This document shows, in pieces, positions 1-64,000 of a stretch of 64,000 nucleotides of DNA (position 1 is the stretch's first letter; each line of letters begins with the position of its first letter). Below the pieces are notes generated by a model, which ran no database searches, was not told the DNA's origin, and saw nothing but the letters and a program-made list of their open reading frames with translations. The position numbers and the translations under genes were made by a program. Source of the DNA: Paraburkholderia sp. BL23I1N1 (GTDB lineage: Bacteria > Pseudomonadota > Gammaproteobacteria > Burkholderiales > Burkholderiaceae); the NCBI RefSeq assembly GCF_003610295.1, contig NZ_RAPV01000001.1:806001-870000 (forward strand), in the 5' to 3' direction.

Positions 1-666
1 AATTACCTCGCTTGAAGAGATGCGATGCTGGGCCTGCTGCATGAATCCCACAAGTGTCGCCGGTTGCTTGGACGCATCGTCACGGTCGAAATCGTCAAGG
101 TCTTGGCCTACGATGTTCTTGTGAGCCAGCAGGATTTGCGAAAGTCGCGACTGGCGACCCGCGCGCAATTCAGCTTCCGCGTCACGTAGCGGCCTCAGAT
201 AAGTAGCGCGAATGAGGTCACGCACTGCGCTGCCAATTTCGACTCCCGAACCTCCGTGCCCTGACATCACGACGGTGACGACATTCCCGCGGTTCCGACC
301 AATCGGCTTGCCGAATTTTGCGGTTACGTGGACTACTAGATAGGGGTCGCCCGAATTCGGGTATGTCAGCCATTCAACGACTGTTGCTCGTTGTTCCTTT
401 GACAAGCCGCGGAACTCGGCTTCGAGCCAAAGGGTTTTCGCACGCGTGTCCCCTTCGATGTGGAAGTCGTGCTCTTGAATTCTCAAGAATTCATAGCTCG
501 TGGTCAGCAGCACATGCCGAATAGCATCGATGACCGATGTTTTGCCTGCGTCGTTCTCCCCGACGAGCACATTGAGACCCGAGGTGAACTCGAGTTGCAA
601 GTCTGCGCAACTTTCTTTAGAGCCAAACACGCGGAAGTTTTCACCACTTATTCGATGTAAGTACAC
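1..666 (-). CDS. OLD/GajA-like ATP-dependent nuclease, N-terminal part (runs off left edge)
   Basis: Partial gene; the first 222 residues are visible and the frame stays open to base 1. The N-terminus reads like the ATPase half of OLD-family nucleases: a short strand around residues 1-14 (YLHRISGENFRVF), then a Walker A of the GxNxxGK[ST] type at residues 36-43 (GENDAGKT) followed by SVIDAIRHVL. OLD and Gabija GajA proteins place a TOPRIM nuclease after such an ATPase, but that part lies outside the window, so the subfamily is open. The chosen start is a GTG at 666 with a purine-rich stretch upstream (AAGAGAAAG); the frame also continues upstream without a stop, so a longer start is possible. 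It overlaps the end of the decayed frame next to it by 26 bases. Defence function is inferred from family and island context. Confidence 0.7.
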   Translation of the reverse strand, partial: MYLHRISGENFRVFGSKESCADLQLEFTSGLNVLVGENDAGKTSVIDAIRHVLLTTSYEFLRIQEHDFHIEGDTRAKTLWLEAEFRGLSKEQRATVVEWLTYPNSGDPYLVVHVTAKFGKPIGRNRGNVVTVVMSGHGGSGVEIGSAVRDLIRATYLRPLRDAEAELRAGRQSRLSQILLAHKNIVGQDLDDFDRDDASKQPATLVGFMQQAQHRISSSEVI

Positions 667-1008
667 GTTCTTTCTCTTCGCGTAGATATTTTTTCCCAAG
701 CCGCTTAGTCTGAAGCAATCCGTCTTGCCGGGCTTGCGCGAGAGCCTTCCGTTCCGATGTGTCACAAGCGTTTTGGCCTGTCACAAGACATTGTTCGAGA
801 AGCTGTGACCGCAGTGGTCAAGCCGATGCAGACACAACGTGAGGCTCATTGAGTCGTAGTGCGCGACAGATGTCTTCCGCTTCCGGCTGCTCGACAAGGA
901 CGAGCGCTTCAGCAGCCGCGCACGTACGGCTGGAATGTCACGCTCGGACGCGGCGTCACCACAATGGTCGCCCTGCGCACGGTTTCGCTGAGCGACCATC
1001 AATCGCAT
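641..1008 (-). pseudogene. Decayed reading frame between the sce7725-type gene and the OLD-like ATPase
   Basis: No intact gene covers this stretch. An ATG at 1008 follows a good ribosome site (AGGGGG) just after the sce7725 stop, but that frame soon reads as low-quality sequence. A protein-like frame (VLVEQPEAEDICRALRLNEP, then ERKALAQARQDGLLQTKRLG) runs to a stop at 641 and is broken by an in-frame TGA near 810. Its upstream continuation needs a frame change near 920. I read this as a former cargo gene with at least two lesions. The product is not recognised. It could also be spurious coding-like sequence. Confidence 0.4.
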
Positions 1009-1022
1009 GGGTGCCCCCTCGC

Positions 1023-1970
1023 TCAGAGCTGGCCCGTGAGCAGTTGATGCATCAGAGCGACATGGTGATAAATCTGCCGCTCTTTGCTCTTCCCCAACCC
1101 AGGATAGTGTTGTGCCGCGACATCGGCAGCGTAATCCTGCAATGCTTGGTCGTTGCCGAATTTTCGCGGAAACTGACGAGCGCGCGTGACAAGTTTCCCT
1201 GCGGCCTGGAGAAATTTCTCGCCGACGGTGCCAACGTCGAGTTCGACGTCGTCGGAAACGAAGTGCTCAACCCAAACGTCTCCGCCGCGCTCCTTGAACG
1301 TGCCGTGTATCGCCACCGCGGCGGCAGGACCGCCACCCGCTTCAAATGTCGCCCCAAGAATTGGGTAATCACCGAAGCCGACAGCTACTTGTTGATAGTT
1401 CAAATGTCGGTCGGTGAAGAACTCGATGCCGTCGTAGTCGGCATTGCGCGCCTTGCGTTGGAAGTCATCGCGAATATCCACAACCTTTCCACGAGGAAGC
1501 ATTGCTCGATGCGCCGCGCTCATCCGCTCGTGCAGGTTGATATGGAATCGAATGTTCGCCCTATCTGCCAGCCGTTGTACCTGAGCGTCCGACAGCCGCG
1601 CATTCATGTACATCAGGGCAACGTCGCGGCCACGATATTGCGCGAGGAAATCTCTGATTTGCTCTGCAGTCGTCGCTTGCGAGCATAGCAGGCCAGGAAT
1701 CAGAGAACCATGCGCGTCAATAGCTTCCTCGATAGGCTCAATCCAACCGTCGAGGCCACGGCCATGGAACTCGTGCTGGTAGGGGTTTGTAACAACAATC
1801 AGATTGTCGTTAGCCGCCCCGAAATCGTTCAACAATCGTTGCAGCGGCGCATGGGCTCGATTGACAGGTTCAAGTATCGGAATCACGACATCTCGCAGCG
1901 GGTAGTTACCGCGCAACGAACGCATTGCCAACATCTCAGACTGTCGAGCGTATAGATATGGAAAGTACAA
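1023..1970 (-). CDS. sce7725 family protein
   Basis: About 315 residues if started at the TTG at 1970, giving an N-terminus MYFPYLYARQSEMLAMRSL, close to the usual start of the sce7725 (T4 beta-protein-like) family. That TTG has a fair ribosome site (GAGAGGG) eight bases upstream, whereas the ATG at 1991 has none at a normal distance. The body carries family-like segments such as DVVIPILEPVN and, later, DGIEFFTDRHLNYQQVAVGFGDYPILG. No catalytic motif is obvious and the biochemical role is unknown. It lies directly downstream of a sce7726-type gene on the same strand; the two families are known neighbours in mobile and defence regions. A phage-defence role is inference only. Confidence 0.75.
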   Translation of the reverse strand: MYFPYLYARQSEMLAMRSLRGNYPLRDVVIPILEPVNRAHAPLQRLLNDFGAANDNLIVVTNPYQHEFHGRGLDGWIEPIEEAIDAHGSLIPGLLCSQATTAEQIRDFLAQYRGRDVALMYMNARLSDAQVQRLADRANIRFHINLHERMSAAHRAMLPRGKVVDIRDDFQRKARNADYDGIEFFTDRHLNYQQVAVGFGDYPILGATFEAGGGPAAAVAIHGTFKERGGDVWVEHFVSDDVELDVGTVGEKFLQAAGKLVTRARQFPRKFGNDQALQDYAADVAAQHYPGLGKSKERQIYHHVALMHQLLTGQL

Positions 1971-2017
1971 AGTTTTGGCCCTCTCTCTCATTCCGCCATG
2001 CAGGCGTAGAGAGAGCC

Positions 2018-2996
2018 TCAGACGAGCTGGAAGCCGACGTTCTCTCTCAGTGCAGAGAGTGCGGTTTCTCTCTGGCGCCCCGACAACGGAGTGGCGTAGC
2101 CAAGCACGCGCAAGCTTTCTGGCAGCGCGGTAACAAAGCGCACGGTTTCCCCGTCGGTTTTTCTTTTTCTTAATGCGCTGACGAAGATAGCATGCGCTTC
2201 TAGGGGCGTAAACTCTTGGAAGACTTGGCCGCAATAGGCTTGAATAATCCCGGACGGTTTCACTACAGGCTCGCCAACTTTCTTCGAAACTGCATCGACA
2301 TATTCGGCTTTTTGGAGACAACTGAATATGGTGCTGGGTGCGACGTTGTTCCGGTTGGTCAAAGGCTCGCGAATCTGCTGCAAGGAGCCTCGCTCGGTCA
2401 GCACAAGGACACCCACGCGCGGGTCAACGATGTCAGCGTAGTTTTCCGCGCAGCGCGGATGGGTCACCAAAACAAACGCGGTCAAACGCAGCCAAGTAGT
2501 TCGAGGTTTGTGTAGTGAGACGTCGCGGTGTGTCGAACTCGGTTTTTATTTCGTAGGCCGTCGACGTGCCGTTGAAGACCGCAACGTCGACAATTGAGCG
2601 TCCGACGGGAAGCTCTACGTGCAGCGACGCAGTATTCGGACTGTGCCTTCCAAACACTATCCGGCCGGCAATTTCAGTCTTGTAGACGAACTCGTTGCGG
2701 TAAGCTCGTCGAATCTCGAGCCACGCAGACTCAAATAATGATGCTAACGGCTGGCCCTTGGCCGCTGTCAACAGTCCGTGCTCCGCCAGGAACCCGAGCG
2801 CTACCTGCCAGTTTCCAGACCGCGCAATATCCGTAAATACCGGTCGCGTGAACATCCGCGCGAGCAGCCGCAACCGCTCGGCCGAACTCAAGGTTCGGCG
2901 CGATGCGCATAATTTCTCGGGCGGAGCGACGAATTGCAAAGCAGTCATTTGGTCCGGGTTGTGGTCAGCGGGTGTACCTGACGGGTCGGTCGTCAT
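2018..2996 (-). pseudogene. sce7726 family putative nuclease, frameshifted
   Basis: The first part (residues 1-174 from ATG 2996) and the second part (ending at 2018) lie in different frames but read as one protein. The N-terminal half ends in a PD-(D/E)XK-like core: D137 in VGRSIVDVAV and E149-I-K151 in AYEIKTE. The frame must change after FDRV at about 2468-2476, in the run read on the minus strand as GTTTGTTTTG, to continue as VLVTHPRCAENYADI. One extra base explains it; a sequencing error cannot be excluded. The C-terminal half includes FQEFTPLEAHAIFVSALRKR. The unbroken gene would encode about 325 residues, followed at once by the sce7725-type gene, so the pair was probably co-transcribed. 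Confidence 0.7.
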
Positions 2997-3445
2997 TGTA
3001 AGCCCGGCGCCGTTTTCATTGCCAGGTCTCGGAAATCAGTGCCAGCTTCTTTTTGGTTGCCCAGGCCGCGGGACGTTTTCTCGCTACATAACCACGCATC
3101 GCCCCTCCACCCGTCGCTCAAAACGAACCGCGCCTCTGCGCCCCTCTCGCGATGAAGAAGTCGGTCATGGCCAACGAACCGCCTCAACACGATGGTCGAT
3201 GCCGTCATAATTTCAGCGCGGTGGCCCCACGTTTAACCAGATTTCCTCCGGTCATTTTCATTTGCCTTGTCGCATGCAGGGCACGCGAACAGTATCCCAA
3301 CGCTGGCACTCAGCGATGCCGCGACGGCTTTCTCTTTCAATGGTCGGAAATTGGCGCGGTTGCCCAGCAAATTTTAGAGCTCGGCGGTGCGTATATCTGT
3401 AAAAAGCGCCTATGCAACTTGCACATATATCACCTAAAACAAATT

Positions 3446-3473
3446 GAGCAAATGATTGCTCTTTTATTTGCTC
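3446..3473. repeat. Inverted repeat, 8-bp arms
   Basis: GAGCAAAT at 3446-3453 and its reverse complement ATTTGCTC at 3466-3473, 12 bases apart. It lies in the non-coding stretch between the cargo and gmtY. It could be a regulator or recombinase site, or chance. Confidence 0.35.
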
Positions 3474-3930
3474 GTTGAAATGTCGTCTGCATCCGGCAGT
3501 CGCCATACTAGAAGGGGTTTTCAGTCACTACTGTCTAGGTTTTGCATAATTACTAGCTTGTATTTTTGTTAACTACGGGAGGCCAATTTTAATGGTATAT
3601 CGTTAAATGAGATTCTGATTCGACCTTAAAAAAACTTTGATAATTTTTTGTTTATCGGTTAGTCTATTTTTCAGGCGCAATGCCGAATTGAAACTATTCG
3701 TGACCTGACCGTATTCTCTTCGCGCCAACCGCTCGCGAGTCTCTCTATCTATGAGTGGATACCATTGAGAGGCTCGCGAAATGAGATTTGGCAAGATTTG
3801 TGACGGCGGACAGAGGTTCACGGCCTGTGGCCACGCTGTACCGCGGGCTTTTGGGCGCATCCTGAGGCGTTCCCCGTCGCTGCGCGAGACGACAGGCCGC
3901 CGTGAGAAGCTCAGCTGTGTCACCGCTTTT

Positions 3931-3958
3931 GGCCGGCCAGTTGTCCCGCTGGCCAGCC
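3931..3958. repeat. Inverted repeat upstream of gmtY
   Basis: Arms GGCCGGCCAG (3931-3940) and CTGGCCAGCC (3949-3958) pair at 9 of 10 positions around an 8-base loop, 39 bases before the gmtY start. No T-run follows, so it is unlikely to be a terminator. An operator or recombinase-binding site is possible but unproven. Confidence 0.4.
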
Positions 3959-3997
3959 GCGTGACCCCCTTGCAAGCTGACCCGTGCGGGGACGTCC

Positions 3998-5464
3998 GTG
4001 TTTGAGTCAACGGTCACCCGAGGGCGCGTATTCACCGACGAGACTGGTATCTCGTACGTGATTCCCGTCCTCCTGACCATAAACGGCCCGGTCGAGGTCC
4101 TGGTCGACTACCTGCTTGAACATTGGGATTCTCGCAGTCCAGCCTGGATGCTGAAGGTAGTCCGAGCAGTGCGGTTGTTCTTGGATTACGTAGACGCGCA
4201 CCCCGGCTACGACGATGAGCAAGCCGTATTTGTGAATTTCCGGCAGCGTCTGCTCACAGGGTCCATCAGCGTCACGGGAGACGACCCTAGCGGCCTATGG
4301 TGGACCGCCCGACGATTCGGCGAATCGAGTCGCATCATCATCAACCTCACAGACTTCTTCAACTGGTGGGCAGAGAAGTATCCCGGTAAGCACAATCCAG
4401 CCAAGACTTGGGTGGGAAGTCGATACGACCGGCGATTGGCCGAAGCGGCTTACATATATCGGCGGAACTCTGCTTTCCTTGGGCACACCTGGTCCACAGT
4501 TCAGGAAACGAGTCGTACTCCTGGTCAGCATAGCGGGACACGATACCGGCACAAGACTCCGCGGGTCGAGCAGGAGGTGCCTCGCTCATTTCCTGAAAGC
4601 CGGATTCTGGACCTCATCCTGAAAGGGTTCAAAGTCGGTCGGAGATACAACTACCGCGACATGCTCATCACACTCCTGCTCAACGGAGCGGGCTTCCGTA
4701 TGTCAGAACCGTTCCATCTCTATCTTTGGGACGTGATGGAGGACCCAAGTCACAAGGGACGAGCATTGGTGCTCATCCACCATCCCACTTGGGGGGCAGG
4801 GCCTCTCGACCCGAAGTGGGTCGATGCAGCCGGTAATCAGCGGACAGGTAATCGCGCTGAGTACCTAGCTGAGCGATTCGGACTTGCACCGCGTGACTGG
4901 GACTTGTCCACCTCTGCGGCCGGCTGGAAAGGAGGTATGCACGAGACGCAATTTGGTGGTTATTACAAACAAGCGTACTGGTTTGTGCCGGAGTTTGGAG
5001 AACTCTTCTGGGACATCTGGCACCTGTACATGGAACAGGTCCAACGGATAGACCCGGCTTTGCGTCATCATCCGTTTGCGTTTCTAAATACGGCCCGTGA
5101 CCCCAAGGGAGCTCCCTACAAAATCGGGAAGTTCGAAGAGTCTCACGCGGATGCAGTGCGTCGTATCGGGCTAATCCCGGCTATGCACTTCGGTACTCAC
5201 GTTCATGGGCATCGCCATGCTTACGGAACACGGCTTCGTAAGGCTGGAGTCAGCAAAGAGATGATTCGACGGTTCATGCACCACGTCGACCTCCAGAGTC
5301 AAGACGTGTACACCGCAGCGGACCGCGCGGAGTGCATAGAGCATCTGGCCAAAGCAGTCGACAGGCTTAACACGATGAGTGCGGAGCTTCGCGCCCAAAT
5401 CGTCAAGGTGAACCGGGACCACGCTTCGAATCTGTTATCTCCTTCAATACATCAGTATAGCTAA
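3998..5464 (+). CDS. gmtY: Gamma-mobile-trio recombinase GmtY (tyrosine recombinase)
   Basis: 488 residues from a GTG start with GGGGA just upstream. The C-terminal half has the tyrosine-recombinase set: R234 in NGAGFRMSEPFHL, an HxxR box at H403-R406 (HGHR), a histidine pair at 428-429 and the likely nucleophile Y438 in SQDVYTAAD. The N-terminal half is a plausible core-binding domain (YLLEHWDSRSPAWMLKVVRAV). It starts a three-gene run, six bases before gmtZ. Size, order and partners match the trio described as marking mobile defence islands in gammaproteobacteria; here the host is a betaproteobacterium. The tyrosine-recombinase call is firm; the GmtY name rests on synteny and recall of the family. 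All catalytic residues seem present, so it may be active. Confidence 0.8.
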   Translation: MFESTVTRGRVFTDETGISYVIPVLLTINGPVEVLVDYLLEHWDSRSPAWMLKVVRAVRLFLDYVDAHPGYDDEQAVFVNFRQRLLTGSISVTGDDPSGLWWTARRFGESSRIIINLTDFFNWWAEKYPGKHNPAKTWVGSRYDRRLAEAAYIYRRNSAFLGHTWSTVQETSRTPGQHSGTRYRHKTPRVEQEVPRSFPESRILDLILKGFKVGRRYNYRDMLITLLLNGAGFRMSEPFHLYLWDVMEDPSHKGRALVLIHHPTWGAGPLDPKWVDAAGNQRTGNRAEYLAERFGLAPRDWDLSTSAAGWKGGMHETQFGGYYKQAYWFVPEFGELFWDIWHLYMEQVQRIDPALRHHPFAFLNTARDPKGAPYKIGKFEESHADAVRRIGLIPAMHFGTHVHGHRHAYGTRLRKAGVSKEMIRRFMHHVDLQSQDVYTAADRAECIEHLAKAVDRLNTMSAELRAQIVKVNRDHASNLLSPSIHQYS

Positions 5465-5470
5465 GCCACC

Positions 5471-8380
5471 ATGAGAAAGAAAAAGAAGCTTTCTAGGTCG
5501 TACGTCAAAGCGAAGAAGGTAGCTGCATCGTTTGATAGCATCCGAGAAGCCCTTGCGGCTGAGTGTCAGAGAGACAAAGATTCTGGAATATCGTTTGCAC
5601 AAATCGCAGACAAGCTTAACCGTCAAGGGCTCCGCACAAAGACTGGTCGACTATGGTGTCAAGGTAACGTTTTTCATTTGCTTAAGAACCCTAAGCCTCC
5701 TGTTGAAAAGCCGAAGTCCAAAGCGGCTGTTGCACGTGAAAAGCGTGCCAAGAAGGGAATGCTGCGACGCACTGATAAGCGGTTAGGATGGGTTGCTGCG
5801 GAACATCCTGAACTTGAGAAGTGGCGTGTACTTGCCGTCCAGTGGCTTAAAGGTAAGGACCAAGGGCTCGGAGCCGCCCTGCAAGGCGTGAACAATTTCA
5901 TCGGATTCTTGGTTAAGTGCAAGCTGCCGGTGGAGCCGGCTGAACTTTTTCTTTCACGAACAAAGGTGCCTGACCTTTACGAAACAACTTGGGGAAAAAT
6001 TCGCACGCGAAACCTAGTGGTTCTTAACAACCTGGTTTATTCATTTCTCGAATGGGTGCTGACGCAGCCTGACTTTTGCGAGGAGGATGACTTTGGTCGG
6101 CTTGAAACGTCGCCTGCGTTTCGAAATCCGGTTCCCCGTCTGTCCGCAAGTGGACTGATGACTCATGTTGAAAGCGTCCGGGCAACATTGCCCTATGGGT
6201 ATATCGAAGAGCTCCGAGAGATGATTGCTGAGGGGCCGGATTTTCGTGACTGGGTGTGGGCCCAAGGTGCCTTGGGAAAGACCCCCGCGGAAGTAGTCAG
6301 AGGCTTGCATCCCCAACTGGCTTCGACTTGGAAGGATGCGGAAGACGTCGATAAGATAGCGCCCATATGGTTTGAGGTTGACAAGAATCTGATAGACGAG
6401 TCCGACCCGGATTGTGTGTGGCGTATCAGGGAGCGGGTTATTAGGGCGGAACCTGGCATTGCGTACGGAAGCCATAGGACAGAGACCATCTATGAGATGT
6501 GGAGTCCAGTGCGGTGGGTCGCTCTCTTGGTAAAGCTGCAACTTCCATTGCGTACATTTCAAGTACGGATGCTTGACTCGGGTGAGGCGGATACCTGGCG
6601 ATGGCAAGGCGGTGATTGGAAGTTGAACCAAGGTGGCCTCGCGCTCGGGTCCGAGTCAAAGCCTTACGCAAACGGTGTCTTTTTGAGACCGACCGCAATC
6701 GCAGATGGGGTTGCGAAGTTGCTGCTGCACGTCAACACAAACAAGACGGCGGACATTGGTAAGGAAGGCAATCAGAAGGGATACGATGTTCCCTGGATGG
6801 TGGACGGGCCACCTCACCAGAACCCTTTCTATTGGTTCGAGAAGCTGCGCCGGTGGCAAGAAAAGTACAACCCGCTGAAAAAGCTGACGCAATGGAAGGA
6901 TTTGGACACCAGACACCTTCCGGTCAAATCCGACGTGCAGCTTGCGGCCTATCCGGACACGGCCTTTCTATTTCGGACGCCGGAGACGACGGACCGTCCT
7001 GATTTTCCTTTGACCATCACGGTTATGGACCGTCCGTGGTTTTTGTGTTTGCAGAGGCTCGAGCAACGGCTTGAAGCTCGCGGAGAAAAGTTACCAGGCG
7101 GGAGACCTATTCGTCTGCTGCCTGACGCGGCACTGCACAAGCGGAATGTCACTACGACCTTGTTCCCGTTGCACAGTCTACGTGTGTCGCTTATCACAGC
7201 CCTAGCGATTGACGGTGAGGTACCGCTTGCAATCTTGCAGAAGATTGCTGGCCACAGCCGCTTGGTCATGACGCTGTATTACACAAAGCCCGGTGTGCAG
7301 CACGCGATGCAAGCCATACAGGCGGGAGTGGAGCGCCTGAATGAGGCGGCAGGGGACACTATCATCGATTGGCTTGCTAACGCGGAGTACACACAACTCG
7401 TCAGAAATATCATCGCAAACAGCCCTGCAAGCCTCGCCGCAGCGGTTCCGGAGCACGTTCAAACGCGTACACCCGCCGGCTGGATGGTGATGGTTGACGG
7501 GCTGTGCCTCGTGGGAGGAAACACTTCAGAAGTGGAAACGTCAGGTTGCCACAACGGCGGTCCAAACATCGGCAATGACACTAATCCTCGATACGCTCCC
7601 ACGCCGGGAGGTCCCCGGAATTGTCCTCGTTGCCGATGGTTCATCACACTGCCGGCTTTTTTGCCGCAGCTTGCAGCTCGTTGGAACAACGTGATGTATC
7701 ACTGCACTGAAGCTAAGCTGCAGGTGGTCATTGCTGAAAAGCGGTTCCGGGAACTCGATGATTGGCGTGCCGAAGTGTTGTTCGAAGACAAACCCTTCGA
7801 GCAGCAGAAGCAATATGTAGAGGCCGAACGACAGCGGGAGCAAGCCATCACCAAGTTCGACAACCTCACGATGACAGTTGCAGCTGTCACGAAGTTGATT
7901 ACACAGTGCCGCCGAGCGCTGAAAAACGGAGACGATACCGCGCTTGTCGCAAATGGAGGCATCGCAGAATTTGATTTTGCAATCGAGGAAGTTGACTCCG
8001 AGCTGTTGCAACTCTCCGGCGTCTGCGAAGGGTCCATTCTGTATCCGGACCTCGACCCGGGAAAGGCTGTGCTCCGGCAGAGCCAAATTCTGGATGCAGC
8101 ACTCATGCGTGATGACATGAGACCGGCCTTCCTCCTGCTCACGGAAGAGGAGCAGAAGCTCGCGGGCAGTGCCGCGATGCGCCACTTGGCCCAGCGGATG
8201 AATCCCGACAATCCCGGCCTGGGACGCTACGAGGTCATCTCGCTCATCGATGCAGGAGCCTCTTTGAAGGACCGACTGGGCCCGGCAGTAGATGAAGCGT
8301 TGAGGTTCGTAACGGGAGCTGAGCCTCCGCGGCACGTCATTTCTTTCGAAGGTCGGCTCGAGCCGGTGGCCGCCCCATGA
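5471..8380 (+). CDS. gmtZ: Gamma-mobile-trio integrase GmtZ (formerly VPA1269 family)
   Basis: 969 residues. The first 80 are basic and contain a helix-turn-helix-like stretch (ISFAQIADKLNRQGLRTKTG). The centre carries a tyrosine-recombinase-like catalytic end: H568-S-L-R571, then GHSRLVMTLYY with H595 and tyrosines 603/604. After it comes a cysteine set, C679, C693-H694 and C718-x-x-C721 (CPRC), which may bind zinc, then a mostly helical tail with a charged segment around residues 770-800 (KQYVEAERQREQAITKF). Length and position between gmtY and gmtX fit GmtZ. It overlaps gmtX by four bases (ATGA), suggesting translational coupling. The role in excision or insertion is inferred from the family. 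Confidence 0.8.
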   Translation: MRKKKKLSRSYVKAKKVAASFDSIREALAAECQRDKDSGISFAQIADKLNRQGLRTKTGRLWCQGNVFHLLKNPKPPVEKPKSKAAVAREKRAKKGMLRRTDKRLGWVAAEHPELEKWRVLAVQWLKGKDQGLGAALQGVNNFIGFLVKCKLPVEPAELFLSRTKVPDLYETTWGKIRTRNLVVLNNLVYSFLEWVLTQPDFCEEDDFGRLETSPAFRNPVPRLSASGLMTHVESVRATLPYGYIEELREMIAEGPDFRDWVWAQGALGKTPAEVVRGLHPQLASTWKDAEDVDKIAPIWFEVDKNLIDESDPDCVWRIRERVIRAEPGIAYGSHRTETIYEMWSPVRWVALLVKLQLPLRTFQVRMLDSGEADTWRWQGGDWKLNQGGLALGSESKPYANGVFLRPTAIADGVAKLLLHVNTNKTADIGKEGNQKGYDVPWMVDGPPHQNPFYWFEKLRRWQEKYNPLKKLTQWKDLDTRHLPVKSDVQLAAYPDTAFLFRTPETTDRPDFPLTITVMDRPWFLCLQRLEQRLEARGEKLPGGRPIRLLPDAALHKRNVTTTLFPLHSLRVSLITALAIDGEVPLAILQKIAGHSRLVMTLYYTKPGVQHAMQAIQAGVERLNEAAGDTIIDWLANAEYTQLVRNIIANSPASLAAAVPEHVQTRTPAGWMVMVDGLCLVGGNTSEVETSGCHNGGPNIGNDTNPRYAPTPGGPRNCPRCRWFITLPAFLPQLAARWNNVMYHCTEAKLQVVIAEKRFRELDDWRAEVLFEDKPFEQQKQYVEAERQREQAITKFDNLTMTVAAVTKLITQCRRALKNGDDTALVANGGIAEFDFAIEEVDSELLQLSGVCEGSILYPDLDPGKAVLRQSQILDAALMRDDMRPAFLLLTEEEQKLAGSAAMRHLAQRMNPDNPGLGRYEVISLIDAGASLKDRLGPAVDEALRFVTGAEPPRHVISFEGRLEPVAAP

Positions 8381-9072
8381 AAGAAACTACCGACATGCAT
8401 CCCAACACAGTTCTCGAAGCGATGTTGGCTTTAGGGGCGCACCCGACAAAGCGTCGCAATCTGAACCTGATTCATCAGGTTTGCGAGGAACGGCACAAAC
8501 TAGGGAGCCGAGACTTCACGCTTCGGTCCATAGGCGAGTTCGTCGAAGCTCGTGGCGGCTTGAAGGTCAAGGCGCTTTGGAACGAGACCTCTGAGGACTA
8601 TCGAAAGCTCATTGAGGCTTGGGAGGCGTTCGCGGGCGACCCGCCAAGCTCTCGACGGGTGGAGAAGCCTAATCCGGCAGACGCGCTGCTACGAACGATT
8701 TCTGACCCTGCCACGCGCATCATTGTGGAGAAGCTCGTCCGAGACAATAAAGCTCTGCGTGCTGAGGTGAATATTCTGAAGTCTCAAACGACCTTGACCA
8801 TCGACCGGCGGCCCATTGCAGCCACGAAAACGGCACAGGAAACGACGGACAGCGGGGTCACGGTAGAAGTCCATACCGGCCCGTCATTGAGCGTACTGGA
8901 GCGTGAAGCGCTTGAACACGCCGTGTCGAAGACGTTCTGGGATGACGAAGGGTGGGTAGAAGAAAAGCACGGCCGAATAGTGCGCTCGGCGGGACCGAAC
9001 GGGTTGTCACGTACTATCTTCAAGCCAGGCTTCGTGACAGCGATTCGCCGGATACTCGACGCCAAAAAATGA
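8377..9072 (+). CDS. gmtX: Gamma-mobile-trio protein GmtX
   Basis: 231 residues, starting inside the gmtZ stop codon. No enzyme motif is visible. The first 90 residues look like a helical DNA-binding unit (FTLRSIGEFVEARGGLKVKALWNETSEDYRKLIEAW); a possible coiled coil follows at about residues 110-140 (IVEKLVRDNKALRAEVNILK). The C-terminal third is mixed charge with SVLEREALEHAVS. It is the third member of the trio and likely an accessory protein of the recombination complex. The gene ends 26 bases before the tmRNA terminator, which is read from the opposite strand. The name rests on order, size and context. Confidence 0.7.
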   Translation: MKETTDMHPNTVLEAMLALGAHPTKRRNLNLIHQVCEERHKLGSRDFTLRSIGEFVEARGGLKVKALWNETSEDYRKLIEAWEAFAGDPPSSRRVEKPNPADALLRTISDPATRIIVEKLVRDNKALRAEVNILKSQTTLTIDRRPIAATKTAQETTDSGVTVEVHTGPSLSVLEREALEHAVSKTFWDDEGWVEEKHGRIVRSAGPNGLSRTIFKPGFVTAIRRILDAKK

Positions 9073-9097
9073 ATATGAGGGCGCCTGCGGTCGAAAG

Positions 9098-9132
9098 TGA
9101 AAAGGCCCTGCTGCGTTAGCAGCCAGGGCCTT
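9098..9132 (-). terminator. Rho-independent terminator of the tmRNA gene
   Basis: AAGGCCCTG (9102-9110) pairs with CAGGGCCTT (9124-9132), with an inner CTGC/GCAG stem around GTTA. Read on the minus strand the hairpin is followed by TTTTC. It lies five bases beyond the tmRNA CCA end. Confidence 0.85.
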
Positions 9133-9136
9133 AGAT

Positions 9137-9511
9137 TGGTGGAGCTGGGGGGAATCGAACCCCCGTCCGCAAGACTTTGCCAACAAGTTCTACATGCGTA
9201 GCTGACTGATTTGAGTCTCGCCATTACCGTCGCCCAGCAGCAGGCTACGGTAACCGCCAGTCACTAAGTCTCGTCCAGAACCGAGTGACCCAGTCCTGAA
9301 CCAGCCAATGTAAATGACCGCTCTGTCTCTAGCCTTTCAGCCTTCAACCCGGACCATCGGCCTGCCGGTGAGCGGCTCGCCGCGATTAAGCAGCGAGAGC
9401 GTACGAGTTATCGTTTGCGCTTAAGTGTTTTCCAGACAGATTAACGAGCGAACTGGAGTGCTCGGCATGCCCTTCCTGACGCCATACCCACGTCGAAACC
9501 AGGTCAGCCCC
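9137..9511 (-). ncRNA. ssrA: Transfer-messenger RNA (tmRNA), intact copy
   Basis: 375 nt, complete. The 5' end GGGGCUG pairs with the 3' CAGCUCC before ACCA, including the G3-U wobble used by alanyl-tRNA synthetase. A T-arm GGGGGUUCGAUUCCCCCC is present. The tag frame (9418 to 9386) codes ANDNSYALAA then UAA, starting at a GCA resume codon after the expected ACUUAAGCGC context. It rescues stalled ribosomes by trans-translation with SmpB. The acceptor stem resembles the gammaproteobacterial form more than the broken copy upstream, and the gene lies next to a mobile element, so it may have been imported. A TAAAAT hexamer 14-19 bases before the 5' end may serve as the -10. Confidence 0.95.
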
Positions 9512-9595
9512 GGAAACTCTATTTTACCAGCGTTCGCAGACCCGCTGGTCACTCGGCAGAGGCGCTGTTACGCGTCCGCTGCCTTTGATGCATCT

Positions 9596-9674
9596 ATGGA
9601 TGTCTATGGAAACATCCATACTTCAGAATCGGCCCGAAACCCACAGTGGGCGGCGTTGCTCTCTCAAGTATGGA
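9596..9674. repeat. Nested inverted repeats between intact and broken tmRNA
   Basis: ATGGATGT (9596-9603) pairs with ACATCCAT (9612-9619), and TCCATACTTCAG (9615-9626) pairs at 11 of 12 positions with CTCAAGTATGGA (9663-9674). The arms share bases, so two alternative folds are possible. There is no open gene here. The site lies at the presumed island junction upstream of the intact tmRNA. Confidence 0.5.
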
Positions 9675-9696
9675 GGCTTAGGGGGGCGGAGCGTTT

Positions 9697-9787
9697 TCAG
9701 TTACGTTTTTCCCATTGATTAACGAGGTGACGGGTCCTCGGTATGCCCTAGCCGCTTCGCAACCCCTGTCGAAACCAGGTCGCCCCC
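9697..9787 (-). pseudogene. 5' fragment of a second, resident-type tmRNA gene
   Basis: Read on the minus strand it begins GGGGGCGACCTGGTTTCGAC and keeps the tmRNA 5'-domain pattern, including GGGCATACCGAG and CTCGTTAATC, which align with GGGCATGCCGAG and CTCGTTAATC of the intact copy. Homology stops near GTAACTG, where the tag frame should begin; no tRNA-like 3' half follows. From memory the 5' sequence is closer to known Burkholderia tmRNAs than the intact copy is. I read it as the resident ssrA cut by the island. It cannot make tmRNA. Confidence 0.7.
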
Positions 9788-9981
9788 GCGGTTCGTTGCC
9801 CAATACTTATGGGCCAACGTAGATTTTACAATAGTTTGACGGCCACGTCCCAGGTGATTGTCTGGCCGTCTTGCTATCTCGCTGTCTCGACGCATTGCTG
9901 CACTGTCGCGGCGAGGAGGCAAGACGCCGCATTGCGTTGTGTGCGCCGCATCTGCCGCGTTCGCTGCACGCGCTCAACCGC

Positions 9982-10695
9982 TTACTCGATGTCGCGCAGC
10001 AGCTTCTGCAATTCAGCAGGTGATTGCACGACATGCTGCGCGTGCCATTGCGTCGGCGGAATATCGTTGCCGCAGTACCCGTAGGCGGCCGCGATGGTCT
10101 TCATGCCGGCCGCGAAACCCGCCTGCACATCGCGCAGGTCGTCGCCGACATAGACGATACGCTCCGGCACCACATCCAGTTCGCGCGCAGCGTGCAACAG
10201 TGGCGCGGGGTGTGGCTTCGAGTGCGATGTCGTGTCGCCGCTCACCACGCAGCCCGCGCGTTCTTCGAGGCCGAGTTGCGCAACCAGCGGCTCGGTGAGC
10301 CTTGCCACCTTGTTCGTCACGATGCCCCAGCGCACGCCCCGTGCGTCGAGATCGTCGAGCAATTCGGGGATGCCGGGAAACAGCGTGGTCTCGATGCACA
10401 AGTCCGCCTCGTAGTTGGCGAGAAACTCCTCGCGCATCGACATGAACTCGTGATCCTCAGGGCCGATGCCGAAGGCCCCGCCGATCAGTCCGCGCGCACC
10501 CGCGGACGCGAGCGGCCGCAGGTCTTCGAGCGGCACCATCTCGAGGCCGCGATCATGTCGCATCTTGTTGACGGCAGCCGCGAGGTCGGGCGCGGTGTCG
10601 GCCAGCGTGCCGTCGAGGTCGAACAGGACAGCCTGGCAAAGACCGAGCGCGTTGTCGTTGTCTTCGCGTTGGGGCAGGGGCGTGGGATCGCTCAT
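9982..10695 (-). CDS. gph: Phosphoglycolate phosphatase
   Basis: 237-residue HAD-family phosphatase that hydrolyses 2-phosphoglycolate to glycolate and phosphate, a salvage step for DNA-repair and oxygenase by-products. Motifs in order: DLDGT at 26-30 with nucleophile D26, TNK at 127-129, K160 in KPHP, and GDD at 184-186. The length is slightly above the family norm because of a disordered N-terminus of about 20 residues. It lies 32 bases after ubiG on the same strand, a pairing common in Burkholderiales, and is the first resident gene to the right of the island. Confidence 0.92.
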   Translation of the reverse strand: MSDPTPLPQREDNDNALGLCQAVLFDLDGTLADTAPDLAAAVNKMRHDRGLEMVPLEDLRPLASAGARGLIGGAFGIGPEDHEFMSMREEFLANYEADLCIETTLFPGIPELLDDLDARGVRWGIVTNKVARLTEPLVAQLGLEERAGCVVSGDTTSHSKPHPAPLLHAARELDVVPERIVYVGDDLRDVQAGFAAGMKTIAAAYGYCGNDIPPTQWHAQHVVQSPAELQKLLRDIE

Positions 10696-10727
10696 TGATT
10701 GGATTGAGTCCGGCAGGTCGGGGCGGA

Positions 10728-11426
10728 TCAGACGTCGCGGCGGCAGGCGAGCATGTAGTTCACGCTCGAGTCGGCGGACAACGTGAAATGCTTGCTGAGC
10801 GGGTTATAAACGATACCTTTGATGTCTACCGTGCGCAGGCCTGCGGCACGCACGAAGCCCGCCAGCTCCGACGGACGGATGAAGCGCGCGTAATCGTGCG
10901 TGCCCTTAGGCAGCATTCGCGCGATATATTCGGCGCCGATTACCGCGAACAGATACGACTTCACATTGCGATTCAGGGTGGAGAAGAACACCCAGCCGCC
11001 CGGTTTCACCAGTGTCTTGCATGCCTCGACGATGGCGGCCGGTTCGGGCACGTGCTCGAGCATTTCCATGCAGGTAACGACGTCGAACGTGCCCGGTTCG
11101 CGGGCCGCGAGTGCTTCAGCGGCGATTTCTTCGTAATTGACGGTGACACCGCTTTCGAGGCTGTGAAGATCCGCCACGCCGAGCGCCTGGCTCGACAGGT
11201 CGATTCCCTTCACGTGCGCTCCCAATCCAGCCATCGACTCCGACAGAATGCCGCCACCGCAGCCGATATCCAACACGGTTTTGCCCGCGAGATGCGCGTG
11301 CGTGTCGATCCAGCTCAGGCGAACCGGATTGAGTTCATGCAGCGGTTTGAATTCGGCGTTAGGGTCCCACCAACGGTGTGCGAGGTCGCTAAATTTCTGC
11401 AGTTCGTGGGGATCGGCGTTGGTCAT
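10728..11426 (-). CDS. ubiG: Ubiquinone biosynthesis O-methyltransferase UbiG
   Basis: 232 residues from ATG 11426; the frame is open further upstream but that extension lacks family character. It performs both O-methylation steps of ubiquinone synthesis with S-adenosylmethionine. The SAM-binding motif I is VLDIGCGGG at residues 51-59, and the start [19 protein letters not shown] is characteristic of Ubi[10 protein letters not shown] and [12 protein letters not shown] are the later methyltransferase motifs. It is co-directional with gph, which follows it. Confidence 0.95.
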
Positions 11427-11594
11427 AGCGGAAACTGCCTCGATAAGAGCGTTGAGCGGGCGCTCGAGGATAAACCCTGAGTATATAGGCCGAGCGACAG
11501 GGCGGCAAAATGCCGCGCAGCGGCTGGCGCGTCCTGTTCCGGCAGTCGGGCGCGTACTCGGAGGAGAGAGCGAGCGGCGCCCACGGCAGCGGCA

Positions 11595-11624
11595 TAAAAA
11601 AAGCCCCGCGGAAGCGGGGCTTTG
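11595..11624 (-). terminator. Terminator downstream of ompA-family gene
   Basis: AAGCCCCGC-GGAA-GCGGGGCTT hairpin; on the minus strand it is followed by TTTTTTT. It lies 21 bases beyond the ompA-family stop codon. Confidence 0.9.
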
Positions 11625-11644
11625 ATACTGCGGTAATTTGTAGC

Positions 11645-12292
11645 TTACTGCTTCGAAGTACCGACAACTTCGACTTCCACGCGACGATCCGGTGCGAGGC
11701 AGGCGACGAGTTGCTTGTGGTTCTTCTGGTTGCAACCGGTCGTGACCGGGTTGCGCTTGCCCTTGCCTTCCGTATAGATACGGTTGGATTCGATGCCCTT
11801 GCTGACGAGGTACGACTTCACAGCTTGAGCACGGCGCAGCGACAGACGGTCGTTGTACTTGTCCGAACCGATACGGTCCGTGTAACCCGTTGCGACGATG
11901 ACTTCCAGGTTCAGCGAACCGACCTTCGATGCCAGATCGTCCAGCTTCTCCTTGCCAGCCGGCTTCAGGATAGCCTTGTCGAAGTCGAACAGAGCGTCAG
12001 CTTGATACGTAATCTTTTGGCTCGTAATAGCCGGTGCAGGTGCGACCGGAGCCGGCGGGGTCGGAGCCTGGGCAACCAGGGCGCCATCGCACTTAGCGTT
12101 GGCCGTTGCCGGCGTCCAGAATGCATCGCGCCAGCAAAGCTCGTTCGTGCCGTTCATCCACACGTATTCGCCGGTACCATTCACCCAGTTGTCGTTCGTA
12201 GCTTGTCGCGACGCCGGCACCGATTGCGCCATGGCGGATGCAGCCATAACTGCGGTAGCTGCAATGAACGCGAGCTTTGAAAGTTTATTCAT
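11645..12292 (-). CDS. ompA: OmpA family outer-membrane protein
   Basis: 215 residues. Signal peptide at 1-22 (cleavage after AMA), a short middle domain with two cysteines (C53, C68), a proline/alanine linker at 72-88 and an OmpA C-terminal peptidoglycan-binding domain at about 95-210. That domain has D139 in [10 protein letters not shown] and R154 in [13 protein letters not shown], the residues expected to bind diaminopimelate. A second cysteine pair (C187, C198) lies in the C-terminal domain. No large beta-barrel precedes it, so it is not classical E. coli OmpA but the short Burkholderia type that tethers outer membrane to cell wall. Divergent from gyrA. Confidence 0.88.
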
Positions 12293-12791
12293 ATTTCTCC
12301 TCTCGAAATTGAGATTACCGCAGGTTTACTGCGAGCCTGTTGACGAAGACAAGTCATACATTGCTCGAAGTATAACATCGGTGTAGAACAAAAAACGTGC
12401 TGTGTAGACTTCGAGCAGTGTCTAACTCTTTGTGCGTTGGCATTTTGCCATATCGTTCCCTTCCAACGATAAAAAAATCTGCCCCCGATCAAATCACCCT
12501 CCAATTGTGGTGCATGCGCAACAGAAGCAATCCGCTGTACCCACCGCCAGTCATGGCTGAGCGGCGGATTGGCCCACGCACGAATCGAGCCTGCCCCCGA
12601 TTCGATAAGGGGGCGTCCAGGCGCCGTTTCCGTTCACCTGCTAATAGGTATACGTACCCCAGTCGGGGGCGGATGCGCGACATGTTAGAATCGCGTGATG
12701 CGTTGCGCCTGCAATGCTTTCGCGAAGGCGCGGCGAGTTGGGCTTCAAGCGAGCTTCACGCCGTCGCCTTGGCACGTAAAAGATACGGATA
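12293..12791. promoter_or_regulatory. Divergent ompA / gyrA control region
   Basis: About 500 bases without a gene. A minus-strand TATACT at 12369-12374 is a good -10 for ompA. The motif GCCCCCGA occurs at 12481-12488 and 12593-12600 and inverted at 12663-12670; the second copy forms a hairpin with GGGGGC at 12609-12614. These may be sites for a regulator or supercoiling-sensitive control of gyrA, which is a guess. Confidence 0.45.
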
Positions 12792-15428
12792 ATGGATCAA
12801 TTCGCCAAAGAGACTCTGCCAATCTCCCTAGAGGAGGAAATGCGCCGTTCGTATCTCGATTACGCGATGAGCGTGATCGTGGGGCGTGCGCTTCCCGATG
12901 TTCGCGATGGCCTGAAGCCGGTACACCGGCGCGTGCTGTACGCGATGCACGAACTGAACAACGACTGGAACCGGGCTTACAAGAAGTCGGCGCGTATTGT
13001 CGGCGACGTCATCGGTAAATATCACCCGCACGGCGACACGGCTGTCTACGACACGATTGTCCGTATGGCGCAGAATTTCTCGCTGCGCTATATGCTGGTG
13101 GACGGTCAGGGCAACTTCGGTTCGGTCGACGGCGACAACGCCGCGGCGATGCGGTACACCGAAATCCGCATGGCAAAGATCGGCCACGAACTGCTGGCCG
13201 ACATCGACAAGGAAACGGTCGACTTCACGCCGAACTACGACGGCAGCGAAAACGAACCGGCCATCCTGCCGGCGCGTATTCCCAATCTGCTGATCAATGG
13301 CTCGTCCGGTATTGCGGTCGGCATGGCAACCAACATCCCGCCGCACAACCTCAACGAGGTTGTCGACGCATGTCAGCACCTGCTGAAAAACCCGGAAGCC
13401 ACGATCGACGAACTGATCGAGATCATCCCGGCGCCTGACTTCCCGACCGCCGGCATCATCTACGGCGTGGCCGGTGTGCGCGATGGTTACCGCACGGGTC
13501 GCGGCCGCGTGGTGATGCGCGCGCTCACGCATTTCGAGGAAATCGACCGCGGTCAGCGCATGTCGATCATCGTCGACGAATTGCCGTATCAGGTGAACAA
13601 GCGCTCGCTGCTGGAGCGCATCGCCGAACTGGTCAACGAGAAGAAGCTCGAAGGCATCTCCGACATCCGCGACGAATCCGACAAGAGCGGCATGCGCGTC
13701 GTGATCGAGCTGAAGCGTGGCGAGGTGCCGGAAGTCGTTCTCAACAATCTGTATAAGGCGACCCAGCTTCAGGACACCTTCGGCATGAACATGGTCGCGC
13801 TGGTCGACGGCCAGCCGAAGCTGCTGAACCTGAAGGAAATGCTGTCGTGCTTCTTGTCGCATCGCCGGGAAGTGCTGACGCGGCGCACTGTATACGAACT
13901 GCGCAAAGCCCGAGAACGTGGTCATGTGCTCGAAGGTCTGGCAGTCGCACTCGCCAACATCGACGAGTTCATCGCGCTCATCAAGGCCGCGCCGACTCCG
14001 CCGATCGCGAAGCAGGAATTGATGGCGCGTCCGTGGGATTCGTCGCTGGTGCGCGAAATGTTGTCCCGCGCCGAGACGGAAAACGCGTCGGCTGGCGGTC
14101 GCGAGGCTTATCGTCCGGAAGGTTTGAATCCGTCCTTCGGCATGCAGTCCGACGGCCTCTACCGCTTGTCCGACACCCAGGCTCAGGAAATCTTGCAGAT
14201 GCGTCTGCAACGCCTGACGGGTCTGGAGCAGGACAAGATCATCGGCGAGTACCGCGAAGTGATGGCGCAAATCGCCGACCTGCTGGACATTCTGGCTCGC
14301 CCGGAACGCATTACGGCGATCATCGTCGACGAACTGACGTCGATCAAGGCCGAATTCGGCGACGCGCGCCGCTCGAAGATCGAGCTGAACGCCACCGAGC
14401 TGAACACCGAAGACCTGATTACGCCGCAAGAGATGGTCGTGACCATGTCTCATGCCGGCTATGTGAAATCGCAGCCGTTGTCCGAATATCGCGCCCAGAA
14501 GCGCGGAGGTCGCGGCAAACAGGCGACTTCCATGAAGGAAGACGACTGGATCGACACGCTCTTCATCGCCAACACGCACGATCACATCCTGTGCTTCTCG
14601 AATCGCGGCCGCGTCTACTGGGTCAAGGTTTATGAAGTGCCGCAGGGGTCGCGGAACTCGCGCGGCCGTCCGATCGTCAATATGTTCCCGTTGCAGGACG
14701 GCGAAAAGATCACGGTCGTACTGCCGGTCAAGGAGTTCACGGCAGATAAATTCGTGTTCATGGCCACCGCGTTAGGAACGGTAAAGAAGACGCCGCTGGA
14801 AGCCTTCAGCCGGCCGTTGCGCAAGGGTATTATTGCGGTCGGTCTGGATGACGGCGACTACCTGATCGGCGCCGCCATCACGGACGGCCAGCATGACGTG
14901 ATGCTGTTCTCGGATTCCGGCAAGGCAGTGCGTTTCGACGAGAACGACGTCCGTCCGATGGGCCGTGAGGCACGTGGTGTGCGCGGCATGCAGCTCGAAG
15001 ACGGTCAGAGCGTGATCGCGTTGCTGGTGGCCGGCGACGAGCAGCAGTCGGTGCTTACCGCAACCGAAAACGGCTATGGCAAGCGCACGCCGATCACTGA
15101 GTACACGCGTCACGGGCGCGGTACGAAGGGAATGATTGCGATCCAGACGTCGGAGCGCAACGGCAAAGTCGTCGCCGCCACGCTGGTGGATCAGGAAGCG
15201 CAGATCATGCTGATCACCGATACGGGCGTGCTGATTCGTACGCGTGTCTCGGAAATTCGGGAAATGGGGCGCGCAACCCAAGGTGTTACACTCATCAGCC
15301 TTGACGAAGGGACCAAGCTTTCAGGTCTGCAACAGGTTGCTGAGGCGGAAGCGGAGGGTGATGTGGAAGGCGACACCGAAGGTCCTGCCGAAGGCGACAA
15401 CGGCGGTGATGAGGGTGGTGCGGCCTGA
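12792..15428 (+). CDS. gyrA: DNA gyrase subunit A
   Basis: 878 residues; the breakage-rejoining subunit of the A2B2 gyrase that adds negative supercoils. The catalytic tyrosine is Y122 in [10 protein letters not shown]. The quinolone-determining region reads [10 protein letters not shown], with T83 and D87, so no classical resistance change at 87; Thr at 83 replaces the E. coli Ser. The winged-helix and tower region run to about 520, then the C-terminal beta-pinwheel with a GyrA-box-like segment [11 protein letters not shown] near 573. The last 30 residues are an acidic Glu/Gly/Asp tail. The ribosome site is weak. It stands upstream of serC-pheA as in many beta- and gammaproteobacteria. Confidence 0.97.
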
Positions 15429-15559
15429 TCCGCGTCGGCGGTTTTCAGTCTCAGTTATTGGTTGAAAGCTGCGCAGGGAACAATGGCGTGTCAAGCCGGT
15501 GTCGGCCAGATACGCATCCCGTGCAGCTTGCAGTTCAAGTTAATTTCTCTTAGGGAGTA

Positions 15560-16165
15560 ATGATGCAAAAACGATTCAAACAACTGATGTTGCTGGCTGC
15601 TCTCGTGCCGACTTTCGCTATGGCTCAAGCTCTGCAGAGCTCGGCTCCGGCGGCTCCGGCTGCTGCCGCGGCACCGGTTGATCCGGCCAAGCAGGCTGCA
15701 ATCAAGGACCTGCTGGACGCAATCGACGCACAGAAGCTCGTTGGCGCAATCGGCAACAGCGCGCAAATGCAAGCTAAGCAACTGGTTCCGGCTATCCTGT
15801 CGGACGCCCTGAGCGAAAACAAGACGATGACGGACAAGCAGAAGCAGGCTTCCGTCCCGACGCTGCAAAAGAACGCTGTGCCGAAGCTGGTTGACGGCGC
15901 AGGCCAGGTGTTCGCAACGGATTCCTTCCGTCAGGACGCAATGCAAGCTCAGTACGACGCTTACGCGAAGTACTACAGCACGTCGGAAATCAAGGATCTG
16001 ACGGCGTTCTACAAGAGCCCGACCGGCCGCAAGTTCATCCAGGTGCAAGACCAGGTTGGCCGCGACGTCGTGAATGGTTTGATGCAAAAGTACATGCCGC
16101 AATCGATCAAGGCAACGCGCGACCAGGCTGACAAGGAAGTCGCTTCGGTCAAGCCGGCTAAGTAA
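15560..16165 (+). CDS. DUF2059 domain secreted protein
   Basis: 201 residues with a signal peptide (cleavage after FAMA near residue 22), an alanine/proline linker to about residue 42 and a helical DUF2059-type domain with YDAYAKYYSTSEIKDLTAFYKSPTGRKF. The function of the family is unknown; location is probably periplasmic. Two adjacent ATGs start the gene, preceded by AGGGAG. It is inserted between gyrA and serC, as in related Burkholderia genomes, and has its own terminator. Confidence 0.85.
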   Translation: MMQKRFKQLMLLAALVPTFAMAQALQSSAPAAPAAAAAPVDPAKQAAIKDLLDAIDAQKLVGAIGNSAQMQAKQLVPAILSDALSENKTMTDKQKQASVPTLQKNAVPKLVDGAGQVFATDSFRQDAMQAQYDAYAKYYSTSEIKDLTAFYKSPTGRKFIQVQDQVGRDVVNGLMQKYMPQSIKATRDQADKEVASVKPAK

Positions 16166-16517
16166 GCAAGCTAAGTAAGTAAGCTAAGCCAGCTAGTTGA
16201 GCCCGAAGGTCGAAAGGCTGCGCTGACGTCGCGCTAGCCGCCGCTTGGCAAGCTATTCGGCGTGCTGAGCGGCGTGCCGGGTTTGGCGGGTTGGCGGCGA
16301 CAATGCGATAATGGCTGTTTGCGCACACGCGCAGACGGCCATTTTCTTTTTTTGAGCGCGAAATTGTCGCCAAACACGCGTCGTCAAACTCGCGTTGTCG
16401 AGTTCGCTGCGCTAACTTTGCAGTGGCTGCCGTTGCAGCGGCTGCCTTCGCGGCCGCCAACTTCGCCGATTTTTGCGCGATCTATTCGTTTTTCGCGCCA
16501 GCTTCCAGGATCTCACG
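16166..16517. other. Intergenic region DUF2059 gene to serC
   Basis: 352 bases. It starts with short CTAAGTAAG-like repeats just after the stop codon, then contains the terminator at 16310-16353, and should hold the serC promoter in the remaining 160 bases. I see no gene and no clear -35/-10 pair. Confidence 0.4.
16310..16353 (+). terminator. Terminator of the DUF2059 gene
   Basis: AATGGC (16310-16315) pairs with GCCATT (16338-16343), continuing inward through TGTTTGCGC / GCGCAGACG with G-U pairs around ACAC, followed by TTTTCTTTTTTT. Confidence 0.85.
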
Positions 16518-17600
16518 ATGCGCGTCTTTAATTTCTCCGCCGGCCCAGCAGCCATGCCCGAAGAAGTGCTGCGTCAGGCAGCCGACGAGATGCTCAATTG
16601 GCAGGGAAGCGGCATGAGCGTGATGGAAATGAGCCATCGCGGCAAAGAATTCATGTCGATCCATGAGGAAGCGCTAGTCGATCTGCGCGAGTTGCTCGAG
16701 GTGCCCGCCAGCCATCGCATCCTGTTTCTGCAAGGCGGCGGCCTCGGCGAAAATGCAATCGTGCCGATGAACCTGATGGGCGCGAAAGCGCGCGCGGATT
16801 TCGTCGTGACGGGTTCCTGGTCGCAGAAGTCGTTCAAGGAAGCGCAAAAGTACGGTACGGTGCATCTGGCGGCGAGCGGGCAAACGGCCGATGGCTTCAC
16901 GCGCGCGCCGGCACGCTCGGAATGGCAACTGTCGGACGATCCCGCGTACGTGCATCTGTGCACCAACGAGACCATTCACGGCGTCGAGACGTTCGAGATT
17001 CCCGACCTCGGCGATATTCCGCTGGTGGCGGACGCCTCGTCGCACATCTTGTCGCGCCCGATGGACATCGCCAAATACGGCGTGCTGTTCGGTGGCGCGC
17101 AGAAAAACATCGGCATGGCGGGCGTGACGGTCGTGATCGTGCGCGAAGACATGCTGGGCCGCGCTCAATGGATTTGCCCGTCGGCATTTGAATGGAAAAC
17201 CGTCGCCGAGAACAATTCGATGTACAACACGCCGCCCACCTACGCAATTTACGTCGCCGGGCTCGTGTTCAAGTGGTTGAAGAAGCAGGGCGGCCTTGCC
17301 GCGATGGAAGCGCGTAACCTCGAAAAATCGAAGCTGTTGTACGACGCGATCGATTCGAGCGGCTTCTATCTGAACAAGGTCGAGCGTGGCTCGCGCTCGC
17401 GGATGAACGTACCGTTTTTCCTCGCCGACGAGTCGCGCAACGAAGACTTCCTGGCCGGCGCGAAAGCGCGGGGAATGGTGCAGCTAAAGGGCCACAAGTC
17501 CGTCGGCGGCATGCGGGCGTCGATTTATAACGCCGTCCCGCTCGAAGGCGTCAAAGCGCTTGTCGAATACATGAAGGAATTCGAACAGCGCAGCGCCTGA
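16518..17600 (+). CDS. serC: Phosphoserine aminotransferase
   Basis: 360 residues from ATG 16518 ([18 protein letters not shown], the family start). PLP-dependent class V aminotransferase converting 3-phosphohydroxypyruvate to phosphoserine; it also acts in pyridoxine synthesis. K196 in [13 protein letters not shown] binds [15 protein letters not shown] at 69-80 is the phosphate-binding region. First gene of the serC-pheA-hisC-tyrA-aroA-cmk-rpsA-ihfB supraoperon, in which small gaps suggest shared transcripts. Confidence 0.97.
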
Positions 17601-17678
17601 TCGTCTTCGATATTCAGGCACGCGCATCTTTTCCAGCACGCATTTGTGCAGCAGCTACCGACAGAGCCGTTTTCACGC

Positions 17679-18761
17679 ATGGACGACGAACTCAATACCC
17701 GACTCAAGCCCCTTCGCGAACGCATCGACGCGCTCGACGCGCAGCTGATCGCACTCCTCAATCAGCGTGCCGCCGTGGCGCTCGAAGTGGGCGAGGTGAA
17801 GAAGCATTTCAATGCACCGGTGTTCCGCCCGGAGCGCGAACAGCAGGTGATCGCGCGCCTGCAGGATATGAGCGACGGCCCGCTGGCCAGCGAACATATC
17901 AGCGCGATCTGGCGCGAGATCATGGCCGCGAGCCGCGCGCTCGAAAAGACCATCAAGGCCGCGTATCTCGGGCCGGTCGGCACGTATAGCGAACAGGCCA
18001 TGCACGAGTACTTCGGTCAGTCGATCGAAGGGTTGCCGTGCCCGTCGATCGACGAAGTATTCCGCTCGGTCGAAGCAGGCGCAGCCGAATTCGGCGTTGT
18101 GCCGGTCGAGAATTCGACCGAAGGCGCGGTGTCGCGCACGCTCGATCTGCTGCTGCAAACCCAACTCACGATCGGCGGCGAACTGGCCTTGCCGATTCAC
18201 CACAATCTCCTGACGCTGAACGGCGGTCTCACCGGCGTGACTCGCGTATGCGCGCACGCGCAGGCGCTCGCCCAGTGCCAGGGCTGGCTCGCGACCAACG
18301 CGCCGCATCTCGAGCGTCAGGCTGTGTCGAGCAATGCCGAAGCCGCGCGCATGGCGGCGGACGATCCAACTGTCGCCGCGATCGCCGGCGATCGCGCCGC
18401 AACGCATTACGGTCTGCAGGTCGCGTACGCCCTCATCCAGGACGATCCGCACAACCGCACGCGTTTCGTGATGATCGGCAAGGAGCGCACCGGCGTCAGC
18501 GGGCGCGATCAGACGTCGTTGATCACTTCGGTGGCGAACGAGCCGGGCGCCCTGTTCAAGTTGCTCGAGCCGTTGGCCCGCCATAGCGTATCCATGACCC
18601 GTTTCGAGTCGCGCCCGGCGCGCGTCGGCACGTGGGAGTATTACTTCTATATCGACGTCGAAGGCCATCGCGACGAACCGGCAGTTGCCGCCGCGCTTGC
18701 CGAACTCGGCCAGAAGGCCGCGTTCCTGAAGATACTCGGCTCGTATCCGCGCGCCTGCTAA
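17679..18761 (+). CDS. pheA: P-protein: chorismate mutase / prephenate dehydratase
   Basis: 360 residues from ATG 17679. Residues 1-90 are an AroQ-type chorismate mutase (LRERIDALDAQLIALLNQRAAVALEVGEVKK). Residues about 95-270 are prephenate dehydratase, with AYLGPVGTYSEQA and VPVENSTEGAVSRTL. The C-terminal ACT domain carries GALFKLLEPLA and the ESRP motif that senses phenylalanine. Together these give phenylpyruvate from chorismate, with feedback inhibition expected. The open frame extends 33 bases upstream without family similarity. Confidence 0.96.
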   Translation: MDDELNTRLKPLRERIDALDAQLIALLNQRAAVALEVGEVKKHFNAPVFRPEREQQVIARLQDMSDGPLASEHISAIWREIMAASRALEKTIKAAYLGPVGTYSEQAMHEYFGQSIEGLPCPSIDEVFRSVEAGAAEFGVVPVENSTEGAVSRTLDLLLQTQLTIGGELALPIHHNLLTLNGGLTGVTRVCAHAQALAQCQGWLATNAPHLERQAVSSNAEAARMAADDPTVAAIAGDRAATHYGLQVAYALIQDDPHNRTRFVMIGKERTGVSGRDQTSLITSVANEPGALFKLLEPLARHSVSMTRFESRPARVGTWEYYFYIDVEGHRDEPAVAAALAELGQKAAFLKILGSYPRAC

Positions 18762-18842
18762 TGTCTGTCGAGGCGCGCTCCTGCTGCTCGAGCGTGCCTG
18801 CCGCGAATTCATCCACTACTAATTAGTCGTTCGGAGATTTTC

Positions 18843-19955
18843 ATGACAACGTCCTTCGGTCCTTCCTATGTGCGCGCGATTGCGCCTTACATCGCCGGCA
18901 AGCCGATTTCGGAAGTGGCCCGCGAGTTTGGCCTCGACGAAGCGACCATCGTGAAGCTCGCGTCGAATGAAAATCCGCTCGGCATGCCGGAATCGGCGCA
19001 GCGCGCCATGGCGCAAGCCGCCAGCGAACTCGGCCGCTATCCGGATGCGAATGCATTCGAACTGAAGACGGCGCTGAGCGAGCGTTACGGCGTGCCGGCC
19101 GACTGGGTCACGCTCGGCAACGGCAGCAACGACATTCTCGAAATTGCCGCGCACGCGCTCGTCGAGAAGGGGCAGTCGATCGTCTACGCCCAATACTCGT
19201 TCGCGGTCTACGCGCTCGCCACGCAAGGCGTGGGCGCGCGTGCGGTCGTCGTGCCGGCCGTTAAGTACGGCCACGACCTCGATGCGATGCTCGCCGCGAT
19301 CACTGACGACACCCGGTTGATCTTCGTCGCGAACCCGAACAACCCGACCGGCACGTTCATCGAAGGCGCCAGGCTCGAAGCGTTTCTCGACAAGGTGCCG
19401 CGTCATGTGGCCGTGGTGCTCGACGAGGCGTACACGGAATATCTGCCGGAAGAAAAGCGCTACGACTCGATCGCGTGGGTGCGCCGTTATCCGAATCTGC
19501 TGGTTTCGCGCACGTTCTCGAAGGCGTTCGGCCTCGCGGGCTTGCGTGTCGGCTTTGCAATTGCGCAGCCTGAATTGACCGATTTGTTGAACCGTCTGCG
19601 TCAGCCGTTCAACGTGAACACGCTCGCGCAAGCCGCGGCGATCGCTGCGTTGAATGACACAGCGTTTCTGGAAAAGAGCGCGGCGCTGAACGCGCAAGGC
19701 TATCGCCGCCTGACCGAAGCGTTCGACAAACTCGGCCTCGAGTACGTGCCGTCGGACGGCAACTTCGTGCTGGTGCGCGTCGGCAACGACGACGCAGCCG
19801 GCAACCGCGTCAACCTCGAGTTGCTGAAGCAGGGCGTGATCGTTCGCCCGGTCGGCAACTACGGTTTGCCGCAATGGCTGCGCATCACGATCGGCCTGCC
19901 GGAAGAAAATGAAGCGTTCCTCGCGGCGCTCGAAAAGACGCTTGCCACCGCGTAA
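18843..19955 (+). CDS. hisC: Histidinol-phosphate aminotransferase (HisHb type)
   Basis: 370-residue class I/II PLP aminotransferase. K227 in SRTFSKAFGLAGLR holds PLP; NPNNPTG at 164-170 is the cofactor-binding turn. It sits inside the aromatic cluster rather than the his operon; such copies often also transaminate phenylpyruvate and hydroxyphenylpyruvate, completing phenylalanine and tyrosine synthesis next to pheA and tyrA. Substrate choice cannot be read from the sequence. A TTCGGAGA ribosome site precedes the ATG. Confidence 0.93.
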   Translation: MTTSFGPSYVRAIAPYIAGKPISEVAREFGLDEATIVKLASNENPLGMPESAQRAMAQAASELGRYPDANAFELKTALSERYGVPADWVTLGNGSNDILEIAAHALVEKGQSIVYAQYSFAVYALATQGVGARAVVVPAVKYGHDLDAMLAAITDDTRLIFVANPNNPTGTFIEGARLEAFLDKVPRHVAVVLDEAYTEYLPEEKRYDSIAWVRRYPNLLVSRTFSKAFGLAGLRVGFAIAQPELTDLLNRLRQPFNVNTLAQAAAIAALNDTAFLEKSAALNAQGYRRLTEAFDKLGLEYVPSDGNFVLVRVGNDDAAGNRVNLELLKQGVIVRPVGNYGLPQWLRITIGLPEENEAFLAALEKTLATA

Positions 19956-20006
19956 GCGGTTGACCTTGACCCACGCACCTAACTTGATGGAAGGCGCGCT
20001 TTTTCT

Positions 20007-20957
20007 GTGACCGACGTGGCCGCGTTCTCTTTTAACAAATTGGTGATTTTCGGTGTCGGCCTGATCGGCGGATCGCTCGCGCGCGCGTTGCGTGAGCTTG
20101 GCGAGCGCAGTGAGGTGACAGGCGCGCGCACGGTGATCGGTGTCGGGCGTTCGTCCGCGTCCACAGCGCGTGCGTTGGAGTTGGGCCTGATTGACGGATC
20201 CGCCGCATTGAACGACGAAGCCGCGTTGCGTGCTGCGCTGTCCGGCGCGGATATCGTGCTGCTTGCTACGCCAGTCGCGCAGACACAACCGTTGCTCGAA
20301 CACATTGCGCCGTTTCTCGACGCCGGCACGATCGTCACTGATGCCGGCAGCACCAAGTCCGACGTGGTTGCGTCCGCCCGCGCGGCGCTCGGCGCGCGCA
20401 TCGGCCAGTTCGTGCCGGGGCATCCGATTGCCGGCCGTGAAGCGAGCGGCCCGGATGCGGCGTTGCCAGATCTGTACGTGAATCGCAACGTCGTGCTGTG
20501 CCCGCTGCCAGAGAACACGCCGGAAGCGGTCGAACACGTTGCCGCGATGTGGCGTGCCACGGGCGCTTGCGTGCGTGACATGACGCCCGAGCAGCATGAC
20601 CGCGTGCTCGCATCGGTCAGCCATTTGCCGCACGTTTTGTCTTTCGCGCTGGTCGAGCAGATTCTCAGTTCGCCCGACGCCGCGCTGAAATTCTCATTTG
20701 CCGCCGGCGGTTTCCGCGACTTCACGCGGATCGCCGCGTCGAGCCCGGAAATGTGGCGCGACGTGTGCGTGGCAAATCGCGCCGCGTTGCTCGACGAACT
20801 CGATGCATACACGGCGGTGCTTACACGCATGCGCGCGGCGATCGAAGCAGGCGACGGCGCCGCGCTCGAAGCCGTGTTCGCGCGCTCGCGGGTCGCACGT
20901 AGCGAATGGCAGGAACAGCGCACTGCCGGGGCTGCGCCCGGCGACGCCTCGAAATAA
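20007..20957 (+). CDS. tyrA: Prephenate dehydrogenase TyrA
   Basis: 316 residues from a GTG start. NAD(P)-binding motif GVGLIGGS at 16-23. Oxidatively decarboxylates prephenate to 4-hydroxyphenylpyruvate for tyrosine. Family segments TDAGSTKSDV, FVPGHPIAGREASGP (prephenate binding) and SHLPHVLSFAL are present. No chorismate mutase or ACT domain is attached. It lies 51 bases after hisC and 18 before aroA. Confidence 0.94.
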   Translation: MTDVAAFSFNKLVIFGVGLIGGSLARALRELGERSEVTGARTVIGVGRSSASTARALELGLIDGSAALNDEAALRAALSGADIVLLATPVAQTQPLLEHIAPFLDAGTIVTDAGSTKSDVVASARAALGARIGQFVPGHPIAGREASGPDAALPDLYVNRNVVLCPLPENTPEAVEHVAAMWRATGACVRDMTPEQHDRVLASVSHLPHVLSFALVEQILSSPDAALKFSFAAGGFRDFTRIAASSPEMWRDVCVANRAALLDELDAYTAVLTRMRAAIEAGDGAALEAVFARSRVARSEWQEQRTAGAAPGDASK

Positions 20958-20975
20958 CCGGAATTGGACTCAATC

Positions 20976-22280
20976 ATGGAATTCCTCGATCTCGGACCCT
21001 TTTCTCGTGCATCCGGCACGGTTCGTTTGCCCGGTTCGAAAAGCATTTCGAATCGCGTGCTGCTGCTCGCGGCGCTTGCCGAAGGCGAAACGACGATCAC
21101 GAACCTGCTCGACTCCGACGACACCCGCGTGATGCTAGACGCGCTCGAAAAGCTCGGCGTGCGCCTGAAGCGCGAGGGCGATACCTGTGTCGTGAGTGGT
21201 ACGCGCGGTGCGTTCACGGCGCGCACAGCCGATCTGTTCCTAGGCAATGCCGGCACGGCGGTGCGTCCGCTAACGGCGGCGCTGGCGGTGAATGGCGGCG
21301 ATTATCGGATTCACGGCGTGCCCCGCATGCACGAGCGGCCGATCGGCGATCTGGTCGACGGCTTGCGGCAGATCGGCGCCAGGATCGACTATGAAGAGAA
21401 CGAAGGCTATCCGCCGTTGCGGATTCGCCCGGCGCAAATCACGGCCGATGCGCCGATCCGCGTGTGTGGCGACGTGTCGAGCCAGTTCCTGACTTCGCTG
21501 CTGATGACGTTGCCGCTGTTGCGCACGGAAAGCGGCGTGACGACCGTGCAGGTCGACGGCGAACTGATTTCGAAGCCGTACATCGAGATCACGATCAAGC
21601 TGATGGAGCGCTTCGGCATCAAGGTCGAGCGCCATGAATGGCATCGTTTCGTCGTGCCGGCGGGGCAGCGCTATCAATCGCCGGGCACGATCATGGTGGA
21701 AGGCGATGCGTCGTCGGCGTCGTATTTCCTCGCGGCCGGCGCGCTCGGCGGCGGCCCATTGCGGGTGGAAGGCGTGGGCCGTGCCAGCATTCAGGGCGAC
21801 GTCGGCTTTGCCGATGCGCTGATCAAGATGGGCGCGAACCTGCAGATGGGCGACGACTGGATCGAAGTGCGCGGTGTCGGCAACGACAATGGCAAGCTCG
21901 ACCCGATCGACATGGACTTCAACCTGATTCCCGATGCCGCGATGACGATCGCCGTCGCCGCGCTGTTCGCGGACGGAACGACCACGCTGCGCAATATTGC
22001 CAGCTGGCGCGTGAAGGAAACCGACCGGATCGCCGCCATGGCTACCGAACTGCGCAAGGTCGGCGCGAAGGTGCAGGAAGGCGAAGATTTCCTCGTCGTC
22101 ACGCCGTCGGAAAAGCTGATTCCGAACGCCGCGATCGACACCTATGATGATCACCGCATGGCCATGTGCTTTTCGCTCGTCAGCCTGGGTGGCGTGCCGA
22201 TCCGGATTAATGACCCGAAGTGCGTCGGCAAGACGTTTCCCGATTATTTCGAGCGCTTTACCGCGCTCGCTCAACCCTGA
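20976..22280 (+). CDS. aroA: 3-phosphoshikimate 1-carboxyvinyltransferase (EPSP synthase)
   Basis: 434 residues from ATG 20976; a TTG twelve bases upstream is in frame but gives no family residues. Joins shikimate-3-phosphate and [24 protein letters not shown] contains K22, and [16 protein letters not shown] is the PEP-binding segment with the usual glycine, so it is the ordinary glyphosate-sensitive-looking type. [10 protein letters not shown] appears here as [15 protein letters not shown]. Confidence 0.96.
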
Positions 22281-22315
22281 TTCGCTCCTGAATCGACTGA
22301 CGTGCGACTTTTTCG

Positions 22316-23002
22316 ATGAAACCGATCCGTCCCTTTCACCAAACGCCCGTCATTACGATCGACGGCCCCAGCGCCTCGGGCAAAGGCACCGTGGCCGCGC
22401 TGGTTGCCGCGAATCTCGGCTTCCATTTGCTGGATAGCGGCGCGCTGTACCGGCTCGCCGCGCTCGCCAGCATGCGCTACAACATCGTGGCGGACGACGT
22501 CGACGCGCTTGTAAAACTGATCGACGATCTGCACATCACCTTTCGCGAGGGGCTGGCGCAGCTCGACGGCACCGATGTATCCGCCGACATTCGGGCCGAG
22601 GAAGTCGGCAGCCGGGCCTCGGCGATCGCCGTGCACGCGCCCGTGCGAACCGCGCTGGTGGCCCGTCAGCGGGCGTTTCGTAAGGAACCGGGGCTGGTCG
22701 CCGACGGCCGCGACATGGGCACGGTGATCTTCCAGGACGCCGTGCTGAAGGTGTTCATGACCGCCAGTGTCGAGGCCCGTGCGGCGCGCCGGCATAAGCA
22801 ATTGATCCAAAAAGGATTTTCTGCTAATATAGATGACTTGCTCCGTGATTTGCGTGAGCGCGACGAGCGTGACAGTCAGCGCGCGGCCGCGCCGCTCAAG
22901 CCTGCAGCGGATGCAAAGCTGCTTGATACCTCGGCATTGTCCATCGACCAGGCGGTCGAGCAGGTGGTGCAGTGGTATGAAGCATGGGTCCCACATGCTT
23001 GA
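22316..23002 (+). CDS. cmk: Cytidylate kinase
   Basis: 228 residues. Phosphorylates CMP and dCMP. P-loop GPSASGKGT at 17-25; [13 protein letters not shown] and [12 protein letters not shown] are the CMP-binding and Walker B-like regions; the lid segment holds [10 protein letters not shown]. It keeps its usual place between aroA and rpsA. Confidence 0.96.
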
Positions 23003-23209
23003 TGTTTGCGTAGTTTTGTTTGCGTTGTTTTTGAGCAGCGCTTTAAGCAGTGGGCGCAGTAGAAGTAGCGTTGTCAGTAGGTGCTCCGCGGCATGTGTCG
23101 TGGAGCGTGTTTTAACCCCTTAACCCCGCGTGGCATTCGCATTCTTGCCGTAGTTGCTGACCGTCCTGGCCAGCCGGGCACCGCGAGAACCATGCAAATT
23201 TTGATTTTT

Positions 23210-24925
23210 ATGTCCGACCTGCAAACTTCCAACCCGAATACCGAATCTTTTGCGGCTCTGTTCGAAGAGTCGCTGACCAAGCAAGACATGCGCGCCGGCG
23301 AAGTGATCTCCGCCGAAGTCGTGCGTGTTGACCACAACTTCGTGGTCGTCAACGCTGGTCTCAAGTCCGAAGCCTACATCCCGCTCGAAGAGTTCCTGAA
23401 CGACGCGGGCGAGGTAGAAGTGCAGGCGGGCGACTTCGTTTCCGTCGCGATCGACGCGCTGGAAAACGGCTATGGCGACACGATCCTGTCGCGCGACAAG
23501 GCGAAGCGTCTGGCTTCGTGGCTGTCGCTGGAAAAGGCTCTCGACAACAACGAACTCGTGACCGGCACGATCACGGGCAAGGTCAAGGGCGGCATGACCG
23601 TCATGGTCAACGGCATCCGCGCGTTCCTGCCGGGTTCGCTGGTTGACACGCGTCCGGTTAAGGACACGACCCCGTACGAAGGCAAGACGCTGGAATTCCG
23701 CGTCATCAAGCTCGACCGCAAGCGTAACAACGTCGTGCTGTCGCGCCGTGCCGTGATCGAAGCAACCCAGGGCGAAGAGCGCGCAAAGCTGCTCGAAACG
23801 CTGAAGGAAGGCGCGATCGTGGAAGGCGTGGTGAAGAACATCACCGATTACGGCGCGTTCGTGGACCTCGGCGGTATCGACGGCCTGCTGCACATCACCG
23901 ACATCGCATGGCGTCGTGTGCGTCACCCGAGCGAAGTTCTGTCGGTTGGCCAGGAAGTCACCGCGAAGATCCTCAAGTTCGATCAAGAGAAGAACCGCGT
24001 TTCGCTGGGCATCAAGCAACTGGGCGACGATCCGTGGGAAGGCATTTCCCGCCGTTACCCGTCGGGCACGCGCCTGTTCGGTAAGGTCACCAACATCACC
24101 GACTACGGCGCATTCGTCGAAGTGGAATCGGGCATCGAAGGCCTGGTTCACGTGTCGGAAATGGACTGGACGAACAAGAACGTTGCACCGTCGAAGGTTG
24201 TTCAGCTGGGCGACGAAGTCGAAGTCATGGTTCTCGAAATCGACGAAGACCGCCGCCGTATCAGCCTCGGCATGAAGCAATGCAAGCCGAACCCGTGGGA
24301 CGACTTCAGCCGCAACTTCAAGAAGGGCGACAAGCTGCAAGGCGCAATCAAGTCGATCACCGACTTCGGCGTCTTCATCGGTCTGCCGGGCGGCATCGAC
24401 GGTCTGGTTCACCTGTCGGACCTGTCGTGGAGCGAAACGGGCGAAGAAGCAGTTCGCAAGTACAAGAAGGGCGACGAAGTGGAAGCGATCGTTCTCGGCA
24501 TCGACGTCGAGAAGGAACGCATTTCGCTGGGTATCAAGCAGCTCGAAGGCGACCCGTTCAGCAACTTCGTTGCAATGAACGACAAGGGTTCGATCGTCGA
24601 CGGCGTGGTCAAGACGGTAGACGCGAAGGGTGCAGTGGTTACGCTGTCGGCTGAAGTCGAAGGCTACCTGCGTGCTTCGGAAATCGCGCAAGACCGCGTG
24701 GAAGATGCTCGCAACGTGCTGAAGGAAGGCGACAAGGTCAACGCGATGATCATCAACATCGATCGCAAGTCGCGTGGCATCAACCTGTCGGTCAAGGCCA
24801 AGGATTCGGCTGAGCAACAGGAAGCGATCCGCGGCCTGGCTTCGTCGGATTCGAGCTCGGCTGCTACCGGCACGACGAACCTCGGCGCGCTGCTGAAGGC
24901 CAAGCTCGACGGCCAGAACCAGTAA
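23210..24925 (+). CDS. rpsA: 30S ribosomal protein S1
   Basis: 571 residues from ATG 23210 ([10 protein letters not shown], the common Burkholderiales start); an in-frame ATG at 23192 would add six residues. Six S1 RNA-binding repeats follow; the third to fifth carry repeated NITDYGAFV and [11 protein letters not shown] segments. It brings mRNA to the ribosome. The 207-base gap after cmk likely holds its own promoter, as expected for a gene needed at ribosomal levels. Codon use is strongly biased to GAAGGC, AAG and GTC, consistent with high expression. Confidence 0.97.
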
Positions 24926-24957
24926 GCCCTGCGTTTTCTTGAGAGGTCTGCTGCAGT

Positions 24958-25284
24958 ATGACCAAATCGGAATTGGTCGCCCAGCTGGCTACGCGATTTC
25001 CGCAGCTTGTACTTAAAGATGCGGATTTCGCGGTGAAGACGATGCTCGATGCGATGTCGGAGGCGCTTGCCAACGGTCATCGCATTGAAATTCGCGGCTT
25101 CGGCAGCTTCGGCCTTAATCGTCGTCCCTCCCGCGTCGGGCGTAATCCGAAGTCGGGCGAGAAGGTGCTGGTTCCTGAGAAGTACGTACCGCATTTCAAG
25201 CCGGGCAAGGAATTGCGCGAGCGGGTAGACGGACGTTCGGGCGAGCCGCTGAAGGCCGATGAGCCGGATGACGACGACCTGTAA
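24958..25284 (+). CDS. ihfB: Integration host factor subunit beta
   Basis: 108 residues. HU/IHF fold with the DNA-bending arm [20 protein letters not shown], including the proline that inserts between base pairs. It starts with [14 protein letters not shown], typical of IhfB. An acidic tail (DEPDDDDL) extends past the normal end. The partner IhfA is elsewhere. Follows rpsA by 32 bases, as in most proteobacteria. Confidence 0.95.
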
Positions 25285-25645
25285 ATGCTTCGCTGTGCGG
25301 TTCGCAGCACGGCATTGGTAGCGTCAGCGGCCAAAGCCAGACGGCAAAAGACCAGAAAAAGCGCCTTCGGGCGCTTTTTTTTTTCGTCCATTGTCTTCAT
25401 TGAGAGAATTTGTTCGTGGACTGCGGGCGGCGCGTTCCAAAGCGCGGTTCGCCCAAGAAGCGAACACGCCTGCCGACGCGTACGCCTGAAGCAAGATAAA
25501 CCGCGCATAAGTGCTCTATTAGCCAGTTCCTGCCCAGCCGCGAGGGCTTCAATTACAATACGGGTCACTTCGGCGCGGGCAACACCGTGGCGCGACGCGT
25601 CATCAAGCCGGCGTCACCCCGCAACTGCCGTCAAGAGACCTATTC
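25285..25645. other. Intergenic region ihfB to lapA
   Basis: 361 bases with one clear element, the terminator at 25355-25384. The remaining 260 bases should hold the lapAB promoter. No gene is visible. Confidence 0.45.
25355..25384 (+). terminator. Terminator of the rpsA-ihfB unit
   Basis: AAAAAGCGCC-TTCG-GGCGCTTTTTTTTTT: a short GC stem with a UUCG tetraloop and a T-run of ten. Confidence 0.95.
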
Positions 25646-25939
25646 ATGAAATTTATCGTCTGGCTGATCCGTGTGCTGGTGTTCGTGCTCCTGCTGGTGC
25701 TCGCGCTCTCCAATACACAACCCGCTACGTTGAATTTCCTCGCTGGCTACGCGTGGTCGGCGCCTTTGATTCTGATTGGCCTCGCGTTTTTTGTAGTGGG
25801 GCTGCTGGCCGGGCTGGTGTCGTCAATACCGGCCATGGTGCGCCTGCGCATGGAGAATGGCCGGCTCAAGCGCGAGTTGCGTGTGGCGCGCGAAACCCCG
25901 GTCGTGGTCGAACAACCGCCCATGCCGCCGCTGATCTAA
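25646..25939 (+). CDS. lapA: LapA family membrane protein (DUF1049)
   Basis: 97 residues, two membrane segments at about 3-22 and 40-62, with a short cytoplasmic coiled tail (RLRMENGRLKRELRVARE). SNTQPATLNFL between the helices is typical of the family. LapA works with LapB at the inner membrane to balance lipopolysaccharide synthesis through control of LpxC turnover in E. coli. LapB follows 69 bases later. Confidence 0.88.
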   Translation: MKFIVWLIRVLVFVLLLVLALSNTQPATLNFLAGYAWSAPLILIGLAFFVVGLLAGLVSSIPAMVRLRMENGRLKRELRVARETPVVVEQPPMPPLI

Positions 25940-26008
25940 GTTGTATTCTGCCGCGCCTCTGAAGCGCGGCTTTCCGTTTCCGCTGTCCCGCACATTTGCA
26001 TTAATCGC

Positions 26009-27184
26009 ATGGATCTAGACTTCTGGTGGCTGCTTGCCGTACCCGTCGCTTTTGCGTTCGGCTGGATGGCCGCGCGCTACGACCTCAAGACGCTGCTGTC
26101 CGAAAGCGCCAACCTGCCGCGTTCGTACTTTCGTGGCCTCAATTTCCTGCTCAATGAGCAGCCTGACCAGGCGATCGACGCGTTTATCGAAGTCGTCAAG
26201 CTCGACCCGGAAACGATCGAGTTGCACTTCGCGCTGGGCAATCTGTTCCGCCGGCGCGGTGAGACGGACCGCGCGATTCGTGTGCATCAGAACCTGTTGA
26301 GCCGCACCGATCTGCCTGTCACCGAACGCGATCATGCGCTGTACGAACTGGGCCAGGACTTTCTGAAAGCCGGTTTGCTCGATCGCGCCGAAGAGACTTT
26401 CCGCTCGCTCGAAACCGGCAATTACGCGCTGGGTGCACAGCGTGCGCTGCTGACCATCTACCAGATCGAGAAAGACTGGGTGAAATCGATCGACACTGCG
26501 CGCCATCTGGAGACAATGGGCGCCGAGTCGCTCGACAAGGAAATCGCGCAGTTCCATTGCGAGCTCGCCCAGGAAGCGCTGCAGCAGAAAAACGCGGACG
26601 AGGCGCGGCGCCAGCTCGGTTTTGCGTTGAAGGCGAACCCGACCAACGTGCGCGCCACGATTCTGTTCGGTGACGTCGATGCGGCGGGCGGCTCGCAAGA
26701 GGACGCGATCGTCCAATGGCGGCGCGTCGAGGAACAGAATCCTGCCTATCTCCCGCTCGTCGCGGAAAAGCTGATGAAGGCCTATGAGGCGCTCGGCCGA
26801 CCGCAGGACGGCGCCGATCTGCTGATCACGTGGGTAGACAGCTATCCGTCGAACGATCTGCTCGACGTGACCTACCAGCACATTGCGGCGATACGCGGAC
26901 CCGACGCCGCGCATGCGCTAGCGCGCTCGCAGATGCAGAAGTCGCCGAATCTCGCGGGTATGACGCGTCTTCTGGAAGCCCAGGAGGCCGTCGCGGAAGA
27001 GCCGCGGCGCAGCGAGCTCGAATTGATGCGCACGCTGATTCGTCAGCGCACCAAAAATCTGCCACGGTATACGTGCCAGAATTGTGGTTTCAGGGCGCGG
27101 CTGTTTTACTGGCAGTGCCCGGGTTGCAGCGGTTGGGAAACCTACGCGCCGCGTCGCGTCGAACCGATCACGGCGTCGAATTGA
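26009..27184 (+). CDS. lapB: Lipopolysaccharide assembly protein LapB
   Basis: 391 residues. An N-terminal membrane helix (about 5-20), a row of TPR helices (such as NEQPDQAIDAFIEVVKLDPETIELHFALGNLFRRRGETDRAI), and a C-terminal rubredoxin-like metal site with C356, C359, C370 and C373 (CQNC, CPGC). This architecture is diagnostic. It regulates FtsH-mediated LpxC degradation in enterobacteria; the same role here is inferred. It stands directly before sugar genes for LPS. Confidence 0.94.
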   Translation: MDLDFWWLLAVPVAFAFGWMAARYDLKTLLSESANLPRSYFRGLNFLLNEQPDQAIDAFIEVVKLDPETIELHFALGNLFRRRGETDRAIRVHQNLLSRTDLPVTERDHALYELGQDFLKAGLLDRAEETFRSLETGNYALGAQRALLTIYQIEKDWVKSIDTARHLETMGAESLDKEIAQFHCELAQEALQQKNADEARRQLGFALKANPTNVRATILFGDVDAAGGSQEDAIVQWRRVEEQNPAYLPLVAEKLMKAYEALGRPQDGADLLITWVDSYPSNDLLDVTYQHIAAIRGPDAAHALARSQMQKSPNLAGMTRLLEAQEAVAEEPRRSELELMRTLIRQRTKNLPRYTCQNCGFRARLFYWQCPGCSGWETYAPRRVEPITASN

Positions 27185-27321
27185 CACGGATGTAATCGCG
27201 GATGCAATCGTACGGCCGCGCCGCAACGACGGCGGCCTGTCAGGCGGATTAAGCCGGGTGGGATCATGACGGCCTTGCTCACTACGAGAAACCCTCACCG
27301 GAACCCTCTACCGGAAAGCGT

Positions 27322-28737
27322 ATGAAAATCACCATTATCGGCACGGGCTATGTTGGACTCGTCACCGGCGCGTGCCTCGCCGAAATCGGCCATGACGTCT
27401 TCTGTCTCGACGTCGACCCGCGCAAGATCGAAATCCTCAACAATGGCGGCGTGCCGATCCACGAGCCGGGTTTGCTGGAGATCATCGCCCGCACGCGCGC
27501 GGCGCGCCGCATCACGTTTTCGACGGATATCGAAGCGAGCGTGGCACACGGCGAAGTGCAGTTCATCGCCGTCGGCACGCCGCCGGACGAAGACGGCTCG
27601 GCCGACCTGCAATACGTGCTCGAAGCGGCGCGCAACATCGGCCGCACGATGAACGGCTTCAAGGTGATCGTCGACAAATCGACGGTGCCGGTCGGCACGG
27701 CACAACGCGTGCGCGCGGTGGTCGAAGAGGAACTGGCAAAGCGCGGGCTCGCCAATAGTGAACAGCATCGTTTCTCGGTGGTGTCGAACCCCGAGTTTCT
27801 GAAGGAAGGCGCGGCCGTCGACGACTTCATGCGTCCCGATCGCATCGTGCTCGGCAGCGACGAAGACGAGGCCGGCCTGCGCGCGCGTGAACTGATGAAG
27901 CGTCTGTACGCGCCGTTCAACCGAAATCACGAACGCACGCTGTACATGGATGTGCGCTCGGCTGAATTCACAAAATACGCAGCCAATGCGATGCTCGCCA
28001 CGCGCATCTCGTTCATGAACGAGATGTCGAATCTGGCGGACCGGGTCGGCGCGGATATCGAAGCGGTGCGTCGTGGCATCGGCTCGGACCCGCGCATCGG
28101 CTATCACTTCCTGTATGCCGGCGCCGGCTACGGCGGCTCGTGCTTCCCGAAAGACGTGCAGGCGCTGATCCGCGCTGCCAGCGAAAGCGGCCACAATCTG
28201 CGCATCCTCGAAGCGGTCGAGGAAGTGAACCACAAGCAGAAAGACGTGCTGGTGAAGAAAATCACGGGCAAGCTCGGTGAAGACCTGAGCGGCCGCACGT
28301 TCGCCGTGTGGGGTCTCGCGTTCAAGCCGAATACCGACGATATGCGCGAAGCGCCGAGCCGCCGCGTGATCGCCGAATTGCTGGCGCGTGGTGCCCACGT
28401 GCGCGCGTACGATCCGGTGGCGGTGGCCGAAGCGCGCCGCGTATTCGCCCTCGATCTGCACGATGCGCCGGAACAGCAGGCGCGTCTCACGTTCACGAGC
28501 ACCCAGGACGAGACGCTCACCGGTGCCGATGCGCTGGTGGTCGTCACCGAATGGAAGGAATTCAAGAGCCCGGATTTCGTGCATCTGAAATCAGTGCTGA
28601 AGTCGCCGCTGATTTTCGACGGCCGCAATCTGTACGAGCCGGACGCGATGACCGAGCTCGGTATCGACTATCACTCGATCGGACGACCTTATGCCCAGCC
28701 CTCTGAATCTCCGGCCGATGTCTCCAGCAATGCCTGA
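27322..28737 (+). CDS. ugd: UDP-glucose 6-dehydrogenase
   Basis: 471 residues. Oxidises UDP-glucose to UDP-glucuronate with two NAD. GxGxxG at 7-12 (GTGYVG), K and E in [14 protein letters not shown], and the catalytic C274 in [14 protein letters not shown]. In Burkholderia, UDP-glucuronate feeds Ara4N modification of lipid A and polysaccharides. The stop codon lies inside the coding start of rfaE1. Confidence 0.96.
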
Positions 28738-29698
28738 AACTCCTCAATCCGCACCCGCAGCGGCGCTGACCGTGGTGCCGCGCGAACGCCTCGCCGCGGC
28801 GCGCGTGCTCGTGGTCGGCGACGTGATGCTCGATCGCTACTGGTTCGGCGACGTGAACCGTATTTCACCGGAAGCGCCCGTGCCGGTCGTGCATGTGCAG
28901 CGCCAGGAAGACCGGCTCGGCGGTGCGGCGAACGTGGCGCGCAACGCGGTTGCGCTCGGTGCGCAAGCGGGTTTGCTGTGCGTGGTCGGCCATGACGAGC
29001 CCGGCGAGCGCATCGTGCAACTGCTCGGCGAAAGCGGTGTGGCGCCGCATCTGGAACGCGATCCGGATTTGCTCACCACCATCAAGCTGCGCGTGCTGTC
29101 GCGTCAGCAGCAGTTGCTGCGCGTCGACTTCGAAAACTCGCCGGCGCATGAAGTGCTGCTCGCGGGCCTCGCACGTTTCGACGACCTGCTGCCGTCGCAC
29201 GATGTGATCCTGATGTCCGATTACGCGAAGGGCGGTCTCACGCACGTCACGCAGATGATCGCCAAGGCGCATGCGGCGGGCAAGCCGGTGCTGGTCGATC
29301 CGAAGGGCGACGACTGGGAGCGCTATCGCGGCGCCACGCTGATCACGCCGAATCGCGCCGAGTTGCGCGAGGTGGTCGGACAGTGGAAATCCGAAGAAGA
29401 TCTGATCGCGCGCGTGACCAAACTGCGCGCCGATCTCGAGTTCAAGGCGTTGCTGCTGACGCGTTCGGAAGAGGGCATGACGCTCTTCTCCGACGACGGC
29501 ATCCTGCACGCTTCGGCCGTTGCACGCGAAGTGTATGATGTGTCGGGCGCGGGCGACACCGTGATCGCCACGCTCGCCGCCATGCTCGGCGCGGGTTTGA
29601 CGCTGGTCGAGGCGGTCGGGCTCGCGAATCGCGCGGCCGGCATCGTGGTCGGTAAGCTCGGCACCGCCACCGTCAACTACGACGAACTCTTTCATTGA
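28691..29698 (+). CDS. rfaE1: D-glycero-beta-D-manno-heptose-7-phosphate kinase (kinase domain only)
   Basis: Up to 335 residues; PfkB/ribokinase fold. The core starts at [28 protein letters not shown] is the substrate-binding motif and [13 protein letters not shown] holds the catalytic aspartate. E. coli HldE is a kinase-adenylyltransferase fusion; here only the kinase is present, so the adenylyltransferase must be encoded elsewhere. In-frame ATGs at 28691, 28718 and 28730 all lack a strong ribosome site; every choice overlaps ugd, which argues for translational coupling. Confidence 0.92.
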
Positions 29699-29797
29699 TG
29701 CGGCCTGCCGGGCTCCCTGCTTTGCGCGCTTCAGTTTCAGCGGCGCAAAACAGGAACCCGCGGGGCGTCAACTGAACCTCATTACGGCAGGATCATC

Positions 29798-30790
29798 ATG
29801 ACCCTCATCGTCACCGGCGCGGCCGGTTTTATCGGCAGCAATCTCGTGAAGGCGCTCAATGAGCGCGGCGAACAACGCATCATCGCGGTCGACAATCTCA
29901 CGCGCGCGGACAAGTTCAAGAATCTCGTCGACTGCGAGATCGACGACTATCTCGACAAGACCGAATTTGTCGAGCGCTTCAAGCGGGGCGAGTTCGGTAA
30001 AGTGCGCGCGATTTTCCACGAAGGCGCCTGCTCGGACACGATGGAAACCGACGGCCGCTACATGATGGACAACAACTTCCGCTATAGCCGTGACGTGCTC
30101 GATGTTTGTCTCGCGCAGCACATCCAGTTTCTGTATGCGTCCTCGGCGGCGACGTATGGCGGCTCGAGCCGCTTCGTCGAAGAGCGCGAAGTCGAGCAGC
30201 CGCTGAACGTGTACGGCTATTCGAAGTTCCTGTTCGACCAGGTGATCCGTCGGGTGCTGCCCACGGCGAAGAGCCAGATTGCCGGCTTCCGCTATTTCAA
30301 CGTGTATGGGCCGCGCGAGACGCACAAGGCGCGCATGGCGTCGGTGGCGTTTCACAACTTCAACCAGTTCCGCGCCGAGGGCAAGGTCAAGCTGTTCGGC
30401 GAATACAACGGCTACGCCGCCGGCGAGCAGACGCGCGATTTCGTCTCTGTCGAAGACGTGGTCAAGGTGAACCTGTTCTTCTTCGACAATCCGGACAAGT
30501 CGGGCATCTTCAATCTGGGCAGCGGCCGTGCGCAGCCGTTCAACGACATCGCGAGCACGGTGGTCAACACGCTGCGTGCGTTGAACAACGAGCCGCCGTT
30601 GTCGCTCGCGGATCAGGTGCAACGCGGGCTGATCGAATACATTCCGTTCCCCGATGCATTGCGTGGCAAGTATCAATGCTTCACGCAAGCGGATCAGTCG
30701 AAACTGCGTGCCGTCGGCTATGACGCGCCGTTCCTGAGCGTGCAGGAAGGTGTTGATCGATACGTACGTTGGCTATTCGGCCAGGTGTAA
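29798..30790 (+). CDS. rfaD: ADP-L-glycero-D-manno-heptose 6-epimerase
   Basis: 330 residues. Short-chain dehydrogenase fold with GAAGFIG at 7-13 and the Y139-G-Y-S-K143 catalytic pair. Makes the final inner-core heptose donor for LPS, acting two steps after the neighbouring kinase. [13 protein letters not shown] and [12 protein letters not shown] are HldD-specific segments. An insertion sequence begins only 16 bases after its stop, so any native terminator has been displaced. Confidence 0.96.
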
Positions 30791-30806
30791 ATCTTTCGGA
30801 TACCTC

Positions 30807-32781
30807 TTTAACCCGAAGTTCCAGTATTGGCCGGGCGAGTTTGCCCCCGTGCCACAGGCACCGGCATAAATTCGGGGATCCGGTTTCTGTCTACGGGTGG
30901 ATCTGTCTGATCAGATCGAGTGCGTGACGCTGCGTCACATTGGGCGTGGTGATGATGTCGAACGTCGGCGCCTCGGGGCCAGCTCCTGGTGTGCGGCAGG
31001 TGTTGCGCACAATGCTGCCCAGCTCGGCCATCAGCGTGGAGAAGCTGTGGACGGGCGAGCCATCCGCCACGGTGCGACTCACCACCTTCTCCTGCGCCTG
31101 CTGCGAGCGCTGCGCCGGCGCCACCGGGTCGCGCGTGGCCTTGGCCGCCAGGTCGGTGTCGGCGAACATCAGTTCGCGCCAGGCTTCGAGCATGTGCCAT
31201 TCCACGTAGTAGGCGAGCATGCACAGCAGAATGTGCGCGCGCACCCGAGCAGCCGTGCGATGGTGGATTGGGCGCACCTTCAGGTCCACCGTCTTGAGGC
31301 TGCGGAAGGCCCGCTCGACGTTGGCCAGCGCCTTGTAGTTGCGCACGCACTCGGCCGCCTCCATGCGCGTGGCCTCGACCGAAGTACGGATGATGTAGAT
31401 GCCGTCCAGCGCGGCCTCCGCGGCGATCGCCTCGTGCTTGCGCGTAAACGAGAAGCTCCCGTCGCTGATCTGCAGTTCAAAGTGTTTGGCCACCTTGTAC
31501 TGGTTGACCACCTTGCCCACGCGCAGCCCAATCGCATCGGCGCCCTTGAGTCTGCCCGCTTCCACGCGTTCCTTGATCTGCTGCAGGTTCTTTTCGGTAG
31601 CAGCGAGCAGGTCCTGCCGCTTGTGCGCTCGCAGCGTCGCGAGCTGCGGATTGCGACACGCCACCAGCCGCTCGCCGGGATACTCCGGCGAGGCGATCTC
31701 CATGAGGTTGTGCTCATCGAACAGCCCCAGCTGCAGTTGGCCCTGCTCGACCAGTGCGCGGATCGATGCACTCTTCAAGGCCGTGATCCAGTCGATGCCC
31801 TGCGTCTCGCGCAGCTCGTCGATGGCCTTGCTGGAGATCATGCCGCGATCGCCGACCATCACCAGTTGCCCGACGCCGAAGCTCTCGCGCAGGCGCTGCA
31901 CCTCGGGCAGGAAGGTGCTGCTGTCGGCCACGTTGCCTTCATACACCGACACCGCTACCGGGCAGCCCCGCGCATCGGTGAGCAGTCCGTAATTGACCTG
32001 CAGCAGTCCCTTCTTGCCGTCGCGGTTGTGGCCCAGCCGGGCCAGCGGGCAGGTGGTGCCCTCGAAGTAGCTCGAACTCAGGTCGTACAGCACCAGGCCG
32101 CCGGCGCTCAAATGCCGCGCGGCGAGCTTCTTCTGGATCGCGTCCTGGCGCGCGAGCAGCCAGTCCATCGCCGCGTACAGATCGTCCTCGTTCGCGTCGG
32201 CCACGCCGAAGTCCGTCGCCAGCGTGGTGGTGTGCCACCAGCGCGTGGTGGCCAGCTTTGTGTGCGGCGCCACGATGCGCGCGGCCACCATCGCCAGCAC
32301 CCGTTCGCGCTCAGGTGAGGGCTTGCTGCCCAGCAGCGACGCGAAGTCCAGGCGCTGCATCGCCAACTCAACGGCCTGCACATGGCCGTGAGCGAGGGAG
32401 CCGGTGACTTCGAACGCCTGGCCCAGCGGGACGAACGTCTCGCCCTGCAGCGAGCGCCGAATGATCTCGATCAGCGGCTCGGGCAGATGCGAGAGGTTGC
32501 CCAGCGTCTCGTTCTTGACCTTGCCGTCCTCGCGGTAGCTACGTCGCAGCAGGTGCGTGCGGTACACCGTGCCCTTGTAAGTGCGCGTTGTGGTGACGAC
32601 GTGAGCGGTTCCAGTCCTGCTTGCCATAGAACAAATATAGGTAATATTGCGTAGATTTCAAGAAATTTTAGTGACTACATTTTGTAATCCACAGGAAGGG
32701 CTTCGAAAGCGCGGATGCCTTGAAACACGGGGGCTTGCACCCGCTTGGTGGCTTGGGTGGATGGGGGAACTTCGGTTTAAA
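30807..32781 (-). mobile_element. IS1634-type insertion sequence
   Basis: About 1.98 kb carrying one transposase. Candidate ends: TTTAACCCGAAGTTCC at 30807-30822 and, inverted at 32766-32781, TTTAAACCGAAGTTCC (15 of 16 match), with a further shared GCCCCCGTG about 40 to 50 bases inside each end. I could not find a clear target duplication; IS1634 members can make very long or variable ones. It separates rfaD from comEA. Confidence 0.7.
30891..32627 (-). CDS. IS1634 family transposase
   Basis: 578 residues, intact. DDE transposase of the IS4 superfamily: D182 in LVLYDLSSSYFEG, D260 in VMVGDRGMIS, and the glutamate of the YREK-like signature in NYKALANVERAFRSLKT near residue 440. HILLCMLAYYVEWHM near the C-terminus is also typical of the family. 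No frameshift or internal stop, so it may be active. Codon use is as GC-rich as the chromosome, suggesting long residence in related hosts. Confidence 0.93.
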   Translation of the reverse strand: MASRTGTAHVVTTTRTYKGTVYRTHLLRRSYREDGKVKNETLGNLSHLPEPLIEIIRRSLQGETFVPLGQAFEVTGSLAHGHVQAVELAMQRLDFASLLGSKPSPERERVLAMVAARIVAPHTKLATTRWWHTTTLATDFGVADANEDDLYAAMDWLLARQDAIQKKLAARHLSAGGLVLYDLSSSYFEGTTCPLARLGHNRDGKKGLLQVNYGLLTDARGCPVAVSVYEGNVADSSTFLPEVQRLRESFGVGQLVMVGDRGMISSKAIDELRETQGIDWITALKSASIRALVEQGQLQLGLFDEHNLMEIASPEYPGERLVACRNPQLATLRAHKRQDLLAATEKNLQQIKERVEAGRLKGADAIGLRVGKVVNQYKVAKHFELQISDGSFSFTRKHEAIAAEAALDGIYIIRTSVEATRMEAAECVRNYKALANVERAFRSLKTVDLKVRPIHHRTAARVRAHILLCMLAYYVEWHMLEAWRELMFADTDLAAKATRDPVAPAQRSQQAQEKVVSRTVADGSPVHSFSTLMAELGSIVRNTCRTPGAGPEAPTFDIITTPNVTQRHALDLIRQIHP

Positions 32782-32783
32782 CT

Positions 32784-32834
32784 GGAATCTCCCGGTTGGT
32801 CATGATCGCCAACCGGTTGTACGAGGGAGATTCC
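32784..32834 (+). promoter_or_regulatory. Hairpin that covers the comEA ribosome-binding site
   Basis: GGAATCTCCC (32784-32793) is a perfect reverse complement of GGGAGATTCC (32825-32834), which contains the ribosome site two bases before the ATG at 32837. An inner GGTTGG/CCAACC pair adds to the fold. The structure would block translation start unless opened. It begins three bases beyond the insertion-sequence end. Confidence 0.5.
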
Positions 32835-32836
32835 AT

Positions 32837-33220
32837 ATGTTTCGAAAAATTCTGGTTACCGCGGCCGTGCTGGCCGCTTTTGGCCACGCGTATGCGGCGG
32901 TCGACGTCAACACGGCTAACGAGGACGCGCTGCGCGGCATCAAGGGCATCGGTCATGCCAAAGCGAAAGCCATTCTCGACGAGCGTTCAGCGCATGGTCC
33001 GTACAAGGACCCGGCCGATCTCGGCAAGCGCGTCAAAGGCATAGGCGGGCATACCGTCGAGCGCCTGCAGGCGGAGGGTCTCGCTGTCGGTCCGGCTGGC
33101 GCGGCTGCTAACACGCAAGCTGCGGCGTCTGCACAGACCAAAGGCGCGGCCGCTGCGGGCAATGGCGCCAATGCGGCCGCTACCCAAAAGAGCAACGCCA
33201 CTGTGGCGGTGAAGAAATAG
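32837..33220 (+). CDS. ComEA family helix-hairpin-helix DNA-binding protein
   Basis: 127 residues from ATG 32837. Signal peptide (cleavage after AYA near residue 20), then one helix-hairpin-helix unit VDVNTANEDALRGIKGIGHAKAKAILDERSAHGPY with a second half LGKRVKGIGGHTVERL, and an alanine-rich low-complexity tail. ComEA-type proteins bind incoming DNA in the periplasm during transformation; many betaproteobacteria carry such short forms without proven competence. The role is inferred. Confidence 0.88.
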   Translation: MFRKILVTAAVLAAFGHAYAAVDVNTANEDALRGIKGIGHAKAKAILDERSAHGPYKDPADLGKRVKGIGGHTVERLQAEGLAVGPAGAAANTQAAASAQTKGAAAAGNGANAAATQKSNATVAVKK

Positions 33221-33352
33221 CCTGATGCGGGCCGTGCGCGCTGGGCGGGTCAGCTCTGCGCGCCTGGTCCCGCGTATGCTCCGTTAGCGTCGTTTCCCTT
33301 CATGGTCGGAGTGGTTCAGAATACTCCTTCAGCTGTCATGCAGATGACTGGC

Positions 33353-33381
33353 TCCCGCGGTTCTCAGCCGCGGGCTTTTTG
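33353..33381 (+). terminator. Terminator downstream of comEA
   Basis: CCCGCGG-TTCTCAG-CCGCGGG followed by CTTTTTG, 133 bases after the comEA stop. Confidence 0.8.
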
Positions 33382-33505
33382 TGTTGTGATCCCGGGAATG
33401 CGCGCCTGCATCCATGCGGGCAGAAGGGCCGCACGGCAGCCGCGCGCACGGTGGTTTAGAATCGATGGATTGAAGACTCCGCGCATCGACAGCCCCAGAA
33501 CCGAT

Positions 33506-34408
33506 ATGGCATACAAAACGATTGAAGACACGATCGGCAATACGCCGCTCGTGCAACTCGTCCGGCTTCCTGATGACGAGATCCGCAGCCGCAATAACGT
33601 GATCCTTGCGAAGCTCGAGGGCAACAATCCTGCGGGCTCGGTGAAGGACCGTCCGGCGCTGTCGATGATCAAGAAGGCGGAAGCACGCGGGCGCATCAAG
33701 CCGGGCGACACGCTGATCGAATCGACCAGCGGCAACACAGGTATTGCGTTGGCGATGGCGGCGGCGATCCGCGGCTACAAGATGGTGCTGATCATGCCGG
33801 AAGACCTGTCGGTGGAGCGCCGTCAGAGCATGGCCGCCTATGGCGCGCAAATTGTGCTGACGCCGGTGACGGGCGGCATGGAATACGCGCGCGATCTCGC
33901 TGAACAGATGCAGCGCGAAGGCAAGGGCATCATCCTCGACCAGTTCGCGAACCCGGACAATCCGGCATCGCACGTCGAAGGCACCGGCCCGGAAATCTGG
34001 CGCGACACCGAAGGGCGCATCACGCACTTCGTCTCGTCGATGGGCACGACCGGCACGATCATGGGCGTGTCCACCTATCTGAAGGAACAGAATCAGGCCA
34101 TTGAAATCATCGGCGCGCAACCGGAAGAGGGCTCGCGTATTCCGGGCATTCGCAAGTGGCCGGAAGCCTATCTGCCGAAGATTTTCGATCGTAGCCGCGT
34201 AGATCGCGTCGAGAATGTGGGCCAGTCCGCAGCGGAAGCGATGGCGCGGCGCATGGCTTCGGTGGAAGGGATCTTCGCCGGCATCTCGTCGGGTGGGGCC
34301 TGCGAGGTGGCGCTGCGCGTCGCGCGCCAGGTCGAGAATGCGACGATCGTGTTTATCGTCTGCGATCGGGGTGATCGGTATCTGTCGACGGGCGTGTTCC
34401 CGGCATAG
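33506..34408 (+). CDS. cysM: Cysteine synthase B (O-acetylserine sulfhydrylase)
   Basis: 300 residues from ATG 33506; the upstream open frame is not family-like. PLP enzyme making cysteine from O-acetylserine with sulfide or thiosulfate. K47 in NPAGSVKDRPAL binds PLP, STSGNTGIAL binds substrate, and SSMGTTGTIMG is the phosphate loop. The length (300) and VERRQSM favour CysM over CysK. Shares a downstream hairpin with the convergent mltB. Confidence 0.94.
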   Translation: MAYKTIEDTIGNTPLVQLVRLPDDEIRSRNNVILAKLEGNNPAGSVKDRPALSMIKKAEARGRIKPGDTLIESTSGNTGIALAMAAAIRGYKMVLIMPEDLSVERRQSMAAYGAQIVLTPVTGGMEYARDLAEQMQREGKGIILDQFANPDNPASHVEGTGPEIWRDTEGRITHFVSSMGTTGTIMGVSTYLKEQNQAIEIIGAQPEEGSRIPGIRKWPEAYLPKIFDRSRVDRVENVGQSAAEAMARRMASVEGIFAGISSGGACEVALRVARQVENATIVFIVCDRGDRYLSTGVFPA

Positions 34409-34453
34409 TTGCGCTGCGGCACATCGGGTGGCCCTCAAACTGAGTTGGCCAAT

Positions 34454-34488
34454 AAAAAGCGCCGGTTTTATAACCGGCGCTTTTTTTG
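34454..34488. terminator. Bidirectional terminator between cysM and mltB
   Basis: AAAAAGCGCCGG-TTTTATAA-CCGGCGCTTTTTTT, with A- and T-runs on both sides, so it can end both convergent transcripts. Confidence 0.92.
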
Positions 34489-34542
34489 TGTCGCTCACTA
34501 CCCGTTCGTGACGCAGCGAGTGTCTGGCACCTGCCACTCAGC

Positions 34543-35772
34543 TTATTTCGAAGCCGCGTTCGGTGCCGAGGCATTGTCGCTGGCGTTCGTTGCGTTGCTC
34601 GCTTCCATCTGCGCCTTGATCCGCTGGCCCAATTGATAAACCGCGAGTGCATAGAAGAAACTGCGGTTATAGCGCGTCAGCACATAGAAGTTCTTCAACC
34701 CCAGCATGTACTCGGTCCCGCGCCCTGGCGATGGCAGATCCACGACCGTCACCGGCGTGCCGGCTTCCGATGCGATATCGACTCCCGGCTCGTTCAGCAA
34801 CAGTCCGGCACGGAGCAATTGGTCCAGCGGCCAATGCGGCTCCGGCTTGCCGTCGGCGGCCGCTTGCGCTACGCCCAGGCTGCCGGCGTCCGTGCCGATC
34901 TTCCACACCACCGGCCGGCCGTTTTCCCAGCCGTTCTGGCGCAGATAATTCGCCACGCTGCCGATCGCATCCGCCTGGCTCGTGCGCAGATCGATCTGCT
35001 TGTTGCCGTCGTAGCTCACCGCGTATTGCACGATGCTGCTCGGCAGGAACTGCGGAATCCCGATCGCGCCGGTATAGGAGCCGAGCACGGTAGTCGGATC
35101 GATTTGCGAATCGCGCGTCCACACCAGGTAGTCTTCAAGATTCTTGCGGAAGGTCGCCTGGCGATCCGCGCGATTGGCGGTATTCGGATAATCGAAGGTG
35201 AGCGTGGTCAGCGCGTCGAGCACACGGAAGTTGCCCATGAAGCGCCCGTAGATCGTCTCCACGCCAATGATGCCGACAATCACCTCCGGCGGCACGCCGA
35301 ACTCTTCATAGGCGCGCTGCAGGGTGGCCTGGTTGGCGCGCCAGAAACGCACGCCGGCGTTGATACGCACCTGGTCGAGAAAGCGCGACTGATACACGCG
35401 CCAGTTCTTGATCGTCGGCGAGGGTGACGGCGTGACGAGCTTGACCGCCGTGGCCGAATAGCTCACACGCGCGAAGAGCGCGTGCAGTGCGGCTTCGTCG
35501 AAATCGTAGCGTGCGGACATGTCGCTGATGAACGCGTCCACGTTCGGATTGTTCGCATAGCGCTGCGGGATGATTTCTTCTTCGAAGGTTTGCCCTTGCG
35601 GCACCGACGGTTGCGGTTGGCTTTGCGCGAGCAGCAGCGGCGGCTTCTTTGTGGCGCTTTGCGCCGTCGCCGGACTGGTTGCCATGAACATGCACGATGC
35701 GACAGACAGTGCGGCGGCTACGGTCTTCGTGCGTAGCCGGTTTCGTGCAGACAGAGCAAGCTTGACGGTCAT
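34543..35772 (-). CDS. mltB: Membrane-bound lytic murein transglycosylase B
   Basis: 409 residues. Cleaves peptidoglycan glycan strands to 1,6-anhydro ends. Catalytic E172 in GVETIYGRF; later GAIGIPQFLPSSI and YLRQNGWE motifs are typical of MltB. An N-terminal signal is present: VASC at 24-27 fits a lipobox, while ATAQ near 38 would suit ordinary cleavage, so the anchoring is uncertain. An alanine/asparagine tail ends the protein. Convergent with cysM, divergent from the deacetylase gene. Confidence 0.94.
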   Translation of the reverse strand: MTVKLALSARNRLRTKTVAAALSVASCMFMATSPATAQSATKKPPLLLAQSQPQPSVPQGQTFEEEIIPQRYANNPNVDAFISDMSARYDFDEAALHALFARVSYSATAVKLVTPSPSPTIKNWRVYQSRFLDQVRINAGVRFWRANQATLQRAYEEFGVPPEVIVGIIGVETIYGRFMGNFRVLDALTTLTFDYPNTANRADRQATFRKNLEDYLVWTRDSQIDPTTVLGSYTGAIGIPQFLPSSIVQYAVSYDGNKQIDLRTSQADAIGSVANYLRQNGWENGRPVVWKIGTDAGSLGVAQAAADGKPEPHWPLDQLLRAGLLLNEPGVDIASEAGTPVTVVDLPSPGRGTEYMLGLKNFYVLTRYNRSFFYALAVYQLGQRIKAQMEASNATNASDNASAPNAASK

Positions 35773-35974
35773 AGTGAGCTAGGGGGCGCAGTGCGAAAGA
35801 GACAGGGGAAAACGGATCGAGGCAGTATACCCGACGCCTTCCGCAAATCTGTGCCCAGCGCGTCACAGTCGCATCGTGTGGTAACTTGGCAAATGTTGGC
35901 GCGCCTGGTGCGCGCGCCCATGGACGGAGACACGCCGCGCGCGCTGTGAAAGCGCCGCGCCGCAGACGAGAATC

Positions 35975-36898
35975 ATGGCAACAGGCTTTTATTCCCACGC
36001 CGATTGTTTGCTGCACGATATGGGGCAATGGCATCCCGAATGCCCGGCGCGCCTGCACGCAATCGAAGATCAATTGATCGCAAGCCGCATCGACTCGCTA
36101 ATCGAGCGCGAATCGCCGCCGCTCGCCGACGAAGCCGCGCTGTTGCGCGTGCATACGCAGGCCCACGTCGATTACATCCGCAGCCGTTCGCCCGCTGAGG
36201 GTCTCGCGGAAATCGATCCCGACACGTCGATGAACCCGCACACCTTGCAGGCCGCGTTGCGCGCGGCGGGCGCCGCGGTGGCCGCGACCGACGCCGTGAT
36301 CGAAGGCCGCTACGACAATGCGTTTTGCAGCGTGCGCCCGCCGGGCCACCATGCGGAGCCGGCACGCGCAATGGGCTTCTGCTTTTTCAACAATGTGGCG
36401 ATCGCCGCGCGAAATGCGCTCGAAGTGCACGGCATGCAGCGCGTGGCGATCGTCGACTTCGACGTTCATCACGGCAACGGCACCGAAGCGGCCTTTTCAG
36501 GCGATGCGCGTGTGCTGATGTGCAGCATCTTCCAGCATCCGTTCTATCCGTTCACCGGCGCCGACAATCAGGCGCCCAACATGTGCAACGTGCCGATGCC
36601 GGCGCGCTCGAAAGGCATGGCGGTGCGTGAGGCGGTGGACATGCTGTGGCTGCCGCGCCTGCATGATTTCAAGCCGGAGATGATCTTCATTTCGGCCGGC
36701 TTCGACGCGCATCGAGAGGACGATCTCGGCAATATGGGTCTCGTCGAAGACGACTATGCCTGGATCACCGACCAGGTCCGCGAGATCGCGAAGCGCTATG
36801 CGCGTGGGCGGATCGTCAGCTGTCTCGAAGGCGGGTACAACCTGTCGGCGCTCGGGCGCAGCGTGGTCGCGCACGTGCGCTCGCTGGCCGGGATCTGA
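35975..36898 (+). CDS. Histone-deacetylase-superfamily protein
   Basis: 307 residues, zinc-dependent arginase/deacetylase fold. Signature segments: RPPGHHAEPARAMGFCFFNN (paired active-site histidines), VDFDVHHGNGTE (zinc aspartate and histidine) and SAGFDAHRED. In bacteria such proteins act on acetylpolyamines, acetoin or unknown amides; the substrate here cannot be read. Divergent from mltB, and followed by an enoyl-CoA hydratase gene. Confidence 0.92.
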   Translation: MATGFYSHADCLLHDMGQWHPECPARLHAIEDQLIASRIDSLIERESPPLADEAALLRVHTQAHVDYIRSRSPAEGLAEIDPDTSMNPHTLQAALRAAGAAVAATDAVIEGRYDNAFCSVRPPGHHAEPARAMGFCFFNNVAIAARNALEVHGMQRVAIVDFDVHHGNGTEAAFSGDARVLMCSIFQHPFYPFTGADNQAPNMCNVPMPARSKGMAVREAVDMLWLPRLHDFKPEMIFISAGFDAHREDDLGNMGLVEDDYAWITDQVREIAKRYARGRIVSCLEGGYNLSALGRSVVAHVRSLAGI

Positions 36899-36961
36899 GC
36901 CGAGGCGTTGCGAGCGTAGCGCGAACGCCGCGAACCGCACGAATTCAACGAGGAGCGAGCG

Positions 36962-37762
36962 ATGAATGCCGAGGTGCGCAGTGCTTCGCTGGTCGAAATC
37001 GAACACGACGCTTACGGCGTGCCGGGCGTCGTCCGCTTGACGATGAACCGGCCCGACGCCTTCAACGCGCTCTCCGAAGCGCTGCTCGACGCGTTGCAGT
37101 CCACGCTCACGGCGCTGGCCGGGTCCAATGCGCGGGTGGTGGTGATCGCCGGCGCCGGCCGCGCTTTCTGCGCGGGGCACGATCTGAAGGAAATGCGCGC
37201 GGCGCCGTCGCTGGCGTACTACCAGGCCTTGTTCGCGCGCTGCACGAAACTGATGTTGACGATCCAGCGCTTGCCGCAACCGGTGATCGCACGCGTGCAC
37301 GGCATCGCCACGGCGGCCGGCTGTCAGTTGGTCGCAATGTGCGATCTGGCCGTCGCCGCCGATACCGCGCGCTTTGCTGTCTCGGGTGTCAACCTCGGTC
37401 TCTTCTGCGCGACGCCTTCGGTGGCGCTGTCGCGCAATCTGTCGCGTAAGGCGGCGCTCGAAATGCTGCTCACCGGCGATTTCATCGACGCCGCGCAGGC
37501 GAAACAGCAAGGCGTCGTGAATCGCGTGGTTCCGGCGGACGCACTTGATGCGGAGGTCGCGCGTCTCGCGAAAAGCATCTGCGCGAAACCCGTCGAAGCA
37601 GTGAGCGCCGGCAAAGGCCTGTTCTATCGCCAGCTCGAAATGGGCATCGAAGCGGCATATCAGCTAGCCGGCCAGACCATGGCCTGCAACATGATGGACG
37701 ACTCCGCGCTCGAAGGCGTGCAGGCGTTTATCGACAAACGCCCGCCCGACTGGAAGCGCTAA
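36962..37762 (+). CDS. Enoyl-CoA hydratase/isomerase family protein (ECHDC3-like)
   Basis: 266 residues, crotonase fold. GAGRAFCAGHDLKEM is the first oxyanion-hole segment and HGIATAAGCQLVAMCDLAVA the second. The catalytic glutamates of standard hydratases are not clearly in place (SVNLGLFCATPSVALSR), so true hydratase activity is doubtful; the closest group seems to be ECHDC3-like. It lies 63 bases after the deacetylase gene and is probably co-transcribed. Confidence 0.88.
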   Translation: MNAEVRSASLVEIEHDAYGVPGVVRLTMNRPDAFNALSEALLDALQSTLTALAGSNARVVVIAGAGRAFCAGHDLKEMRAAPSLAYYQALFARCTKLMLTIQRLPQPVIARVHGIATAAGCQLVAMCDLAVAADTARFAVSGVNLGLFCATPSVALSRNLSRKAALEMLLTGDFIDAAQAKQQGVVNRVVPADALDAEVARLAKSICAKPVEAVSAGKGLFYRQLEMGIEAAYQLAGQTMACNMMDDSALEGVQAFIDKRPPDWKR

Positions 37763-37809
37763 CCTGACCCGACCGTTTGCTGCGTGGGCCGGTTTGGCGC
37801 CCGGGAGTG

Positions 37810-38769
37810 TCAAAGCCTGGGCTTCGACTGCATGCCGTCCGACGTCCGATACTCAGGCTTGGGCAGCCGCTTCTCGATCCAGTCGATCAAAGCGCCGATC
37901 ACCCGATCCCGGTCGAGATCGTTCATCGTCTCGTGATAGCTGTCTTCGTGCATTGTGAGCGTCTTGTCCGGCGAACCCGCATGCGCGCCGAAATCGCGGC
38001 TGCCTTCGGGTTCGGTGAGCTTGTCAGCGGTGCCGTGATACACCAGCAGCGGTACGCGCAGCCCCGCGCGGTCGCGTTCGATGCGCGCCATCGCCAGTAA
38101 CAACTCCGCGCCGGTACGCGCCGGGATTGCGCCGTGATGAACCAGCGGGTCGTTGCGATTGGCGTTCACCACGGGTTGAAGCCGCGACAGCAAAGCCGCG
38201 TCGATTTTCATCGCCGGGAAGGTCGGCCAGATGCGGCTGATCACCTGGCTCATCTTGAGCATCCAGCGCGGCACGTCACGGCCTGGCGCGAGCGCGGGGC
38301 TCGACAGGATCAGGCCGCTCAGCCGGCGCCCGCTCGTCTCCAACCGTTCGATCGCGTACAGCGCCGCGACCGCGCCGCCCATGCTGTGGCCCATCAGAAA
38401 CAGCGGGGCGCAGCTTGTAGCCGCTTCGTCGAGCAAGGCCCGAGCGTCGAGCAGATAGTCGTCGAAGCGTTCCACCCACACGCGTTTGCCCGGCGCGTGC
38501 CCGTGTCCGCGCAAATCGATGGCGACGAGTTCAAGGCCGACCGGATTCAGCCGATCCGCCAGCGCCGCGTAACGCCCCGCGTGCTCCGCTAGCCCGTGCA
38601 CCAGCGCGACCGTGCCGCGCAATGGCGCCGTGGCGGACCAGCGATACAACGGCAGTTCGACGCCGTCGCTCGTCGTGACTGTCGAGCGTAGCGCGGTGCC
38701 GCCGCCTTTCGGTGCGGCCACAGGCGCGGCCGCTGCGGGATGGACATTGCCGGGTCGAGTGGTTTCCAT
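37810..38769 (-). CDS. Alpha/beta hydrolase, lysophospholipase / monoacylglycerol lipase type
   Basis: 319 residues from ATG 38769. Nucleophile S129 in GHSMGG; likely acid in YHGTADKLTEP and histidine in EDSYHETMND. VHGLAEHAGRY and DLRGHGHAPGKR define the PldB/MGLL subgroup. The first 28 residues are low complexity. Convergent with the crotonase gene, divergent from metNIQ. Substrate is probably a lyso- or monoacyl lipid. Confidence 0.9.
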   Translation of the reverse strand: METTRPGNVHPAAAAPVAAPKGGGTALRSTVTTSDGVELPLYRWSATAPLRGTVALVHGLAEHAGRYAALADRLNPVGLELVAIDLRGHGHAPGKRVWVERFDDYLLDARALLDEAATSCAPLFLMGHSMGGAVAALYAIERLETSGRRLSGLILSSPALAPGRDVPRWMLKMSQVISRIWPTFPAMKIDAALLSRLQPVVNANRNDPLVHHGAIPARTGAELLLAMARIERDRAGLRVPLLVYHGTADKLTEPEGSRDFGAHAGSPDKTLTMHEDSYHETMNDLDRDRVIGALIDWIEKRLPKPEYRTSDGMQSKPRL

Positions 38770-39020
38770 ATCTGCCGTTTGTCCTCTACGTGTCCTGATT
38801 CTGAATCGCCCGATCATAGTCGCAGCGGGCGCGCACGCGCGAGCATCTGGCGCCGGGCGCGCCTCTAATGCTCTGTGGTTATGAAAAGATCGAAATTGAT
38901 TATTAAAGGGAATGACAGTGCTGCGGTAGAATTGCGGGCTCAAATCCTAATAAAAGCAACGGCGGCCGCTTGTCGGGAGTGCACGGCGCTCGTTGGCAAA
39001 CTCCGCCGTTTCGTTTTTCC

Positions 39021-40055
39021 ATGATCGAAATACGCAATATCTCTCAGCGGTTCGCCGGGCCCCGGGGCTGGGTCGAGGCGCTGCACAACGTCAATCTGTC
39101 GATTCCGGCGGGCGAAGTGTTCGGCATCATCGGCCGCAGCGGCGCGGGCAAGAGTACGCTCGTGCGCACCCTCAACCTGCTGACGCGCCCGAGCGAAGGC
39201 AACATCGTCGTCGACGGCCGCGATCTGACGACGCTGCCCGCCGCGCAATTGCGCGAGGCGCGTCGCGAAATCGGCATGATCTTCCAGCACTTCAATTTGC
39301 TGTCGTCGCGCACGGTGTATGAAAACGTGGCGTTGCCGCTCGAACTCGCCGGCATGAAGCGCGATGAAATCGAGGCGAACGTGCTGCCGCTGCTCGAACT
39401 GGTCGGCCTGTCGGCGCAGAAAGATCGTTATCCGGCGCAGATCAGCGGCGGGCAGAAGCAGCGCGTCGGCATCGCCCGTGCGTTGGCGAGCAAGCCGAAG
39501 GTCCTGCTCTCCGATGAGGCAACTTCCGCGCTCGATCCCGAAACCACACGCGCGATTCTCGAACTGCTCAAGCGCATCAATCGCGAACTGAACCTGACCA
39601 TCGTGCTGATCACGCACCAGATGGACGTGATCAAGCAGGTCTGCGACCGCGTCGCGGTGCTGGACGCGGGCCGTGTGGTCGAAGAGGGCAAGGTTATCGA
39701 CGTGTTCCTGCAACCGCATCATGAGGTCACGCGCGCGCTGATCGGCGACGTGATCGCGCAGGAACTGCCGCCCGCAATGAAGGCGCGCGTGGCTGAACGC
39801 CTGAAGACCGGCCGTGGCCATTTGCTGCGCCTCGCGTTCACCGGCTCGGGTGTCGATCAGCCGATCCTGTCGGAAACGATTCGCCGCTACGAACTCGACT
39901 TCAATATCCTGCACGGCCAGATCGACGAGATTCAGGGGCAGGCATTCGGCTCGCTCGCGGTGCTCGCGGGCGGCGAACCGGCGAAGGTGGCAGAGGCGCT
40001 GACGTATCTGCGCGAACAGGGTGTGGTGGTCGAGGAGCTGTCGTATGTTGAGTGA
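39021..40055 (+). CDS. metN: Methionine ABC transporter ATP-binding protein MetN
   Basis: 344 residues from ATG 39021. Walker [10 protein letters not shown] at 38-46, ABC signature [15 protein letters not shown], Walker [13 protein letters not shown], and a C-terminal NIL domain from about 265 that gives inhibition by intracellular methionine. Powers MetI for uptake of D- and L-methionine. The last codons overlap metI by 11 bases. Confidence 0.96.
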
Positions 40056-40698
40056 AATGTTCGATATGTTCGTCCAGTCGTTCTGGGAAACGCTCGTGAT
40101 GGTGGGCATCTCCGGACTGGTCGGCGCGGCGGTTGGGCTGCCGCTCGGCGTGCTGCTGTATCTCACGGATCGTCAAGGTGTGCTGCAGAACATCGCCGTG
40201 AATCGTGTGATGGGCGTGATCGTCAATGCCGTGCGCTCGACGCCGTTCATCATCTTGCTGGTCGCGGTGATTCCGTTCACGCGCCTCGTGGTGGGTTCGT
40301 CGATCGGCACGGCTGCGGCCGTGGTGCCGCTGACGATCGCCGCGGCGCCGTTTATCGCGCGTCTGGTCGAAACCGCGCTGCGCGAAGTCGATCGCGGTCT
40401 GATCGAAGCGGCGCAGGCAATGGGCGCAACCACGAGTCAGATCGTCTTCAAGGTGCTGTTACCGGAATCGCTGCCGGGCGTGGTCGCCGGATTGACGATT
40501 ACCTTCGTGTCGCTGGTCGGTTATTCGGCGATGGCCGGTGCGATCGGCGGCGGTGGGCTCGGGGATCTGGGCATTCGCTACGGGTATCAGCGTTTCCTGC
40601 CGGAAGTGATGGTGACGGTCGTCGTGATTCTGATCGTCTTCGTGCAACTGGTGCAGTCGTTCGGGGATTGGCTCGTGCGTCGGTTGAGCCATAAATAA
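40045..40698 (+). CDS. metI: Methionine ABC transporter permease MetI
   Basis: 217 residues from the ATG at 40045 inside the end of metN. About five membrane helices and the EAA loop [21 protein letters not shown] that docks on Met[21 protein letters not shown] near the end is typical of MetI. Confidence 0.95.
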
Positions 40699-40745
40699 AC
40701 AAGGGTCATCGGAACCCGCCAAGCAGAATCGAAAAAAGGTCCATC

Positions 40746-41546
40746 ATGCAACGTCGTTTCATTCTCAAGCTGGCCGCCTCGCTTGGCGCCGCATCGCTGT
40801 TCGCCGCCGCCACGGCGGCTCACGCTGAAGACGCCATCAAGGTCGGTGTTACCGGCGGCCCGCACGCACAGATCATGGAAGTCGTGAAGACGGTTGCGGC
40901 AAAGAACGGTCTGAACATCAAGATCGTCGAATTCTCCGACTACGTGCAGCCGAACGCGGCGCTCGCCGGCGGCGACCTCGACGCAAACAGCTACCAGCAC
41001 GACCCGTACTTGCAGGCTCAGGTGAAGGACCGCGGCTACAAGCTGATCCGCATCGCCGATACGGTCACGTACCCGATGGGCATCTACTCGAAGAAAGTGA
41101 AGACGCTGGCTGAATTGCAGCCGGGCGCGAAGATCGCGGTGCCGAACGATCCGACCAATGGCGGCCGTGCGCTCCTGTTGCTGCAAAAGCAGGGTCTGTT
41201 GAAGCTGCGCGCGGACGCGGGTCTCAAGGCAACACCGCTCGACATCGTCGACAACCCGAAGAAGCTGAAGATCGTCGAACTCGATGCCGCGCAAATCCCG
41301 CGTTCGCTGGGCGATGTGGACGCCGCCGCGATCAATACGAACTTTGCGATGGAAGCGGGCTTGAAGCCCAAGCAGGACGCCATTGCAATCGAAGACCCGA
41401 AGGGTCCGTACGTGAACATCATCGCAATCCGCGAAGCTGACAAGAACAAGCCGTGGGTTGCGAAGTTGGTCGCAGCGTATCATTCGCCGGAGGTGAAGCA
41501 GTTCGTCGAGAGCAAGTTCGGCGGGTCGGTGATTACCGCCTGGTGA
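40746..41546 (+). CDS. metQ: Methionine ABC transporter substrate-binding protein MetQ
   Basis: 266 residues. NlpA/MetQ-type binding protein: GVTGGPHAQIMEVVK, NAALAGGDLDANSYQHDPYL and VPNDPTNGGRAL are ligand-site segments. The signal sequence ends in AHAE (about residue 27) with no lipobox cysteine, so it appears to be a soluble periplasmic protein rather than the lipoprotein form seen in E. coli. Last gene of metNIQ, with a terminator about 85 bases on. Confidence 0.95.
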   Translation: MQRRFILKLAASLGAASLFAAATAAHAEDAIKVGVTGGPHAQIMEVVKTVAAKNGLNIKIVEFSDYVQPNAALAGGDLDANSYQHDPYLQAQVKDRGYKLIRIADTVTYPMGIYSKKVKTLAELQPGAKIAVPNDPTNGGRALLLLQKQGLLKLRADAGLKATPLDIVDNPKKLKIVELDAAQIPRSLGDVDAAAINTNFAMEAGLKPKQDAIAIEDPKGPYVNIIAIREADKNKPWVAKLVAAYHSPEVKQFVESKFGGSVITAW

Positions 41547-41631
41547 TTTGAGGGCCGGACTTTTGGCCGTTTTTCCCGACTGCAGGCATAACAAGTCACG
41601 ACGGCAATGCAAAATTAGAGTCGTAAGTCTT

Positions 41632-41658
41632 AACCCGGGGTTGTCGCCCGGGTTTTTT
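41632..41658 (+). terminator. Terminator downstream of metNIQ
   Basis: AACCCGGG (41632-41639) pairs with CCCGGGTT (41647-41654), followed by a T-run. Confidence 0.88.
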
Positions 41659-41671
41659 CGAGATTAAAATA

Positions 41672-41683
41672 GAACGATCGTTC
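41672..41683. promoter_or_regulatory. Perfect 12-bp palindrome upstream of etfBA, possible TetR-type operator
   Basis: GAACGATCGTTC reads the same on both strands and lies 80 bases before the TATAAT at 41764. Palindromes of the AACG-N-CGTT kind are typical operators of TetR-family regulators of acyl-CoA metabolism. The regulator is not encoded nearby. Confidence 0.45.
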
Positions 41684-41763
41684 GATATTGCCGTCACGCC
41701 ACTGAGGAGCGATATCCTCCTGCTAGAGCGCCCGCGACACGGCTGCTGCGAAAGGGCAGTCGT

Positions 41764-41769
41764 TATAAT
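41764..41769 (+). promoter_or_regulatory. Consensus -10 (TATAAT) for etfBA
   Basis: TATAAT 41 bases before the etfB start. No recognisable -35 lies 17 bases upstream, suggesting that an activator may be needed or that the true -35 is weak. Confidence 0.5.
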
Positions 41770-41809
41770 GTTCGTTGGGTTGACGTATTCGTAACTTTGG
41801 AGCGTGTGC

Positions 41810-42559
41810 ATGAAAATCCTGGTGCCAGTCAAGAGAGTGGTCGATTACAACGTGAAAGTTCGAGTGAAGTCGGACGGCACGGGCGTCGACATCGCGAACG
41901 TGAAGATGTCGATGAATCCGTTCGACGAAATCGCGGTTGAAGAAGCCGTTCGTCTGCGGGAAGCGGGCGTGGCGACTGAAGTGATCGCCGTGTCGGCAGG
42001 CGTCACGCAATCGCAGGAAACGCTGCGCACGGCGCTGGCGATCGGCGCGGATCGCGCCATCCTGATCGAATCGAACGAAGACCTGCAGCCGCTGGCAGTT
42101 GCCAAACTGCTGAAGGCGCTGGTCGACAAGGAACAGCCGCAACTGGTCATCCTCGGCAAGCAGGCGATCGACGACGATTCGAACCAGACCGGCCAGATGC
42201 TGGCTGCGCTGGCGAATCTGCCGCAAGCCACGTTCGCCTCGAAGGTTGTCGTCGCTGACGGCAAGGCAACGGTGTCGCGCGAAGTGGACGGCGGTGCCGA
42301 AACACTGTCGCTGACGCTGCCGGCTGTGATCACGACCGACCTGCGCCTGAACGAGCCGCGCTATGTGACGCTGCCGAACATCATGAAGGCGAAGAAGAAG
42401 CCGCTGGAAGTCGTCAAGCCGGAAGACCTGGGTGTCGACGTCACGCCGCGCCTGAAGACGCTGAAGGTTGTCGAGCCGCCGAAGCGCTCCGCCGGTGTGA
42501 AGGTGCCGGACGTGAAGACGCTGGTCGAGAAGCTGAAGACCGAAGCCAAGGTGCTCTAA
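41810..42559 (+). CDS. etfB: Electron transfer flavoprotein subunit beta
   Basis: 249 residues from ATG 41810 ([20 protein letters not shown], the family start). Binds AMP and, with EtfA, carries electrons from acyl-CoA dehydrogenases to ETF:ubiquinone oxidoreductase. The signature [17 protein letters not shown] is present. Followed 61 bases later by etfA, and then by an acyl-CoA dehydrogenase, its likely electron donor. Confidence 0.96.
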
Positions 42560-42620
42560 GGACATGGGACCAGAGTAAGCGCTAAAGCGCAAACTCTGGC
42601 CGACACAGGAGACGGACGAA

Positions 42621-43556
42621 ATGACGAATCTGGTAATAGCTGAACACGATAACGCGTCGATCAAGGCCGCGACGTTGAACACGATTGCGGCTGCACAGAA
42701 GATCGGTGGCGATATTCACGTGCTGGTGGCGGGTCAGAACGCGCAAGCCGCAGTGGATGCGGCAGCGAAGATTGCAGGTGTTAGCAAAGTGCTGCTGGCC
42801 GACGCGCCGCAACTCGCAGCGGGCCTCGCAGAAAACGTCGAAGCGACGGTGCTGAACATTGCGAAGGACTACACGCACATCCTGGCGCCGGCAACCGCAT
42901 ACGGCAAGAACATTGCGCCGCGTATCGCCGCGAAGCTCGACGTCGCTCAGATCAGCGACATCACCGCTGTGGACAGCGCCGACACGTTCGAGCGTCCGAT
43001 CTACGCAGGCAACGCGATCGCAACGGTGCAATCGGCTGACCCGATCAAGGTCATCACGGTCCGCACGACGGGCTTCGACCCGGTCGCAGCAGAAGGTGGC
43101 AGCGCAACGGTCGAGAAGATCGAAGCGGCAGCCGACAGCGGTCTGTCGCAATTCGTGAGCCGTGAAGTGACGAAGCTGGACCGTCCGGAGCTGACCTCGG
43201 CGAAGATCATCGTCTCGGGTGGCCGCGGTCTGGGCAACGGCGAGAACTACACCAAGGTTCTGGAACCGCTGGCGGACAAGCTGAACGCCGCACTGGGCGC
43301 CTCGCGCGCGGCAGTCGACGCGGGCTTCGTGCCGAACGACTATCAGGTCGGCCAGACCGGCAAGATTGTCGCGCCGCAACTGTACGTGGCGGTCGGCATC
43401 TCGGGTGCGATCCAGCATCTGGCCGGGATGAAGGACTCGAAGGTCATCGTCGCAATCAACAAAGACCCGGAAGCGCCGATTTTCAGCGTCGCCGATTATG
43501 GTCTGGTGGGCGATCTGTTCACGCTCGTGCCGGAACTCGTCAGCGAGCTCGGCTAA
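42621..43556 (+). CDS. etfA: Electron transfer flavoprotein subunit alpha
   Basis: 311 residues. The C-terminal FAD domain carries [40 protein letters not shown] and [20 protein letters not shown], all typical. The N-terminal half resembles EtfB. Partner of the preceding gene; a strong terminator separates the pair from the dehydrogenase gene. Confidence 0.96.
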
Positions 43557-43594
43557 GCGCCGAAGCGCCGTAAAAAGGCGTCTGGCAGCACGCG

Positions 43595-43633
43595 AAAGGG
43601 CGCGGGACCTATCAAGTCCGGCGCCCTTTTTTT
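43595..43633 (+). terminator. Terminator of etfBA
   Basis: AAAGGGCGC-GGGAC-CTATCAA-GTCC-GGCGCCCTTTTTTT: a long stem with a T-run, 38 bases after the etfA stop. Confidence 0.93.
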
Positions 43634-43660
43634 ATCAAAAAAGGCAGGAGGAGAACTGAC

Positions 43661-45451
43661 ATGAGCTATACGGCGCCCATCAAGGACATGCTGTTCGTGA
43701 TGAAAGAACTGGCCGGTCTCGAAGACATCGCGACGCTGCCGGACTTCGAAGACGCAAACCTCGACACGGCACAGGCCGTGCTCGAAGAGTCGGCGAAACT
43801 GTGCGGCGAAGTGCTGGCGCCGCTGAATGTCGAAGGCGATCGCAATCCGAGCAGCTGGAAAGATGGCGTGGTCACCGCAACGCCCGGTTTCAAGGACGCG
43901 TTCCGTCAGTTCTCCGAAGGTGGCTGGCAAGGCGTGCAACATCCGGTCGACTACGAAGGCCAGGGCCTGCCCAAGTTGATCGCCACACCGTGCGTCGAAA
44001 TGCTCAACGCGTCGAACCTGTCGTTCGCACTGTGCCCGCTCTTGACTGACGGCGCGATCGAAGCGCTGCTGACCGCCGGCACCGAAGCACAGAAACAAAC
44101 CTACGTGCCCAAGCTGATTTCCGGCGAGTGGACCGGCACGATGAATCTGACCGAGCCGCAAGCCGGCTCCGATCTCGCGCTGGTGCGCACGCGTGCAGAG
44201 CCGCAAGGTGACGGTTCGTTCAAAGTGTTCGGCACCAAGATTTTCATCACGTGGGGCGAGCACGACATGGCGAAGAACATCGCCCATCTCGTGCTGGCGC
44301 GCACGCCGAATGCACCGGAAGGCGTGAAGGGCATTTCGCTCTTCATCGTGCCGAAGTTTCTCGTCAATGAAGACGGCTCGCTCGGCGAGCGCAACGACGT
44401 GCATTGCGTCTCGATCGAGCACAAGCTCGGCATCAAGGCGAGCCCGACCGCAGTGTTGCAATTCGGCGACCACGGCGGCGCGATTGGTCATCTGATTGGC
44501 GAAGAAAATCGCGGCCTCGAATACATGTTCATCATGATGAACGCGGCGCGTTTCGCGGTGGGTATGCAGGGTGTTGCCATGTCGGATCGCGCGTATCAGA
44601 AGGCCGTCGCCTATGCGAAGGATCGCGTGCAAAGCCGTCCGGTGGATGGCTCGGCGAAGCAATCGGTGGCAATCATTCAGCACCCAGACGTGCGCCGCAT
44701 GCTCGCAACGATGCGTGGCCTCACGGAAGCGTCGCGCGCGTTGGCGTATGTCGCCGCGGGGCACAGCGACATCGCGCATCGTCATCCCGACGCAGCATTG
44801 CGCGCCGAGCATCAGGCGATCTACGAATACCTGGTGCCGATCGTGAAGGGCTGGAGCACGGAACTGTCGATCGACGTAACGAGCCTCGGCGTGCAGGTGC
44901 ACGGCGGCATGGGTTTCATCGAAGAAACCGGCGCTGCGCAGTATTACCGCGACGCGCGCATTCTGCCGATCTACGAAGGCACGACCGCGATTCAGGCCAA
45001 CGACCTGATCGGCCGCAAGACTGTGCGCGACGGCGGCAAGGTCGCGAAGTCGCTGCTGGCCGGTGTGGCGGAAACGATCGAGGCGCTCGGCGCGCAACAA
45101 GGCGCTGCGTTCGAATCGATGAAGACGTATCTCGCGCAGGGTCATCGCTCGCTGAGCGCGGTGGTCGATTTTGTTGTCGCCAACACGAAGAACGATCCGA
45201 ACGCGGTGTTCGCCGGCAGCGTGCCATATCTGAAGCTGGCGGGCGTTGTGCTGGGCGGTTGGCAGATGGCGCGTGCGTTGCTCGTGGCGGCTGAAAAGCA
45301 GGCCGACGACCCGTCGTTCTACGGCGCGAAGATCGCGACCGCGCAGTTTTACGCCGAGCATGTGCTGCCGCCGGCTTCGGCGCTGGAAGCATCGATTGTC
45401 AGCGCGAAGGGTGGGGAGGGCGTGCTGGCGTTGTCGGACGATCAGTTCTGA
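43661..45451 (+). CDS. Acyl-CoA dehydrogenase (DmdC/AcdA-like, with C-terminal extension)
   Basis: 596 residues, longer than the 380-residue short-chain enzymes because of an extra C-terminal domain. MNLTEPQAGSDLALVRTRA is the FAD/substrate segment; the predicted catalytic base is E439 in IYEGTTAIQANDLIGR. This subgroup is often named 3-methylmercaptopropionyl-CoA dehydrogenase, but most members' substrates are unproven. Linked to etfBA, its presumed electron acceptor. An AGGAGG ribosome site precedes the ATG. Confidence 0.92.
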   Translation: MSYTAPIKDMLFVMKELAGLEDIATLPDFEDANLDTAQAVLEESAKLCGEVLAPLNVEGDRNPSSWKDGVVTATPGFKDAFRQFSEGGWQGVQHPVDYEGQGLPKLIATPCVEMLNASNLSFALCPLLTDGAIEALLTAGTEAQKQTYVPKLISGEWTGTMNLTEPQAGSDLALVRTRAEPQGDGSFKVFGTKIFITWGEHDMAKNIAHLVLARTPNAPEGVKGISLFIVPKFLVNEDGSLGERNDVHCVSIEHKLGIKASPTAVLQFGDHGGAIGHLIGEENRGLEYMFIMMNAARFAVGMQGVAMSDRAYQKAVAYAKDRVQSRPVDGSAKQSVAIIQHPDVRRMLATMRGLTEASRALAYVAAGHSDIAHRHPDAALRAEHQAIYEYLVPIVKGWSTELSIDVTSLGVQVHGGMGFIEETGAAQYYRDARILPIYEGTTAIQANDLIGRKTVRDGGKVAKSLLAGVAETIEALGAQQGAAFESMKTYLAQGHRSLSAVVDFVVANTKNDPNAVFAGSVPYLKLAGVVLGGWQMARALLVAAEKQADDPSFYGAKIATAQFYAEHVLPPASALEASIVSAKGGEGVLALSDDQF

Positions 45452-45494
45452 TGTTGCACTTCTTCGCTCGAGCTATGTAGCGAAGGCTCGTGCG

Positions 45495-45536
45495 TAAAAA
45501 AACAAACGGCGCCCTATGTGGCGCCGTTTGTTTTTG
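45495..45536. terminator. Bidirectional terminator between acyl-CoA dehydrogenase and dadA
   Basis: ACAAACGGCGCC-CTATGT-GGCGCCGTTTGT flanked by an A-run and a T-run; a 12-bp perfect stem. Confidence 0.95.
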
Positions 45537-45616
45537 TCAGGCCGGTTTGCCTGCGACGACGAACCGGCGTAACGACCTGCGAAGCGTTAAAGCGTTAATT
45601 CTTACGCACAAGCATC

Positions 45617-46903
45617 TTACGCATAAGCCGGGCGATGCGCACCGCCGGTCTCGCCGAGATAGCGATGCACCGACAGATCGTCCGCCTTGATCACGGGTTG
45701 CTTGCCCGACATGACGTCGGCCAGCAGTTGGCCCGAGCCGCACGACATCGTCCAGCCCAGCGTGCCGTGGCCTGTGTTCAGGAACAGGTTCGGCACGGGC
45801 GTGCGGCCGACGATCGGCGTGCCGTCCGGCGTCATCGGACGCAGGCCGGTCCAGAAGGTAGCCTTCGACGTATCGCCGCCGCCCGGGAACAGATCGTTCA
45901 CGCACAGTTCCAGTGTTTCGCGGCGCGCCTGACGCAACGATTTGTCGAAGCCGACGATCTCCGCCATGCCGCCGACGCGAATCCGGTCGTCGAAGCGCGT
46001 GATCGCGATCTTGTAGGTTTCGTCGAGCACGGTCGAAATCGGCGCGGACGCTTCGTTGACGATCGGCGCGGTGATCGAATAGCCCTTGAGCGGGTAAACC
46101 GGAATCTTCACGAGGCCGGACAGGAATTTTGTCGAGTACGAACCGAGCGCGACGACAAACGAATCCGCGCGCACCAGTTCATCGCCGAATTGCACACCGG
46201 CAATGCGGTCGCCCGCCATAGCGAGTGCGTCGATCGGCGTGTTGTAGCGGAACTTGACGCCCAGTTGCTCGGCCAGCGCGGCGAGGCGCGTGGTGAACAT
46301 CTGGCAGTCGCCGGTTTCGTCGCCCGGCAGGCGCAGACCGCCCGTCAGCCTGTGCGAGACCGCGGCGAGCGCCGGTTCGGCTTGCGCGAGTTCGGCCGGC
46401 GACAGCAGTTCATACGGCACGTTGGCTTCCTGCAGCACGGCGATGTCTTTCGCGGCGCCGTCGAACTGCTGTTGCGTGCGGAACACCTGCAGCGTGCCAC
46501 CGGTGCGGCCTTCGTACTGGATGCCGGTTTCAGCGCGCAGCGCTTGCAGACAATCGCGGCTGTATTCGGCGAGGCGGACCATGCGGCCCTTGTTCACCGC
46601 ATAACGCGCCGAGGTGCAGTTCTGCAGCATCTGCCACATCCATTGCAACTGGAATTGCGTGCCGTCGAGGCGGATCGCCAGCGGCGCGTGTTTCTGGAAC
46701 ATCCACTTGACGGCCTTCAGCGGCACGCCCGGCGCCGCCCATGGCGACGCGTAGCCCGGCGAGATCTGGCCGGCGTTGGCAAAGCTGGTTTCGAGTGCCG
46801 GGCCGGCCTCGCGGTCGATCACCGTGACTTCGTGACCGGCACGCGCCAGGTAATAAGCGCTCGTCACCCCGACGACGCCACTGCCCAAAACGACGACTCG
46901 CAT
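45617..46903 (-). CDS. dadA: D-amino acid dehydrogenase
   Basis: 428 residues. FAD-binding GSGVVG at 7-12 in the N-terminal Rossmann segment. Membrane-associated; oxidises D-alanine and other D-amino acids to keto acids, passing electrons to the respiratory chain. [21 protein letters not shown] and [19 protein letters not shown] are DadA hallmarks. Divergent from an Lrp-type regulator, the arrangement known for dad control by Lrp in other bacteria; no alanine racemase lies next to it. Confidence 0.95.
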
Positions 46904-47063
46904 AGCTGCTCCAGAGAAAGGTCTGAGGGCGGCGCGCTCGTCGATTCGTTGGAATTCGTTCGATTAACGAGGTGTAACGCAGTTCGCCCAGTGATAACCG
47001 CTATACTATTAACAGTCAGGCAGGTTTTGTTATTGTATTTTCAAGATTTTCAGCAAAAACACT
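46904..47063. promoter_or_regulatory. Divergent dadA / lrp control region
   Basis: 160 bases. A plus-strand TATACT at 47002-47007 may be the -10 for the lrp-type gene. An AT-rich run around 47024-47062 (TTTTGTTATTGTATTTTC) has the look of Lrp-binding DNA, without a clean consensus site. Confidence 0.5.
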
Positions 47064-47552
47064 ATGCGTACACAGCGTCAACCGGTCCGGTCCCTCGACA
47101 AACTCGATCACAAGATCCTGCGGCTCCTGCAGCAGGACGGCCGGATGGCGATGAAAGACCTTGCCGAACAGGTGGGGCTGTCGGTTACGCCTTGCATCGA
47201 GCGCGTCAAGCGGATGGAGCGCGACGGCGTGATCACCGGCTATCACGCGCGGGTGAACCCGGCTGAGCTGGGCGCGGCGCTGCTGGTGTTCGTCGAGATC
47301 ACGCTCGATCACAAAAGCGGCAACATGTTCGACCAGTTCCGCCGCGAGGTGCAGAAGATCCCCGAGGTGCTGGAGTGCCACCTCGTTTCCGGCGACTTCG
47401 ACTATTTGATCAAGGCGCGCATCGGCGAAATGGCCGACTACCGCAAGCTGCTGGGGGATATCCTCTTGCAACTGCCCGGCGCGGTGCAGTCGAAAAGCTA
47501 CGTGGTGATGGAAGAGATCAAGGAAACGCTGACGATCGCGGTTGGCGATTAG
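47064..47552 (+). CDS. lrp: Lrp/AsnC family transcriptional regulator
   Basis: 162 residues. Helix-turn-helix at about 25-55 (MAMKDLAEQVGLSVTPCIERVKRM) and a RAM/AsnC ligand-binding domain from about 75 with HLVSGDFDYLIKARIGEMADYRKLL. Close to the leucine-responsive group. It probably controls the divergent dadA in response to amino acids; this is inference from position. Confidence 0.93.
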   Translation: MRTQRQPVRSLDKLDHKILRLLQQDGRMAMKDLAEQVGLSVTPCIERVKRMERDGVITGYHARVNPAELGAALLVFVEITLDHKSGNMFDQFRREVQKIPEVLECHLVSGDFDYLIKARIGEMADYRKLLGDILLQLPGAVQSKSYVVMEEIKETLTIAVGD

Positions 47553-47646
47553 CTCGCGCGGGAGCCGCGCGGCTGGACTCGACAAACGGCGTAGATACTG
47601 TATATTTATACAGGTGTTTTGTGCTGTTTTTTTACGTGCTCCAGCC

Positions 47647-48792
47647 GTGACCGATTCCGATACTCACTCCGCTAACGAATTTCCGATTGCTCCGCCCACG
47701 CCTCGCAAGGGGCGCGGCGCGGTGACGAACTTGCAAGGCCGTTACGAAGTCGACCAGCGCGAAGTGGTGGACGACGGCTGGCTTTCGTCGCCTGAGGAAG
47801 ACGGTGAGCCGAAAGTCTTGCGCACGCAGGTTTTCGAGGAGCGGGCCAAAACCATTCTCACGCGTAATGCGTCGCCAGATATTCCGTTCGGTGTGTCACT
47901 GAACCCGTATCGGGGCTGCGAACATGGCTGTATCTACTGCTTCGCGCGGCCTACGCATAGTTATCTGGGGCTGTCGCCCGGTCTCGACTTCGAAAGCCGT
48001 ATCTACGCGAAGATCAATGCGCCGGAATTGCTCGAGCGCGAGTTGTCGAAGAAGTCCTATGTGCCCGAGCCCATCGCGCTGGGCGTCAACACCGACGCGT
48101 GGCAACCCGTCGAGCGCGATTTGCGGCTGACTCGGCGGGTGGTCGAAGTGCTCAGCGAGCGGGGCCATCCGTTCGCGGCGATCACCAAATCATCGCTGAT
48201 CGAGCGCGATATCGATCTGCTTGCGCCCATGGCGGCGCGCGGGCAGTTTATGGCGGCCGTCACGATCACCACGCTGGACGCGGAAATCGCGCGCACGCTT
48301 GAGCCGCGCGCGGCTACGCCGTCGCGTCGATTGCGCACGATCCGTACCTTGAGCGAGGCGGGTATTCCGGTTGGCGTGAGCATCGCGCCGGTGATTCCGT
48401 TCGTCACCGAGCCGGACATGGAGCGCGTGCTGGAAGCCTGCGCAGAGGCCGGCGCATGCAATGCGAGCTACATCGTGCTGCGTTTGCCATGGGAAGTTGC
48501 GCCGCTATTCAAGGATTGGCTCGCGGCGCATTTTCCCGATCGCGCCGACCGGGTGATGAGTCGCGTGCGCGATATGCGGGGCGGGAAAGACTACGACTCG
48601 AACTTCTCCACGCGTATGAAGGGAGAAGGGTTGTGGGCAGACCTGCTGAAGCAGCGCTTCCAGAAGGCCACGCGTCGGCTCGGATTAAACCGGCGCGATC
48701 GCGGCATTCTCGATATGTCGCACTTTCGCCGGGTCGAGCCGGCGCGTGCTGAGCCGCCGCCAAGCGACAATCCGCAGTTGAGGCTTTTTTAG
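47647..48792 (+). CDS. PA0069 family radical SAM protein
   Basis: 381 residues from the GTG at 47647; the open frame upstream of it is not family-like. The radical SAM cluster is C91-x3-C95-x2-C98 (CEHGCIYC), which is the CxxxCxxC form. NPYRGCEHGCIYCFARPTH matches the SplB-related Rv2578c/PA0069 group. Substrate and reaction are unknown. Near the C-terminus FSTRMKGEGLWADLLKQRF and an LF ending are also typical. Confidence 0.9.
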   Translation: MTDSDTHSANEFPIAPPTPRKGRGAVTNLQGRYEVDQREVVDDGWLSSPEEDGEPKVLRTQVFEERAKTILTRNASPDIPFGVSLNPYRGCEHGCIYCFARPTHSYLGLSPGLDFESRIYAKINAPELLERELSKKSYVPEPIALGVNTDAWQPVERDLRLTRRVVEVLSERGHPFAAITKSSLIERDIDLLAPMAARGQFMAAVTITTLDAEIARTLEPRAATPSRRLRTIRTLSEAGIPVGVSIAPVIPFVTEPDMERVLEACAEAGACNASYIVLRLPWEVAPLFKDWLAAHFPDRADRVMSRVRDMRGGKDYDSNFSTRMKGEGLWADLLKQRFQKATRRLGLNRRDRGILDMSHFRRVEPARAEPPPSDNPQLRLF

Positions 48793-48808
48793 CGCGGCGC
48801 GCGGCAGC

Positions 48809-49276
48809 TCATTGCGACAGGGCTTTGGCGGCCTGGACCTGACCTTCGAAGTAAGTCTGGAACGAGATCGCAAGGCCCGTCATCAGCAGGAACGCACCGA
48901 TCAGCAGCGAAAAGATCACGATGAAAATGACGGTCCATCCCGAGCGGCTTTTGCGCTGGTTTTGCGGGTTGAACTGAGCATCCCATTTTTCATCCGGACG
49001 CAGACCGTAGACGATCGCAGCCAGAAACGCGGAGAGCAGCGAAACGGCGCCGAAAAACGCGAGTACCCAACCGAGCATCGAGGCACGCTCGCTTGCCACC
49101 ACCAGCATGGCGCCCGGAATGCCGATCAGCGTGCCGAGCAGATGAGCCCAGCCGTAAATGTCGCGCATGCCATACAGATAGAAGCGGTGAGCGCCGAGGC
49201 TCCCGAAGAAGAATGCCAGCGCGGCGGTAAGCGTCTTGGATCTGAAATGCGAGGAAGTCGAAGCAACGGTGGACAT
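48809..49276 (-). CDS. TM2 domain-containing membrane protein
   Basis: 155 residues with about four membrane helices. The TM2 signature is FFFGSLGAHRFYLYGMRDIYGW at residues 22-43. The last helix (about 115-140) is separated by a charged loop PDEKWDAQFNPQNQRKSR. Function unknown. Convergent with the radical SAM gene, 16 bases away. Confidence 0.88.
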   Translation of the reverse strand: MSTVASTSSHFRSKTLTAALAFFFGSLGAHRFYLYGMRDIYGWAHLLGTLIGIPGAMLVVASERASMLGWVLAFFGAVSLLSAFLAAIVYGLRPDEKWDAQFNPQNQRKSRSGWTVIFIVIFSLLIGAFLLMTGLAISFQTYFEGQVQAAKALSQ

Positions 49277-49390
49277 GTAGGCGAGGGCAAAGTGACGAGC
49301 GGTCGAAAGGAGCAGGGCGCAGGTGGGCGCGGATCGACGCGCATTCTACGCCCGCGGCGCGCTTACGGCTAAGGCTGCGGCGATGAGTAG

Positions 49391-50605
49391 CTACGGCGCT
49401 GAGTAGGTCACGCGGTAGACCGCGCCGGCGTAGTCGTCGCTGATCAGGAGCGAGCCATCAGGCAGCGGTTGGACGTCGGCTGGGCGGCCCCATACCGTTT
49501 CGCCCGGTTGGAGCCAGCCTTCGGCAAAGACTTCCTGGCGCGCGTTGCTGCCGTCAGGGTTGGTGATCACCCGCACGACGCGGTAACCGACCTTTTTGCT
49601 GCGATTCCACGAACCGTGTTCGGCGATGAAAATAGTGTCCCGATAGGCGGCCGGGAACATCGGGCCGTTGTAAAAGCGCATGCCGAGCGAGGCGACATGG
49701 GCGCCGAGTTTGACAACCGGCGGCGTGAAGGCGCTGCACGGATGATCTTTGCCGAACTCGGGGTCGGGCGTGTCGCCGCCATGGCAGTACGGAAAGCCGA
49801 AATCCATGCCGGCGCGCGGCGCGCGATTGAGTTTGTCGTCCGGTACGTCGTCGCCCATCAGGTCGCGGCCGTTGTCGGTGAACCAGAGTTCGTGCGTCAC
49901 CGGGTGCCACGCGAAGCCGACCGTGTTGCGAATGCCGCGCGCCACGACCTCATAATGGCTGCCGTCCGGCTCCATGCGGCCGATCAGCCCGAAGCGGTCG
50001 CGGTCTTTCAGACAGACATTGCAGGGCGCGCCTTGCGGCACGTACAGTTTGCCGTCCGGCCCGAAAGCGATGAATTTCCAACCGTGGTGGGTTTCTGTCG
50101 GCAGTGTGTCGGTGATGACAACCGGTTTGGGCGGATCGTTCAGATGGGCATCGATCGCGTCGAAGCGTAGAATTTTCGACACTGCGGATACATATAGCGC
50201 GCCACCCTGCCACGCCACGCCCGCTGGCGTTTCCAATCCGGAGGCGATTACGTGGCGAGCCGTCACACGCCCATTCTGCAATTCGAGCGCGTAGACGTGG
50301 CCGTCGAGGCTGCCTATATAAAGAATGCCTTTCGGCGAGAGCACCATGGCCCGAGCGCTGGGTACCGCGTCCGACAGAACCTCGATATGGAAGCCCGGCG
50401 GCAGTTTGATGCGCTCGACCGGCAGTGCAGCCAGCGCCGGCAGGGCCGCGGCGGCGAGCAGCAACGTTGCACCGGCTCGCAGGGTCTGAACACGGAAGGC
50501 GCTCGACAAGCCCGCAAGTACCGAAAAGCCGGCGCATCGCCAAAAAGCGGCGAATGAAGCGGCAAATGAAGCGGAAAAAAACGCAGGCGGCGGCAGGAGT
50601 TTCAC
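49391..50605 (-). CDS. PQQ-dependent sugar dehydrogenase / sorbosone dehydrogenase-like protein
   Basis: 404 residues. A long hydrophobic leader ends near AALA (about residue 61); a second start after the first 30 residues is possible. The beta-propeller repeats include GNLDG-like IGSLDGHVYAL, HHGWKFIAFGPDGKLYVPQG, and ELWFTDNGRDLMGDDVP. CNVCLKDRDR and CHGGDTPDPEFGKDHPC contribute cysteines that could form disulfides. Probably periplasmic; the substrate is unknown and PQQ use is assumed from the family. Confidence 0.88.
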   Translation of the reverse strand: MKLLPPPAFFSASFAASFAAFWRCAGFSVLAGLSSAFRVQTLRAGATLLLAAAALPALAALPVERIKLPPGFHIEVLSDAVPSARAMVLSPKGILYIGSLDGHVYALELQNGRVTARHVIASGLETPAGVAWQGGALYVSAVSKILRFDAIDAHLNDPPKPVVITDTLPTETHHGWKFIAFGPDGKLYVPQGAPCNVCLKDRDRFGLIGRMEPDGSHYEVVARGIRNTVGFAWHPVTHELWFTDNGRDLMGDDVPDDKLNRAPRAGMDFGFPYCHGGDTPDPEFGKDHPCSAFTPPVVKLGAHVASLGMRFYNGPMFPAAYRDTIFIAEHGSWNRSKKVGYRVVRVITNPDGSNARQEVFAEGWLQPGETVWGRPADVQPLPDGSLLISDDYAGAVYRVTYSAP

Positions 50606-50777
50606 GGGCGTTCCGTCAGGTAATTCGGGCGTTTCGGCGTGGTCCGGGCCCCCCGCCTGTGTGTCCGGCGCAACCCGGCCGCTCAGTTTGTCCCGGTAAG
50701 TGTTTGTTATGGCGTCGGTTTCCCGCTATAATCGCGTGTTTCAGTCGTTCCGCACCCCGGTTTTCAAGGATTCTAAT

Positions 50778-51032
50778 ATGGTCATCATCCGCTTGGCTCG
50801 TGGCGGCTCCAAGAAGCGCCCGTTCTACAACATCGTCGCAACCGATTCGCGTAACCGTCGTGACGGCCGCTTCATCGAGCGCGTTGGCTTCTACAACCCG
50901 GTCGCTACGAAGGGTGAGTCGCTGCGTATCGCTCAAGACCGCCTGACGTACTGGCAAGGCGTTGGCGCACAACTGTCGCCGACCGTCGAGCGTCTCGTGA
51001 AAGAAGCGCAAAAGGCGCAGCCGGCTGCTTAA
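50778..51032 (+). CDS. rpsP: 30S ribosomal protein S16
   Basis: 84 residues from ATG 50778 ([20 protein letters not shown]). First gene of the conserved rpsP-rimM-trmD-rplS operon. An AAGGATTCTAAT ribosome site precedes the start. All S16 hallmark residues, including [22 protein letters not shown], are present. Confidence 0.98.
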
Positions 51033-51161
51033 TGGCAGCTTGCATGTGTATCGTCGTCGGTTCGGCCGGCGGCTCGCGCAGCTTGCGTGAGCAGTCCGAT
51101 GCGCGAGTTTTGCTGAAGCAGGCGTCGAAGGTGGCAGCGAGGTTCTCTTCGAGGTGTTCTT

Positions 51162-51896
51162 ATGTCTGAGCGTGATTCCGGCGGTTCAGGTCGCGCAAAG
51201 GCAAAAGTAACAGCCCCGCGCGCGAAGACGTCTGGTCAGGCGCCGTTCGGTGCATTCGTCCGCAAACCGGTCGAGGCTGCCGAAGGCAAGGCGAAAGCCA
51301 AAGTTGCAAACGCCGCTTCCGGCGCAGCAGAAATGCGAGCGGAAACGGTGGAAAGCTGGCCGGCCGACGCGGTCGAGGTCGGTGCAATCGTCGACGCTTA
51401 CGGCCTCAAAGGCTGGGTCAAGGTAGCCGCTCATGCGGATGCCGGGCGTGGCGGAGACGCGTTGCTAAGCGCGAAGCGCTGGTGGCTGATGAAAGGCCAC
51501 GAGCGCAAGTCGGCGCCGTCATTGCAGGCAAAAACGCATAGCGACAGTGTCGTTGCCCATCTGGGCGGTGTAACTGATCGCGATGTGGCATTGGCGCTGC
51601 GCGGCACGCGCGTTTATATCAGCCGCAGCGAATTTCCGGCTCTCGAAGCCGACGAATTCTACTGGGTCGACCTGCTCGGCCTGGATGTGGTGAATGTTGC
51701 CGGGGTCAACCTCGGCAAGGTTGCAGACATGATCGACAACGGTGCGCACTCGGTGTTGCGCATCGAATACCCGGATACCGACAAAAACGGTAAGCCGGTC
51801 ACCGGCGAGCGCTTGATCCCGTTCGTCGGCGTCTTTGTCAAAACGGTGGATCAGGCGGCGAAGCAGATCATCGTCGACTGGGAAGCCGATTACTAA
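51162..51896 (+). CDS. rimM: Ribosome maturation factor RimM
   Basis: 244 residues, longer than the usual 170-180. Residues 1-65 are an alanine/lysine-rich, probably disordered extension; the conserved RimM fold starts at [21 protein letters not shown] (about 71). The PRC barrel has [12 protein letters not shown] and [15 protein letters not shown]. Assists 30S maturation by binding S19. Second gene in the rpsP operon; an internal start near residue 58 ([12 protein letters not shown]) is a possible alternative. Confidence 0.94.
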
Positions 51897-51920
51897 ATAA
51901 TTCGCTGACTGGAGAGAGCG

Positions 51921-52688
51921 ATGCAGTTCGATGTCGTGACGCTCTTTCCTGACATGTTTCTTGCGCTGACCGACTGGGGTATCACCAGCCGTGCGGCGAA
52001 GCAGGAGCGCTACGGGTTGCGTACGTGGAATCCCCGCGATTTCACCACGGACAACTACCGCACAATCGACGATCGCCCCTACGGCGGCGGCCCCGGCATG
52101 GTCATGCTGGCCAAGCCCCTGGAAGACGCGATCGGCGCGGCGAAAGCGGCGCAGGCGGAGCAGGGCATCGGCGCGTCGCGCGTCGTGATGATGTCGCCGC
52201 AAGGCGCCACACTGAATCACGATCGTGTCATGCAGTTCGCGGCCGAACCCGGTCTGATCCTGTTGTGCGGGCGCTATGAAGCGATCGATCAGCGCTTGCT
52301 CGACCGTGTCGTCGACGAAGAAGTCAGTCTCGGCGACTTCGTGCTGTCCGGCGGCGAATTGCCGGCCATGGCGTTGATGGATGCCGTAGTGCGTCAGTTG
52401 CCCGGCGTGCTGAACGATTCGCAATCGGCGGTACAGGACAGTTTCGTTGACGTGCTGCTGGATTGTCCGCATTACACGCGACCGGAGGAATACAACGGCG
52501 TGCGTGTACCCGATGTGCTGCTCGGCGGCCATCATGCGGAAATCGAAGCGTGGCGCCGGCGTGAGGCTTTGCGCAATACGTTGAACAAGCGGCCCGATCT
52601 GATCGTGAAGGCCAGAAAAAACAAGATGTTGAGCCGTGCCGACGAGGCATGGCTTACAAGTCTCGCGAAGGAAGTGTCGAAGGCGTAA
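51921..52688 (+). CDS. trmD: tRNA (guanine-N1)-methyltransferase
   Basis: 255 residues. SPOUT knot methyltransferase making m1G37, needed to prevent +1 frameshifting. [28 protein letters not shown] and [13 protein letters not shown] are the family motifs for SAM and knot. Starts 24 bases after rimM. Confidence 0.97.
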
Positions 52689-52840
52689 AGCCTTGGTCTT
52701 TCGAGCGGACATAGGCGGTGCCGCACATGCGTGTACGGCGCCAGATGTGAACCCATCCTCTATCGGGGCCGTAGCCAGGCGCAACAGGTAAAACCAGCGC
52801 GCGGCAGGTACGAACGCCGACAAGATGGACTTAGGAGTCA

Positions 52841-53233
52841 GTGATGAATCTGATTGCAATACTCGAGCAGGAAGAAATCGGCCGCGCCCTCGGCGAGAAG
52901 ACCATCCCCGAATTCGCCCCCGGCGATACGGTGATCGTCAGCGTGAACGTGGTTGAAGGTACGCGTAAGCGTGTTCAGGCTTACGAAGGCGTCGTGATCG
53001 CCAAGCGTAACCGTGGTCTGAATTCGTCGTTCATCGTCCGCAAGATTTCGTCGGGCGAAGGCGTCGAGCGTACGTTCCAGACGTACTCGCCGCTGCTGGC
53101 AAGCATCGTCGTGAAGCGTCGTGGCGATGTGCGTCGCGCGAAGCTGTACTACCTGCGCGACCGTTCGGGCAAGTCGGCTCGAATCAAGGAAAAGCTGGTC
53201 GCGAAGAAAGACCGCGCTGCTCCGGAAGCGTAA
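52841..53233 (+). CDS. rplS: 50S ribosomal protein L19
   Basis: 130 residues. [14 protein letters not shown] and [25 protein letters not shown] are L19 hallmarks; sits at the 30S-50S interface. It follows trmD after 152 bases and closes the operon with a clear terminator. AGGAG ribosome site before the ATG. Confidence 0.98.
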
Positions 53234-53242
53234 AAGCTGTAA

Positions 53243-53271
53243 GAAAAAGCACCCCTCGCGGGTGCTTTTTT
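53243..53271 (+). terminator. Terminator of rpsP-rimM-trmD-rplS
   Basis: AAAAAGCACCC-CTCGC-GGGTGCTTTTTT hairpin with a T-run, 10 bases after the rplS stop. Confidence 0.95.
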
Positions 53272-53326
53272 GTTTGCCAGGTCAAAATAGCGGCATGTTC
53301 ACTATCCGCTCATTCCGAGAGACCCG

Positions 53327-54040
53327 TTGATCCGCCCCGCCTTTGAGCCTGAAACTCTGCCTGTCGAAGCGACGGGTGCCAATCTGCCACCGGTGCTTGC
53401 CGGGCGCCTGACGCCCGATGGTCTGCGTGGGCGTTTCAAGCAGCGTCTTGACTGGACGCCAGAACCGATTATCGAAGCGCCCTGGCGCGATAAGCACGTC
53501 GATCCGCGCGTTGCCGCCGTGTTGGTGCCGCTGGTCGTGCGCGACAACGGCCTCACCGTGCTGCTGACCCAACGTGCCGACCATCTGAACGACCACGCCG
53601 GGCAGGTGAGCTTTCCCGGCGGCCGTCACGAACCGTTCGACGCGGATGCGACCGCTACGGCATTGCGCGAGGCGCAGGAAGAAGTCGGTCTCGATCCGTC
53701 GCGCGTTGAAATTCTTGGTGCGTTGCCCGACTATCTGACGGGCACCGGGTTTCGCGTGACGCCCGTCATCGGTCTCGTGCATCCGCCCTTCACGTTGAAA
53801 GCGGATGCATTCGAAGTAGCCGAAGTCTTCGAAGTGCCGCTCGCTTTCCTGATGAACCCCGCGCATCATGAGGAGCGCGTGTTTCGTTACGAAGGCGGCG
53901 AGCGCCGCTTCTTCGCGATGCCCTATCCGCGCGCCGTTTCGGCGGAAGCCGAAGATAGCGACGAATTGGGCGGCCATTATTTCATCTGGGGCGCGACAGC
54001 GGCGATGCTGCGCAACTTCTATCGCTTTCTCGCGGCGTGA
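53327..54040 (+). CDS. CoA pyrophosphatase (NudL/YeaB-type Nudix hydrolase)
   Basis: 237 residues from a TTG start with GAGAGA upstream. The Nudix box is GGRHEPFDADATATALREAQEEVG at 98-121, preceded by LLTQRADHLNDHAGQVSFPGG, the UPF0035 signature that marks CoA-hydrolysing enzymes. Splits CoA into phosphopantetheine and 3',5'-ADP. Follows the rplS terminator, so it is probably transcribed separately. Confidence 0.93.
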   Translation: MIRPAFEPETLPVEATGANLPPVLAGRLTPDGLRGRFKQRLDWTPEPIIEAPWRDKHVDPRVAAVLVPLVVRDNGLTVLLTQRADHLNDHAGQVSFPGGRHEPFDADATATALREAQEEVGLDPSRVEILGALPDYLTGTGFRVTPVIGLVHPPFTLKADAFEVAEVFEVPLAFLMNPAHHEERVFRYEGGERRFFAMPYPRAVSAEAEDSDELGGHYFIWGATAAMLRNFYRFLAA

Positions 54041-54155
54041 GCTGCGCCGGTTTGTGCAGTTGTTGGGTGTTTGTCAACGTCTGCGCTCAGTCGCATCCGG
54101 CCCTGTGCTATCGTTATAAAACAATCGTAAAAACTCGAAAAGCACGGCGCATCGC

Positions 54156-55094
54156 ATGACTTTTTTCTCCGTATTGCTGGCTCTGATCATTGAACAGGTA
54201 CGCGCGCTATCGCCGAACAATCCGGTGTCCGCGTTGCTTCAATACCATGCGGAGTCGGCGGCGCACGGATTCGATGCCGGCAAGCCCAAGCATGGCCTGC
54301 TCGCGTGGCTCGTGGTTGTGGTGCCGTGGACGCTGGCCGTCGCGCTCGTCTACTACGTGCTTTATCACATTCACTTTGCGCTGGCGTTCCTGTGGAACGT
54401 CGCGGTGTTGTACTTCACGCTCGGCTTCCGGCAGTTCAGCCATTACTTCACCGATATCCACCTCGCGTTGAATAACGACGATGTGCCGCGCGCGCGTGAA
54501 ATCCTGCACGAATGGACAGGGCTCGACACCGTCGACATGCCCGTCAGCGAGATCGTGCGTCATACGCTGATTCACGCCGTGGTCGCCTCGCATCGGCATG
54601 TGTTTGGTGTGTTCTTCTGGTTCCTGATTCCGGTCGGGCCGGCGGGCGCGGTGCTGTATCGGATCGCCGAGTATCTGGCGCGTGCATGGGCGCGTCCGGT
54701 CGACGATCGCACCGTGGCGTTTTCGAGTTTCGCGCAGCGCGCTTTTTTCGTGATCGACTGGGTGCCGGCGCGGCTCACGTCGCTAGGTTTTGCGATTGTC
54801 GGTAATTTCGAAGACGCGATTTATGCATGGCGCAACCACGCGCGTCAGTGGCCGGATGCGAACGACGGCGTGTTGCTGGCTGCGGGCAGTGGGGCGCTCG
54901 GCGCACGTCTGAGTGGGCCGCTCGCTGAACCGTCGAGCCTTGACGCGCTCGCCACGGGCGACGGTGGCCCGATGCAGGTGGGCGACGACTGCACGCCGCG
55001 CACGCTGCAATCGGCGGTCGGTCTCGTGTGGCGCGCGGTGGTGCTGTGGATGATCTTGCTGCTGATGCTGACGATTGCGGTCTGGCTCGCCTGA
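54156..55094 (+). CDS. CobD/CbiB family membrane protein
   Basis: 312 residues with four to five membrane helices. Starts FFSVLLALIIEQVRALSPNN; the middle has LGFRQFSHYFTDIHLALNNDDVPRAREIL and LIHAVVASHRHVFGVFFWFLIPVGPAGAVLYRI, as in cobalamin CobD/CbiB and the related AmpE-like group. No other cobalamin gene is nearby, so a role in B12 synthesis is uncertain; it may be a stand-alone paralogue. Confidence 0.85.
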   Translation: MTFFSVLLALIIEQVRALSPNNPVSALLQYHAESAAHGFDAGKPKHGLLAWLVVVVPWTLAVALVYYVLYHIHFALAFLWNVAVLYFTLGFRQFSHYFTDIHLALNNDDVPRAREILHEWTGLDTVDMPVSEIVRHTLIHAVVASHRHVFGVFFWFLIPVGPAGAVLYRIAEYLARAWARPVDDRTVAFSSFAQRAFFVIDWVPARLTSLGFAIVGNFEDAIYAWRNHARQWPDANDGVLLAAGSGALGARLSGPLAEPSSLDALATGDGGPMQVGDDCTPRTLQSAVGLVWRAVVLWMILLLMLTIAVWLA

Positions 55095-55176
55095 AGCGGT
55101 TCGCTTGAATCAGCGCGTAACTAACGCAACGCCATAGCGGCTTCACCGCCTGTCACGCGCACCGCGCCCACCCGCT

Positions 55177-55497
55177 TCACCCATCCAGCGGATCCCGCGC
55201 CGTCCCGCACTGCCAGCACACCGTGAACTGTGCCTCGAGCGTCTCCCCGCACTGGCGGCATTGCCACGACGGCGAGCCCGCCGCCGGTCCATGCGAAGCC
55301 GCATCGATCAACCGCCGCGCCATCACCTCATCGCGTTCATCGACGAGCCATAGCTCCGGCGCGCACTGATCCGCCGGAATATCGCCGAGCGCGCCGTTCA
55401 GATAACGGTTATGCAACTCGCAAGCGATGCCCGCCGTCTGCAGCACATTGACCCAATGCTGTCCGATGATCAGATTCGGCGCGCGCATCAATTTCAT
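55177..55497 (-). CDS. DUF2007 domain protein with C-terminal zinc ribbon
   Basis: 106 residues. N-terminal DUF2007 fold (NLIIGQHWVNVLQTAGIACELHNRYLNGALG), followed by a CxxC...CxxC ribbon (CRQCGE and CWQCGT, about residues 80-98). Function unknown, perhaps signal transduction. Ends near the convergent cobD-like gene. Confidence 0.88.
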   Translation of the reverse strand: MKLMRAPNLIIGQHWVNVLQTAGIACELHNRYLNGALGDIPADQCAPELWLVDERDEVMARRLIDAASHGPAAGSPSWQCRQCGETLEAQFTVCWQCGTARDPLDG

Positions 55498-55527
55498 CGT
55501 GAGTCCATGAGTTGGCCGCGACGCGCC

Positions 55528-56469
55528 TTAGCGCACGATCTGGCTGGCTTCGTGCACCAGTTGCGCATACAGGGCGTGCCGTTCGCACCGGATTTGGCCG
55601 TCGGCGACCGCTTCGAGAATCGCGCAGCCCGGCTCCTGCAAGTGATGGCAGTTGTAGAAGCGGCAGTTCGGCAGCAGCGGCCGGAACTCGGGAAACGCGC
55701 GTTCGAGCCGACCTTCGGTCAGATGATGCAGGCCGAATTCCTGGAAGCCCGGCGAATCGATCAACGCACCGCCGTCGCCACCCGGCAAAGGGTAGAGCCG
55801 CGTGAAGGTCGTAGTATGCCGCCCGCTGTTCAACGCGGTCGAGATCTCGCGTGTGGCGACCTCGGCATCCGGAATCAGCAGGTTCACCAACGTCGATTTG
55901 CCCATGCCGGACTGGCCGAGTAGCAGCGTCGAGTGGCCTTGCAGATGTTCGAGCAAAGCGGGTCGTGCGGCGTCAGGCAGCGTCTTGATCGACACTTCGA
56001 CGACGGTGTAGCCGAGTGCGCGATACGATTCGAGCCGCTTGCGCGCACTCTCGAGCGCACCGGTCACGTCGATCTTGTTCAGCACGATCAACGGCTTCAG
56101 TTCGTTCGCCTCAGCAGCGACTAACGCGCGGCCCAACAGGTCCTCGCTGAAATGCGGCTCTGTAGCGAGCACGATCAGCAACTGATCGAGATTCGCGGCA
56201 AACAGTTTCGACTTGTACTGATCCGAGCGATACAGCAGATTGCGCCGTTCGCCGATCTCGACGATCACGCCCTGATCCGCCGAAGTCGGCTCATAAATCA
56301 CGCGATCGCCGACCGCGACTTCGCTGCGCTTGCCGCGCGGGAAACACTGGAGCATCGGGCTGCCGTCTTCCGGCGCGACCAGGTAGTGGCGCCCATGCGC
56401 GGCAATGACGAGGCCGCCTACGCGCGTGCTGGACGGCGCGCGCGGCGCTTTCGGGGAGCGGCCGCTCAT
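55528..56469 (-). CDS. rsgA: Small ribosomal subunit biogenesis GTPase RsgA
   Basis: 313 residues. Circularly permuted GTPase: an OB fold at about 15-80, G4 VLNKID before G1 GQSGMGKST, and G3 [10 protein letters not shown] after it. The C-terminal zinc site contains [15 protein letters not shown]. Promotes late 30S assembly. Overlaps the M48 peptidase gene by four bases (ATGA), so the two are probably co-translated. Confidence 0.95.
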
Positions 56470-57725
56470 GCGTGCCGCAGCAGGCGGTCGATCCGCTGCG
56501 ACGCCGGCGGATGCGAGTAATAGAACGCGGTGTAGAGCGGATCGGGCGTCAGGGTCGACGCGTTGTCCTCATACAGTTTGACGAGCGCGTTGATGAGATC
56601 TTGCGCATCGGTTTGCGTGGCGGCGAACGCGTCGGCTTCGAACTCGTGCTTGCGCGAGCTGAGGCTGCCGAGCGGCGTGACGAAGAACAGGAACACCGGC
56701 AGCGCGAGGAAGAACAGCACCAGCGCGAGGCCGCTATTGCCGCCGATCAGCGACGGTCGCACGCCCAGTCCTTCATAGAACCACACGCATTGCGTCAGCC
56801 AGCCGAGCAGCGCGAGCATTGCGAGGCTGATCGCGAACATGACAACCATCCGCTTGATCACGTGACGGCGCTTGAAGTGGCCGAGTTCGTGCGCGAGTAC
56901 CGCTTCGATCTCGTTGCCCGACAGGCGCGCGAGCAGCGTGTCGAAAAACACGATCCGCTTGGCCGCGCCGAAGCCGGTGAAATAGGCGTTGCCATGCGCC
57001 GAACGGCGGCTGCCGTCCATCACGAACAGGCCTTTCGCGGCGAAACCGCAGCGCTGCATCAACGCTTCGATGCGGCTTTTCAGGGCTTCGTCCTTGAGCG
57101 GCTCGAACTTGTTGAAGAGCGGCGCGATGAACGACGGATACAGCACGAGCACGAGCATCTGGAACACAACCCAGACGATCCACGCCCACAGCCACCACAG
57201 GCTGCCGGCCTCGCTCATCAGCCACAGCACGACGAACAGCAGCGGCAGGCCGAACGCGGCGCCGAGCAGCAGGCCCTTGATCCGGTCGAGAAAGAAAATA
57301 CCCTTGCTCATCCGGTTGAAGCCGAAACGCTGCTCGACCACGAATTGACGGTAGTACTCGAACGGCAGATCGATCGCGCCGGTGATCGCGATGACCGCCG
57401 CGACCAGTGCGATCTGGCCGGCGTAGCCCCGACCGAGCCAGTTGGAGATGGCCAGATCGAGCGCCTGAACGCCGCCCAGCAGCGTCAGCCCAATCAGGAC
57501 CGCCGCGCCGACGACGATCTCGATCATCGTGAGGCGCGTGCGTTCAACGGTGTAGTCCGCGGCACGCTGGTGCGCGGTGAGCGCGATGGTGCCGGCAAAC
57601 TGGCTCGGCACCTGCCCGCGATGGCCGGCGACGAAGCGGATCTGCCGCGACGCGAGCCACAATTTGGTGCCGACCATTGCCACGACGGCGACGACGAACA
57701 GAACAGTGAAGTACAGGGTAGGCAT
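56466..57725 (-). CDS. M48 family zinc metalloprotease (Ste24-like)
   Basis: 419 residues with about seven membrane helices. HELGH at 279-283 binds zinc; the third ligand is probably the glutamate in [10 protein letters not shown]. Resembles CAAX-prenyl-protease Ste24 rather than short HtpX. A membrane quality-control role is likely in bacteria, which lack prenylated targets. First in a peptidase-rsgA pair, divergent from orn. Confidence 0.93.
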
Positions 57726-57913
57726 CCGGGGATTCCGTGGTATCTATGCGAGAATTATATGTTTCTTCCCGCCTGGCGGCGGGGGATAAGGCTAAACCGG
57801 CCCGAGCCGGCCCGAACCGGCTCAAGCCACCTCAAACCGATCTCATACGAACAATCGCCGCGGCAAGCCTCGCTTCCAGCGAAGCCGTTTGCCCGGCCAT
57901 CAGGGTTGCCTTC

Positions 57914-58531
57914 ATGACTGACATCCTCGCATCCACCGAACAGCCGCCGCTCGTGCGCAGCGACATGAATCTCGTCTGGCTGGACATGGAAATGACCGGG
58001 CTCGAGCCGGACACCGACCGCATCATCGAAATCGCGGTGGTGGTGACGAATTCGACACTCGACCGGCTGGTCGAAGGCCCGGTGCTGGCGATTCACCAGA
58101 GCGACGAGACGCTCGCCAAAATGGATCAGTGGAACCAGAACACGCATGGCCGCTCGGGCCTGATCGATCGCGTGAAGGCCTCGACGGTGAGCGAAGCCGA
58201 TGCCACCGAACAGATTCGCGATTTTCTTAGCGCTTATGTGCCGCCTGGCAAATCGCCGATGTGCGGCAATTCGATCTGCCAGGACCGCCGCTTTATGGCG
58301 CGCTGGATGCCGGATCTGGAACGCTTCTTCCATTACCGCAATCTCGACGTCAGCACGCTGAAGGAATTGTGCCGCCGCTGGCAGCCGGCAATCTACAAGG
58401 GTTTCCAGAAACGCGCGATGCACACCGCGCTGGCCGACATCCACGAATCGATCGACGAGCTGAAATACTACCGCGAGCACTTCCTGATTCCGGCGGCCTC
58501 GCAGGTTCCGGAAACGCCCGCCGCGGAATAA
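57914..58531 (+). CDS. orn: Oligoribonuclease
   Basis: 205 residues from ATG 57914; a shorter start at residue 18 is possible. DEDDh exonuclease: D24 and E26 in [11 protein letters not shown], later [16 protein letters not shown] and the [11 protein letters not shown] site with catalytic histidine and aspartate. Degrades 2-5-nt RNAs and pGpG, closing c-di-GMP turnover. Divergent from the M48 gene. Confidence 0.96.
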
Positions 58532-58565
58532 CTCGTGGAATAGCCCATCAGCGGCCGTTCCAGCT

Positions 58566-59210
58566 TCAACCCTGCCGAGGCGCGCGCTGCGCGTTCTTCG
58601 GCCGGAACGCCTTCACCACGTCGGCGTTCGTCTCGACATACGGGCCGCCGATCAGGTCGATGCAATAGGGCACCGCGGCGAAAATGCCCGGCACCTTCAC
58701 GGCGCCGCCCGCTTCGGCGTCACGCAAGCCTTCGAGCGTTTCCTTGATCGACTTCGGCTGGCCGGGCAGATTGACGATCAGCGCCGCATGTTCCGCGGTT
58801 TCGCGAATCACCGCCACCTGGCGCGACAGAATCGCGGTCGGCACGAAACTCAGGCTGATCTGCCGCATCTGCTCGCCGAAACCGGGCATTTCCTTTGTCG
58901 CTACCGCCAGGGTCGCTTCCGGCGTGACGTCGCGGCGCGACGGGCCGGTGCCGCCAGTGGTCAGCACCAGATCGCAGCCTACTTCGTCTACCAGTTCGAT
59001 CAGCGTGGCGGAGATCGTGGGCGCGTCGTCCTGAATCAGGCGCGTCACCACCTGAAACGGCGAGGTCAGGGCCGCGCCGAGCCATTCCTGCAGGGCCGGA
59101 ATGCCTTTGTCCTCATACACGCCGGCGGACGCGCGGTCGCTGATCGACACGAGGCCGATCACGATTTCGTCCGGATGCTGACGTGTCGCCTTACGCGTCG
59201 CGGTCGTCAT
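58566..59210 (-). CDS. mog: Molybdopterin adenylyltransferase
   Basis: 214 residues from ATG 59210; an ATG at 59246 adds 12 residues. MogA/MoaB fold with [17 protein letters not shown], the molybdopterin-binding loop, and [13 protein letters not shown]. Adenylates molybdopterin before molybdate insertion. Downstream of, and nearly touching, darP. GGAAGGAGA lies about 12 bases before the start. Confidence 0.94.
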
Positions 59211-59812
59211 CGTTGTTATCGTCTCCTTCCAGGCCGTCTTCGGCATCGGAATCGGTCGCGGCGGACGGGCCGTCGGCGTTTTTGATCCACTGGAACAGCT
59301 CGCGGAAATAGCGCGGCGGCTTGCTTTGCTGCGCTTCCTTGCGGGCGTTGCGGATCAGCGTGCGGCCCTGCTGCGGATCGGCGTTCGGGTGCTGGCGGAT
59401 GAAGTCGGTCAGCGCGGCGTCGTCGGCGAGCAGTTTTTTCGCGGGTGCGCTCAATCCAGTGCAGCTTGGCCGTTTCCGCTTTGTTAACCCCGTTATAGGT
59501 GTCGAGCGCGGTGCGCAGCGCGGCGGTTTCCTCTTCCAGCAGCGAGCGCATCACGCGCCCGACGTACTGCACCTGGCGGCGCTTGCCCTCGTGATCGGTG
59601 ATGCGGCGCGCTTCGCGCACGGCGTCGTCGAGCTTTTCGGGCATCGGCATGCGCTTGAGCGCGTCTTTGGGCAGGGCGATCAGCGCCGAGCCCAGTTCCT
59701 GCAGCTCGTGCATTTCGCGCTTGAGCTGGGACTTGCTGGGACGGTCGTAGCCGTTCTCGTCGACTTCCGGCTCGGCGGACTCGATGGGTTGAATGCGGGT
59801 TTTGCGTGTCAT
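59191..59812 (-). pseudogene. darP: Ribosome-associated protein DarP/YjgA, frameshifted
   Basis: From ATG 59812 ([37 protein letters not shown]) to [10 protein letters not shown] the frame is normal DarP, then it passes into Arg-rich nonsense. The C-terminal part continues in another frame ([51 protein letters not shown]) to a stop at 59191. The change lies at a run of six A (six T on the plus strand, 59434-59439); five would restore the frame. This is either a real homopolymer mutation or an assembly error. Intact DarP helps 50S assembly and is usually non-essential. It lies divergent from pmbA, just upstream of mog. Confidence 0.85.
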
Positions 59813-60129
59813 ACCGATATTGTAGCGTGCCGCGCACGCCGAACCCGCCGTGCTGCTGTGCACAAGGCTTCGCGCGCGCGTTTTGGAGAATCGCGGCAAG
59901 CCAGGCAATCCCGGCAATCCAGGCCAAAGCCGGGCACAGCGCCGCGGCGCATCAAGGCTCAGCGAATGCCAGGTACAGCTTCGCGTACCTTGCTATGATC
60001 GCGGGATGCGTCACTACGCGAATAAGCACGCAAATGAGCACGCACAGGGCGCGCGTAAAATGCGAGCGCATGTGCGTGGCATGGGCGAACACACAGGGCC
60101 GCTCGGCCCCGAACAGGACGGCAACGACA

Positions 60130-61500
60130 ATGGCAGCAGACATGGACGTCAAGCAGCGCTTTTTTCCGCATACCCAGGATGAACTGAAGGAAATCGCCTC
60201 GGACATCCTTCGTCACGCGAAGTCGCTCGGCGGTACCGACGCGGCGACCGAGATTTCCGAAGGCGACGGGCTGTCCGTCTCCGTGCGGCGCGGCGAAGTC
60301 GAGACGATCGAACACAACCGCGACAAGATGGTCGGCGTGACGGTGTTCATCGGCAACAAGCGCGGCAACGCGAGCACCTCGGACTTTTCGTCGCAGGCTT
60401 TGAAGGACACGGTCGCGGCGGCGTACAACATCGCCCGCTTCACGGCAGAAGACGACTGCGCGGGTCTCGCCGAAGCGGAATTGCTCGAAACCGCGCCGCG
60501 CGATCTCGATCTGTATCACCCGTGGAACCTCTCCGCGGACGAAGCAGTGGAAATCGCCCGCCGCTCGGAAGACGCCGCGTTCGCGACCGATCCGCAGATC
60601 AAGAATTCGGAGGGCGCGAGCGTCTCGGCGCAGCACTCGCAATTCGTGCTGGCCACCTCGCGCGGCTTCCTCGCCGGCTATCCGTACTCGCGCCACTACG
60701 TTGCGTGCGCGCCGATCGCCGGCAGCGGCCGCAACATGCAGCGCGACGACTGGTACACGTCGACCCGCAGCGCGGCCGATCTTGCCAATCCGGAAGCGGT
60801 GGGCCGTTACGCGGCGCAACGGGCGCTCTCGCGCATCGGCGCGCGCGGGCTCGACACGCGCAAAGTGCCGGTGCTGTTCGAGGCGCCGCTCGCCGCCGGC
60901 ATTCTCGGCGCGTTCGTTCAGGCAACGAGCGGCGGCGCGCTGTACCGCAAGACCTCGTTCCTCGTCGACAGCCTCGGCAAGCCGGTGTTCGCGCCGCACG
61001 TCCAGGTGGTCGAAGATCCGCACGTCGCGCGTGCCATGGGCAGCGCGCCGTTCGACGAGGAAGGCGTGCGGACCAAACAGCGTTCGGTGGTGAAAGACGG
61101 TGTGGTGGAAGGCTACTTCCTGTCCACCTACTCGGCGCGCAAGCTCGGCATGCAGACCACCGGCAACGCCGGCGGCTCGCACAATCTGTCGCTGCGCAGC
61201 TCGAAGACGCGTCCGGAAGACGACTTCGAGGCAATGCTGAAGAAGCTCGGCACGGGCCTGTTGCTGACCGAGCTGATGGGGCAGGGCGTGAACTACGTGA
61301 CGGGCGATTATTCGCGCGGCGCGTCGGGTTTCTGGGTCGAGAACGGCAAGATCCAGTATCCGGTCGAGGAAATCACCGTGGCGAGCACGCTGCAGGAGAT
61401 GTTCCGCCATATCGTCGCGATCGGCGCGGATACGATCACGCGCGGCACCAAGGAAACGGGTTCGGTGCTGATCGAACGGATGACGATCGCGGGGCAGTAA
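60130..61500 (+). CDS. pmbA: Metalloprotease PmbA (TldE)
   Basis: 456 residues from ATG 60130. TldE-type partner of TldD; the complex matures peptides such as microcin B17 and cleaves CcdA in E. coli. GDGLSVSVRRGEVETIEHNRDKMVGVTVFIGNKRG, QATSGGALYRKTSFL and RSVVKDGVVEGYFLSTYSARKLG are hallmarks. TldD is not in the window. TldE lacks the zinc-binding HExxxH, as here. Confidence 0.94.
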   Translation: MAADMDVKQRFFPHTQDELKEIASDILRHAKSLGGTDAATEISEGDGLSVSVRRGEVETIEHNRDKMVGVTVFIGNKRGNASTSDFSSQALKDTVAAAYNIARFTAEDDCAGLAEAELLETAPRDLDLYHPWNLSADEAVEIARRSEDAAFATDPQIKNSEGASVSAQHSQFVLATSRGFLAGYPYSRHYVACAPIAGSGRNMQRDDWYTSTRSAADLANPEAVGRYAAQRALSRIGARGLDTRKVPVLFEAPLAAGILGAFVQATSGGALYRKTSFLVDSLGKPVFAPHVQVVEDPHVARAMGSAPFDEEGVRTKQRSVVKDGVVEGYFLSTYSARKLGMQTTGNAGGSHNLSLRSSKTRPEDDFEAMLKKLGTGLLLTELMGQGVNYVTGDYSRGASGFWVENGKIQYPVEEITVASTLQEMFRHIVAIGADTITRGTKETGSVLIERMTIAGQ

Positions 61501-61550
61501 GCGCGACGCTTGTAGCGGCCGCAGCGGGGCCGCAGGAAGGCTGCAAACAG

Positions 61551-61584
61551 AAACGCCACGCAAGTCATTGCGTGGCGTTTTTTT
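61551..61584 (+). terminator. Terminator of pmbA
   Basis: AAACGCCACGCAA-GTCA-TTGCGTGGCGTTT with a T-run: a 13-bp perfect stem, 51 bases after pmbA. Confidence 0.95.
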
Positions 61585-61656
61585 ATGCGTGCATGTGTAG
61601 TGGCCGGTGACGAATTCGCGAAGCGCAGCCCGCCAGTCAGACGCCGCGCAACACCC

Positions 61657-62157
61657 TCACACGCCCTTACGCTTATACGTCACGAACGCGTAATCGAAGT
61701 CATTCGGCGCGTCCGCGCGATGTGTCTCGTGCGCGACTTCTTCCCACTCGTCTTCATCAAGTTCAGGGAAGGTGGCGTCGCCTTCGAAGTCGGCGGAAAT
61801 CTCGGTGATGATCAGCTTGTCCGCCTGACGCAACCCTTCAGCATACAGTTGCGCGCCACCGATCAGAAACGCCTCCGGCGCCTGATCCTGAGCGGCGAGC
61901 TTCAGCGCGTCTTCGAGGGTGGTGGCCGCGTCGCAGCCCTGAAAGCGCCGCGTGGCATCCCGTGTCACGACAATGTTGCGGCGTCCCGGCAACGGCCGGC
62001 CGATCGATTCATGCGTCTTGCGGCCCATGATGATGGGCGCGCCCATCGTGGTGCGCTTGAAGAACGCGAGGTCTTCGGGAAGTCGCCAAGGCAACTGGTT
62101 GTCGCGGCCGATCACGCCGTTATTGGCGCGAGCGACGATCAGGGTGAGCGTCGTCAT
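61657..62157 (-). CDS. folA: Dihydrofolate reductase
   Basis: 166 residues. Reduces dihydrofolate with [24 protein letters not shown] holds the Met20-loop-like region and D29, matching E. coli D27. [12 protein letters not shown] and [11 protein letters not shown] are cofactor-binding segments. Chromosomal type, not a plasmid trimethoprim-resistance form. Convergent with pmbA. Confidence 0.96.
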
Positions 62158-62254
62158 CGAATGGAAAGGGGAACGTAACCGGGATGATTCTACCTGAGGC
62201 GCAAAACGGCGCCGCCAAGTCAGCCGGCTAGGCGCCCCTGGCTAGGCGCCCCCC

Positions 62255-63715
62255 TCATTCCTGCAAAGGCTCGTCGGCGGCTAACGATTCAAGCGACGCT
62301 TTCTCGTCGGCGGCGCTCGGATCCCGCAAGCCGTGGTGTCCCAGCAGCCGGTATAGCGTCACCCGCGAGATATTCAGATCGATCGCCGCCTCGTTCAGGC
62401 GGTGGCGATGCCGCAGCAGCGCCGCTTCGATCGTGCGCTTCTCAGCGGCTTCGCGCGCCTGCGAGAGCGTCATGGTCTGCTGCTCGGTGAACTGCGTGAG
62501 GTCGAGGTCGTCGGCGGAAATCAGCTTGTTTTCCGCCATCACGATCGCGCGGCGCACCCGGTTGATCAGTTCGCGCACATTGCCGGGCCAGTTGTAGTTG
62601 TACATGGCCTCGATCGCCGACGGCGCAAAGCCGCGGATCTTTCGCGCGCTGTCGGTCTTGAACTTGTGCATGATGTGATGCGCCAGAATCTCGATGTCCT
62701 TGCCGCGGGCACGTAGTGGTGGCTCGTCGACGCGCAGCACGCACAGGCGATGGAACAGGTCGGCGCGGAACCGTCCGTCGCGCATCGCGACCTCGAGATC
62801 CACGTGGGTCGCCGAAATGATTCGCACGTCCACCTGGATCGATTCGCGGCCGCCGAGCCGTTCGATCTTGCCTTCCTGCAAAAAGCGCAGCAGACTGGCC
62901 TGACTTTCCATCGGCAGGTCGCCGATTTCGTCGAGCAGCAAGGTGCCTCCGTCCGCGGCCTCGACCCGGCCGATCTTGCGCTGGTTCGCGCCGGTGAACG
63001 CGCCGCGTTCATAGCCAAATAGTTCGGACTGCAACAGATGGTGCGGAATCGCGCCGCAGTTGATGGCGACGAACGGCGCCTTGCGGCGCGGCGAGCGCTC
63101 GTGGATCGCCAGCGCGGTGAGTTCCTTGCCGGTGCCGGATTCACCCGAGATAAATACGCTGGCATCGGTATTGGCGATTTTGCGGATGGTGCGAAAGAGT
63201 TGCTGCATTGCTTCGCAAGTCCCGACCATTTCGTCTTCGTCGTCGTCGGCGGCGGGCGTGGCCGGCGCGACATCGTCGGCATCGCACAATGTCACCATAC
63301 CGAATGCGTGACAGGCGAGGTAGTCGATCGTGGCGTGGGCCACCGGCGTCTTGACGTAGTCGAAGCAGTAGTGGCGGATCAGGCGCCGCACGCCGGGGTC
63401 GGCGAGGCGTTCCGAGGTGGCGAGCGCAATCCAGCCGATCTGCTGTTGACGCAGGCTCGCTTCGAGGCCGCCAAGGTCGCGCAACGCAAAGCTGGCCAGG
63501 TCGACAATGCCGGCGCATACCACGTCAGGCTTGAGCAGGCGCGCGACCTCATGCGCCGAGCGGGCCGCCATCACGTGCCAGCCGCGGCTCTTCAGATGGG
63601 CGATCAGCGTTTCGTCCGGCGTGCGCGCGACGTACAGCAGCACCCGTTCGGTCTGCGTGTGCGGCAGACCGGTCTCCTTCGCGGCGGCGGCAGAAGGCTC
63701 GTGCAAGCGCCCCAA
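62255..63715 (-). CDS. VpsR-like sigma-54-dependent Fis family regulator
   Basis: About 486 residues if started at the TTG at 63715, which has AGGAAG five bases upstream; the frame is open to a TTG at 63895. Domains: a receiver-like N-terminal part ([18 protein letters not shown]... AGIVDLASF), without the usual paired acidic residues; a AAA+ core with Walker A GESGTGKE, an intact GAFTGA loop, Walker B LLLDEIGD and R-finger FRADLFHRL; and a Fis-type HTH ([20 protein letters not shown]). Resembles Vibrio VpsR and Burkholderia BerB, c-di-GMP-linked activators of exopolysaccharide genes; that role here is inference. GAFTGA indicates true sigma-54 activation. Confidence 0.85.
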
Positions 63716-63891
63716 AGTGGCTTCCTGAGGGTGCGCCAAAGAGACTTCCGACGGACACCCCCGAGGACTTCCGTTGCTCGTTTCACAGGAACCTCCTGCG
63801 CCCGGGCAATCGACAGATGAGCGCCGGAGGGCGGTGTAACGCTGCTCAGATGGGGCGATTCGCGCACGATCAACCTCGTATCGTTGGCACG

Positions 63892-64000
63892 TCAAAAAGT
63901 GTAGGGAAAGCGCACGCCGATCACGAAATTCGGCGTGTCGGGCGTGAGGCCCACAGACACCGAACCGTTGATCGTCAAGTGCTTGTTCACTACGTGATTC
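63892..64000 (-). CDS. Outer-membrane protein, C-terminal end (runs off right edge)
   Basis: Partial; the last 35 residues (ending NFVIGVRFPYTF) are visible and have the alternating beta-barrel pattern with a terminal phenylalanine needed for outer-membrane insertion. The stop overlaps the upstream-most TTG of the regulator frame. The family cannot be named from this piece. Confidence 0.65.
   Translation of the reverse strand, partial: NHVVNKHLTINGSVSVGLTPDTPNFVIGVRFPYTF

Follow-up and report, generated by a model that had tools for sequence, protein, structure and literature searches.

The GMT trio and a second ssrA gene

The window, by which we mean the whole analysed stretch of 64,000 nt from Paraburkholderia sp. 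BL23I1N1 (the source genome, G000; contig NZ_RAPV01000001.1, positions 806,001 to 870,000), carries near its left edge three genes in a row on the plus strand. These are gmtY, encoding a tyrosine recombinase (3998-5464, GTG start, 488 aa; NCBIfam NF040693), gmtZ, encoding an integrase (5471-8380, 969 aa; NCBIfam NF047926 and Pfam Integrase_2), and gmtX (8377-9072, 231 aa; NCBIfam NF040692). The initial annotation had proposed a complete gamma-mobile-trio (GMT) of 488, 969 and 231 residues, to be checked against the Gmt families. The three open reading frames are present with this size and order, and each product scores above the cut-off of its curated NCBIfam equivalog (recomb_GmtY NF040693, 427.5 bits vs. 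340; integrase_GmtZ NF047926, 873 bits vs. 600; GmtX NF040692, 192.4 bits vs. 40), while the remaining recombinase models among the NCBIfam matches to the trio stay far under their own cut-offs. In Pfam, GmtY reaches 25.3 bits with Phage_integrase, under the cut-off of 27.1, and GmtZ matches Integrase_2 (327.8 bits) and Recombinase (24.7 bits, cut-off 21.1). The latter match covers residues 36-74 and thus falls into an N-terminal stretch of some 70 additional residues that is absent from the 866-aa GmtZ of locus L069. GmtX has nothing above cut-off in Pfam and no recombinase match in Pfam or NCBIfam.

The residues singled out by the initial annotation are conserved. In an alignment of six GmtY sequences, the catalytic residues R234, H403 and R406 of the HxxR motif, H428, H429 and Y438 are invariant. 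H568, R571, H595, Y603 and Y604 as well as C679, C693, C718 and C721 are invariant among three GmtZ sequences, so the remark on an HxxR motif, tyrosines and a possible zinc cluster holds.

A tmRNA gene starting 64 bp past gmtX, and with it a split native ssrA, had been passed over. According to ARAGORN, the window encodes one tmRNA, on the minus strand (9137-9511), with the tag ANDNSYALAA and a tag reading frame at 9386-9418 on the same strand (coding part 94-126 of the gene). The gene fits Rfam RF00023 over its full length (194.1 bits, model positions 1-374). A hairpin with a short T-run, seen by eye on the minus strand after this gene (9099-9133), is a possible terminator and is not among the calls of the terminator scan. 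The promoter scan from 9050 to 9980 gave no sigma-70-like site, which counts against the explanation preferred below.

The element lies inside native ssrA

Past the complete tmRNA gene follow, from left to right, the right end of the element (9669-9691, plus strand), a 6-bp core (9692-9697, minus strand), the 5' part of the native ssrA (9698-9787, minus strand) and native chromosome (9788-18297). The 5' part was assigned by alignment to the native ssrA of the relatives G017, G001 and G014. The corresponding 3' part is located 100 kb to the left of it (L068:9297-9570), where Rfam detects a second, broken tmRNA (genome 715297-715586, 77.6 bits). The interruption in the native gene falls at nt 91-96, where its tag frame starts, and the 6-bp core lies beside each half; the right copy deviates from the native core at its first base.

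Comparison with relatives reveals the empty site. The sister genome G017 is collinear with genome positions 712133-715576 (90.8% identity) and 815692-824297 (93.2%, to L077), and its two collinear blocks overlap by the 6 bp of the core; G001 and G014 yield the identical 6 bp. The insert thus measures 100,115 bp, and its GC content is 57.4%, vs. 62-63% in the flanks. G017 has an intact ssrA, yet it contains two GmtZ matches elsewhere in its genome. The comparison with a sister strain lacking the island, which the initial annotation had proposed, supports its view of the locus as an inserted island, as the site is empty in G017, G001 and G014. Its description as an ordinary GMT island stands as far as trio and island are concerned; the element is more specific than that, since it sits inside ssrA and carries an ssrA of its own.

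Sequence relationships mark the complete gene for tmRNA (9137-9511) as foreign. Compared with the ssrA of G017 from the tag to the 3' end, the native remnant shows 99% identity and the carried copy 60%. The 3' part of the carried gene is likewise 60% identical to the native remnant and 81% identical to the ssrA carried by a related element in genome G226. Past the island, the relatives from the same genus with the best matches align only from window position 9692 on, with the exception of a match of 60-80 bases to the 3' end of the tmRNA at 75-80% identity.

Other accounts of the split gene were considered and rejected. The tmRNA at 9137-9511 is not the native ssrA bordered on its left by a 3'-end island, as the native remnant lies at a distance of 100 kb; a search of the 80 kb leftward of the window for a repeat of the 3' end of the carried ssrA (12- and 14-base words, short blastn) gave chance-level matches only. 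A permuted, two-piece tmRNA does not account for the split, as the beta_tmRNA model reaches at best 24.8 bits in the source genome (cut-off 84). Nor does a group I intron in the T-loop: the gene is interrupted in its tag frame, and no model other than that for tmRNA matched the window at its gathering score.

The left end of the element (genome 715577-715602; L068:9577-9602) is the inverted partner of the right end, which reads TATGGA-N6-GGGGGG-N5. All eight ends of the source element and of three related elements described below consist of TATGGA (once TGTGGA), a spacer (9-10 nt at left ends, 6-7 nt at right ends), 5-6 G, a further 5-6 nt and the core. Across 120 kb around the island, the motif is confined to the two ends, compared with a mean of 1.04 matches after single-base shuffling of this stretch; 933 kb from other loci contain two matches. 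The motif is short and was first derived from these ends, so that its weight rests on its position and on the agreement among elements.

A shared layout in four genera

GMT trios related to that of the source genome are found in Ramlibacter sp. H39-3-26 (G226), Paralcaligenes ureilyticus (G227) and G171, with about 60-70% identity for GmtY and GmtZ and 50-58% for GmtX. The seven of their proteins that were run against NCBIfam (one GmtY, three GmtZ and three GmtX) all score above cut-off. In a tree of 44 rows, the GmtZ proteins of the four elements form one clade with a support of 100/100. In all three further genomes, the native ssrA is interrupted where its tag frame starts; its two halves are kept, and a complete ssrA lies inside the element. 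Element sizes are about 100.1, 30.3, 66.3 and 62.9 kb for the set G000, G171, G226 and G227. The left junction of G171 is 3 nt off the core when compared with the ssrA of its genus, three bases next to the core being absent. While the shared ssrA layout is based on these four cases, the empty-site comparison covers the source genome.

Each of the four genomes has one complete (194-206 bits) and one broken (64-78 bits) tmRNA match above cut-off. Under stricter filters, which lose some weak matches and could miss a broken remnant, a control set of 44 further genomes of the order gave a single tmRNA match (E<=1e-14) in 42 and none in two; 21 of the 44 already had GmtZ matches when selected, three of these under the family cut-off. 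G324, which lacks a standard tmRNA match, has a permuted tmRNA. In G440, a genome with a GmtZ match, neither the standard nor the beta permuted model finds a tmRNA.

The carried ssrA lies just within the right end, in the same direction as the native 5' part, in G000, G226 and G227. In G171, it lies beside gmtX and differs in position and orientation relative to the trio. The carried copies belong to at least three lineages, as judged from an ssrA tree with many weak forks, unsettled bootstrap values and a long-branch warning for the G226 remnant and G019. In G227, carried and native ssrA are 84% identical. The G171 remnant is 98% identical to the ssrA of its own genus, and the carried copy of G171 is 91% identical to the ssrA of G017 and groups with the ssrA of g1 and g24 (99/97). 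Judging by these identities, the substitute appears to have been swapped on one or more occasions. The core is retained, or nearly so, in the carried copies, which we count against the preferred explanation with regard to avoidance of self-insertion. The ssrA carried in G171 has no encoded CCA end (L072:8398-8405); a CCA end can be added by cellular enzymes. This feature of G171 counts against the preferred explanation, as do the differing position and orientation of its carried copy and its left junction.

Cargo of the element

The initial annotation had pointed to the DNA left of the trio as a source of defence systems, and this DNA does contain defence genes: Gabija, a retron-type RT-Toprim and the candidate pair PDC-M65. 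Within the window, all on the minus strand, lie gajA (1-765; PADLOC GajA), whose C-terminal part is outside the window, and the genes of an sce7725-family protein (1023-2321; NCBIfam 234.7 bits, cut-off 60) and an sce7726-family protein (2433-2996; NCBIfam 84.5 bits, cut-off 70). gajB follows gajA outside the window (GajA and GajB in L002). The right cargo block as a whole comprises Gabija, PDC-M65A/B, a DnaE2-type polymerase, the retron RT-Toprim and the sce7725 and sce7726 proteins. The RT-Toprim fusion is of the retron type I-C/Ec67-like kind (L002:2999-4804, genome 788999-790804; PADLOC, 717 bits). The candidate defence pair PDC-M65A/B (L002:12848-16260) has no Pfam match at E<=1e-5. The polymerase is of the error-prone DnaE2 type and lies in the island with two neighbours that appear ImuA- and ImuB-like by eye (L002:6165-11427).

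A left block of catabolic genes (genome 716000-786000; L068, L005, L004 and L003) is also located between the ssrA halves and includes HpaB-, DmpG- and acetaldehyde-dehydrogenase-type genes among the part of its 95 open reading frames that was scanned. An aromatic hydroxylase and meta-pathway-like enzymes are found here, along with transporters and LysR regulators recognized by eye. Among the related loci, the cargo of G171 includes a ThsB-like TIR protein, and that of L107, introduced below, a type II restriction-modification pair.

rarA as a second target

L107, a Burkholderiales MAG whose trio belongs to the sister group of the ssrA-split clade, has rarA cut in two, with the trio between the halves (5' part at about 5070-5474, 3' part at 17922-18779 of L107). 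An intact second rarA starts right after gmtX (13309-14616), and the two halves are 66% and 58% identical to it. L109, the sister of L107, has a rarA at the same place after gmtX (85% identical) on a contig too short to include the target. The identification as RarA is based on NCBIfam matches under the cut-offs of those models and on reading of the sequence. The literature search on rarA as a target or tmRNA as a passenger found nothing on point.

A universal rule by which GMT elements carry their target was rejected, as a comparison of the flanks of 42 GMT loci gave L107 as the one clear case. This comparison of left with right flanks seeks duplicates and so favours target-copy cases; it used flanks of at most 10 kb and missed the known cases L080 and L081. 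Flank matches of 29-38 bp in L086 and L112 and protein matches of 30-38% in L110 and L112 were taken for repeats and paralogues. Several elements outside the ssrA and rarA clades start at another end motif and lie at other sites. L100 and L101 are near-identical GMT elements at different sites and have, upstream of gmtY, another end motif (CCCCCCA..GGAATACATAG in L085, L086-like form) that is common to other loci.

Host range of GMT

The initial annotation had rightly placed the host among the Burkholderiales. Its further claim, that the locus extends the host range of GMT, fails, as GMT is already frequent in betaproteobacteria. GmtZ matches at E<=1e-100 occur in 17 of 144 genomes of the same genus (source genome included), in 16 of 398 genomes of a family sample (query or clade genome included) and in 4 of 16 genomes of the genus of G171 (G171 included); at E<=1e-60, 5 of 399 genomes of an order sample have one (query genome or G171 included). 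Many of the 42 GMT loci in a scan of one genome per species are betaproteobacterial; seven belong to Pseudomonas or Aeromonadaceae, two to Microvirga and two to P. caffeinitolerans. Moreover, NCBI protein names already include "gamma-mobile-trio integrase GmtZ", e.g., in Paraburkholderia phenoliruptrix. Among the 120 matches listed of 1058, 43 GmtZ proteins reach an identity of 54% or more.

Trios outside beta- and gammaproteobacteria occur in L104 and L120 (Microvirga) and in L113, a MAG named Riflebacteria, where misbinning may be the cause. A plasmid collection contains 149 records with GmtZ relatives, all below 60% identity; 91 of these are predicted to be conjugative, with hosts including Burkholderia, Enterobacter, Citrobacter and Klebsiella. 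Scans of IMG/VR gave no match.

A proposed link between the split ssrA and the second copy

The trio, both native halves, the second complete ssrA, the empty site of the source genome, the conserved ends and the four-genus layout can be read directly from the sequences. We consider it probable that a GMT clade uses a 6-bp core in the first codons of the tag frame to insert in mid-ssrA, splits the gene and carries a foreign ssrA that most likely sustains trans-translation. GmtY and GmtZ, assisted by GmtX, would recombine the core with the element ends, as knowledge of the family suggests, and the insertion would cut the native ssrA into a 5' and a 3' piece. We infer that neither native piece still works and that the carried tmRNA is expressed and stands in for the native one: a full ssrA from another lineage would make the loss tolerable, and the carried tmRNA together with host SmpB would restore trans-translation. 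In the best reading, some GMT lineages break up a conserved gene and bring a full replacement for it; the geometry is observed, and expression and rescue are presumed. A broader proposition is slightly favoured, namely that some GMT lineages carry a full-length homologue of the gene they destroy (ssrA or rarA), that the substitute is swapped between hosts over time and that ribosome rescue would then run on the tmRNA of the element, with a possible dependence on the element.

It is unlikely that the carried ssrA is a chance passenger like other cargo, unrelated to the broken native gene. The presence of at least three carried lineages and of two orientations relative to the trio (G171 vs. the others) would fit a passenger, and ssrA is described as both target and passenger of mobile DNA in the available part of one source (Williams 2003, cited in PMC5148205). 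Against this stand the carried copy as the sole complete tmRNA match above cut-off in all four ssrA-split genomes and the like pairing of target and spare at rarA. ARAGORN finds no tmRNA in the other 40 of 42 loci, a weak argument given that the 10-kb flanks also contain none in L080 and L081, where the copies lie further off. A mainly offensive or regulatory tmRNA, which swaps the host tag and thereby alters protein turnover or phage sensitivity, appears similarly improbable. The carried tag does differ from the native tag in all four cases (the native tag of G171 inferred from its genus), and defence genes are among the cargo of G000 and G171, but the ALAA end is kept in all four carried tags, and the case of rarA points to simple replacement of the gene that was split.

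The least probable accounts are two. The 100-kb insert looks composite, with its catabolic and defence blocks, and could represent two islands, a GMT element that split ssrA and another island that brought the complete ssrA and landed alongside. Yet in G000 the carried ssrA is flanked by the trio and the motif of the right end, in G226 and G227 it lies immediately within the right end, and a tmRNA island of the 3'-end type would leave a repeat, whereas the 80 kb searched yielded only chance-level 3'-end matches. The remaining account takes the locus for an ordinary GMT island whose interest lies in a new host class. Trio, insertion and defence cargo are as this account claims, but it is refuted as to novelty by the frequency and existing annotation of GMT in betaproteobacteria. 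The preferred reading remains that of an element which splits ssrA and brings a substitute.

Relation to known elements

GMT islands were reportedly described by Mahata et al. in 2024. The locus resembles them in the order GmtY-GmtZ-GmtX, in scores above the family cut-offs, in defence cargo and in its absence from relatives; it differs from what is known of GMT islands in its target in mid-ssrA, the complete second ssrA and the extra N-terminal stretch of GmtZ. The portions of the GMT literature examined give no insertion sites; the original GMT description lies outside that scope, and an earlier report is possible. A literature search on the names GmtY, GmtZ and GmtX returned, among the matches listed, chance matches as judged by title.

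GmtZ formerly carried the family name VPA1269, according to NCBI double names, and we take VPaI-6 of Vibrio parahaemolyticus to be a GMT island. VPaI-6 lies between VPA1253 and VPA1271 and reaches VPA1270; its site is empty in strains without the island, and the available part of the report gives no tRNA or tmRNA site (PMC1464126). It thus resembles the present element in its GmtZ-family VPA1269 and its empty site and differs, as far as that part of the report goes, in having no tRNA or tmRNA target given.

tmRNA islands with conventional integrases, according to the available parts of the sources, insert at or near the 3' end of ssrA and leave a whole ssrA at the junction while integrated; those of Dehalococcoides insert in the T-loop with a 20-bp repeat (PMC12595487, PMC5148205, PMC3146451). 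The element shares with them the site-specific use of ssrA and, with the Pseudomonas elements described in the accessible part of PMC12595487, defence cargo. Unlike these 3'-end islands, it cuts the tag frame and brings a separate gene. Group I introns in ssrA lie in the T-loop and are spliced out, and permuted ssrA yields a two-piece RNA from one transcript (PMC11915505, in part). Here, too, a tmRNA gene is interrupted or rearranged, but 100 kb separate the pieces. Recombinases-in-trio elements have three tyrosine recombinases, and Tn554 has TnpA, TnpB and TnpC. In both, several adjacent genes of recombinase type serve to move the element (PMC8138268, in part). Consecutive recombinase-type genes are a common feature, whereas the trio matches the Gmt models best and GmtX lacks a recombinase match, a distinction drawn from Pfam and NCBIfam models.

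Implications

tmRNA is present in nearly all bacteria, as stated in the available part of PMC11915505. If the proposed reading is correct, breaking ssrA and supplying a foreign one replaces a core quality-control RNA in one step, which would also give the tag sequence a route to move between lineages. The ends found here are a starting point for mapping the boundaries and targets of GMT elements. Furthermore, the arrangement shows how an island could target the conserved internal sequence of a gene without harm to the host, unlike the conventional repair of the 3' end.
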